Source of the DNA: a virus | DNA length: 38,084 bases | Virus record (IMG/VR): IMGVR_UViG_3300035661_000165 | Coordinates: 1-38,084 of that record | Direction: 5' to 3' (one strand) | Shown here: piece after piece, positions 1 through 38,084 of the stretch | How the letters are laid out: every line of letters begins with the position of its first letter | Numbering within the stretch: position 1 is the stretch's first letter | Notes under the pieces: model-generated | Databases searched by the model: none | Told to the model about the DNA's origin: nothing | The model's input: the letters and a program-made list of their open reading frames with translations, nothing else | Translations under genes and position numbers: made by a program

Positions 1-127
1 AAGGGGGTAGTCGGTTAGTGCCCCATGGTGCGTTTGTCCCACAGTAACGGACATTTTTCCGATGAATAGCTAGCAATTTCAATGTGTAGTGTAACATCAT
101 TGCTGGCATCTCATCGTGTTTGGAAAC
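1..127. repeat. Terminal direct repeat, left copy
   Basis: These 127 bases are identical to 37958-38084. An exact overlap of this length is what an assembler leaves when a circular or circularly permuted molecule is written as a linear contig. The unique genome is then 37,957 bp, and the two ends should be joined when reading genes across the junction. A physical 127-bp terminal repeat of a linear virion DNA is possible but less likely, because the repeat falls inside a small mobile-like element. Confidence 0.9.
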
Positions 128-163
128 GAAACAGGGTGTTGGGGCACTAACCGCCCACCCCCC
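2..163. mobile_element. Miniature inverted-repeat (MITE-like) element, 162 bp
   Basis: The ends are imperfect inverted repeats, 2-25 against 140-163, which share a G-run followed by an identical CGGTTAGTGCCCCA block. When the circle is closed, the element is flanked by the 8-bp direct repeat TATTTTTA (37951-37958 on the left, 164-171 on the right), as expected of a target-site duplication. The interior has no credible gene, so it would move only with a transposase supplied in trans. It sits at the 3' end of the Com-like gene and supplies that gene's stop codon. The G-rich ends and 8-bp AT-rich duplication resemble several IS families (for example IS1595), but the family assignment is a guess. 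A fold-back regulatory structure is the alternative; the flanks being direct rather than inverted repeats argues for insertion. Confidence 0.65.
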
Positions 164-332
164 TATTTTTAAATTGTGTCTTTGTTAGTAAAACTGCAAT
201 AACCCTTCTGCATCTCAAATGGCGGCAGCGCACTTTTATGTCGCAGTCTATAAGAGGATGCTGTGCAATGCTTCCCCTGCAAGATGGGCAAATGTGCTTT
301 TCCAATAATGCTTTTCTGTGTCTTTTTCGCAT
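147..332 (-). CDS. Com-like zinc-finger protein, 3' end altered by MITE
   Basis: A 61-aa basic protein with two cysteine pairs (C15-x2-C18 and C36-x4-C41) around a DIKVRC segment. This layout resembles the Mu Com translational regulator family and related small phage zinc fingers. I choose the ATG at 332, which follows a GAGGAG ribosome site 5 bases upstream, over the TTG one codon earlier. The last codons and the TAG stop lie inside the inverted repeat of the 162-bp element. If the element and one copy of its duplication are removed across the circle junction, the frame runs on for a few codons and ends at another stop, so the insertion replaced only the C-terminal five residues or so. It is likely still functional. 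Function is inferred from cysteine spacing only. Confidence 0.6.
   Translation of the reverse strand: MRKRHRKALLEKHICPSCRGSIAQHPLIDCDIKVRCRHLRCRRVIAVLLTKTQFKNRGVGG
164..171. repeat. Target-site duplication, right copy
   Basis: TATTTTTA, directly repeated at 37951-37958. With the contig closed into a circle, the two copies immediately flank the 162-bp inverted-repeat element. The match extends to 9 bases if the first base of the element is counted. Confidence 0.6.
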
Positions 333-402
333 CAAATCTCCTCAGATAACAAGACATCGGAACACGTCTAGTTTCACTCGCGGTTCAATTTAGTCGGTTA
401 TT

Positions 403-570
403 TTACTGCCTCTCTAAATCTGCCGCTGATTTAACAATAGCTTCTGCCTTAAATACATTGTGTGGAGATTTTATCTGTTCCACACAAAACTTGATAATTG
501 CAATATAGTCGGAATCAATCATGTTTTTATTGATACTCATCACTATGTCGAGTGCTGACCACTTTGCCAT
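403..570 (-). CDS. Small hypothetical protein
   Basis: A 55-aa protein that I do not recognise. The start at 570 is chosen over the ATG at 594 because GGAGGT stands 7 bases upstream of it and would lie inside the longer version. It is predicted to be mostly helical, with hydrophobic residues at regular spacing (around residues 8-35), and has no obvious motif. It is the penultimate small gene before the Com-like gene and is probably co-transcribed with it. Confidence 0.6.
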   Translation of the reverse strand: MAKWSALDIVMSINKNMIDSDYIAIIKFCVEQIKSPHNVFKAEAIVKSAADLERQ

Positions 571-600
571 TTGATACCTCCATAAAATAACCAAACGTTC

Positions 601-617
601 GAGCCGTTGTACGGCTC
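601..617 (-). terminator. Small hairpin between genes
   Basis: GAGCCG and CGGCTC form a 6-bp stem with a 5-base loop between the cysteine-rich gene (ending at 629) and the next gene (starting at 570). On the minus strand a T-rich stretch follows only after a gap of about 8 bases, so it is a weak terminator or an mRNA-processing hairpin. Confidence 0.35.
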
Positions 618-628
618 AACTCAAGCCG

Positions 629-856
629 TTACTCTGAAACGTGCGTAAGTACTGCACGCGCCAGAACACAAGCAGAACAGCGGCAACAGTCGTACTCACC
701 GCCCGTGCAACGCTGGTAATCCTCACCATATTCAACGTGGGGGCAGTCAGCACATTGGCCCTTGCCTTTGTGTGCTACCAAAACGGCTTCTGCCAGTGTC
801 CTGGTTACATCGGCTCTGCTTATCGTAGCCGCAACTGCCTCTATAATACAGTCCAT
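629..856 (-). CDS. Small cysteine-rich protein, putative zinc binder
   Basis: A 75-aa protein. The N-terminal half (about residues 1-30) is a helical alanine-rich segment. The second half carries CADC, then a single Cys, then a CCRCSAC cluster, which is enough for one or two zinc sites. The ATG at 856 follows an AAAGGA ribosome site. It is not assignable to a named family. It lies in a run of small early genes, several of them cysteine-rich, which in phages often encode host-takeover or regulatory proteins; that role is inference. Confidence 0.6.
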   Translation of the reverse strand: MDCIIEAVAATISRADVTRTLAEAVLVAHKGKGQCADCPHVEYGEDYQRCTGGEYDCCRCSACVLARAVLTHVSE

Positions 857-874
857 GTGCCTTATTCCTTTGTT

Positions 875-1012
875 TTAAGCTAAGTATACTTTACTTATTT
901 TGCTTATTTGGGGATCAGCCGACAGCGCACCCTTGTTCTTTTTGCGGTCACGGACATCCCTCCATCGGCCAGAAACTGCTGCACTTGTCGCCGTCAGGTT
1001 TAAATACTCCAT
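875..1012 (-). CDS. Possible overlapping small ORF, basic
   Basis: A 45-aa reading frame starting at ATG 1012 inside the 948-1106 gene, in a different frame, and ending 18 bases before the start of the next gene. The product would be basic in the middle (RWRDVRDRKKNKG) and may contain a short helical DNA- or RNA-binding segment. In favour: the end fits tightly against the next gene and the frame is open throughout. Against: there is no clear ribosome site, and most of it is antiphase to a convincing gene. Confidence 0.35.
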   Translation of the reverse strand: MEYLNLTATSAAVSGRWRDVRDRKKNKGALSADPQISKISKVYLA

Positions 1013-1106
1013 AACTCTGGAACGTGCTAGGCGGCTGTGCTAGGAACCGCCAGCAGATAGTACAGCTTGGGCATTCTGAGTTGTTGCACATTGATATATC
1101 TGGCAT
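948..1106 (-). CDS. Small cysteine-rich phage protein
   Basis: A 52-aa protein rich in cysteines and aromatic residues. The order is CNNSECPSC, then C-W-R-F, then FQSYGVF, then KCSSFWP, with a last Cys two residues from the end. I recognise the spacing (CP..C..RF.A.PS..QSY..F.P...KC..F.P) as that of a small protein common in phages of Gram-negative bacteria; its function is unknown. The ATG at 1106 is chosen because GGGGG lies about 7 bases upstream; a second in-frame ATG at 1091 would remove five residues. Metal binding is likely from the cysteine pattern but is inference. Confidence 0.65.
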   Translation of the reverse strand: MPDISMCNNSECPSCTICWRFLAQPPSTFQSYGVFKPDGDKCSSFWPMEGCP

Positions 1107-1277
1107 TTATAACCCCCGATATGTTTAATCAGCTTGGACTGGTTGAACCGGGTGCCGGGCTTGATACCGGCTTATGAGGCTTTCCCTTTCTCCCGCAGGA
1201 CTGACTTTCCTTGCGCTTTTCCTTCAACGCCGCCCCGGTAATTATTGACCTTTTTAGCGCAAAATCAAAACAGGTCC
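1107..1277. other. Gap after HNH gene, no confident gene
   Basis: These 171 bases lie between the HNH gene stop and the small cysteine-rich gene. Minus-strand frames stay open for 25-40 codons in places. One could start at a TTG and give a basic, serine/proline-rich 32-residue peptide; another has no start codon. None has a ribosome site. It may hold remnants of a gene disturbed when the HNH gene arrived. No clear terminator or promoter is visible. Confidence 0.4.
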
Positions 1278-1790
1278 TTACGCTAACTGTTTAACTGCAT
1301 CAATGAACGTCATGCCGTCGCGTCTTAATTTTGTAAGTCTTTGATAGTGTTTGGAACATAAGTTGTAACCCTTAACCTTCCCACTACATCCGTTTACTTT
1401 GCAAATATTTATAGGCCTGCTTCTGTTATGGGCTAAAAGACCGCTCTTATAATGCAACCTACTGTGTTCTGTGATGGTGATAAGTGATAAATTATCAACT
1501 TTATTATTATCCTTATCCCCATCAATATGATGAATTAAACACCCTTTTGGTATTTTGCCGAACTTTGATTCCCATACATAACGATGTAAAAGCAATCCTG
1601 TTTTTTCTGATCTATAGTAACCATGAACATTCAAATAAAATATGTCACCATCTAGTTCTATAACCTTATTTTTTCTCTGGCTGCTATGATAGCAATCTCT
1701 TGAACAAAACTTATTACCACCTCTTTTTGTGTAACAAAACTCAGACACAAATTCAGTTTTACAATTCTGGCAAATCACATGCACTTTCAA
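1278..1790 (-). CDS. HNH homing endonuclease
   Basis: About 170 aa. A zinc-knuckle N-terminus (CQNC and FCSRDC, about residues 7-33) is followed by a central HNH motif with HHIDGDKDNNKVDNL and a downstream H (about residues 85-115). A C-terminal cysteine/histidine finger (CKVNGCSG and LCSKHYQR) completes the layout of free-standing HNH endonucleases of phages. These nick or cut DNA at intergenic targets and spread by conversion. I place the start at the TTG at 1790, 5 bases after a GGAGGT site and overlapping the stop of the primase-finger gene (ATTGA). An ATG at 1805 would lie before that site and add five residues. It is a likely late addition to the replication operon. Confidence 0.85.
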   Translation of the reverse strand: MKVHVICQNCKTEFVSEFCYTKRGGNKFCSRDCYHSSQRKNKVIELDGDIFYLNVHGYYRSEKTGLLLHRYVWESKFGKIPKGCLIHHIDGDKDNNKVDNLSLITITEHSRLHYKSGLLAHNRSRPINICKVNGCSGKVKGYNLCSKHYQRLTKLRRDGMTFIDAVKQLA

Positions 1791-2353
1791 TGGGCACCTC
1801 CACATAATTCTTTTACGGCATTTATGAAGCTGTAGTTATCTCTCACCATCAGAATATCAATCGCGTTAAAGCTCTTACCGCACGGGAAGCAATGCGCTCG
1901 GTTTGCTTTTTTGTTGTAGCTCAGGCTCGGGGTCTTGTCGTCGTGACAGAAGGCCAGGGCTTTACCGTTCCGGTCGAACTCAATCAGGTTAGTGACTGGT
2001 GTCTCCTTTGCCGCTGCAATCATTTCATCCGTGATCTGCCCTTTAGGTTGTGGCTTATCGTAGTTGCTCAAGTTCTTTTCCTCCTTGGTGATCCGGTCCC
2101 TGAGTTGCAGCAACCTGATCAATGTTTCTGTCAGTAGGTAATCGGTTTTGGGATCGTCGCTCTCATGTTCTGCACACCAATCAATCAAAATCTGAAGCTC
2201 TGCTTTACGTTGACTCAGATACCTGAGTCTGATCATCATGGCGGAAGCCGGGGATATCCCAAACTCAGCGGCCTTGTCTGTTACCTGCTTCACCCTCATA
2301 GCCGGGGCAGGGGGGCTGAAGGCCAGCTTGATCGCCTCCCATGATGGATTCAT
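1787..2353 (-). CDS. Stand-alone CHC2-type primase zinc-finger protein
   Basis: 188 aa. Residues 1-125 are a helical region without a recognised fold. The C-terminal 60 residues match the CHC2 zinc finger of bacterial and phage primases: FCHDDKTPSLS (C136, H137) then AHCFPCG (C155, C158), followed by the helical tail NAIDILMV...FINAVKEL typical of that domain. There is no TOPRIM catalytic domain, so it is not a complete primase. It may serve as template-recognition partner for the helicase gene immediately upstream, whose stop it overlaps by ATGA. Gene order (helicase first, zinc finger second) is the reverse of the fused T7 gp4. A degraded primase is the alternative. Confidence 0.8.
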   Translation of the reverse strand: MNPSWEAIKLAFSPPAPAMRVKQVTDKAAEFGISPASAMMIRLRYLSQRKAELQILIDWCAEHESDDPKTDYLLTETLIRLLQLRDRITKEEKNLSNYDKPQPKGQITDEMIAAAKETPVTNLIEFDRNGKALAFCHDDKTPSLSYNKKANRAHCFPCGKSFNAIDILMVRDNYSFINAVKELCGGAH

Positions 2354-3216
2354 AGCGGCAAGTCAATCTTTTCGGGCAGGTTAAATTCGGGATTAAACTG
2401 GTCCTTGAATCTCCCGCTCTTGACATCATAATCAAGCGTGACCTTGCCTTGTCTCCCCATGCTCTTGAATTTTATTTTCTGCATGATTACATCGGCCTGG
2501 TGCTTTGTATAGTCGGGCCTGTTTACGCATATTCCAAAGTCTGCTTTAGCCCTCCACACAGCCCCGCCGTTGCAATCGTTTAGGGTAGGCACGGGGTAGT
2601 TTCCGTTTTTGTCCTTGGGGATAGAATGAGGGTGAATAACTATTGCCGTCAGCAAGTCATATTTACGGTGAAACTTCCTGATCGTAGTTAAGCACTGGCC
2701 GATATACAAATCATCACGACTACCTTGCCCGGAATGGTTTAATTCATTCCACGGGTCAATTACGATTGCGTCTACCGTGTATCCTATTTCGATCCGTTGC
2801 TGCACTTCAGCAAGTATGTCATGCAGCGCATATTTTGTTTCATCCGGGTGGACCCATGAAAAATGATCATTTACCCAGCTAACCGCCTCTATGATTTCAT
2901 GATCAGTGGCGGAAGTTAGATGTTTACCGATTTTCTTCTCAACGAACTTCTGTAAATGCGCCTCTAGGGGAAAATTCTCTGGGGAAAAATATAGCCATTT
3001 CCATCCATGAAGCACTGCCGTATTCACTGCTATTGCATCCAGTACTTCACTTTTACCGCTAGAAGGAACTCCGGTAACAATCATAAGATATTGCTTCGAT
3101 AGCAGCATGTACTCGTCAATCGAAACAAACCCTGTCGATACCCCTTTTCTTATGTTCCCGCTGCGCTTAATATCCATGAGCTTGCTGAGAAGGTTTTGAG
3201 GTTCAATAATAGGCAT
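2350..3216 (-). CDS. DnaB-like replicative helicase (RecA-fold domain)
   Basis: 288 aa, the size of a helicase C-terminal RecA-like domain alone. Walker A is GVPSSGKS (residues 49-56), Walker B is IVIDPW (151-156), and an IVIHPHS segment near 200 corresponds to the DnaB/Twinkle H-loop region. Further features fit motif H4 (NGGAVWRAKADFGICVNR, about 222-240). It is expected to form a ring helicase unwinding phage DNA at the fork. It lacks the N-terminal DnaB collar or primase domain. It is separated by only 3 bases from the upstream replication protein and overlaps the CHC2 protein gene downstream, so the three are translated together. Confidence 0.9.
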   Translation of the reverse strand: MPIIEPQNLLSKLMDIKRSGNIRKGVSTGFVSIDEYMLLSKQYLMIVTGVPSSGKSEVLDAIAVNTAVLHGWKWLYFSPENFPLEAHLQKFVEKKIGKHLTSATDHEIIEAVSWVNDHFSWVHPDETKYALHDILAEVQQRIEIGYTVDAIVIDPWNELNHSGQGSRDDLYIGQCLTTIRKFHRKYDLLTAIVIHPHSIPKDKNGNYPVPTLNDCNGGAVWRAKADFGICVNRPDYTKHQADVIMQKIKFKSMGRQGKVTLDYDVKSGRFKDQFNPEFNLPEKIDLPL

Positions 3217-3219
3217 ACG

Positions 3220-3798
3220 TCACATCCAGTCCGGCGTTATGCACTTGCTTGTTATGAGTTTTTGGTTGAGGTATTCTTGAAAATGAGTCGGCCGGTAAAG
3301 GGTACTTGGCCGGAGATATTGACTCATTTTTTCATCATCCTTCCATTTGGCAACCATTACCGTATGAACGTGAAAAAAATCTTCTTTGGTGAAACCTTCT
3401 GCAAGCCTGCCGTTTATAAACTCATTAACCGCCTTACCGGGTCTATAACTAAAACCGCCCTTGCTGTTTAGATCATCAAGAATTTCTTTATATGGTTTTT
3501 GTATTGTTTCTGTTTCTGTTACTGCTACTGCTTCTGGTTGAACATCTTTCAACATATGTTGAACATATGTTCCTTTCTGTTTAACACTTGCTTTACCTGC
3601 TTTTGATCGCAACTCTCTAAAATTATGAGCTTCTTTTATTATTTCTGCGGCAAGTGGTATTTTTGCAGTACCAGGATCATCATTTATTAAATCACTGAAA
3701 AATTGTATGAACCACTGCTCCCGGTTTGTTTCAAAACCTACCTGTGCCATCACAGCAAGCGGGTTGATTCGGTAAAAGAAATTTTTGCCTTTACTCAC
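3220..3798 (-). CDS. Replication initiator-like protein (phage conserved C-terminal domain)
   Basis: 192 aa. Residues 1-75 are likely a helical (winged-helix type) region. A low-complexity T/E-rich linker around residues 95-105 follows, and the C-terminal half (YKEILDDLNSKGGFSYRP through AKWKDDEKMSQYLRPSTLYRPTHFQEYLNQ) matches the conserved phage C-terminal domain found in replication proteins (Phg_2220_C type). Such proteins bind the phage origin and load the helicase, which fits the helicase gene directly downstream. The start is GTG at 3798 with GGGAGG 7 bases upstream. It lies just after a strong hairpin, so it may have its own promoter or depend on read-through. Confidence 0.8.
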   Translation of the reverse strand: MSKGKNFFYRINPLAVMAQVGFETNREQWFIQFFSDLINDDPGTAKIPLAAEIIKEAHNFRELRSKAGKASVKQKGTYVQHMLKDVQPEAVAVTETETIQKPYKEILDDLNSKGGFSYRPGKAVNEFINGRLAEGFTKEDFFHVHTVMVAKWKDDEKMSQYLRPSTLYRPTHFQEYLNQKLITSKCITPDWM

Positions 3799-3841
3799 TT
3801 GTTCGCCTCCCGGTCAACCGCCGTCCCGGTTGGAAATATAA

Positions 3842-3878
3842 AACCCCCAGGGATCAGGGCAAGTGATCCGAGGGGGTT
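3842..3878 (-). terminator. Strong hairpin terminator, with second hairpin upstream
   Basis: AACCCCC (3842-3848) pairs with GGGGGTT (3872-3878), and GGATCA (3851-3856) pairs with TGATCC (3864-3869), around a 7-base loop. On the minus strand the stem is followed by TTTATATTT, so it should stop transcripts coming from rusA. A second perfect hairpin lies just upstream in that direction: TGACGG with CCGTCA, 3887-3902, 4-base loop. The pair may act together as an attenuator controlling the replication genes downstream. Confidence 0.7.
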
Positions 3879-3999
3879 CTTGGTTGTGACGGTTTCCCGT
3901 CAGCATCCATCCATGATACACACGTTCTTGCCCAACGTGGTTTGATTCTATTCAGTTTTGCTGTAATTTACTTCAGAGCCTCTGAAACGTCAAGCAAAA

Positions 4000-4383
4000 C
4001 TATTCCTTGTACTCGTCAATTACGATCCAGACTCCGGCACCATTAACCGAATACTGCTTACTGGCTATGATTCGTATTACCTGACAATCATCTCCCCAAA
4101 CATGCTTGAGCGCGTCCATGACCGCCTTTGTGTAGTTGTCCAGGTCTGGTTTAACGGTAGGATACAACCGCTTAACCGACTTGGGCTTTGACAGGTAGAA
4201 CTTGACCGTCAAAGTCAACGGTATTCCGCCGGGGAAGGGCGGTTGTTCCTTCACCTCTTTTGCAATGTCGGCTTTCCACGCCTTTGATTCCTTGGGGTCA
4301 TAGAATCCGATCGTGTTTCCGCGCCGGAACGCTCTTGGCCGTCCCTGTGCCACTGGATCGCCATGAACAAAAATTTCAATCAT
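4000..4383 (-). CDS. rusA: RusA-family Holliday junction resolvase
   Basis: 127 aa, the usual RusA length. It starts with the family's N-terminal strand and GDPVAQGRPR. It contains KPDLDNYTKAVMDAL (D80, D82, K86) and WGDDCQV (D98/D99), which correspond to the metal-binding aspartates and lysine of E. coli RusA. The enzyme cuts Holliday junctions symmetrically as a dimer and resolves recombination or replication intermediates before packaging. It overlaps the upstream gene by ATGA and is followed by the terminator at 3842-3878, so it is the last gene of its transcript segment. Confidence 0.93.
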   Translation of the reverse strand: MIEIFVHGDPVAQGRPRAFRRGNTIGFYDPKESKAWKADIAKEVKEQPPFPGGIPLTLTVKFYLSKPKSVKRLYPTVKPDLDNYTKAVMDALKHVWGDDCQVIRIIASKQYSVNGAGVWIVIDEYKE

Positions 4384-4709
4384 GGCCGCAACTTAATGCT
4401 TCGTTCTTCAAGCATTGCACGAAGTAAGAAAAGGTAGTTCAGGGCATCCCCGATTTTCTCCTCCCAAACAGCCATATGGTGATGCTGGCTACGGTCCAGA
4501 TCGCCCAACATATCCCGTATACTCTGCCAGTGTTTGACCAACATTCCTTGTGCGGCGGCCTCCATGGTGCAGTTTTCGGTTTCGGCAATCTGCCGGAAGT
4601 TGTGCAGCCGATCATCACCCCGGCCATAGTCCTGATTCTTGGCAAGCATCACGCGACGGCACAGATCAACCCGCGCTTCAAAGACCTTTTCAAATTGTTG
4701 GCTGGTCAT
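4380..4709 (-). CDS. DUF1599 / MazG-like protein
   Basis: 109 aa. It has the AKNQDYG...NFRQIAE signature near residues 23-43 and a helical C-terminal half with HWQSIRDML and EEKIGDALNYLFLLRAML, typical of the all-alpha NTP pyrophosphohydrolase-related family (DUF1599) common in phages. A role in nucleotide housekeeping or modification is inferred from family resemblance; I cannot confirm the metal-binding EEXXE set. GGAGG precedes the ATG at 4709. It is translationally coupled to rusA. Confidence 0.75.
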   Translation of the reverse strand: MTSQQFEKVFEARVDLCRRVMLAKNQDYGRGDDRLHNFRQIAETENCTMEAAAQGMLVKHWQSIRDMLGDLDRSQHHHMAVWEEKIGDALNYLFLLRAMLEERSIKLRP

Positions 4710-4731
4710 TGTACTCCTCCTTGGTTTGGTA

Positions 4732-4875
4732 TTAACGATATAATGATCCCCATATTTCTACTATCTTACATATTAGTTTTTGAAGTCCTGCTTCAGCTTT
4801 TAAGTTGTCAATTGCGGACCTCACTTCAATAACTTGAGCAACATCATCGGGCAGTTCGATAGTATAGGTCTTCAT
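4732..4875 (-). CDS. Small hypothetical protein
   Basis: A 47-aa protein. It begins MKTYTIELPDDVAQVIEV, resembling the beta-strand start of ribbon-helix-helix or antitoxin-like proteins, followed by a helical remainder. It overlaps the stop of the upstream gene by ATGA (4872-4875) and ends 22 bases before the next start, so it fits the operon exactly. Function unknown; DNA binding is a guess from the N-terminus only. Confidence 0.65.
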   Translation of the reverse strand: MKTYTIELPDDVAQVIEVRSAIDNLKAEAGLQKLICKIVEIWGSLYR

Positions 4876-5198
4876 GCTTTATCCTCCGATGCTACCGCCT
4901 TCATGGTGCGGTCCCATGTGGTAGTTATCAGCTCCGCTATGTCGTCGTGGATCGCTTCACCAGTCCCCTTGTAAAGTTCCAGTACCGCCGTTTCGACTGC
5001 TTTGATCTTCCGGGCTACCCGCTTGTGCTGTGGAATATACCGTTCAAACAGCATCAGCAATATCACCCCAAGCGTGCCAGCCGCCGTTAGGCATTGACCT
5101 TCGGTAAAAGTGACTATCGTTAGTGGCTCGTCATCAATAACCGGCTCGTACCGGAAGGATTTACCTTTCACCACCCTCTTAAAAAGTTGTTCTGACAT
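4872..5198 (-). CDS. Hypothetical early protein
   Basis: 108 aa, unrecognised. Residues 35-52 (GQCLTAAGTLGVILLMLF) are hydrophobic and could be a membrane segment or buried helix; the rest is charged and helical. It starts at ATG 5198, overlapping the stop of the membrane protein upstream by one base (TAATG), and overlaps the next small gene by four. The close coupling with a predicted membrane protein suggests they may work together. Confidence 0.65.
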   Translation of the reverse strand: MSEQLFKRVVKGKSFRYEPVIDDEPLTIVTFTEGQCLTAAGTLGVILLMLFERYIPQHKRVARKIKAVETAVLELYKGTGEAIHDDIAELITTTWDRTMKAVASEDKA

Positions 5199-5467
5199 TA
5201 CCGCATCACCTCCATGACCCTAAGTAAATCATGGTAGTGTTCCATTTGCTCAGGCGTAGGGCTGGACATCCTGAACGCCTTTGGGCGTACCGTGTCAGCA
5301 CGGTAAATACGTTGCTCTTCCTCTGTTTCCACGGTGCGTACAATTGCGTCTACAAACATCCAACATATCAGCCAAACCAGAAGGACAAGTATTATTACCG
5401 AAATAATATTTGTTGTTCTATCGCTGACAGGTTCAACATTATGATGGTGAGGCAGATATTTTCCCAT
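5198..5467 (-). CDS. Single-span membrane protein
   Basis: About 89 aa. A short histidine-containing N-terminus is followed by one clear transmembrane helix at about residues 20-43 (IISVIILVLLVWLICWMFV) and a hydrophilic charged C-terminal tail. The start at 5467 is preferred to the ATG two codons earlier because AAAGGAG is then 7 bases upstream. Function unknown. Being in the early operon makes a role in host membrane modification or superinfection control possible, but nothing in the sequence shows it. Confidence 0.65.
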   Translation of the reverse strand: MGKYLPHHHNVEPVSDRTTNIISVIILVLLVWLICWMFVDAIVRTVETEEEQRIYRADTVRPKAFRMSSPTPEQMEHYHDLLRVMEVMR

Positions 5468-5507
5468 AACCATGCTCCTTTTGGTAAAAATTCAGCATCT
5501 CTGAATC

Positions 5508-6326
5508 TCAGCGCACAACTATAGTGCGGTCTTCCTTGTACTCAACTCCAGGAAGGAAGATACCCATCAAGGCCAGCTTCTTGATCATGGTTTCATCCCA
5601 TGCCTTGACTAGCCCCGCGCTGCCCTTGCCCTCTGCAATGGCCTTGATCAGAACCATTGGCTCAGTAACCGCCACGATATAGACTTTCTTCCCTGATACC
5701 CCGGATGTCTTCTCAACCACTGCCGCCGGTGAAATGTGAGCCGGTGCTTCTGCCGCCTCTTCAGCCATGCGCTGTGCCTCTGCCGCCTTATCCTCAAGCC
5801 CTTGAAGCTGGAGCCGTAAAACTTCAATCTGACGCTCAATAAGTCCTCGCTCAGTTTCGTTCAGGCAGTCATGCTCAAGAGCGTGTTCAAGAGTCTCAAC
5901 CTTTTCCGCAACGGTCCCGGCCTTTGAAAGAGTTGCAGCAATTTTCTTCTGCGCTGCTTCAACAATCTTGCGCTGTTCTTCTTCGGCCTTGATACGGGCC
6001 TTTTCCTGCTCGATACGGGCAAGGCGTTCCTGCTCCAGCTGGTAGAAACCCATCTTGCTCTTAATGATCTTCTCGGCCTCGTCAAGGTCGTCTGTGAAAC
6101 TTTTTTTTGTTGCAACAAGGGCTTTATGTGCTTGGTGAGCCGCCTTGATATGCACATCAAAGGTTGCATCCACCTTGCACCTGCGCTCCTTAATTATCCG
6201 CACGAAGTCCCGCGCCGCCTCTACGTGCTGCTGAGTAGTAATCACCATTGCTTGAGCATTCGCCTTGATCGGCGACACTTCCGCCTTCAGGGAATCGGTT
6301 ACAGTTGTTGAAAGTGCTGTTGTCAT
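5508..6326 (-). CDS. Coiled-coil protein of the recombination block
   Basis: 272 aa. Residues about 30-210 are rich in Glu, Lys, Ala and Gln and predicted to form long coiled coils (QEKARIKAEEEQRKIVEAA...). The C-terminal 60 residues (KKVYIVAVTEPMVLIKAIAEG...) look like a small alpha/beta domain. Proteins of this layout are often found next to phage annealing and exonuclease genes, but I know no experimentally defined role. GGAGG precedes the ATG at 6326, which overlaps the stop of the KTSC gene (ATGA). Confidence 0.7.
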   Translation of the reverse strand: MTTALSTTVTDSLKAEVSPIKANAQAMVITTQQHVEAARDFVRIIKERRCKVDATFDVHIKAAHQAHKALVATKKSFTDDLDEAEKIIKSKMGFYQLEQERLARIEQEKARIKAEEEQRKIVEAAQKKIAATLSKAGTVAEKVETLEHALEHDCLNETERGLIERQIEVLRLQLQGLEDKAAEAQRMAEEAAEAPAHISPAAVVEKTSGVSGKKVYIVAVTEPMVLIKAIAEGKGSAGLVKAWDETMIKKLALMGIFLPGVEYKEDRTIVVR

Positions 6327-6541
6327 GCCTTTGTATCCTCCTTGGTATCAATGCGCTTACCCTTGATCCCCATGCTGTTCAGATGCTTGCCTACGCTCTC
6401 AGCCGACTTCATAGCGACAAACTGTTCTGGAGTGACACCCTGGTACTCATAAGTTCCGCCATTCTTGAACTTGACCCGCATCACGCCGTTTTCATGGCCG
6501 ATGCTGTCAATGTTGCTGCTCACGACGTTACAAAGTTTCAT
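6323..6541 (-). CDS. KTSC-domain protein
   Basis: 72 aa. The segment VVSSNIDSIGHENGVMRVKFKNGGTYEYQGVTPEQFVAMKSAESVGKHLNS fits the KTSC fold, with the small beta-sheet, the YxYxGV turn and a helix. It is a short domain linked in the literature to RNA/tRNA-synthetase-type proteins and common as a stand-alone phage protein. Its role here is unknown. It has a strong GGGAGG ribosome site and overlaps the nuclease gene upstream by 14 bases. Confidence 0.8.
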   Translation of the reverse strand: MKLCNVVSSNIDSIGHENGVMRVKFKNGGTYEYQGVTPEQFVAMKSAESVGKHLNSMGIKGKRIDTKEDTKA

Positions 6542-7163
6542 ACGTCCTCCCCCCCTTCAGATAGTTGTATTGATAAAGACAAGAACGGAAGTAATCAAAA
6601 TCATGCTTGCCGGTCAGCCGCTCGAACTTGAACGGGTCCCCGTTCTTCGGTAGCCATAACGCCCACCGCTGAGTTGCTGCCGTGTATTTTTCCTGCTCAC
6701 ACCATCCCCGTTCATAAGCTGCCAGCTGTGGCCCGACGCTGGAACTCGCCCCGGTCTTGATGTCGATAAAACTGAGCTTCCCGTTGATCATGGCTATAAT
6801 ATCAATCGTGCCGGCATAGCCATAACGCAGTGAATAAAATGGGGTTTCAGTAAACATGATATGTGGCCTGTACTGCTCCCGCCACAATTCAAACTGCTTC
6901 AGTGGCCCTACATACGCGCCATCAATTGCGCTCCAATCAAGCCAGCCGTTTGCCAGTATCCGGCACCCTTCGTGAATATCCGTACCGATTGCCGCCGCTT
7001 TCTCCATTACGTCAGAAGGAATCACGGCACCGCTGTTCCGGCCTATGTGGTATGAAGTGCCGCCGATCTCCACGCGCATGAAGTCGTTGAGTACTGCGGT
7101 AACGCCTGGCACCCTGATACCGTTCCAGAAATAAGCGTGAGTGGACTCGTCAAAGGTCAGCAT
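6528..7163 (-). CDS. PD-(D/E)XK nuclease, RecB/Cas4-like
   Basis: 211 aa. The catalytic pattern of the RecB-type nuclease fold is visible: GTDIH (H64), an E at about 106 (FTETPFY), GTIDIIA (D121), and IDIKTG (D134-x-K136), followed by a Q/Y helix (PQLAAYERGW). It should degrade DNA ends to give single strands for the annealing protein encoded immediately upstream, whose stop overlaps its start (TAATG). Together they form a two-component recombination system of Red/RecET type. Substrate polarity cannot be told from sequence. Confidence 0.87.
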   Translation of the reverse strand: MLTFDESTHAYFWNGIRVPGVTAVLNDFMRVEIGGTSYHIGRNSGAVIPSDVMEKAAAIGTDIHEGCRILANGWLDWSAIDGAYVGPLKQFELWREQYRPHIMFTETPFYSLRYGYAGTIDIIAMINGKLSFIDIKTGASSSVGPQLAAYERGWCEQEKYTAATQRWALWLPKNGDPFKFERLTGKHDFDYFRSCLYQYNYLKGGRTYETL

Positions 7164-8080
7164 TAAGCACCCTCCTCAAAAGCTGGCACGTCTGCCTGTG
7201 CTTCCTGAATCTTGGCTTGCAGGTACTCGTAAATCCTCTCAAGCCATGTCTGGGATGTAGAAGGTTCGTGCAACTTAGCGTAGACCAAGAACGCCCCGGA
7301 TGTCTTGCCGCCCCGTGAAGCCTCCATAAGCAGGTTTTTCTTTGCCCCTTCCTCGCCTCCGGTTAGATGGTCCAGTGCCAGATCAATCTTTTCGGCAACG
7401 CTCATTTCCTCGCTGTCATCCATTTGTGCATCTACAACCTTTTCACGGGCAGGTGTAGCAGCCTTGGGCGGGGCAGGGCGTGAGGACGAAGCAGCGGGGG
7501 TTTTCTTCTGGTCCAGATATTCGGGTGGCAAATCTTCAACATCCTGTGTGAACACGTCCGATGCGCCGGTACAGGTCAGCGTCAAATCCATCTGAGCGCG
7601 TTTCTTCGCCATCTTCAGAATAGTATTAGCAACGTCAGCACTGTTCATGCGTACCTGCTGGAACTTCTTCCCATCGCGGGTATACTTCAGGCGCCGCCGA
7701 TCTTCCGGGGTATCCTCAAACTCTGCTGTGCATACTGCCGAACGCCACTTGTACTTTTCTTCCTCGCTGGAACACTCGCCTACGCCCTCACCGACTATCT
7801 CGCCATTTGGCAAAACGCCCTGACAGATAACACGGTAATGAACCTCACCGCCTATTCCCAAATCTTCTACCCTGGGGATTACTGCAATGCGGAACATGCT
7901 CAACAGTAATTCGCTGCCCGGTTTCCAGAGTGACGGCTTAGACACTCCTGGAATCGTGCCGTAATGCACCTTGTCGCGCATCACAGAACCCATTGCCTGC
8001 TGGACCATGTCAACTCGCTGCTTCAGTTCGTGAACGGTTAACGCCCCGACGTTTGTTGTTGTGGTTAATGCCTGTGTCAT
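7163..8080 (-). CDS. Probable single-strand annealing / recombination protein
   Basis: About 305 aa from the ATG at 8080, which has AGGAGG upstream; the longer frame to 8125 has no ribosome site. The conserved N-terminal part contains VHYGTIPGVSKPSLWKPG, then GEGVGECSSEEEKY and NTILKMAKKRAQMD. This pattern is typical of a phage protein found next to exonucleases and commonly annotated as an annealing or ssDNA-binding recombinase. A disordered P/A/K-rich linker follows (about residues 190-225), then an acidic helical C-terminus. Assignment to annealing function rests on context and resemblance, not on a solved family signature I can verify. Confidence 0.6.
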   Translation of the reverse strand: MTQALTTTTNVGALTVHELKQRVDMVQQAMGSVMRDKVHYGTIPGVSKPSLWKPGSELLLSMFRIAVIPRVEDLGIGGEVHYRVICQGVLPNGEIVGEGVGECSSEEEKYKWRSAVCTAEFEDTPEDRRRLKYTRDGKKFQQVRMNSADVANTILKMAKKRAQMDLTLTCTGASDVFTQDVEDLPPEYLDQKKTPAASSSRPAPPKAATPAREKVVDAQMDDSEEMSVAEKIDLALDHLTGGEEGAKKNLLMEASRGGKTSGAFLVYAKLHEPSTSQTWLERIYEYLQAKIQEAQADVPAFEEGA

Positions 8081-8093
8081 TTTCTTCCTCCTT

Positions 8094-9098
8094 TTATGCT
8101 GCCTCCACGAACTTGCCACTGTCATTCAGCTGATACCAAACCTCGGCTTTTAGCTTGCCGTCTGAGCCGTCTCCACAGCCTATTTCAGCACAGCGCATTT
8201 CATACCGTCTTTCCTCGTGGTTCCGCCAAACCAGAGCGATACATCCAAATTTGCCAGCCATAGCCTTTGAACTGACTCCGGTTGATACGGCGGCACTTGC
8301 GTTGCCTGTAGCCGATGATTCTGAACTATAACCTGTAGTCGATGATACTGAATTGTCCCCTGTAGCCGATGATTCTGAACTATCCCCTGTAGCTGAGGAT
8401 GCTGAACTATAACCTGTAGCTGAGGATGCAGACCTATAACCTGTAGTCGATGATACTGAATTGTCCCCTGTAGCTGAGGATGCTGAACTATAACCTGTAG
8501 CTAATGCTACGGACCTATCCCCTGTAGCTGAGGATGCTGAACTATAACCTGTAGCTGATGATGCTGAACTATAACCTGTAGTCGATGATACTGAATTGTC
8601 CCCTGTAGCCGATGATGCTGAACTATAACCTGTAGCTAATGCTACGGACCTATCCCCTGTGGCCGATGATGCTGAACTAGAACCTGTAGCTGAGGATGCA
8701 GACCCGGCCTCGGTAGCGTGGTTGGTTTCTTTGTATTTGTGGCTAAACATAAATTTTACGGCGGCCCCAATGAATTCGCGCAATGTCAAGGAAGGTCCGA
8801 TCTTGATCTCAGTACACGCAACTTTGCTATCGTCATCGTGTTTGTCAATTTGTCCGGTACACTCAACAGCATGGAACAGGCTGGTCACAGGACCGTAGTA
8901 ACTGAATACATCAAGCGGATTTTCGCAGAAGTGAAATCCGCTGTTGCACGCCTGGGCCTCGCCTTCGTGCTTGTAGGTTTTGCCCTCTTCGAATTGGAAT
9001 CCACGGCACTGCATGTTTTTGTCAAACCCCTTGAATCCGTGGATAACGGGAATATTCTCCTTTTTGGTCTTCGTTTTTGGCGGTTTGTAGGTTGTCAT
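8094..9098 (-). CDS. DUF7666-type protein with 9-residue repeats
   Basis: About 334 aa. The N-terminal domain (roughly residues 15-120) has the KGFDKNMQCRGFQFEEGKTY and CNSGFHFCENPLDVFSYY pattern of the phage DUF7666 family. The middle is sixteen tandem 9-residue units of the form ATGxxSxxS, ideal for a parallel beta-helix or stacked-strand rod. The C-terminus (about 60 residues) is a small domain with CIALVWR. The start at 9098 has AGGAGG upstream; the longer frame to 9191 overlaps the neighbour. Function unknown; the repeat region is prone to expansion and contraction. It lies in the early operon rather than among virion genes, so a tail role is unlikely. Confidence 0.8.
   Translation of the reverse strand: MTTYKPPKTKTKKENIPVIHGFKGFDKNMQCRGFQFEEGKTYKHEGEAQACNSGFHFCENPLDVFSYYGPVTSLFHAVECTGQIDKHDDDSKVACTEIKIGPSLTLREFIGAAVKFMFSHKYKETNHATEAGSASSATGSSSASSATGDRSVALATGYSSASSATGDNSVSSTTGYSSASSATGYSSASSATGDRSVALATGYSSASSATGDNSVSSTTGYRSASSATGYSSASSATGDSSESSATGDNSVSSTTGYSSESSATGNASAAVSTGVSSKAMAGKFGCIALVWRNHEERRYEMRCAEIGCGDGSDGKLKAEVWYQLNDSGKFVEAA
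8259..8690 (-). repeat. 27-bp minisatellite, 16 units
   Basis: Sixteen 27-bp tandem units encode ATG-x-x-S-x-x-S-type nonapeptides. Near-identical units recur in a higher-order pattern (DRSVAL, YSSASS, DNSVSS, YSSASS, YSSASS blocks), a sign of recent block duplication. A half unit extends to about 8705. Confidence 0.9.
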
Positions 9099-9145
9099 TT
9101 TCTTCCTCCTTGTTGGTCTGTGCAAAAATTGAGTATCGCTGATTG

Positions 9146-9385
9146 TCAGGGTAAAAAAACACGGTTCAGTTCCGACAATGGAACATACCAATACTTTCCT
9201 ACCCGTTTACCGAACAGTGCCGTTGCCATCTGTTCAGGTGGTATCTTGTCACCATGTATCCGTTTCAGCCGCTGCCCCCTCAGGCACATTCGGGCAATGT
9301 ACCGCGCCTCAGTGCCGGGGAATAGTCTTGCCGCTTCAACTGATGTCAAGCCCTGCACTGGCTGTGCTTGCTTCTCCTCGCTCAT
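9146..9385 (-). CDS. Small helix-turn-helix DNA-binding protein
   Basis: 79 aa. It has an N-terminal helix-turn-helix-like segment (SVEAARLFPGTEARYIARMC) and a C-terminal GKRVGKYWYVPLSELNR that resembles the wing of MerR/excisionase-type DNA-binding domains. The ATG at 9385 follows a near-perfect GGGAGGTGAT site. It could act as an early regulator of the operon; its target may be the 20-bp repeats at 9854-9906, but that link is only inference. It is not accompanied by an integrase, so a true excisionase role is unlikely. Confidence 0.6.
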   Translation of the reverse strand: MSEEKQAQPVQGLTSVEAARLFPGTEARYIARMCLRGQRLKRIHGDKIPPEQMATALFGKRVGKYWYVPLSELNRVFLP

Positions 9386-9420
9386 TTTTATCACCTCCCT
9401 TCTGGTTAAGTTAAAACGTT

Positions 9421-9555
9421 GTGGCGACCGGAATTGTTCAGCAAAACGATATGGTGGTCAGTCTTGCCTATGTCACCGGTCAGGGGGCTATCATCCGATT
9501 TCTATCCCCCGGCTTCGTCGTGCCGACTCTCGGAATGCCGCACGATCTACTCTGA
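9421..9555 (+). CDS. Candidate plus-strand small ORF
   Basis: This is the only plus-strand reading frame that looks coding: GTG at 9421, 44 residues, with a beta-rich hydrophobic composition (VSLAYVTGQGAIIRFLSPGF). No good ribosome site is seen, and the promoter would have to sit in the 35 bases shared with the start of the divergent gene. The same codon register read on the minus strand is also protein-like but contains several stops, and a 33-codon minus-strand ORF (9480-9581, GTG start) competes. It could also be a decayed gene or an untranslated leader. Confidence 0.3.
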   Translation: MATGIVQQNDMVVSLAYVTGQGAIIRFLSPGFVVPTLGMPHDLL

Positions 9556-9599
9556 TTCACCGCCTGCGTGTCACTACCCACGCCGCGCCACAATCTTAA

Positions 9600-9788
9600 T
9601 TACCATTCGCCAAGATGCAGGTATCGCTTTCCGTACAACTGCGCCTCGACAACGTTATCTGTTGCCTGCGCCTCGACCACATCAAAATGCCCTTGGTTAA
9701 TAGGCTGCATATCCCCCGAAAACACTTTAATGTTGCCCTCTTTCGCCATGATGCTTACCAGTTCAGCAATAACCTGTGAAATGTGCAT
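9600..9788 (-). CDS. First small gene of the early operon
   Basis: 62 aa, unrecognised. It has an N-terminal helix (MHISQVIAELVSIMAKEG) and a strand-rich remainder with two VVEAQ repeats (residues 37-41 and 46-50). An AGAGG site precedes the ATG at 9788. It is the first gene downstream of the promoter and repeat array at 9854-9916, the position where phages often place a regulator or host-takeover protein. Function unknown. Confidence 0.65.
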   Translation of the reverse strand: MHISQVIAELVSIMAKEGNIKVFSGDMQPINQGHFDVVEAQATDNVVEAQLYGKRYLHLGEW

Positions 9789-9853
9789 GTTCAGCCTCTG
9801 TAGTTGTAGTGTGTAATTATTAACAGGGTTTAATCATTCCGCAACTCAGGTCA

Positions 9854-9906
9854 GCAGTATTAGTCCTTATTATGCAGTATTAGGCCTTATTATGCAGTAT
9901 TGCTGA
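9854..9906 (-). repeat. 20-bp tandem repeat array, operator-like
   Basis: Two near-identical 20-bp units (9854-9873 and 9874-9893, one mismatch) and a 13-base partial third (9894-9906). The array is bounded by TCAGCA (9851-9856) and TGCTGA (9901-9906), giving it outer dyad symmetry. It overlaps and follows the predicted -10 box, so a protein bound here would block or tune early transcription. Confidence 0.7.
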
Positions 9907-9916
9907 ATCATGTCAA
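9889..9916 (-). promoter_or_regulatory. Predicted sigma70-type early promoter
   Basis: Reading leftward on the minus strand, a perfect TTGACA (9911-9916) is followed after 16 bases by CATAAT (9889-9894). This stands about 100 bases upstream of the first early gene and just downstream of the late-module terminator, the expected place for the early promoter. It is overlapped by the 20-bp repeats. Confidence 0.65.
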
Positions 9917-9955
9917 GTGAAATAATTGCGGGTGGATTAGTATCATCCATGAGAA

Positions 9956-9985
9956 AGCCCCAAACCTCTAATAAGGAATGGGGCT
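9956..9985 (-). terminator. Hairpin ending the late/lysis module
   Basis: AGCCCCA (9956-9962) pairs with TGGGGCT (9979-9985) around a 16-base loop. On the minus strand it is followed by TTTCTC. It lies between the end of the spanin genes (10013) and the early promoter, so it insulates early from late transcription. The short T-run makes it a moderate terminator. Confidence 0.6.
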
Positions 9986-10012
9986 GTTGTGCTTTGAGGT
10001 ATGTGCGGGGGA

Positions 10013-10231
10013 TTACTTCTTAACTTGGCAGGCTTCCGCTTTTTCCAGTATCCGGGCCAGGGCTTCGTCTTGGATCAGCCACCCCGAGAACGGCGCTAAT
10101 TCGTTCTGCTGTAACTTCACTACATGGTTGCCCTGTAATATTACCATGTTGTGTGAGCAGGCTGTCAATACGATCAGAAACAGCAGCAGCGTCACCGTTT
10201 GCAATGTCAGTACGGCCCTGTTGTATTTCAT
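10013..10231 (-). CDS. Outer-membrane spanin, Rz1-like lipoprotein
   Basis: 72 aa. The N-terminus is a lipoprotein signal: basic MKYNR, a hydrophobic stretch TLLLFLIVL, then the lipobox L-T-A-C with the acylated Cys at about residue 25. The mature part is only about 48 residues and would reach into the periplasm from the outer membrane. It lies in a different frame within the gene for the membrane-anchored partner (10020-10334), the classic embedded Rz/Rz1 arrangement. The pair should fuse inner and outer membranes in the last step of lysis. It is less proline-rich than lambda Rz1. Confidence 0.65.
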   Translation of the reverse strand: MKYNRAVLTLQTVTLLLFLIVLTACSHNMVILQGNHVVKLQQNELAPFSGWLIQDEALARILEKAEACQVKK

Positions 10232-10334
10232 CCTGTCTGTCCTCCTGGTCGCGTTTCGGCTGGTTGGACTGCCATTGTTTCAGCCCCCATAATACTATGC
10301 CCAGAATTGAAACAATGGCAGCACCCCATTCCAT
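10020..10334 (-). CDS. Inner-membrane spanin, Rz-like
   Basis: 104 aa. An N-terminal transmembrane helix (about residues 3-20, AAIVSILGIVLWGL) is followed by a charged, Gln-rich helical segment (QPKRDQEDRQDEIQQG) and a less ordered tail. Position, size and the embedded lipoprotein gene in another frame support a role as inner-membrane spanin. The start at 10334 overlaps the stop of the preceding small membrane protein (TAATG). The C-terminal 30 residues look less coding-like because that DNA is shared with Rz1. Confidence 0.6.
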   Translation of the reverse strand: MEWGAAIVSILGIVLWGLKQWQSNQPKRDQEDRQDEIQQGRTDIANGDAAAVSDRIDSLLTQHGNITGQPCSEVTAERISAVLGVADPRRSPGPDTGKSGSLPS

Positions 10335-10510
10335 TACTGAGTGACCGTACCGCCGGTGACATTGGCATCTTTTGCAAATATGCCCATCAGCACGGGACCA
10401 AGTACAGCCAGAATCTGACCGATAGTTTTCAGGATAGCGTCGTCAGTTGTTGCCAAACCCATACCTGCCGCAGTGATTCCACCGAATAGCGTAGTTTTCC
10501 AGTTCTTCAT
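10334..10510 (-). CDS. Small hydrophobic lysis-cassette protein
   Basis: 58 aa with two hydrophobic stretches (about residues 7-20 and 25-46, including ILAVLGPVLMGIF) separated by a short polar TTDD turn. It lies between a TM protein and the spanin genes and could be a holin or pinholin of two short spans; a structural or scaffold-like role is not excluded. A GGAGAG site precedes the ATG at 10510. Its stop overlaps the Rz start. Confidence 0.6.
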   Translation of the reverse strand: MKNWKTTLFGGITAAGMGLATTDDAILKTIGQILAVLGPVLMGIFAKDANVTGGTVTQ

Positions 10511-10536
10511 TTTTGTCTCTCCTTTTCTTGGTTGTG

Positions 10537-10773
10537 TTACTTTTCGTGACGGACTTTGTGCTCTGCCTTCAGTGCTTCATGATCCGACCTCAGACTCCCT
10601 AAAGACTTTTCCAAATCGCCGGTGTAGCCGAAAAGCGTATCAATCGCTTTTTTGATGTCGTTCACCCACAATTTCGCCATGAAGCCAACCACGGCTAGTA
10701 TGATTGAGATTACCCCGCCACCGACGGCAACAATAACCGCAGCCAGGGGAATGGTGATATTGCCGTTTTCCAT
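10537..10773 (-). CDS. Membrane protein with coiled-coil tail, lysis cassette
   Basis: 78 aa from the ATG at 10773, which has GAGGT 5 bases upstream. One strong glycine-rich transmembrane helix (residues about 7-33, PLAAVIVAVGGGVISIILAVVGF) is followed by a charged helical tail with heptad-like Leu spacing (DLEKSLGSLRSDHEALKAEHK). The layout resembles haemolysin XhlA-like or holin-associated proteins. It is one of three membrane proteins of this cassette; which one is the holin cannot be decided from sequence. Confidence 0.65.
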   Translation of the reverse strand: MENGNITIPLAAVIVAVGGGVISIILAVVGFMAKLWVNDIKKAIDTLFGYTGDLEKSLGSLRSDHEALKAEHKVRHEK

Positions 10774-10774
10774 T

Positions 10775-10936
10775 TCATACCTCGTCCCTCGGTTTAGTGT
10801 GGTTCGCAACGAGTTTTTCCAGCATCATGCGACATGTTTTCTGTGCCGATTTAAAGGCCCATATTCCGTAAGCGGTAAGCGCCAGGTCAATAATCAGCAG
10901 TCCTGCCAGGATGATCTCAATTGGACATCCGTTCAT
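10775..10936 (-). CDS. Small membrane protein, holin candidate
   Basis: 53 aa. One transmembrane helix at about residues 6-26 (EIILAGLLIIDLALTAYGIW), then a basic tail (KSAQKTCRMMLEKLV). It starts at 10936, overlapping the stop of the endolysin gene (TAATG) with GGAGG upstream, and its stop lies one base before the next gene's ATG. The tight coupling to the endolysin makes it a good holin candidate. Confidence 0.6.
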   Translation of the reverse strand: MNGCPIEIILAGLLIIDLALTAYGIWAFKSAQKTCRMMLEKLVANHTKPRDEV

Positions 10937-11343
10937 TATGCCGCCCTCCGGTAGCCCAGAACATCATCCCGTTTGTAGGCACTAATTTTCACCTGATCAG
11001 ATTGATTCCCGCCCAACACATAGACCAGACCATCTGCTGACTTAACAAAGAACCCAACATGGCCGGATGGTGGATTGCCACGCTTCAAGATAATCACATC
11101 ACCCTCTTGAGGCAGATCGACTTTGACACCCCATTGCAACCAGCTACGTGCAGCGGCTGACTTGGTACGCACTACCCCGGCCTGCATGTGGCACCAATTG
11201 ACAAACGAACTGCACCATGGGGTTTCGTCGTCTGTTGCATGAAGATCAACGGCTTGTTGGTATTCAACAATACGGGGATTGTTCTCTGCCCCTGCAATTT
11301 CCTTCTGCCCGACTTCGCCTTGTGCTATCTCGTATGGGGTCAT
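10936..11343 (-). CDS. Endolysin, NlpC/P60-like TIGR02594 family
   Basis: 135 aa from the ATG at 11343, preceded by AAGGAGG; the longer frame to 11415 has no ribosome site. The family pattern is clear: PWCSSFVNWC (C44), SGHVGFF (H95) and GGNQSDQV (N113) give a Cys-His-Asn triad of papain-like peptidoglycan hydrolases, and KSAAARSWLQWG is the usual connecting motif. No signal peptide is visible, so release depends on a holin. It is the first gene of the lysis cassette, directly after the giant virion protein. Confidence 0.85.
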   Translation of the reverse strand: MTPYEIAQGEVGQKEIAGAENNPRIVEYQQAVDLHATDDETPWCSSFVNWCHMQAGVVRTKSAAARSWLQWGVKVDLPQEGDVIILKRGNPPSGHVGFFVKSADGLVYVLGGNQSDQVKISAYKRDDVLGYRRAA

Positions 11344-11392
11344 GCGTACACCTCCTTTTTTGTTTGCTGAATAATCAGACAGCTTTGCTGTA

Positions 11393-14300
11393 TCATTTGA
11401 CACCAGCTTTTTCAAGTGCCATTTCCTTGAACACGCCCCGCTTGATATATCCCTCTACCGTTAATTGCTCTACTATCTTCTGGTATTCTGCTGCTGGCAT
11501 GGTCTTTTCATAGCTCTGAAGCAGGGCGGACTTTTCTTTGACTCCGGCTGCGTCAATAATAGCGTCGATCTTTGCATTGTTCTGTACCTTGCCTGCATAA
11601 CGGTCATACCGTGGCCTGAACTCGCTAAACTTTGTGTCATTATCAAGCTTCTTTTCGTCAATCAATTGGCGGTATAGCTTCACCTTGTCGCTTACTGTAG
11701 GCTGTCCATTCTGCTTGTCTATGTCCTCGATAATTGCCTCTCTTACGTCAAGGGACCGCCGCGCTTCCTTCTCTGCTACCTGCTGAGTCACGTCACGTAA
11801 TTGCTCCCGTTCACCCTGGTCAGATACCTTCAGGAAGCGTCCAAGCACGTTGGCACCCGGATACTTCAGCACCTTTTCAAACTCACTCTGCACCTTTTCG
11901 GGGCCGTCACCAGAAAACTGGTAAATGGAGCTACCACCCAGGCTATTTGACATATGCTTGCCAAACTCAAGCCATTTCCGGTGGTCGTTTGCCTTGAAGA
12001 TCTGATCAGGTATGACAAGCTTTCCCCTGTAGTCGTCATAAGGGTTGAGACCCCGCATTATCTGCACAATGTCGGTTGCAGCGGATAGATACGGATTCAG
12101 GCTGTATGGTGATTGCTCGGACGCATACGACAATACGCTCTTGCTTCCGGTAATATTGCCCTGCATAGCGTTCCATAGCACGCCCCCTACCATGGTTCCG
12201 GTGTAGTCCTGCGGCACCCTGAAATAAACACCCTTGCCCTTACTGTCAAAGCCAAGCGGTATTACGTTGTAGTTGGTTTTGTCATAGTTACTGGCACTGT
12301 CCATAATCTTCTTGATTCCAGATCCAAACGCCCCGGCTGCTGCCGCCGCCATCATCAACTTGGGGATGATATTGTAAGCTGCTGTCTTCCAGGCATATTC
12401 AGCCTTGCTTTCTTTGGCAGATTCCCACGATGAACGCCAGCCCTCTTTTGCCACGTTAGAAAATAGGAATATGTTGTTTGTGATTGCGTGCAGTCTGCCT
12501 GTCCGGTGAACGTCAGGAGTACCCACGCGAGAACGGACCATATGCCCGGTCTTCTCCGGGGTCATATCGGTATTCTCTGTAATGTACTTGTGGCCGGCCA
12601 GCTTGCCGATCCGTTCCGTGAACTTACCCATGTTACCAAGTGCGTCCCACAACATCATAAACGGCTTGATAACCTTGTTGCGGTACTGAACTTGTGACTT
12701 GCCAAACTGTTGCAGCATCCTGTCAAGCTCATTATCCGGTGATTCATCAATGTTGGTAAACTGGCGATCCGTAACAAGCATCTTGTTCTTAAACATGCCC
12801 TGAATTTCGGGACTCATTTTCCCGTTGAATACGTCCGCCCATGCTTCCGGTGCTGCTTTGCCGTAATACTTCAGCAGTGTGAAAATTGAAAGCCCTGGTG
12901 TATTCTTCCACGTTTCTATGAAGTCGCGGGGTACGTTAGCAACCATCCACAAGGGATTGTGATTGACCAGCACGGCACGTAACGGAATGTTCATTATCTG
13001 CCACGCCTTAAGTATCGCGCTGGCTTCGTAAGGACTATGTGCAAAGGTTTCAGCTATTCCTTTTGGGACATACAGTGCCTGCACCTCTCCCTTGTGCGGA
13101 AACATGATCATACCCTGATCAGGATCAGAAGGCTCAACCGGTTCATGCGTCTTGCCGTTCCAGCGGGTATCCGCTGAACGTATCTCGTCCGGGAAGTGCT
13201 CTTTCAAAAAGTCCGTAACTTTCTGCTTCACAATCTTGACATTCGCTGCCCTGATCAAAGCAGCATCCTTCATCACGGTTGCAATGAAAGGGTTGCGTAT
13301 TTCCTGAAGAGTACCAACCTGCTTGAAAATCTGAGCCGACACGCTCCGGCCGTACTTGGCTTCAATGAACTTCTGAACCTCCCATGTTGCATAATCGGTG
13401 TTATCCCGGACATGTTGCATTAAGTCGTCCGGCCACATTTCGGCCTGATCAACAACGTCAATCACGTTACGCTCACGAATGCCCTTGTACTTCTCCACGT
13501 AATCAGCAAGGGCTTGCCACTTCTCCGGGCCAAGTTGTTGCTCAAGATGCTTCAAACCTGCTGCTGCTGTCTCTGCGGTATGTCCAAGAGGGTTGGCCAA
13601 TTCTGCGCGGTCACTGGTGATGCGCTTCAATAGCATGTACTCGCCCAGGTCATCAATTGTCAGGCCATCCAGCTTCATAGGCTCAAGCATCAGGCTGTCA
13701 ATTTCGTGCAAGTGACTGTAGACCTCGCCCGAAATATAGGGCAGGGTTTCCACCCAGTAGGCCGGATTGTCTGCATCCTCAACAATCTTGCCGGACTTCT
13801 TGACAGCCTTAACCTTCAGGTTAATATCCGCATTCTTATCAATCAGGTCTTTGTAGAGTGAGTGCATGATATCTGCCAGGGGCTTGCGCTCGGATTCCTT
13901 CTTGATCGCTTCCCCACGGTCAAACATGCTGCGGATATTCTCTTGACGATGCTGCATGATCTCGTCTGAGTTGTTCAGCCTCTGTTGAATGTCGTAGTAG
14001 ACTTTAGACACTTCCGGCTTGCGGTTCAGGTATGACATGAACGCCTTTTCAAAGGTGGGGGCAATCTTCCGGACCATGGCAGGGTCGTTCAGCAGTGCGC
14101 TGAAAGCATCAGCATAAAGCTCTGCTGACGAAAAACGATAGGCAGTGTATCCAGGATCATTCCCCGGCTGGAACGGTTTCCAGTGTAGGGTTAAGTCTTT
14201 CAGCTCTTGGCTGATCGTTTCCAGCTTGTAAAGGTTGCGCTTGCTGATCTCCTCTTGCACCAGTTCTGCATATCGCTTGCTGATCTCCTCAGGGGTTGCG

Positions 14301-17300
14301 TGAATGCCCGGAATAGTCCGGCTGACTTCTTCTGTAACGGTTCTGGTCCCAACCTGGACACGTTCCCCCATATGCGAAAGCCGATCATGCACAAGCCCAT
14401 TCATGGCCTGAACCAGTACCGCTTTTTTCTCGCTGTCACTCATTTCCGCAAGAGCGCGGTAGAGCTTCGGGTATTTTTCCCGCGCCGTTGTGTCGTTCCA
14501 TATCGCCTTGATCATTTCTGGATCAATGCCAGTATACTTCCATTGTGGCACTTCGCGGGTAATTGTTTCGATTACGGTTTCATCTGGTCGCTCATTTGCC
14601 TTCAGTTCCCTTTCGGCTTCACTGCGTAGCCTTGCTCTGTCCTTTTTGGAAAGTGTCGCACCAGGAGCACCTTCGTATTCTGCCAGCAAGCTACCCATGT
14701 ACTTCTTCAATGAGGCAATACGACCGAGGATATTACCGCGCTTGATATCATGGTCCGGTAGCCAGTCAACCAGGTGGCCTATCTCATGAGCAAGGACACG
14801 TTCAAGCAGACCTGGAGTCTTGGCAAGGTCGGCTCTCAGGTCAATGCTGCCTGTGCCGGTCTTGAATACACCAAGGGCGCCACGCTTATTCAGCTTGCGG
14901 AGAATATGCGGATACTTCCCCCCCATCAGGTTCTTTGCAATTTCGACTATCTCTGGGAGTTGTAAGGCTGAAACCTTCTGCTGTGCAAAAGGCGCATTTT
15001 GGGGACCGGGAGGATTAAGGTTGTAACCGCCGGTATCGGCGTGATCCTTAGAGGGAGTTACTCTCTTACTTTGAACGACACTATCGGGCCGTGTGCCGCC
15101 GTGAACCGTTTCAATGATTCCACGAGGTCTTTCTCCCCTTTGATGTGGTGGATTCCTGGTTCCATCAAGGACTTGCTGCTCACGGCTTGCTGTGAGCTTT
15201 GCGTCTGCCGCATCAAAGTTTGTGTCGATTCCATAATCAAGCCTCCATCCTGTATAGCTTAAGCTTGCTCCATCTTTTGAGATAACGTCAATCACTTTCT
15301 TACTGACAGCATCAGACAACTTTGTAATCTGGGTTTCAGCTATTGCCATATTATCAAAGATTGTAGCAAACTCGTCGCCGCCCTTACGGAATATCTTGAT
15401 ACCGAGTGGTTCCGCTGCGTCGGCAATAATCCGAAGCAATGCGTCACCAGCCACATGACCAAAGTTGTCATTGATCCACTTCAGGCCGGACACGTCCATT
15501 GACACTACGGCACTACCAGCAGGCATGTTCTTGACTGCCATGCTCCAGCCTGCCGCATTGTATGTGTTGGTCAGCGAATCATGAAATATCATCTTCGTCA
15601 GGCCGTCAACGTCATTGCGCTGCACCATGTCCGCAACGGTTGTGCGCATGTCAGTTTCTGATTTGCTGATATGGTTTTGACCAGTTTCCGCTTTGATGTC
15701 ATACCCGCCGGTATCGGCGAAGATGTTGCCGCCCCCTGACTTCTCAACGCCCTTTGGCACAAGGTAAATTTGAGGCTGTTTGTTCTCAAGATACCCCGGC
15801 GAAAGCCTGATCGTGTCACCAGGCTTCAGTATGGTATTACCGGAAGGCAAGTCCCCGTACTGGTCAATGTTCAGCACTTCAGGCCGGATGTTGTACGTCC
15901 GTCTGCCAACCTTAAACTGTAGCATCATGGCATGGTCAGGGGTTTCCTGCACAACTTGGAAAACGGGATTTTTGGCAAACTCCTTGTCACCAGAATAAAG
16001 CCGCTTCAGCATGGCGCGGCCTTCGCTTACAACACGGTCACGCGGGTATCCTGTTCCAAGAAGTTCCGCGCTTGTATCTGCTGCCGCCTGCGTCTTATCG
16101 GCAAGCTTAAAGCGTCCGATCAATTCACCCGGGACAACCTCACCGTTCTCGTTACGTGTGTCAGGTGTCCGTACCTCAATAGTATCTTTGCGGATCTTGA
16201 CAGAAGAAATAGCCGGGTCCTCAAGTGCCTTCTGTAACGATGTCTCATGTTTTGCGCTGTCGTATGTTGTGCTATAATCGCCATAGGTCAGCTTGCCATC
16301 ACGAAAAGCCTGAAATACATCAGCAGGAGTTTTCAGCGTTTTGGGGTCAACTGACGGCTTCAAACTCATTGCCTGATATTCAGCAGGTTGATTCTGTGTA
16401 TCTGGCTGACTGTCTGCCGTCTCTGGCTGGTTTTCTGGACGCAGTGAAGGGGTTTGTTCAGGTTGAGAGACAAAAGGCTTCACAGGGGCCGTCTGTGCGT
16501 TTACAGGTGCCGCCATTTCTGACGGCACCGTTCCTGTTTGTGCGCTTGGTACATCTGATACTTTTTGCAGAGGATCTGAATCGTCGGGCGCTACTAACAG
16601 CCCTTGCTCCCCTGCTTGCCCCCCTTGGGTGCTGTTGGTTTCTTGGTTCCCTTTGCCATTTGAGATCACCTCGCTTTGAATTGGAGTATCAGGGACGAAT
16701 CCCTGTGGTAGATTGACAGGTTGATTAACTGCCGACGAGTTGTATTCTGGCAACATGTCCGACGGGCCGCTCGTCGCGGGGGTAGCCTCTAATTGAGCAA
16801 TTATAGCCGGGTCGGTGACAGGTTTTGCTCCACTGGAAACCGGCATTTCTGGTGCAACCTGATTGTTTGCTGCGTTTGCTTCCGTAGCCGGCGTTTCAGT
16901 TGTAACGGATTTGGTGACAACTGGTTTTGCAGTCGGGGCTTCAGCCGCGCGATTATTCTGTACAGCTGGATCGTAAACAGCCGGTACGTTGGCCCCGTTA
17001 GGCTGAATCCCTGCGGTAGTATCTGAATCAGCAGGGGTTGCCCCCTTCCGATTACGCTCCCAAAGCATATTAAAATAGTCTTTGTTTGCTCTGGCTGCTT
17101 GGCCTTCTGTCATTTTCCCGGCTGCAACCTGCTCTGCATAAGCTGCCGCATTATTGCGAAGGTCCACGTTAATTGCATCACGTTCAGCTGCTGAAAGACC
17201 CTTAAACCAGCGTGCAACGTCTGGGGCTTCCATAGCCGACGATATTGTCCCAGCGAATAACGATCCAGCAATGGAACTGCTAACTGCATCCTCCCCGGCG

Positions 17301-17824
17301 TTCTGTGCAGCTACACCGCTGACAATACCGCCCGTTGCCGCTTGAGTTGCTACCCTGCCGACACGGGTCAAGTTGTCCAGACCGGTTGCAAGCTGCACCC
17401 CTTTGCTTGCTGCTGACCACGGGGCGACCACTCCGCCAAAGTTACCGGCAAAGTCGGTAATCGGGTTAGGGGTAAGCCCCACGTTTGGCATTTCCTTACG
17501 GGCCTTGTCGGTCAACGACTTGGTAAGCCCAAGGGTCGCGCCATCAGCAACCCCCATTGAACCGCTCACCAGTGCACCAGCTGCAACTCCAGGAGCGTCC
17601 TTCAATGCGCTTGGGTCAAACCTGTTGGCTTCATCATCAGCGTAATAGTCAGTAGTAAGATCCCGCTTGACTGCATCAAAGGCTTTACGAAGCAAGTTCT
17701 TCTTGGGCGCATCCCCTTCCAGCCGTGCAATCAAGTCCGGGTCAGTAACTGGTTGGCCCGGTGCGGAAACCGTCCTACCTTCCAGCCGTGCCAAGAGTGT
17801 CGGATCAGTAACTGGCTGGTTCAT
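11393..17824 (-). CDS. Giant ejection (polyvalent) protein with GGDEF and zincin domains
   Basis: 2143 aa from ATG 17824 (ATGA overlap with the gene upstream). The N-terminus carries the motif PVTDPxLIARLEG twice near residues 4-36 and once more near 345. A Gly/Ala-rich hydrophobic region follows (about 60-190), then a P/Q/T-rich disordered stretch (about 280-500). Residues 749 to about 905 are a GGDEF domain: DSLTN, VSMDVSGLKWINDNFGHVAGD, and the exact GGDEF signature at 815-819; no RxxD inhibitory site is visible. A HEIGHLVDW zincin motif lies at 1013-1017, with AELYADAF downstream as possible third ligand. The C-terminal half contains an NPLWMVANVPRDF region (about 1620) like the LPD38 polyvalent-protein domain, and an alanine-rich hydrophobic helix near 1825. 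Size, position and domain mix indicate a protein packaged in the virion and injected with the DNA. Confidence 0.85.
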   Translation of the reverse strand: MNQPVTDPTLLARLEGRTVSAPGQPVTDPDLIARLEGDAPKKNLLRKAFDAVKRDLTTDYYADDEANRFDPSALKDAPGVAAGALVSGSMGVADGATLGLTKSLTDKARKEMPNVGLTPNPITDFAGNFGGVVAPWSAASKGVQLATGLDNLTRVGRVATQAATGGIVSGVAAQNAGEDAVSSSIAGSLFAGTISSAMEAPDVARWFKGLSAAERDAINVDLRNNAAAYAEQVAAGKMTEGQAARANKDYFNMLWERNRKGATPADSDTTAGIQPNGANVPAVYDPAVQNNRAAEAPTAKPVVTKSVTTETPATEANAANNQVAPEMPVSSGAKPVTDPAIIAQLEATPATSGPSDMLPEYNSSAVNQPVNLPQGFVPDTPIQSEVISNGKGNQETNSTQGGQAGEQGLLVAPDDSDPLQKVSDVPSAQTGTVPSEMAAPVNAQTAPVKPFVSQPEQTPSLRPENQPETADSQPDTQNQPAEYQAMSLKPSVDPKTLKTPADVFQAFRDGKLTYGDYSTTYDSAKHETSLQKALEDPAISSVKIRKDTIEVRTPDTRNENGEVVPGELIGRFKLADKTQAAADTSAELLGTGYPRDRVVSEGRAMLKRLYSGDKEFAKNPVFQVVQETPDHAMMLQFKVGRRTYNIRPEVLNIDQYGDLPSGNTILKPGDTIRLSPGYLENKQPQIYLVPKGVEKSGGGNIFADTGGYDIKAETGQNHISKSETDMRTTVADMVQRNDVDGLTKMIFHDSLTNTYNAAGWSMAVKNMPAGSAVVSMDVSGLKWINDNFGHVAGDALLRIIADAAEPLGIKIFRKGGDEFATIFDNMAIAETQITKLSDAVSKKVIDVISKDGASLSYTGWRLDYGIDTNFDAADAKLTASREQQVLDGTRNPPHQRGERPRGIIETVHGGTRPDSVVQSKRVTPSKDHADTGGYNLNPPGPQNAPFAQQKVSALQLPEIVEIAKNLMGGKYPHILRKLNKRGALGVFKTGTGSIDLRADLAKTPGLLERVLAHEIGHLVDWLPDHDIKRGNILGRIASLKKYMGSLLAEYEGAPGATLSKKDRARLRSEAERELKANERPDETVIETITREVPQWKYTGIDPEMIKAIWNDTTAREKYPKLYRALAEMSDSEKKAVLVQAMNGLVHDRLSHMGERVQVGTRTVTEEVSRTIPGIHATPEEISKRYAELVQEEISKRNLYKLETISQELKDLTLHWKPFQPGNDPGYTAYRFSSAELYADAFSALLNDPAMVRKIAPTFEKAFMSYLNRKPEVSKVYYDIQQRLNNSDEIMQHRQENIRSMFDRGEAIKKESERKPLADIMHSLYKDLIDKNADINLKVKAVKKSGKIVEDADNPAYWVETLPYISGEVYSHLHEIDSLMLEPMKLDGLTIDDLGEYMLLKRITSDRAELANPLGHTAETAAAGLKHLEQQLGPEKWQALADYVEKYKGIRERNVIDVVDQAEMWPDDLMQHVRDNTDYATWEVQKFIEAKYGRSVSAQIFKQVGTLQEIRNPFIATVMKDAALIRAANVKIVKQKVTDFLKEHFPDEIRSADTRWNGKTHEPVEPSDPDQGMIMFPHKGEVQALYVPKGIAETFAHSPYEASAILKAWQIMNIPLRAVLVNHNPLWMVANVPRDFIETWKNTPGLSIFTLLKYYGKAAPEAWADVFNGKMSPEIQGMFKNKMLVTDRQFTNIDESPDNELDRMLQQFGKSQVQYRNKVIKPFMMLWDALGNMGKFTERIGKLAGHKYITENTDMTPEKTGHMVRSRVGTPDVHRTGRLHAITNNIFLFSNVAKEGWRSSWESAKESKAEYAWKTAAYNIIPKLMMAAAAAGAFGSGIKKIMDSASNYDKTNYNVIPLGFDSKGKGVYFRVPQDYTGTMVGGVLWNAMQGNITGSKSVLSYASEQSPYSLNPYLSAATDIVQIMRGLNPYDDYRGKLVIPDQIFKANDHRKWLEFGKHMSNSLGGSSIYQFSGDGPEKVQSEFEKVLKYPGANVLGRFLKVSDQGEREQLRDVTQQVAEKEARRSLDVREAIIEDIDKQNGQPTVSDKVKLYRQLIDEKKLDNDTKFSEFRPRYDRYAGKVQNNAKIDAIIDAAGVKEKSALLQSYEKTMPAAEYQKIVEQLTVEGYIKRGVFKEMALEKAGVK

Positions 17825-18909
17825 TCTTGATACCACTTTCCATCTTTGGCCTTGTAATACTGCACTCCATCAAGGGTCTTTTTTGGGCCTGCTGGTGCAG
17901 CTGACAACAGCATATGCTTGGAAGCATCACCCTGAATTGGCTTCGGCTGCGCCAGTGCAGACTCGTCTCCAAAATAGGTTGCATACTGATCAGGAAATTT
18001 TGACTGCATCAGTCGCTTTGTGTTCTCCACCTCTGGTAGCAAACCAGATAGAGCTGCATCAATATTGGCCTGTGGTATTGTTCCGCCTGTGTATGGGTCA
18101 ATGCCCTTCTGGATGCTGGCAATTCTGCCACGCAATGACTGCAATTTACCCGCCCACTGCATGAAAGCCTTGTCGTCAGAACCCCCGCTACCGACTGGCC
18201 TTGGGTGAAGTTCTGCCGGGGTAGGTGCATTCTGGGCCATGATCTCGCCATCATCACCTAGATAACTGTAACCGGTCGAAGAATCAGGGTCCCTTACAAG
18301 ATGACCGGTAACTTTATTTACATTCACGTCCTTGGTTTCGTATCTGGAATATGGGGCAAAGTTTTGATCGAAAAGTGCCTTTATGGTTGCTTGGTTCAGT
18401 GTTCCATTTTGTTTTGCTTCATTAAGTTCCTCAAAGTGTTTTGGATTAAGATACCCGCGTGTCGTATAACCATCATCTCCCTTGACTTCAATATCCTTCC
18501 AGCCATCTTTATCATTGCCAGCAAATTGTATCTTGTCGGCTAGCTCTGGTTGAGATTGCGCAAGCAGCTGGTTAGCTGCCTTATAATCTGTTCTAGAAAG
18601 ATCTATTGCCATTGCAAGTTTTTTTGCTTGCTGATCCTGTATATCCTTCTGACGCTGGTAATCCATTACGCCTTGAACTTGCTGGTTTTCCTCAATCGCC
18701 TTCTGTTCATCAAAAGCTTTGGCGTTGGCAGTGTCAACCCCCATCTGATACATGAGTGGTATTTTACCCAAACCTTCAAGGCCGGTAACACCTCCATCTT
18801 TCGGCATCTGGTTCATAACCGCTTGGGTGCTGGTAAGGTCTCTATCGTATGGGTTCTTCTGTGTCTTTAGCAGGGAGGCATATCCTCCGATTCCTGTAAG
18901 TTCGCCCAT
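17821..18909 (-). CDS. Probable internal virion / ejection protein
   Basis: 362 aa, unrecognised by motif. It has a Gly-rich start (MGELTGIGGYASLL), a Gln/Lys-rich helical segment (about residues 70-110, coiled-coil-like) and a Pro-rich middle, and it ends in a short YYKAKDGKWYQE element reminiscent of cell-wall or linker tails. It lies between two other presumed internal proteins and overlaps the giant ejection protein by ATGA, the usual place for T7 gp14/15/16-like proteins. AGGAG precedes the ATG at 18909. Function is inferred from position. Confidence 0.7.
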   Translation of the reverse strand: MGELTGIGGYASLLKTQKNPYDRDLTSTQAVMNQMPKDGGVTGLEGLGKIPLMYQMGVDTANAKAFDEQKAIEENQQVQGVMDYQRQKDIQDQQAKKLAMAIDLSRTDYKAANQLLAQSQPELADKIQFAGNDKDGWKDIEVKGDDGYTTRGYLNPKHFEELNEAKQNGTLNQATIKALFDQNFAPYSRYETKDVNVNKVTGHLVRDPDSSTGYSYLGDDGEIMAQNAPTPAELHPRPVGSGGSDDKAFMQWAGKLQSLRGRIASIQKGIDPYTGGTIPQANIDAALSGLLPEVENTKRLMQSKFPDQYATYFGDESALAQPKPIQGDASKHMLLSAAPAGPKKTLDGVQYYKAKDGKWYQE

Positions 18910-18924
18910 GATTATGATCTCCTA

Positions 18925-19818
18925 TCAATATCCTGCGTTAGGACTTTTTTTGCCGGTAAAGGTGTTTCCACCAGACTTAAACGCTCCGTTGCCGTACAGA
19001 TACATCAAGCCCCCGGCCATGTTTGAACCGGCACTGGCATAAGAGGCGCTCCGGGCCTGCTCTGCTTTCCACTTGTCCATGATGCTGTTGTTCCGCATAT
19101 TGTTGTCTGCAAGCACGCCTGAATAGGACTGGTTAGCGGCATCAGTCATATTTTTTGTTATTTGGGATTGTGCAAGCGCGTCCGATCTTGCGCCGCTATC
19201 AATCTGTTGCAGCATATTAGACCAATAATTGCGGTCATTGTCAGCAAGCTGATTTTTTGCCATAACTGCCTGATCCGCAATGTTCGCATCCTGGGTAAGC
19301 TTGTCTTTTGCAAGTTCATTCTGGGTATCAACATAGGCGCGACTTCCGAACATGCCCCGCGCGTTTGCTTGTTCGTCATTGGTGCGGCTAAGTTCTGCAA
19401 AGCGCGGGTCAATATCTTTGTGTGCAGCGTCAGAATATGATTGTGCATACTCTTCATATGCCTTAACCCGATCTTCAGGAGTTGTGTTCAGATTGTCCAG
19501 CATCTTGGTGCGTAGTTCAGCAAGCTTGGCCTTTTCAGCCTTCTGCTCTTCTGTCAGCTCCCGCCCCTTTGTGACCCATGTATTCGTTGCTGCGTCATAG
19601 GTCTGCGAACTGATTACACCACCATCATCATCATACTGCACTGAATTAGGAGGTGGGGGCGGCTTTTGTACTTCTGGTGCACCGGGGGCTGTTGCCATGC
19701 CGTAAGCCGTCAATCCTACACTGACTAACGAAACCGCGGCCATGACTATTCCGCAAAATTGCGGCGGGTGATTATACCTGTGTAATAATTTTTCGGTCGT
19801 ATTCCAAGGACGCATCAT
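18925..19818 (-). CDS. Probable internal virion protein, T7 gp14-like position
   Basis: 297 aa. A hydrophobic segment near residues 24-45 (GIVMAAVSLVSVGLTAYGMA) is followed by PPPPP, then a long helical Ala/Gln/Asp-rich body (RDAL-type heptads), and a Gly-rich C-terminus with GGLMYLYGNG. This layout is common for the smallest ejection protein of podoviruses, which lodges in the host envelope. The start at 19818 is favoured by AAGGAG 7 bases upstream, which lies inside the end of the radical SAM gene. A start at the internal MAAVSL is possible but has a weaker site. Confidence 0.7.
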   Translation of the reverse strand: MMRPWNTTEKLLHRYNHPPQFCGIVMAAVSLVSVGLTAYGMATAPGAPEVQKPPPPPNSVQYDDDGGVISSQTYDAATNTWVTKGRELTEEQKAEKAKLAELRTKMLDNLNTTPEDRVKAYEEYAQSYSDAAHKDIDPRFAELSRTNDEQANARGMFGSRAYVDTQNELAKDKLTQDANIADQAVMAKNQLADNDRNYWSNMLQQIDSGARSDALAQSQITKNMTDAANQSYSGVLADNNMRNNSIMDKWKAEQARSASYASAGSNMAGGLMYLYGNGAFKSGGNTFTGKKSPNAGY

Positions 19819-19820
19819 TT

Positions 19821-20852
19821 TTATTCTCCTTGTATTTGAAAGCCGTTATACCAGCCTCTGTCTATACCTTCTGAAACTATCTGAGCAACCGGAACAGAAT
19901 AGCATTTACCATCTTTTGCGAGTTGCAGAGTTGGCCTACTGCATGACATTAGATCAATATTTTCTACTGTTGGTGCCGAACTGAGCGAAATGCCGCAATA
20001 TTTATCGCGCATGTAAATGCTGTAGATGTTTGACGTTTCCGGATATGATGACGCTGTAGGTATTAAATCTCCGAACTCGGCAAGGAATTCCTTATAGAGA
20101 TCAGAAAGCCATATCTTATCTTTAGCGTTTTTGTTCTGCCAGTTTCCGTACATGGTCCTAATGCGCATGTGATTGTATAGGCGCTTCGTATCGTCGTAAA
20201 AAGTTCTGATCCATTTCAGTTCATCTAAGCTTGAAATACTGAATTGGATGCAATTAGCTTTTAGCTCGTTACGCTCAAGATTTACCAGTGTTCCGACTTT
20301 CTTTTTGTAAATATCTTCTGAATAGTTCTTCGGGTGTTGCATAGATAATGACGCATGCAATGTTTTTGACTGGTCGCAGTATCCAGCATCAAGCACGCTT
20401 GCGAAAAAATCTGGGTCTGACAAAGTGAGCATGTTGGTCATAAGGAACAGCTGCCAGTTCTTTTCCCGTAATTCTTTGGTGAATGATAAAAAATCGGGCC
20501 TTATTGTAGGCTCTCCACCGGATAGTAACAGGCTGTATCCTCTGACTTTCATGTCAAGCAATGTACGGTCGAAATGTCTAGCGCTTTTAAGGTCCTGACC
20601 TGTCATGGGGTAGTAGCACCATGCACATTTCATGTTGCAGCTGTCAGTAATGGGTACAAGGATGCTCTTATTGTGTCCAGCCGTTCCCGTGTTGTAGAAC
20701 GTATTCAGTATAGTCGCGTCTTTCTCTACCATTGCGACAAACTTGCCGTGAGCAGGGCATTCTTTGTGCATCCACGCCGAACCGTCATGTACGACAATTT
20801 CAGCAGGTATTTTCATATAACATTTAGGACATATACTCAGAGTGTTGATCAT
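19821..20852 (-). CDS. Radical SAM enzyme with rubredoxin-like N-terminal site
   Basis: 343 aa from ATG 20852, which has AAAGG upstream. The N-terminus has CPKC (C8, C11) and CPAHG (C32, H35), a small metal site like that at the start of COG1964-type radical SAM proteins such as archaeal MJ0619. The radical SAM core follows: CNMKCAWC (C72, C76, C79) for the 4Fe-4S cluster, LLSGGEP (111-115) for SAM binding, and a TNM strand. Three late cysteines (DKYCG, MSCSR, GKCYS) may hold an auxiliary cluster, though not in SPASM order. It makes a 5'-deoxyadenosyl radical to modify a target. It lies between a hydrolase gene and ejection-protein genes, so a virion protein or a peptide is a possible substrate; that is inference. 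Confidence 0.85.
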   Translation of the reverse strand: MINTLSICPKCYMKIPAEIVVHDGSAWMHKECPAHGKFVAMVEKDATILNTFYNTGTAGHNKSILVPITDSCNMKCAWCYYPMTGQDLKSARHFDRTLLDMKVRGYSLLLSGGEPTIRPDFLSFTKELREKNWQLFLMTNMLTLSDPDFFASVLDAGYCDQSKTLHASLSMQHPKNYSEDIYKKKVGTLVNLERNELKANCIQFSISSLDELKWIRTFYDDTKRLYNHMRIRTMYGNWQNKNAKDKIWLSDLYKEFLAEFGDLIPTASSYPETSNIYSIYMRDKYCGISLSSAPTVENIDLMSCSRPTLQLAKDGKCYSVPVAQIVSEGIDRGWYNGFQIQGE

Positions 20853-20883
20853 TGTTAACCTTTCCGTATGCTTAATATAGCCT

Positions 20884-21315
20884 TCATATTGCAATTCTCC
20901 AAAGGTCTTCAGGGGTAATCCTTCGCATTGCTTCCGGCCTGAAAAGCGGCTGACGGGCTTGCTGGAAAGCCCAGGCTACCAGCTCAGAGCAAAACCATTT
21001 ATCTTCCGCTTGCCAGTCTCGGCGCAATATGAATCCTACCAATGCGAACCAGTCGTATTTTTTGCCAATTTGTGACGATGCAGCGGCAATGACTGCTTCA
21101 GGATCATGGCAATGGACTCGTACCATCTCATAGTCTGCATCTGCGGCAAGGGCTTCGGCGTATAGCGTTCTGATTACACCGTGCAGAGCATGGGCCTGAA
21201 TAATTGTATCACCATCGACAATACTGACGTGTGACCATCGGGACCAAGTAAGTGCCCTAATTAGCCAGCTAAACGGGCTATGTGATGTACTGAACAGTAG
21301 GGCAACGGTATCCAT
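20884..21315 (-). CDS. Permuted papain-fold hydrolase (YiiX/YebB-like)
   Basis: 143 aa from ATG 21315. The circularly permuted NlpC/P60 pattern is visible: WSHVSIVDG with H29 early, then YDWFALVGF and DKWFCSELVAWAF with C109. Such small hydrolases act on amide or ester bonds of cell-wall or lipid substrates and occur in phage tail modules. The longer frame up to 21462 overlaps the neighbour and lacks a ribosome site. It starts 2 bases after the stop of the fibre-assembly gene. It may aid local wall opening during infection, or pair with the radical SAM enzyme encoded next to it. Confidence 0.75.
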   Translation of the reverse strand: MDTVALLFSTSHSPFSWLIRALTWSRWSHVSIVDGDTIIQAHALHGVIRTLYAEALAADADYEMVRVHCHDPEAVIAAASSQIGKKYDWFALVGFILRRDWQAEDKWFCSELVAWAFQQARQPLFRPEAMRRITPEDLWRIAI

Positions 21316-21316
21316 T

Positions 21317-21886
21317 TTATTCACCGAAAATTGCAGGCCAGCCAGTTGAGTAATCATAGGTTGCAGGATTAGCAAGCGCTTCCATTGCTGCCTTATGCGT
21401 TTCGGCTGCTTGGAATGTAAGCGTGTCTTGTGTTGCTGCGGCGGCAAATACCTGATTGGCAAGCGTGGCGTTCATGGGAATAAAACTCCCGTCCATAGTT
21501 TTCCATTGCAGGCCAGCAGGTATGTTTGATCCCATCATGACAAGTGCCATAATTTGAGTCCGGCTCAAGATGTCAGAGTGGAACCATTTGCCAGCAACCT
21601 GATAACCTCCGTTTTGAGCGCGGTGGTCCCGCATGGCTTTAATCCGTTCCCACATTTCAGCGGCTGTTGGCGGGGTATCCGGAACAGGCTCTGGAGCAGG
21701 TGGAATCAATTCAACCTGCCAGCCATCTACAATAAAACGACAAACTTGTGTTTCAGGGTTAAATGCAGGTGGTTCTATCGTGGTTGCATTACGAGGGACC
21801 AGAAACACGCCCTCTTCGAGTGGTGATTCTTCGGCTGCACCAACACCCAAAAAAAGCCCATTATCTGAGTAGTGATATATTTGCAT
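21317..21886 (-). CDS. Tail fibre assembly-type protein (DUF4376-like)
   Basis: 189 aa. The first 60 residues (YHYSDNGLFLGVGAAEESPLEEGVFLVPRNATT) have the repeated small-strand pattern of phage tail fibre assembly proteins. After a P-rich linker the C-terminal part (RAQNGGYQVAGKWFHSDILSRTQIMALVM) matches the DUF4376 type. It probably chaperones, or forms the tip of, the fibre encoded just upstream. GGGGGG lies just before the ATG at 21886. Confidence 0.8.
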   Translation of the reverse strand: MQIYHYSDNGLFLGVGAAEESPLEEGVFLVPRNATTIEPPAFNPETQVCRFIVDGWQVELIPPAPEPVPDTPPTAAEMWERIKAMRDHRAQNGGYQVAGKWFHSDILSRTQIMALVMMGSNIPAGLQWKTMDGSFIPMNATLANQVFAAAATQDTLTFQAAETHKAAMEALANPATYDYSTGWPAIFGE

Positions 21887-21895
21887 AACCCCCCC

Positions 21896-22912
21896 TTAGT
21901 ATTTAATACAGGCCAGCAGTGCTACGTTGCGCGGCCGTGATTCGGTTGTGCCATTCGATTGTATTGAAATTCCGGTTGTTGCGCTGAAGGTAGACTCATA
22001 GACAATAACTCCTCCCTGACCGTTGATATTTGCCACTCCGCTGTACATAGCATTTCCATCTATATAAGATGTATATATGGAATGGGCATGTGACGGATCA
22101 TTAACACCGTGGTTATGGCTTAGGTTTGCACTGGATTGCGCAGTACCAAAGCTACGCCCACTATCTGCTCCACGAGAATCATCCCAACCACGCACAAATT
22201 CACCGCGCAGGTCTGGTAAGTTGAAGGTTGTGGAGCCGTCGCCAACCCCGAAGGTGGTGCCAATGGCCGTGAACAGTGCCGAATAGGTGGCCCGACTAAC
22301 TGCCGCACCGTTGGCTTTCAGGTAGCCTGTGGGTGCGGTATTGCATGCTATAAATATGATGCTTCCAGCAGGGAGATATACTGCCGAAACAAATGCCGTG
22401 GTGGCTAGTTGGGTTGTACTGGTCCCCGGTGCGGCGGTGGGGGCCGTAGGCGTACCAGTCAAGTTCGGGGAATTCAGTGGGGCCGCGCCGATCATCTGTG
22501 GGGTAATTGAACCGTTATTTGCAATCGGCTTAACAACTGAAACATGGACAGCCACTATGGGGCTTATAAGCACTGCATCAGCCAAAACAACCGTGGTCTT
22601 GTTGGTCCCAGATGAATATGTGCTTGACGCAACAGACGAGTACCCCGTTGAAGCGCACAGTGCTTTTACTCGTATTGTGACTGGAAAGGTTGCTGTCTCG
22701 TCACCGTCTGCCGTAAAGGTTGTGGCATTGACGTATGTGCATACCTTGCTAGGGTCAAACCATTCGGTGCTTTGCTGCGGGTCAACCGAAAACGAGTTCA
22801 TGGCATCCATAAGCGCGTTGAACTCTGCATCAAGTTCAGCAGACGGTAAAGGTGATCTTTGAGCTGAAAGCGTCTGAAATCTGGTTATCCCTTTCGGTCG
22901 TTCAAAACTCAT
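21896..22912 (-). CDS. Tail fibre with collar domain
   Basis: About 338 aa from the ATG at 22912, which overlaps the stop of the upstream gene by ATGA. The N-terminal 50 residues are probably the virion-attachment part. The middle holds the familiar linker NLTGTPTAPTAAPGTSTTQLATTAFV, and the C-terminal region is a phage tail-collar domain: NLPDLRGEFVRGWDDSRGADSGRSFG, then His-rich NHNHGVNDPSHAHS, ending in RPRNVALLACIKY. The histidine array often coordinates metal in trimeric fibre tips. It is the likely receptor-binding protein. Confidence 0.85.
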   Translation of the reverse strand: MSFERPKGITRFQTLSAQRSPLPSAELDAEFNALMDAMNSFSVDPQQSTEWFDPSKVCTYVNATTFTADGDETATFPVTIRVKALCASTGYSSVASSTYSSGTNKTTVVLADAVLISPIVAVHVSVVKPIANNGSITPQMIGAAPLNSPNLTGTPTAPTAAPGTSTTQLATTAFVSAVYLPAGSIIFIACNTAPTGYLKANGAAVSRATYSALFTAIGTTFGVGDGSTTFNLPDLRGEFVRGWDDSRGADSGRSFGTAQSSANLSHNHGVNDPSHAHSIYTSYIDGNAMYSGVANINGQGGVIVYESTFSATTGISIQSNGTTESRPRNVALLACIKY

Positions 22913-24393
22913 AATGTCCCGCCTATCACGCCCCGCATAAGAATGTTCGTCCACTCAATAGGGCCTTCGGTTGATATGTTTGAAATAGTGATCTGCACGG
23001 CTTTACCTGACCCAAAGACCGGCAACCGCATTGGTCCAAACTCAATAGCCTGATCCATGAAAAAGGACTCTTCCCATGGGTTAGGTTGCACGGTGTCCAT
23101 AAACGATGTGCCGGGAATAGTCTGGACGTTGCCGGGGATATCAACGTTCATGTCATGAGATACGCCCACTAACACGTCAGTGTTAACGCCCTTGCCGAAC
23201 ATTATTTCCATGATTTTAGGATAGCCCCTGTAGTTTGATTGGCTGTAGGCAATCCATGCACTCTCCCAGGACATATTGATTGCCGCGCCGTCAAAACTCC
23301 AAGAGCCGCCGTAATCGTAGATATAGCCAGTACCAAGCAGGTACATGCTGCCATCCATAAGGTTCATAAGGCCAAACACGTTTGCATTTACCAGCCGCCC
23401 CCAGGCTCTCCAATTGTAGGAGTAGACCCAAATGACTTCATTGATCAGGAAGCATGACCAACCGCGTTGAGGGTAGTGTGCAACGGCAAAAGGCTTGCCG
23501 GTTGCAAGTCCGATTCTTATTTCTCGTTGAATGGCGGTCACTTCATCCTTGGAAACGTCACCAACCGTCATATTACCGGTAGCAACAGCCTGCTTAAGTG
23601 ATTTGATACCTGAGTCATGAATAAACAGAAGGTCGCTGCCTATCGGCAAGGTTGAGTCAGGTGATACCCCGCCCACGCCTGATATGATCTGAACAATGCT
23701 AAAATCACCGCCTTCTGTTGGATTAGTGCCGGAATATATGGCAACGTGGTTTCTGAAGATAAAAACAAGCAGGTCAACATAGGTCAGAATTTCTTGCAGT
23801 TCGTCACCGACTGGAAGCACAAAGCTGAAGTCGATATATCCGGCATTGTTAGCGGAAGTGTAATCATCAATCGCCAACAGTGCCGAATGGTAGGCCATCA
23901 TCCGGTTTGCGCTATCAGTCCACCACAAGCGGCCTTTATGGACATGAGGCTTGCAGAACTTTGTTCCTGCTGGCAGTCCTCCGACATTTGAAACGGTTGT
24001 GCCATCGTACTTCTTAGGTGCATCAATTCCGTTGCTGAATACACATATGTTGTTGAATTGCGCGAACCACATCTTTGCATCGGCATCAAATCCAGTAGCC
24101 AAATCGCTCAATTGAACGGGAACATTAGTGCCAAGCTTTAAGACCCTGCCATTTCCAGCAGCAAGAATAATGGTGGCCCCATTGTTCTTTTTGTATTCAA
24201 ATCCGGTCGTAATATTCAAATCAACGTAATTGGAGTTGACGCGGGTGTATCCTGGCATCTTTGCTAATCCGCCTGTTTCGGATATATGGCAGTTCTGCAT
24301 CTTGAGTGAATACTTCGTCGGGGTAGCCATAAACGGATATATGGACGATTCCCCGCCTGTAAAGTTGTTTATGCGTAGGATTTCTCCGCTCAT
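22909..24393 (-). CDS. Tail tubular / stabilisation protein (gp12- or gp10-like)
   Basis: 494 aa. The N-terminus (INNFTGGES...PFMATPTKYSLKMQNCHISETGGLAKMPGYTRVN) is the hallmark of podovirus tail tube B or stabilisation proteins, in which a beta-propeller-like body forms the tail nozzle. The rest is strand-rich with many short Gly/Asn turns. It overlaps the upstream adaptor gene by ATGA and the fibre gene by ATGA, consistent with sequential tail assembly. Exact equivalence to T7 gp12 or P22 gp10 cannot be settled from sequence alone. Confidence 0.75.
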   Translation of the reverse strand: MSGEILRINNFTGGESSIYPFMATPTKYSLKMQNCHISETGGLAKMPGYTRVNSNYVDLNITTGFEYKKNNGATIILAAGNGRVLKLGTNVPVQLSDLATGFDADAKMWFAQFNNICVFSNGIDAPKKYDGTTVSNVGGLPAGTKFCKPHVHKGRLWWTDSANRMMAYHSALLAIDDYTSANNAGYIDFSFVLPVGDELQEILTYVDLLVFIFRNHVAIYSGTNPTEGGDFSIVQIISGVGGVSPDSTLPIGSDLLFIHDSGIKSLKQAVATGNMTVGDVSKDEVTAIQREIRIGLATGKPFAVAHYPQRGWSCFLINEVIWVYSYNWRAWGRLVNANVFGLMNLMDGSMYLLGTGYIYDYGGSWSFDGAAINMSWESAWIAYSQSNYRGYPKIMEIMFGKGVNTDVLVGVSHDMNVDIPGNVQTIPGTSFMDTVQPNPWEESFFMDQAIEFGPMRLPVFGSGKAVQITISNISTEGPIEWTNILMRGVIGGTL

Positions 24394-25286
24394 AGAAAAT
24401 CAATCTCCGTGGATTGTCCCTCACCGTATGCCCCGCCCCGTAGTGACAACTTAGCCTGAAATGCCGCAAGCTCCGCGTTGATATCTTCGCCCATGTCTTT
24501 GCGGCACAACAATTTAACCCCCAGCGTGATCATGTCCTGATCGAGAAGCGGTATATCGTCGGCAAGCACTAATCGTTGCGGCTTAATCAGTAAATCGACG
24601 TCGATCCTGTAAACGCTGTTAGGTGTAGGGTTGAGTTCTATCAGCAGGGCAGATCCCGCCCTTCCAAAATGGTTGTAAGCAGTCGGCTGGCTGTAACCAA
24701 TTGCGGTTCTGACGCTCTGCCTGAATTGGTTTATGGGCGGTTTTGTCAAAGGGTCGCTGGTCCCGATCCTCATTTCAGCAATGGTGTCAATACACAGGTC
24801 TTGCAGGGGGCATATGCTGTAAACTGATTGTCCAGCAACCGTGTTGAATGCTGCCCGTACCTTGGCCTCTTCCCACTGGCAAAACTCCGCCATGTAATCA
24901 ATCTGCACTTCATTTGCAAACCCAAGCAGCAGGGCCGCATGCGCATCAGTGATCAACGTTGATTGCGGAAGGCGTAAACTCTTTTGGACTTCATTGATAA
25001 TCTGTAGAACGGTCTGCTGTCGGGATTTATATAGGCAATCCATTTCAAGCAGCAGAACCGAACCAAGATATATTGCTACGGTGTAGACTCCCCCATTACT
25101 AGGCACAAAGTTTGCCGTTCCCGCGTACCTACCGGGAATCAATATGTCTTCTGTCATGGCAATATCTACCGGAGAAGATGTACCCCACCCGGAGGCAGCA
25201 AGAACATTACCGTCAAGTTTGCGGGTCACTCTTGCGGTGACTGGTGTTAATCCTTCAATGCCGTAATAGGTTATGCCGTAGCTCAT
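24390..25286 (-). CDS. Head-tail adaptor / tail tube A-like protein
   Basis: 298 aa. The first 90 residues look like a beta domain (VTARVTRKLDGNVL...VYTVAIYLGSVLLLEMDCLY). The rest is a helical adaptor region (QQTVLQIINEVQKSLRLPQ...) followed by strands, the layout of gp11-type adaptor proteins with an extra N-terminal domain. Its place before the gp12-like gene supports the assignment. It starts one base after the stop of the upstream gene. Confidence 0.65.
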   Translation of the reverse strand: MSYGITYYGIEGLTPVTARVTRKLDGNVLAASGWGTSSPVDIAMTEDILIPGRYAGTANFVPSNGGVYTVAIYLGSVLLLEMDCLYKSRQQTVLQIINEVQKSLRLPQSTLITDAHAALLLGFANEVQIDYMAEFCQWEEAKVRAAFNTVAGQSVYSICPLQDLCIDTIAEMRIGTSDPLTKPPINQFRQSVRTAIGYSQPTAYNHFGRAGSALLIELNPTPNSVYRIDVDLLIKPQRLVLADDIPLLDQDMITLGVKLLCRKDMGEDINAELAAFQAKLSLRGGAYGEGQSTEIDFL

Positions 25287-25721
25287 TTAGAACCTCGCGC
25301 TCATAGAGAAACGCTGAATTTCAGTTTCTATCATCTGCATACCTTCGCCATCTTCACGCTTCACCTGACGATATACGTTACTTTTGGCATCCATCAGAAC
25401 CTGATACACGCTGAACGGTATCTCAACTTCCTTGTCGCGCTGTATCGTTAAGGCAAAGCCGTTAAGTGCCACGAACACGTCGTCTTTATCTTCAGCGGTT
25501 GAGTTGATAACAACCGTAACTTTCTTTTCTGTAGCCAATTCCTTACGGGTTCTTTCAGTAGGATCGCCGTCATTTATTGGTGCCGATTCCTTGACTGTCG
25601 TTTTTATCACTGCTGCTGGATGCTCTGTTTTTGCCTGTGCTGGTTTCTTGCGTGGTGGTGCTGGTTTCTTGCGTGGTGGTGCTGGGGTTACAGCTGCCTC
25701 AGTGGTTTGCGCTTCGCTCAT
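25287..25721 (-). CDS. Head-associated hypothetical protein with Lys/Pro-rich tail
   Basis: 144 aa. The N-terminal 50 residues are Ala/Pro/Lys-rich and contain a tandem duplicate of APPRKKP (a 21-bp repeat, 25639-25680). The C-terminal 80 residues are a compact strand-rich domain (VTVVINSTAED...VALNGFALTIQRDKEVEIPFSVYQVL). Similar proteins sit between capsid and tail genes in phages with N4-type capsid proteins. GGAGG precedes the ATG at 25721. Role unknown; a minor head or head-completion protein is likely. Confidence 0.65.
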   Translation of the reverse strand: MSEAQTTEAAVTPAPPRKKPAPPRKKPAQAKTEHPAAVIKTTVKESAPINDGDPTERTRKELATEKKVTVVINSTAEDKDDVFVALNGFALTIQRDKEVEIPFSVYQVLMDAKSNVYRQVKREDGEGMQMIETEIQRFSMSARF

Positions 25722-25747
25722 TTGTTGCCTCCTTGGATTTAGAGAAG

Positions 25748-25771
25748 GGGGGAAGGCGCTAACCTTCCCCC
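25748..25771 (-). terminator. Intercistronic GC-rich hairpin
   Basis: GGGGGAAGG (25748-25756) pairs perfectly with CCTTCCCCC (25763-25771) around 6 bases. On the minus strand it is followed by CTTCTCTAAA, a weak T-tract. It stands after the structural gene ending at 25780 and probably tunes expression so that head proteins exceed tail proteins, or protects the mRNA 3' end. Confidence 0.6.
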
Positions 25772-25779
25772 GTTACCTG

Positions 25780-26346
25780 TTACATGGTACGGTATGCGAC
25801 GTAATGCAGCACGTTGGTTGCAGTATTTATCGAGTCGATGCCGATCGTGAAGCCGTCAGCAATGCCGCTTGTGTTGAATGCCGACTTACCGGATGCGGTG
25901 TAATCAGAAACCACCTGGGCATTCAGGGCAGTATCCGAAGCAATGGCAATGACCTTGATATACATCTGATCAGTTGTTGCAGACCCGCCAATACCGGTTG
26001 TACCTACTCCAGGAACTGCCAGAATATCGCCAACCTTGACTTCGCTCGTAAACCTGGTCCCTGCACCGGTTATGGCTGCACTGCCTGCGGTTACTGACAG
26101 GGTGCCGGTAAGTGCAATAGGGCCAGGAGAACCGACTAACTGAGAAATACCTCCAGAAGCTAAAAAGCTTCGAGTGCCAGCCTGGAGGGTCTTTAATCCT
26201 TTGCCTGCTGACATGGTGTCGGTCCACTCAAGACCGATCTGGGTTGTCTCGTTGATGATCAGCACTTTCTTGGGCTTGAAACCAAGCTGTACGTTCATAG
26301 CAGCACCGGTTGCGGTCAGTGTCCCGGTAATAAAGTTAGGTTGCAT
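25780..26346 (-). CDS. Structural (head decoration-type) protein
   Basis: About 188 aa from ATG 26346, which has AAAGGAG 7 bases upstream; the GTG at 26370 is less likely. It is strand-rich, Gly/Thr/Ala-rich and low in charge (GTLTATGAAMNVQLGFKPKKVLIIN, LTGTLSVTAGSAAITGAGTRF), typical of capsid decoration or tail-tube proteins. It lies directly after the major capsid gene between two hairpins, which suggests high expression. A decoration role is inferred from position and composition. Confidence 0.7.
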   Translation of the reverse strand: MQPNFITGTLTATGAAMNVQLGFKPKKVLIINETTQIGLEWTDTMSAGKGLKTLQAGTRSFLASGGISQLVGSPGPIALTGTLSVTAGSAAITGAGTRFTSEVKVGDILAVPGVGTTGIGGSATTDQMYIKVIAIASDTALNAQVVSDYTASGKSAFNTSGIADGFTIGIDSINTATNVLHYVAYRTM

Positions 26347-26369
26347 GGTGTTACTCCTTTCAGTGTTCA

Positions 26370-26387
26370 AGGGGGATTGCTCCCCCT
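26370..26387 (-). terminator. Hairpin after capsid gene
   Basis: AGGGGGA (26370-26376) pairs with TCCCCCT (26381-26387), 4-base loop. On the minus strand no T-run follows, so it is more likely a stability or partial-attenuation hairpin at the 3' end of the capsid message than a full terminator. Confidence 0.5.
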
Positions 26388-26399
26388 ATCGGTTGTTAA

Positions 26400-27383
26400 T
26401 TACCCTTTCAGTGCGGTTTCAAGGCGAAGCATGAAAGCATCCTGAAGGATTACGCTTGCGGTGTAGCCCTTCCAGCCGACGGAACCGCGTTGTGCCAGTT
26501 CGTCGCCGGTAATGGATTTGGGGTTGTTGACAAAGGTTGACACGGCATTTTTGCCAGCTAGGGCAACTGTACCGTAAGCATCGGCCCCGAAGATCAGCAG
26601 CGGGTAAACGTCGCTGTTGGTGCCGGAGGTTGACAAGGTGCCGTTGGTGGATGCGGTAGTACCGGCATCAGCCCAAGGCACACAGTTGTTGTCAAATACG
26701 ACACGAAGCTCACCAACCGAACCGGCCTCACCTTCAATCAGGCCCATGGCAGAAGCATACTGTTGCACTGGCTTCCAATCGCTCAACCGTTCAAAATCAG
26801 GTTGTGCATCAGAGTGGCACACCAGAACAAACGCCTTTGGAATCGGGAAAGTACCGATGTTAGGCCCCGCCTTGATGATGTTGGTAATAGGCTTCGCAAG
26901 TTGCTTCTTGAGGATACGAACAGCAGTACGCAGCTGGTCCCGTGTGAACACGTTGTTGACGGTGGAACGGCTGGTTCCGTTGGCATACAGAACGTTAGTT
27001 CCGGCCTTCAGTACGCCGAAGCGCAGCACGTCCCAGGTTTCACCGGCCTGCTCACCAAGGATCTCTTGCGATTCCTGCAAGACAGGATCGGTATGGGTAT
27101 CAAGAACAACGTCAGTAATGGTGATAAAATCCCCGTACTGCTGGATAGTTACCGAGATGTCAGTTTTGGTCAGGGTCTTACCGGTAGGGGTAACGCCCTC
27201 AGCCAATGGGACAGTTGCAGAAGGCAACCGGTTATAGCGCCGGAAAATGCTGGTCTTGGTGGACTTGGTAGGCAGAGTTTTATTCTGCCCGAACTGGCCG
27301 AGAATGTTGTTCTGTTGCGCCCTTTTCAGCAGTGCGCGGTCAACATATGCCTGTGTTGCCGGGGAAATGTCGTTGTAAGTCAT
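26400..27383 (-). CDS. Major capsid protein, N4-gp56 family
   Basis: 327 aa. It has the N4-gp56-type pattern: an N-terminal helix (SPATQAYVDRALLKRA), QNKTLPTKSTKTSIFRRYNRLP, PLAEGVTPTGKTLTKTDISVTIQQYGDFITITDVVLDTHTDPVL, then helices with LKKQLAKPITNI, and a C-terminal GSVGWKGYTASVILQDAFMLRLETAL. This is an HK97-fold shell protein. Gene order (scaffold upstream, decoration-type protein downstream) agrees. Notably the phage lacks other N4 hallmarks such as virion RNA polymerase. Confidence 0.92.
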   Translation of the reverse strand: MTYNDISPATQAYVDRALLKRAQQNNILGQFGQNKTLPTKSTKTSIFRRYNRLPSATVPLAEGVTPTGKTLTKTDISVTIQQYGDFITITDVVLDTHTDPVLQESQEILGEQAGETWDVLRFGVLKAGTNVLYANGTSRSTVNNVFTRDQLRTAVRILKKQLAKPITNIIKAGPNIGTFPIPKAFVLVCHSDAQPDFERLSDWKPVQQYASAMGLIEGEAGSVGELRVVFDNNCVPWADAGTTASTNGTLSTSGTNSDVYPLLIFGADAYGTVALAGKNAVSTFVNNPKSITGDELAQRGSVGWKGYTASVILQDAFMLRLETALKG

Positions 27384-27416
27384 GGCTTGATGCTCCTTTC
27401 ACGGTAAACCTTGCTA

Positions 27417-28319
27417 CTATTTGCGGTCTTCCCTTTCGGCCTGTTCCCAGGCTGCGTCATAATCATTCGGATCTGCTTTCGCTTTCCCTGTTGACGCTAC
27501 GGAAGAACCGCCACGCAAGGTCATTTGATTGTTAAGTTTCTGTTTTCGCTTCTCTTCATCAGTTTGCTTCAGTTTTGCCGCTTCAGTTCCTGCCAGCGTC
27601 TTCTTGTACTCAGAAATAGCCCACTTGATGTCGTCAGGATCATTACTTTGCAGTGCGGCTGTTTTAAGTCCTGGACGCTGCTTTTCCGCCCATTCAAAAT
27701 AGGCAGAGTCTGAAATGATCTCCTTGAAATCGCTGTGAACCTCCATCACCTTAGGCATAATGGTTGATTCAAAGTAGTCAAGTGCGTCTTGCTTTTTCCT
27801 GTGTTCCGCTTGTACTGCCAATTCCTCGCGTTGCTTCTTGGTTGCCTCTGTTTCTTCTTGCAGTCCTTTCAGTGTGTCCAGCAGCGGGTTAAGAACGTCC
27901 TTTAGTTCGGGGTATTCACGGTAAACAGTTGACAGCGTTTCGTCACTTATTGCCTTTTTATGCTGCTCAACGCTCTTTTCCTGGACTGCAATTTCCTTCT
28001 TGGTTGCGCCTTCAGCAACAAGCCGCTTCAGTTCTGCATTTTCCTGAGCAAGTTTTGTGGCCCACGCCTTCGTGTCCTTGAGTGCCTTCGCTTCAGGTGA
28101 GTCTTGCGGCTCTGCTTCTTTCTTCAGAGCTGCTGAATCACCAGGCTCGGCTTTGGCTGCGGATTCTTTGTCGGTATCCTCCGGGTCTGCATCAGCAGGT
28201 AATCCGTCTGTATCCGGTTTATTTTCCGCTGCCTTCTCTGCGGCTTCCAGCTTGTCCCATTCCTGGTCAAGAAGTTCATCCCTTGTCGGTGTTGCTTCCT
28301 CTCCTTGCGCTACTGTCAT
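27417..28319 (-). CDS. Scaffold-type protein
   Basis: 300 aa, strongly charged. The first 80 residues are acidic and disordered (Asp/Glu/Ala/Pro-rich). The middle is predicted long helix/coiled coil (KLAQENAELKRLVAEG...; LKGLQEETEATKKQREELA), and the basic C-terminal end (RKQKLNNQMTLRGG...) would bind the capsid protein. This composition and the position directly upstream of the capsid gene are typical of podovirus scaffolds. It starts at 28319 with GGAGG upstream. Confidence 0.82.
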   Translation of the reverse strand: MTVAQGEEATPTRDELLDQEWDKLEAAEKAAENKPDTDGLPADADPEDTDKESAAKAEPGDSAALKKEAEPQDSPEAKALKDTKAWATKLAQENAELKRLVAEGATKKEIAVQEKSVEQHKKAISDETLSTVYREYPELKDVLNPLLDTLKGLQEETEATKKQREELAVQAEHRKKQDALDYFESTIMPKVMEVHSDFKEIISDSAYFEWAEKQRPGLKTAALQSNDPDDIKWAISEYKKTLAGTEAAKLKQTDEEKRKQKLNNQMTLRGGSSVASTGKAKADPNDYDAAWEQAEREDRK

Positions 28320-28391
28320 TTGCTGCCTCCTGTTCGGGCCGGTATCCGGTAATCCGATTTTTGTTGTTTACGGGGCCGTATGGTAATCCCG

Positions 28392-31358
28392 TTATTTCAA
28401 TGCGATAAATGCTGATTTGGTTAATGTCTTCATTAGCTGGTCGTGCTCTTCTGTTGTCAGGCTTCCGCTACCGGCACCTATTTCATCTAATTTTGGTGCT
28501 CTACTGGTGCTATACCCCTGTGCGGTCAATCCCTGCTGTACTATGGCGACCGTTGCCTCTGCTCCTACTGCGTAAGCTACCACATGATCAGGGGCAAAGA
28601 TTATAGTGCCGCCTGTGGTGTCGATCATATCCAGTGCCGCACCTGTGTCAGCGTTCCTACCATATCCACCAGTGACAACCAGCGGAACTGTTGGGCTTGT
28701 GGTGTTCTTCAGCTTGAAATCGTACCAGAGGTAGTTTGCCGGATCGACCGCAACCGCAAACCTGCCCTCGTCCACAATACCTGCTTCTGTTGACAGCCAG
28801 TAAGTTTCGTAAGCGTACAGTTGCTGCCAGGTAATAGACCCGGTTGACACAGAGACTCTTAACGTACCGTCATTGATACTCACGTTTGTTACGGTACTTC
28901 CGTCAACCCCGTTGGTGTTATAGATCGTATCAACTTGCTGGTCTGCCCTCAGACTCATACCTGTCCTGCTGAACGTGCCTTGTGCCTCGTAGAACATATA
29001 TGCTGTGGTGCCGCTGAATCCCATCAATCGTACACGAACATCAATGTCTCCAGCCCAAGTCTTTTCAAGGCTGTAGCTTGTACCGGTCACGTATGCCAAA
29101 GCAAGTTGCAGGTTATTGGTAAGGTCGTACAGTTGGATACAGGTGGTTGTGCTGCTCTTGATGTTGGTCACAGTAATTGATACCGGCGGTGCTGATGCCT
29201 GATGCTCTATTCCGTTATTATCGGTTAAGACATAGTTCAGTGCATCTGCTGATGCTACGTTCTTAAGCCATATACCCATTGCGCCAAAGAACACACCCCC
29301 TGCATAGGTGCCGTAAGGTGCTACTTTAATCTCATCCCATGCGCTGTTAGCAGTCTCATAAACTGAGGGATACTTCGTCAGGTACTTGAGGTATTCGTAT
29401 ACTTGCAGAACGGTCTTACCGTTTGCGTCAACTGTGGTGGTGTAGTCTCCAGCGGTGTCAGCATTATCAATCTTCTGGTTAGCAGGATTGTCAACTGTGA
29501 CTGTGATACCGTAAGCGGAAACCGTGGTGCTGTTGGTATGGTTGTTCGGGTCGTCAGAAGTTGCGATAGCGGCAAAGTTTTTGCCCTCTACAAGCCCGTC
29601 AAAATGCCAGTGATCGTAATAGTCGGTATACTCTCTTGCCCGTACATCAATCGCTTCTGTGCCATCGAAGTTAGGCATCTTTAAGGATACATTGATATTG
29701 CCGGTTGACCAGTATCCAGGATATTCCGAGCCGTCCACATAGACGCGCATAGTGGTTCCAGCTTCCTGTGTGCCAACAGTAGTAAGGTTAGCCCATAGGG
29801 TTGTACCATCCCAGCATGAGCCGTTGTTCAGATATTTAAAATCGCCATCTGATATGCTGCCAGAGTTAATTAACTCAAACTGGTTAGGGGTGATGCCATC
29901 AATCGGCATATCAAGGTCAATAGTGCTTGAATCATCATAGTAATCCAACAGCCATGAATACAGCGCTTGCATACTATACTGACCACCGCTATTGCGTGTT
30001 ATTGCTTTGGTGCCAGTGTTAATGCTCCAATCAGTTGCAATCTGTGAGTCGTAGGTGTCAGCAGCAATGGCTTCAATTTGTGTTACAGCCAAGCTAAGTC
30101 CGGTCAGATAACTGATAGTGGCGGTTGCGTACAATGGTTTGTAGTAGGGCGCAGCAGAACCTTTGCGGATGTATATCTGGATAGGGGTGTCAGCAACACC
30201 AGCATTGTAGCTGAATGAAATGGATGTTCCAGAAGCTATAGCGTTGTAGAGACTGGTGCCGCCGTATGTCTTTTTGATCTTTACCCTTGAGCCAGCCACA
30301 AGACCGGATATGGTAACGGTCTGCATGTTAGGAATGTTGCCATTTCCCCAGTTGTATTCATAAGCACCAGCGTCATAATTATCTGTGGTTCCATTAACAT
30401 AACCAGGGCGTTGATATGTGCCGGTAATATCCTCAGTCGGCATACGGGATTTATACGATACATTGTAAGGTATTATGTTGATTTGAGGCGAAGTAGATGT
30501 TGCTGGTCTAAAATCATACGAAGCGTAATTTATAAAGTCAGTTAAGGCTATTACTCCTCTTGTTGACGTGTTATCCCATGCCTGCCCAGACAAGCCATAG
30601 TTGTAAGCAGCAATACCACGTCCAGATGGTACTGTGGTTCCCCAGTCGGTAGTATTCCCAATAGCTATGCAGCCGATTACCGAGAAATACGCCGAAGAAC
30701 CATTTATATAAAAACCAGTACCACAACCATAGGCAATATTGTTTGTTAAATACACATTATCGCCTACAGCATAGTCTAATCTGTACCCATATTGACCACA
30801 CGCTACTACCACATTGTTTTGTATGTCAGCATCAGAGCCTTGCACCCGTATACCGACTGTGCTTGCGCCGCCCGCACCGGTTATAAAACAGTTTTTAACT
30901 ACTGATCTGGATGCTGCTGTCTGTAGGCTCATTAAACTGCCTGCTAAAGAAGCAGATGTTGCACGTACATCAATCCCATCAAAAACAACATTGGGTTGAG
31001 CTACCCTAAAAAAATCAGCGGTGCCTGAAAAACTCAGGATATATCCAGCTCCGTAGGTTCCATTATGGAAACCACTGCCATAAATACCGTTTATTTTCGA
31101 GGTAATGGTAATACGCTGCCAGCCCGACAGTGATGTTGTTAAATAGGTGCTGCTATCTGTCCAAGCACCAGCAATCTCTACTACCAGATCAGTAAATAAG
31201 TTGGCGCGTGAAGCAAGTACGTTGCGCCAATCGTTAAACGTAGCAAAACACTGATACGCACCACCGTAATAATAGCGGGCTTTTTGATCCGTGGTCAGGC
31301 TGGACCAATAGCTGCCGCTGGTGCCGTTTTGGGTTATGAGGTGGGTTTCAGTTGCCAT
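28392..31358 (-). CDS. Large beta-helix virion protein with internal duplication
   Basis: 988 aa. About residues 60-320 are a right-handed beta-helix (repeated short strands with stacked N/G: VVKNCFITGAGG, IQNNVVVACGQ, YLTNNIAYGCG). The rest is strand-rich. Two segments resemble each other: one from about 345 (VTISGLVAGSRVKI...LTGLSLAVTQIEAIAADTYDS...SMQALYSWLLDYY) and one from about 710 (ITVTNIKSSTTTCI...FSRTGMSLRADQQVDTIYN...TWQQLYAYETYWL). The C-terminus ends with LTTEEHDQLMKTL, a tail seen in other phage neck or appendage proteins. It lies in the head region between the portal-linked genes and the scaffold. A tailspike-like or head-fibre role is plausible; no active-site motif was recognised. 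Confidence 0.75.
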   Translation of the reverse strand: MATETHLITQNGTSGSYWSSLTTDQKARYYYGGAYQCFATFNDWRNVLASRANLFTDLVVEIAGAWTDSSTYLTTSLSGWQRITITSKINGIYGSGFHNGTYGAGYILSFSGTADFFRVAQPNVVFDGIDVRATSASLAGSLMSLQTAASRSVVKNCFITGAGGASTVGIRVQGSDADIQNNVVVACGQYGYRLDYAVGDNVYLTNNIAYGCGTGFYINGSSAYFSVIGCIAIGNTTDWGTTVPSGRGIAAYNYGLSGQAWDNTSTRGVIALTDFINYASYDFRPATSTSPQINIIPYNVSYKSRMPTEDITGTYQRPGYVNGTTDNYDAGAYEYNWGNGNIPNMQTVTISGLVAGSRVKIKKTYGGTSLYNAIASGTSISFSYNAGVADTPIQIYIRKGSAAPYYKPLYATATISYLTGLSLAVTQIEAIAADTYDSQIATDWSINTGTKAITRNSGGQYSMQALYSWLLDYYDDSSTIDLDMPIDGITPNQFELINSGSISDGDFKYLNNGSCWDGTTLWANLTTVGTQEAGTTMRVYVDGSEYPGYWSTGNINVSLKMPNFDGTEAIDVRAREYTDYYDHWHFDGLVEGKNFAAIATSDDPNNHTNSTTVSAYGITVTVDNPANQKIDNADTAGDYTTTVDANGKTVLQVYEYLKYLTKYPSVYETANSAWDEIKVAPYGTYAGGVFFGAMGIWLKNVASADALNYVLTDNNGIEHQASAPPVSITVTNIKSSTTTCIQLYDLTNNLQLALAYVTGTSYSLEKTWAGDIDVRVRLMGFSGTTAYMFYEAQGTFSRTGMSLRADQQVDTIYNTNGVDGSTVTNVSINDGTLRVSVSTGSITWQQLYAYETYWLSTEAGIVDEGRFAVAVDPANYLWYDFKLKNTTSPTVPLVVTGGYGRNADTGAALDMIDTTGGTIIFAPDHVVAYAVGAEATVAIVQQGLTAQGYSTSRAPKLDEIGAGSGSLTTEEHDQLMKTLTKSAFIALK

Positions 31359-31405
31359 TTAGTACACCGGAAGTATTCCTGTTATGTAGCCAAGGTCGTT
31401 ATTCA

Positions 31406-31609
31406 TTAAGTACGCTGTTTCCCGTCCCTAATTCTCTGAATGACCCTGTCAACAGCAAGGACAACTTTCTTTTCAAACTGTTTACGGGTCATTGTCCACG
31501 TTACGGAACCTATCTCCTGAATCATGGCATCCCTAAACTCTTGCAGGGTCACGCGATGCTCAATATCACCCTGCACAACTTCAACCTGAATAATCTTGTT
31601 GTCGTTCAT
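31406..31609 (-). CDS. Small hypothetical protein
   Basis: About 67 aa from ATG 31609, which has GGTGA upstream; the longer frame to 31768 overlaps the neighbour and has a poor composition. It has a strand-rich first half (IIQVEVVQGDIEHRVTLQEF) and a basic helical C-terminus (KQFEKKVVLAVDRVIQRIRDGK). Small genes of this kind between portal and scaffold are often head-completion or regulatory proteins. Function unknown. Confidence 0.6.
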   Translation of the reverse strand: MNDNKIIQVEVVQGDIEHRVTLQEFRDAMIQEIGSVTWTMTRKQFEKKVVLAVDRVIQRIRDGKQRT

Positions 31610-31613
31610 ACTG

Positions 31614-31874
31614 TCACCAAACCTTGTCCGGGTAGTCATAACCAAGGGAGGCCCTGTTGTTCCACGCCGTAACATAATCCTTTTGGCCGCGCGCCATGCG
31701 GTAAGTCTCGTTCGCTGTATCAATTTTAAGTATCTTCCATGCACCAAGAGGGTCAATAGCCAAGGCATATTGAATAATACCCGCGCTATCCATGTTGGCC
31801 GTTACGTATGATCCGAACGGGTCTTGTACCGGATTCCCGCAACGATCAAGATGAATGGTCATGTCAAGTCCCAT
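31614..31874 (-). CDS. Small hypothetical virion-region protein
   Basis: 86 aa. It has an N-terminal DMTIHLDRCGNPVQDPFGSYVTANMDSAG and a C-terminal YRMARGQKDYVTAWNNRASLGYDYPDKVW. A single Cys and aromatic-rich ends suggest a small folded domain. It starts at 31874, overlapping the stop of the gene upstream (TAATG). Unrecognised. Confidence 0.65.
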   Translation of the reverse strand: MGLDMTIHLDRCGNPVQDPFGSYVTANMDSAGIIQYALAIDPLGAWKILKIDTANETYRMARGQKDYVTAWNNRASLGYDYPDKVW

Positions 31875-32083
31875 TACTCGTCAACCTCTTGTGCTTCCTC
31901 TGCCTCGATCTGGTCAAGCAGGGATACAACATCATCAATTGCCAGTAAGCGGCCCTGTAGCCTTCCGATCTTGATTGTGTCGGATTCCGCCTTTACGCAT
32001 TCAGCGGCCTCCTTGCCAAGTTCTTTGACTCTCGCTATGAACTGCTGAAAATCCCCTGACTGTCTTAGTAGCTGCGTATTCAT
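31874..32083 (-). CDS. Small helical protein next to portal
   Basis: 69 aa, almost entirely helical (VKELGKEAAECVKAES...LLAIDDVVSLLDQIEAEEAQEVDE) with an acidic C-terminus. It overlaps the end of the portal gene by ATGA. It could be a small portal-associated or assembly factor; no family is recognised. Confidence 0.65.
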   Translation of the reverse strand: MNTQLLRQSGDFQQFIARVKELGKEAAECVKAESDTIKIGRLQGRLLAIDDVVSLLDQIEAEEAQEVDE

Positions 32084-34119
32084 GCCATGGCCCCCTGTGC
32101 AGGCGTTCCGGCCATTATACCTGAACCTTGTTGCATCACCCCAGGCGCGGCCCCGGCATCTACCGAGGAGGGAGCGGCTTCCGATGTAGAGGCAGCACCG
32201 GGGGCGACTTGTGGGGTAATGCCTGACCGTTCGGGGTCTGGCTGAATACCCATTTCAAGCAATAACTGAGCCTGTTCTTTTCCTGAAAGTAGGCCGAATA
32301 TGGCATCTATCCTGATCAGCTCACGCAGGTCTTTGCCTTGACCGGCCTGCTTCGCTGCTTCTTCGATGATCTGCTGTATCTGATCGTCTGAGCGCATAAC
32401 TTCCGGTATCTCAAGGATGTTGAAAACTTCCTTCCAGAATTTTGCATCATCAATGAACAGTGCGGCCGGTTGACCATTCGTAACCTGCTTGGCCTTCAGC
32501 AGATTCTCTAACTTCATTTCTTTTGCCATCAGCGAATCAGCACCGGTAGCCTTGATCTTGAGCGGGATCTTATTGCTGTGGTCCCCGTCCATTTCCATGA
32601 ACCACTGATAGAAACTCTCAACCAGCTTCTCAATCCAGAAATCGTCAATATTCTGCATGACGCTCTTCAGGTTGACGTTTGAGGCCGTCATAAGCATAGA
32701 CATTCCAGAGGCGGTCTTGTTAAGGAATGAACCACTATCTCCGGTTGTGTACTTTGGAATGCCGGTTTCTTCATCAGAGAAACGTTCAAACAGTTCGATC
32801 AAATCACTCAAACCGCTTGTAATGTCGTTGAATGTAATCTGTCCTAACGCCTCATTGATGTTGGTCCCATCTTTGAAATAAATGGTCTTGCCGGGGTAGA
32901 TGTCGGCTGTGCCGGTACGCTTCCAGTCGATCTTGTTCCAGACCATCCCGATAATGCCGTTGCCTGACAGTGCCTTGTTGTCGATCAACATGCGGGTTGC
33001 ACTGTTAATCATCTTCTGACTGTCGCGCATCAGACCGGCCACGCCTTCGCCATAAATCTGGTGCGGTATCTTTTTGTAAGGGCAGACGTAGAACGGGCGG
33101 AATCCAAGCGGGTTCAAACATGCCTTGATAATGATTCCATCAGCGGCTAGAACAATCAGGCTTTCAATTGAATCGTCTTCGTCAAGGTCTTCAGGAACAT
33201 CGGTTAGGCCAAACGACCGCAACATACCCGCCGGGACCAGTCCCCAATACTCAAGCACAGGAATCTTTTTGTCCTTGATTCCATGCTCACCCATCCAGTT
33301 ATCACCCATCATATCGCGCCGCTTGTCGTTGGGATCAACGGCTGATGCTCTGAGTTTGGCGGTCTTTACGGCTGCGCGGTTGTAACCGCCGCACTTTGCC
33401 AACTTCATGAACTGCGCTGGCAACATGCGCTGGAAGTGAATCTCTGCAATGCTATCAGCCGTGTTCTTGGCGTTTGCGTCAACATAATATTCCCAGAGTG
33501 GGATATGATCGACCACCGGGACCGGTTCTGTTTGCGCGTCCATCTGCCATGGGTTCATACCCTGGTCAAGCTCGTTAACCGGTATGCCGGCAACGGTACG
33601 CTTGGTGATTACTGTCTTGCTACGCTCTTCGATAATCGGTCCTTTGAGTACGGATGTGCCAAGTATCGCAAGCTCCAACACCCCGCCATTGATCTTGTCG
33701 GGCAAGTTGATCAGCTTGAAGTGGTCCTCAAGCTTCTGTTTGAATGCCTGTACCATCTTGGCCGCTGAATCTGGATCAATTCCTGACTCTTCAGTGGAAA
33801 CCGCTTCAACATCAAAGGGCAAGTTTGTACGGCCGGACAGAAATGAGTCAACAATGCGTGAATGTGCGGTATTGCATTTCAGGGTGGTAAGCTTGACGAA
33901 TATCCTTGAGCGCCTGCCGTTGCCCTCGTTCTTGCGCCACTTGGTATGTTCCTGATACTGCCCCAGGTAGTTTAATTGACATTCGCGCCACTTCTCTTCA
34001 AATGGCGCACGCGAAGTTTTGAACGACTCAAAGATGTCAAGAACATGTCTGGAAATCTCACCATTATCGTTCAGACCACCGTCCGGATTGTATGTCGCGT
34101 TCAAATTCAGGTTTGCCAT
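32080..34119 (-). CDS. Portal protein
   Basis: 679 aa, in the range of large podovirus portals. The N-terminus (DIFESFKTSRAPFEEKWRECQLNYLGQY...) is the helical clip/stem entry. The central part has WEYYVDANAKNTADSIAEIHFQRMLP and KMINSATRMLIDNKALSGNGIIGM, typical of P22/N4-like portals. The C-terminus is Ala/Pro/Gly-rich and probably disordered. It forms the dodecameric ring through which DNA is packaged. Its start overlaps the stop of the large terminase (TAATG), as is usual. Confidence 0.85.
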   Translation of the reverse strand: MANLNLNATYNPDGGLNDNGEISRHVLDIFESFKTSRAPFEEKWRECQLNYLGQYQEHTKWRKNEGNGRRSRIFVKLTTLKCNTAHSRIVDSFLSGRTNLPFDVEAVSTEESGIDPDSAAKMVQAFKQKLEDHFKLINLPDKINGGVLELAILGTSVLKGPIIEERSKTVITKRTVAGIPVNELDQGMNPWQMDAQTEPVPVVDHIPLWEYYVDANAKNTADSIAEIHFQRMLPAQFMKLAKCGGYNRAAVKTAKLRASAVDPNDKRRDMMGDNWMGEHGIKDKKIPVLEYWGLVPAGMLRSFGLTDVPEDLDEDDSIESLIVLAADGIIIKACLNPLGFRPFYVCPYKKIPHQIYGEGVAGLMRDSQKMINSATRMLIDNKALSGNGIIGMVWNKIDWKRTGTADIYPGKTIYFKDGTNINEALGQITFNDITSGLSDLIELFERFSDEETGIPKYTTGDSGSFLNKTASGMSMLMTASNVNLKSVMQNIDDFWIEKLVESFYQWFMEMDGDHSNKIPLKIKATGADSLMAKEMKLENLLKAKQVTNGQPAALFIDDAKFWKEVFNILEIPEVMRSDDQIQQIIEEAAKQAGQGKDLRELIRIDAIFGLLSGKEQAQLLLEMGIQPDPERSGITPQVAPGAASTSEAAPSSVDAGAAPGVMQQGSGIMAGTPAQGAMA

Positions 34120-35582
34120 TAGTAGCCTGCCTCTGCGTCAAGCGGTTGATTGCCGAAATCTTCATAATCTTCTGGTGTTTCATCGATCTGATATGCGGCC
34201 ATAGGCTGTGCAAATGTCAGGTTATGTGCATCGGCACGGTTTGGTGATTGAACTTGCCGAGCCTTCAGCTTGTCCTTGCTCTCAATGACAATCTTACCGT
34301 GAGGGATCTCGTACTTGGGGGTAGTGAGTTCACCGATAAGCGTATCCTCGGTGTCTTTAATTGGTGCACCCTTCAGGCTCTCAACGTACTTGTTGCACAA
34401 CCGTCCCCGTCGCTCTTGCAGCCAGTCACGCATTCCACCCCAAAGTTCATCCCTTAATCTTCGGTATGTCTCAGGCTCCATCGCCGGACTCTCCGATACG
34501 TTGATCCCATAAGAAGGAAAACCAGCGTGATACAGATTGTCATGAACTCCTGCTCCCCATCCGATCACGTCAACGAATATCGCGGTAGGCTTGTAGACGT
34601 TCGCCAGAGCGCGAACATAGGAAGAGATCTGAACCGTGTCCTTGCCGCGTAACACGTGATAGGGCAGAAACTCGTCACCCCGGCGAATGGCGATTACGGT
34701 TTCATCATCACCAAACCGCGCCACGTCCACCCCGAACACAACCGGCATGGTGTCTTGAGGCACGATGTCCCGATACATGGCATCCTCAACCAGCGCGTAA
34801 GGGATGAAGGAATCACCCTCTTGCAATGGGAACTGCCCAAACACACGTACCCGCGCAATGTTGGAATCCTTGCCGAACTTGCGGAATATCCTATCAATGT
34901 ACTGCTGCTTGACCCACGGTGAATCAAGACAGCTCCAGGTAAGCCCTTTATACGAATCCTTGTCCTTGGTATGGGACCGGTAAAACGTACCTTCAAGGCG
35001 GGTAGGGTTTCCACACATCAGTTCTTTTGTCTCAAGACGGCCGTGAGCACCTTCCAGAACTTCAAAGACCGGCTCACATACGCCGCTACCCTCGTCGATC
35101 AGCCTCATGATGTAGTCAGCATGGAAGCCAGCCAAAGCCTCAGGGTTCTCCCTTGTAGCAGTCCTGGCAACAGCAAACCACTCTTCAGGATGCTTCTTGT
35201 GCATTAACTTCTCTTTTGTGTACACGAACATATCCCCGAAAAGCGGGTTCATCTGACGGTGCCACTTGGACAACTCAGCCCACAGAACGTCATACAGTTG
35301 ATGTTTGGAAGGGGAAGTACAAGGAATCTTCGGGAAGGTCCGGCAACTCATGTAATGTAGAATTGCAACTGCCTCAACTCCAGACTTGCCGCAACCATGG
35401 CCGGACTTAATCGAAACCGAATCATTCTTGTCCAGGGCAGTCAAAGCGTCGCCCTGCTGGTCAGAAGGGTTGAAACCAATGATGTACTTCGCAAACGAGA
35501 CCCGATCATCCCACATCTCTGAGATAATCTTCGTCATCTGCGCATTGTCGTAGACCTCTGTGTCGGAGACATTCTCACTCAC
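34119..35582 (-). CDS. terL: Large terminase subunit
   Basis: 487 aa. Walker A is SGHGCGKS (around residues 60-67), a Walker B-like segment is IMRLIDEGSGV (about 165-175), and the RNase H-type nuclease begins with VFGVDVARFGDDET (about 272-285). It pumps DNA into the procapsid and cuts it. The start is GTG at 35582, inside the end of the small-subunit gene; the ATG at codon 16 is the alternative. The cutting mode (headful or site-specific) cannot be read directly, but the circular assembly favours permuted ends. Confidence 0.93.
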   Translation of the reverse strand: MSENVSDTEVYDNAQMTKIISEMWDDRVSFAKYIIGFNPSDQQGDALTALDKNDSVSIKSGHGCGKSGVEAVAILHYMSCRTFPKIPCTSPSKHQLYDVLWAELSKWHRQMNPLFGDMFVYTKEKLMHKKHPEEWFAVARTATRENPEALAGFHADYIMRLIDEGSGVCEPVFEVLEGAHGRLETKELMCGNPTRLEGTFYRSHTKDKDSYKGLTWSCLDSPWVKQQYIDRIFRKFGKDSNIARVRVFGQFPLQEGDSFIPYALVEDAMYRDIVPQDTMPVVFGVDVARFGDDETVIAIRRGDEFLPYHVLRGKDTVQISSYVRALANVYKPTAIFVDVIGWGAGVHDNLYHAGFPSYGINVSESPAMEPETYRRLRDELWGGMRDWLQERRGRLCNKYVESLKGAPIKDTEDTLIGELTTPKYEIPHGKIVIESKDKLKARQVQSPNRADAHNLTFAQPMAAYQIDETPEDYEDFGNQPLDAEAGY

Positions 35583-35988
35583 CGATAGCCCTCTTCGCCA
35601 GCTTGCCAGCCAGCTTCAACTCCATCTCCTTCTGTTGCCGCTTCTCATACTCAACACGCTTCTTCTCCGCAATCTCTTTCAGCGCATCAGTAGCGGTATA
35701 CTCAACAACCTGCTTCGTATCAGCCTTAACGTCAGGCTCCACCTTCGCCAGCATGAACTTACCATAGGCGTTGATCGCATCCACAGAAACAGAAAGGGGA
35801 GGGTTGATTTTCACAACCTTCCCCGTCTTTATATCAAACCGCTCGTCTTTAACCGTACCCATAATAATACCCATCAACCGCCTGCGTATCTTGGGAGTGT
35901 CAGCAGAAGTGCAGTCCTTGATGAACTTCTTGAGATCACCTTCAATCTCGATATTCTTTGGACGACCTGTTTTCTTTGTCTCTGCCAT
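35575..35988 (-). CDS. terS: Small terminase subunit
   Basis: 137 aa. It starts TKKTGRPKNIEIEGDLKKFIKDCTSADTPKIRRRLMGIIMG, a basic helical DNA-binding region. A middle helix (VDAINAYGKFMLAKVEP) and a charged coiled-coil C-terminus (KEIAEKKRVEYEKRQQKEMELKLAGKLAKRA) follow. Size, order (directly before the ATPase subunit, overlapping by 8 bases) and composition fit the packaging-initiator subunit. It is the first gene of the late module, so its DNA target is likely in the region just upstream (36.0-37.2 kb). GAGAGG precedes the ATG at 35988. Confidence 0.8.
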   Translation of the reverse strand: MAETKKTGRPKNIEIEGDLKKFIKDCTSADTPKIRRRLMGIIMGTVKDERFDIKTGKVVKINPPLSVSVDAINAYGKFMLAKVEPDVKADTKQVVEYTATDALKEIAEKKRVEYEKRQQKEMELKLAGKLAKRAIGE

Positions 35989-36013
35989 TCAGAACCTCTC
36001 AACAAATAATCAG

Positions 36014-36053
36014 CGTCAATGAATTGGCGATACGTCAAATAAATGGCGAAGTC
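36014..36053 (-). promoter_or_regulatory. Direct repeats in the late-module promoter region
   Basis: Two imperfect 17-bp direct repeats with a 19-bp period (36014-36030 and 36033-36049), each ending in TTGACG on the minus strand, with a third ATTGAC just beyond. They stand 26-65 bases upstream of the small terminase gene and next to a long A/T tract (36059-36087). The TTGAC elements could be -35 boxes or binding sites for a phage activator. No convincing TATAAT is seen at the right distance. Confidence 0.5.
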
Positions 36054-36277
36054 AATAGGAATTTTTTAGGAATTTTTTTTTTGATAAAAACAACATGGGA
36101 AAATTCAGGGAGAATGTAAGGTGGGGGGACTCCTATGCGGTGGCGGGGCCGGGTGGGGGGGGCTAGTATCGGTAAGGGGTTTTCCCTGCGGGCTGGGCAG
36201 GTCGGGCCGGGAAGGATGGGCCGTCATCGGCTGCTGATGTGGTGCCGTGCAACCATGTTCATTAATCCGCATAGACC

Positions 36278-36301
36278 TGTAGCGTGTTGATGTTGCTACA
36301 G
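36278..36301. repeat. Inverted repeat of the CTGTAGC motif
   Basis: CTGTAGC (36278-36284) and GCTACAG (36295-36301) form a perfect 7-bp dyad with a 10-base spacer. The same hexamer recurs in the array at 36552-36627. It is followed by two CAGTATAT direct repeats (from 36299 and 36309). Confidence 0.6.
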
Positions 36302-36551
36302 TATATCGCAGTATATGGCGGCTGCTGGGTCCGCTATGGTATCGGATGGGGGCTGTGCAGGGGCTGGGCATGGGATTATCTGGGCCGCCCTGAGGGCAAG
36401 CTGCTGCATCTGGTGGGACCGGTCGGGGGTTGCGGATCGGGTCCGGTGCAGCAGATCGGGTCCGGTAGGTAAGTGCCACAGGACAGGGCGGGCTCACTGC
36501 GGAGGGGGGATTGCTGCGTTAGGGCCTGATAGGGGTCGATAGGCGAAGGGT

Positions 36552-36627
36552 CTGCTACAGTTGCTACAGTTGGTACGATTTCAGCCTAAATATGGCAAGG
36601 TGTAGCAAGTGTAGCGGGTGTAGCAGG
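36552..36627. repeat. Inverted 9-bp iteron arrays
   Basis: On the left, two 9-bp units with GCTACAG (36552-36560, 36561-36569) and a degenerate third (36570-36578). On the right, three 9-bp units with TGTAGC (36601-36609, 36610-36618, 36619-36627), in opposite orientation, 22 bases away. Either the DNA is a multi-site target for a protein such as terminase or an initiator, or the RNA forms a long hairpin. The right-hand part can also be read as a 19-residue plus-strand Cys-Ser-rich peptide, which is considered incidental. Confidence 0.7.
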
Positions 36628-37239
36628 GGTCAGAGTAAATTTTGTGAATAGCATTACAGCGGAATGTATAGGGCAGGGGATCCCTGCTACTGCTCCAGCC
36701 TACTCCGGCCTCAATATGCCCCGGCGAAGCAGCGGGATGCCCCAGGAAGGATTTTTAGGCCGCAGCCATACCACAGCTATTGGTTCAGACCAAAAAGGGG
36801 CCACAGCTCAAGGGAAGGGGCAGGGAAGCCCTATGGCAGGGCAGGAGGATTCGGTCAGGGGCAAGGAAGAATCCCGCAGCACAGGAAATGCGCCGAGAGA
36901 ATGACCGGAATGATCCCAAAAAGGGGTTTTCCGTACACTCCCGCAAGCAGGAAAGCGATAATTTGGCAGAGCGCAAATCGGCCACAGCACTGGGTTTAGC
37001 GTGGGGACATTGAGGTAGATTGAGGCTGTAGGCGGGTTTAGGTGGGGCCGCATGACGCGAAGCCAGTAAGAGCAAGGGATGCGCTCCTGAGTATCCTTCT
37101 TTTTTACTTCTTGAGATTGATTAGAGCCTTGAAATTGGTCTTAATGCAGGGAGATTTGATGCAGGAAAGGAGCTCCAGATATAGACAAATTTCCGCAGCT
37201 CCCCTTACCCACTCACCTACTCTCTCTTAATACTGCCTG

Positions 37240-37557
37240 TCAAGCTCTAAATGCTGCTGCTACTATCCTGGTGATATCTTCGGCCTGAGAGCGGTCCCAG
37301 ATGGTAATGACCTGGTTGCCGGATATTTCTTCCCACCTTTTGAGGCGTTTTATCGGCTTGCCGGAATACTTCTGGCTATCTTTGTCCCTGAGCCTGATCC
37401 TGATCACCAGACAGGGCTTGTCCTCCACTGACATGATGCAGATCGGCAGGATGGTGTCCCTGGTCCTACCTTTGACAAAATAGTTGGTCCTGACGTCGTA
37501 ACGCTCTGACAGCTGGTCAACAATCAGCCTCCTGACTTCTTCCTTTTCGATGCTCAT
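37240..37557 (-). CDS. Hypothetical protein
   Basis: 105 aa. It has an N-terminal helix (EEVRRLIVDQLSERYDV), a strand-rich middle (PICIMSVEDKPCLVIRIRLRDK) and a basic segment (KPIKRLKRWEEISGNQVITIWD), giving a small alpha/beta fold that may bind nucleic acid. It is the last gene before the non-coding region. It has a weak ribosome site. Function unknown. Confidence 0.6.
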   Translation of the reverse strand: MSIEKEEVRRLIVDQLSERYDVRTNYFVKGRTRDTILPICIMSVEDKPCLVIRIRLRDKDSQKYSGKPIKRLKRWEEISGNQVITIWDRSQAEDITRIVAAAFRA

Positions 37558-37629
37558 AGCCTGTAAACCCCCTTGTTTGCTGGATGATGCAAGCCTTCTT
37601 TGGTAAATAATCAGGCTGGCTGAAACGTA

Positions 37630-37899
37630 TCACGAAACAAAACCGGCAACAGATAGTTTCTGGTCCATCCGGGCGGGATCAACCTGGTCAATCAACATAA
37701 CCCGCTTGCCTTGCTTTGTGTAGCTATCCAGCAGATACGGAGTGTTGACGATATACCGATCACCTTCCTTGATCACTACCGGCACGCCATTCGAGAACAG
37801 GTTAACGGCATGTCGGACCGGCATGTGCATAATATCGTCCAAGCTAAAGTCAAACCAGTTCGGTGCTGTTATTGTCGTATCTTGCCATTTGATTACCAT
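37630..37899 (-). CDS. Hypothetical protein
   Basis: 89 aa, unrecognised. It has a small mixed fold with an Asp-rich turn (FDFSLDDIMHMPVRHAVNLF) and a strand pair (VPVVIKEGDRYIVNTPYLL...KRVMLIDQV). GGAGAC precedes the ATG at 37899 by 6 bases. In the closed circle it is the first gene after the Com-like gene and the 162-bp element, so the insertion lies in its upstream region and may affect its transcription. Confidence 0.65.
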   Translation of the reverse strand: MVIKWQDTTITAPNWFDFSLDDIMHMPVRHAVNLFSNGVPVVIKEGDRYIVNTPYLLDSYTKQGKRVMLIDQVDPARMDQKLSVAGFVS

Positions 37900-37950
37900 T
37901 TGCCGTCTCCTGTCTTTGGTATAACTACACGCGTTATTTGACTACCCATT

Positions 37951-37958
37951 TATTTTTA
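37951..37958. repeat. Target-site duplication, left copy
   Basis: TATTTTTA, identical to 164-171. In the closed circle it borders the left end of the 162-bp inverted-repeat element. Confidence 0.6.
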
Positions 37959-38084
37959 AGGGGGTAGTCGGTTAGTGCCCCATGGTGCGTTTGTCCCACA
38001 GTAACGGACATTTTTCCGATGAATAGCTAGCAATTTCAATGTGTAGTGTAACATCATTGCTGGCATCTCATCGTGTTTGGAAAC
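37958..38084. repeat. Terminal direct repeat, right copy
   Basis: Exact copy of 1-127. It holds the left inverted repeat and most of the interior of the 162-bp element; the right inverted repeat is present only once, at 140-163. Confidence 0.9.

Follow-up and report, generated by a model that had tools for sequence, protein, structure and literature searches.

Giant phage proteins that join unrelated domains, and for which injection into the host has been proposed, were described as polyvalent proteins by Iyer et al. 2017 (PMC5512222). GGDEF is named there among their domains as "not very widespread", with the Acetonema longum prophage protein WP_004096050.1 as an example, and is proposed to interfere with host nucleotide responses or to act against rival elements. 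In the cultured phages among the matches listed in our searches, the domain is mostly encoded by a gene of its own, in YuA-like phages of Pseudomonas and Bordetella, and no giant protein bearing GGDEF appeared among these records. These genes (MP1412 gp43, YuA gp44 and those of Bordetella phages CN1, CN2, FP1 and MW2) encode single-domain proteins of ~150-190 aa and lie in early or accessory regions beside a KlcA-type gene; in MP1412 (L003:6016-6977) the GGDEF gene is followed by one annotated as anti-restriction protein KlcA. In a search of the open-access literature, no paper came to light in which a phage-ejected diguanylate cyclase had been tested.

The window analysed here, a stretch of 38,084 nucleotides (IMG/VR virus record IMGVR_UViG_3300035661_000165), encodes a GGDEF domain within a giant protein that resembles several described systems in part. 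With the polyvalent proteins of Iyer et al. 2017 it shares the giant size, apparently the combination of several unrelated domains, a GGDEF domain accompanied by a zincin-like motif, the proposed injection and the function suggested for it. Its architecture is different, with an N-terminal region, an exchangeable slot, the ADTGGY junction and, followed by a C-terminal half of its own, an HExxH module. The domain has the same compact form as the YuA-like stand-alone proteins and falls in the same tree branch, through the 175-aa example L040, but sits in a giant protein. Cellular diguanylate cyclases (PleD, WspR, DgcR, SiaD, DosC) share its fold, metal site, guanine-recognition residues, GGDEF signature and stalk helix, whereas the window domain has neither RxxD site nor sensor domain, carries Arg for Lys, has a shorter loop and belongs to a phage branch. 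The gene lies between tail and lysin genes, as do those of T7-type internal core/ejection proteins, and the two genes preceding it likely encode internal virion proteins; the likeness is positional only, and no sequence match to the T7 gp14-16 families was found. A sequence-only reading of the window had proposed that the phage, if it injects the protein, would deliver a synthase of c-di-GMP or a related cyclic dinucleotide. Since GGDEF cargo was predicted in Iyer et al. 2017, this hypothesis had already been made.

The giant gene among virion genes

The giant gene, a candidate for a polyvalent ejection protein, spans positions 11393-17836 on the minus strand and encodes 2147 aa counted from a GTG at 17836; an alternative ATG at 17824, four codons on, gives 2143 aa. 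Family matches place terminase, portal, capsid, tail and lysin genes on the same strand, among them an SU10-type portal or head-tail connector (32080-34119, minus strand), the major capsid protein (26400-27383, minus strand) and, downstream of the giant gene, a CHAP/NlpC-P60 lysin (10936-11415, minus strand). Two proteins with no family match precede it and are, by position, a putative internal virion or ejection protein of 362 aa (17821-18909, minus strand) and a putative internal virion protein of 297 aa (18925-19818, minus strand). A giant phage protein as carrier of the domain, as first read from the letters, is thus found among virion genes, and a gene in this late virion block is probably made late.

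The 88 proteins encoded beside related giant genes gave PHROG matches that include internal virion, DNA ejection, tail fibre and endolysin families, each matched by one to three of the 88. The giant protein itself had no internal-virion match in PHROG, where its matches are GGDEF-containing families of function not known, and a Pfam scan recognised no second family besides GGDEF. Gene position, together with the neighbours of related giant genes, supports ejection of the giant protein without proving it.

Several further features of the region were observed. A radical SAM protein with an HMPTM-type N-terminal zinc ribbon (PF23545, PF04055) is encoded among the tail and ejection genes (19821-20894, minus strand) and is also kept, at ~82% DNA identity, in the close relative L002 described below; a DUF7666 (PF24703) protein at 8094-9191 (minus strand) strongly matches the unnamed phage family phrog_4433. 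Short direct peptide repeats, two to four in number, often open giant phage proteins (first 80 residues), as in L011, L012, L014, L018, L020, L021 and L068; they read QPVTDPTL/QPVTDPDL in the window (17700-17830), GEDPWAGF in L021, PFADLxPP in L014 and NPFSIF in L068. A repeat score of at least 30 was reached by 13 of 43 giant-protein N-termini, against 3 of 258 internal stretches and none of 43 shuffles, and the repeats are possibly a packaging or docking motif. Relatives matching the C-terminal half of the giant protein occur in other phages. Those at 41-44% identity lie on contigs in Desulfuromonadaceae/Geobacteraceae bins, a weak hint to the host, because a phage contig can land in the wrong bin.

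Fold and catalytic residues of the GGDEF domain

The motifs recognised in the sequence-only reading are all where it placed them: counted from the GTG, HDSLTN begins at residue 752, MDVSGLKWIND at 780 and GGDEF occupies 819-823, which corresponds to 815-819 when counting from the ATG of the 2143-aa form. The span first assigned, 15200-15590, does contain the signature but clips the domain, whose modelled fold with the preceding stalk helix (residues ~736-910) extends over 15107-15631 (minus strand). The Pfam profile PF00990 matched the whole giant protein with E 2.2e-7 (31.2 bits, over the curated cut-off of 23.8 bits), the isolated domain with E 4.6e-9 (36.7 bits) and, in a search of this one genome, with E 1.1e-10. 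Because the Pfam alignment ends after the first 100 of the profile's 161 positions, the presence of the second half was checked separately. The PDB sequence matches of the window domain are all GGDEF proteins, and a profile from an alignment of 41 related viral domains (A4) covers nearly the full domain of solved diguanylate cyclases (TpbB 7a7e, 1e-20; DosC, 1.6e-20; PleD, 2.9e-17).

With the same alignment as input, AlphaFold2 modelled the domain with a mean pLDDT of 95.2 and a pTM of 0.88, as a palm fold with the signature on a hairpin, a stalk helix in front, and C-terminal strands and helix. The best Foldseek matches among those listed are GGDEF proteins, and in VIA-align 2 the model scores Z 14-17 against many solved GGDEF domains, the best being DgcR (6zxb; Z 16.8, 2.1 Å over 150 residues), with Z 15.4 for PleD carrying GTP-alpha-S (2v0n). 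A chance motif or degenerate fragment is ruled out by the Pfam, profile and fold results; profile match and predicted palm fold alike agree with the original identification, and by sequence and model the GGDEF domain of the giant protein is true and complete.

Four elements of the predicted active site are present. Asp781 (15494-15496, minus strand), the predicted metal-site aspartate, is Asp in 57 of 58 aligned rows, and Asp798 (15443-15445, minus strand), predicted to recognise guanine, is Asp in 54 and Asn in 4. The search patterns for the loci did not contain these two positions; they did contain the Asn and the GDEF stretch, so the counts for Asn789 (15470-15472, minus strand; a second predicted guanine-recognition residue, Asn in 58 of 58) and for the signature (15368-15382, minus strand; G, D and E in 57, 57 and 56 of 58) are partly ascertained. 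We take the equivalents in PleD to be D327 for Asp781, N335 for Asn789 and D344 for Asp798, and the lysine contacting the GTP phosphates to be K442. The catalytic residues are kept across viral domains that are only ~20-37% identical to that of the window. The claim that the domain carries the residues of active cyclases therefore holds for these positions, though not throughout: Arg885 stands at the K442 position, which is Lys in 52 of 58 rows, and the loop before the last helix is shorter, with a GGDEF-to-AD spacing of 58, where bacterial domains have a median of 64. For the second phosphate-contacting Arg, in the last helix, the alignment of the window domain is uncertain.

In cGAMP-making Hypr GGDEF domains a Ser replaces the guanine-contact Asp. 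This Ser is absent from the window domain, which has Asp798 at that position, and the retention of Asn and Asp at the base-recognition positions would point to GTP and c-di-GMP rather than to a cGAMP-type product. The commonest signature in giant-protein GGDEF domains is SGDEF (17 of 38 scored); since SGDEF enzymes such as ECA3270 and MbaA can be active (PMC3974145, PMC8079147), this form, by analogy, can count for the cyclase reading.

The inhibitory RxxD site, in register when R stands at -9 and D at -6 from the signature, had been noted as not visible, and this is confirmed: the stretch leading up to the window GGDEF, EPLGIKIFRK, has neither R at -9 nor D at -6. No in-register RxxD occurs in the 38 GGDEF domains from ORFs of at least 900 aa, against 5 of 8 in smaller viral ORFs; the stand-alone L040 has none either. 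The site is present in 53 of 59 bacterial GGDEF domains from four genomes, a sample biased to the best-scoring domains, and its published frequency is 44-57% (PMC3974145). RxxD is a common but not a defining feature of active diguanylate cyclases, and the window domain is without it.

The phage branch and the exchangeable slot

A survey gathered 57 viral loci with related domains, 58 with the window, and 45 of the 58 domains sit in ORFs of at least 1000 aa. In a tree of 83 domains, 39 giant-protein rows, one stand-alone YuA-like row and one 637-aa row group together with a branch support of 99/92; across that branch lie six other small viral rows and all 36 bacterial rows, the latter a small sample biased to high scorers. 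L065 and L054 were flagged as a possible long-branch join, and the end branch of the window is itself long (2.31), so that its exact place in the tree is unsure. Recent capture from a host finds no support, the nearest rows being other phage giant proteins, with the bacterial rows on the far side of the 99/92 branch.

A close relative of the giant gene is found on a contig represented twice among the loci (L002 and L066). By blastn its giant gene is 88.9% identical in DNA to that of the window over 11375-15043 and 85-87% identical in the N-terminal pieces, but blastn finds no DNA counterpart in it to 15044-16346 (minus strand), where protein alignment shows a different GGDEF-type domain with a diverged GGDEG signature (RQGGDEGSIL). 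This domain scores 21.8 bits in Pfam, just below the 23.8 cut-off, and comparison of its profile with that of the window type covers the whole domain with 98% probability and E 1.7e-13. No direct relative of the window protein bearing the same GGDEF domain was found, L002, at ~89% in the flank, having the other type. In L067-L077, which are more distantly related to the giant protein, the HExxH module and the C-terminal half are retained beside a different centre without a recognisable GGDEF signature, and in this lineage the domain is therefore dispensable. From these alignments the central region is an exchangeable cargo slot, as in the modular exchange of polyvalent proteins. Residues ~497-735 (14050-16350), which precede the GGDEF module and form part of the segment absent from L002, matched no relative or family.

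The boundary of the swap coincides with the peptide ADTGGY. One copy (residues 933-938; 15023-15040, minus strand), just after the GGDEF module, is conserved in the lineage, in which [DE]TGG[YF] stands 82-84 residues ahead of HExxH; a second (residues 707-712; 15701-15718, minus strand) lies just before the module, which is thereby placed between two copies. The pattern [DE]TGG[YF] was absent from the other ORFs of at least 700 aa among the fetched loci (110 ORFs, 214,936 residues), and the expected number of exact DTGGY matches in a protein of this composition is 0.0014. The two copies in the window have 15 identical bases, but synonymous codons vary between relatives, which rejects a DNA recombination site and suggests that the peptide rather than the DNA is kept. 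We infer that ADTGGY is a module junction, possibly also a processing site. A coherent phage branch in which the I-site is lost clade-wide, the GGDEF/GGDEG exchange in one slot and the ADTGGY junctions were not found described in the available part of Iyer et al. 2017 (PMC5512222) or in the other sources searched.

Beyond the second copy, the putative zincin-like metallopeptidase motif HEIGH (residues 1017-1021; 14774-14788, minus strand) is invariant in the aligned lineage, as is a downstream Glu (SxELxAD). Structure prediction gave no confirmation of a zincin fold; the AlphaFold2 model of the region is poor (pLDDT 61), and the metallopeptidase is for that reason left as a motif-level call.

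A proposed working and its alternatives

We read the giant protein, with moderate confidence, as a polyvalent protein of the ejection type that holds in its exchangeable slot a compact diguanylate cyclase of the phage branch, which would make c-di-GMP after injection. Several copies would be packed in the virion and enter the cell alongside the DNA, and their GGDEF domains would pair through the stalk helix, each binding GTP at Asp781, Asn789, Asp798 and the GGDEF signature, so that the pair makes c-di-GMP. The GGDEF domain may be released through cleavage of the chain by the metallopeptidase-like module beside it, perhaps at the ADTGGY junctions. With the RxxD site absent there would be no product shut-off, so that a small number of molecules could drive c-di-GMP up soon after infection begins. 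For a few dimers with a turnover of the order of 0.1-1 per second in a cell of 1 fL, a rough estimate gives a rise of the order of 0.1 µM per minute, which would count in cells whose resting level lies below that. The raised c-di-GMP could tip the host into a condition favourable to the phage, or upset nucleotide-based defence.

A GGDEF fold is by itself no proof of cyclase activity, and the domain might no longer make a signal, serving instead as a GTP- or c-di-GMP-binding module or as structural filler. Degenerate GGDEF domains that serve as receptors are common in cells (PMC3974145), the close relative has GGDEG in the same slot, and Arg885 and the shortened C-terminal loop, along with the long branch, suggest that the window copy could have drifted from activity. 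Every catalytic and guanine-recognition position examined is nevertheless unaltered in the window and conserved across the branch, the complete fold is modelled at high confidence, and the missing RxxD, the usual receptor site, speaks against an I-site receptor; we regard an inactive domain as unlikely.

The time of action bears on the proposal as well. With the gene probably made late, the enzyme may also act, or stay silent, in the producing cell, and one could suppose that late or prophage expression lets it work there or in a lysogen rather than on entry. An integrase-like gene lies near the giant gene in L002 (15513-16775, minus strand), so that part of the lineage may be temperate, and Bordetella strains lysogenic for phage LK3, whose genome includes a stand-alone phage GGDEF gene, form biofilm in excess, though this is a correlation only (PMC8471281). 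On the other hand, a signal meant for lysogens would be strangely placed in a huge virion-block gene when stand-alone genes are there to carry it, and the window genes covered by the scan include no recognised integrase, all of which makes such a role quite unlikely.

Instead of motility or biofilm, the signal could be aimed at nucleotide-based immunity (CBASS, Panoptes, type III CRISPR); the product might be c-di-GMP or a related cyclic dinucleotide, and the swaps of GGDEF type would be the trace of an arms race. Iyer et al. 2017 (PMC5512222) point to the host's nucleotide responses as something such proteins could interfere with, and there are cyclic-dinucleotide defences that react to the nucleotide sponges of phages (PMC12657218). 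The stand-alone branch member of MP1412 adjoins a KlcA-type anti-restriction gene, and two near-identical phages hold different GGDEF types in one slot. Cassette swapping alone, however, cannot identify a target, and Asn789 and Asp798, with no Hypr Ser, indicate plain GTP use; an immunity target we judge improbable.

Returning to the preferred reading of an injected cyclase, a wider conjecture, doubtful on present evidence, is that a feedback-free phage GGDEF branch spread as swappable injected cargo, its types exchanged since hosts and defences answer to the nucleotide made, with the burst on entry acting as a counter-defence or takeover signal. The clade-wide lack of the I-site would yield compact cyclases without product inhibition at that site. 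Since cultured YuA-like phages of laboratory Pseudomonas strains carry stand-alone members of the branch, the 2017 prediction would become directly testable. If active and injected, the domain would constitute a virion-delivered second-messenger enzyme that sets host c-di-GMP before any phage gene is expressed.
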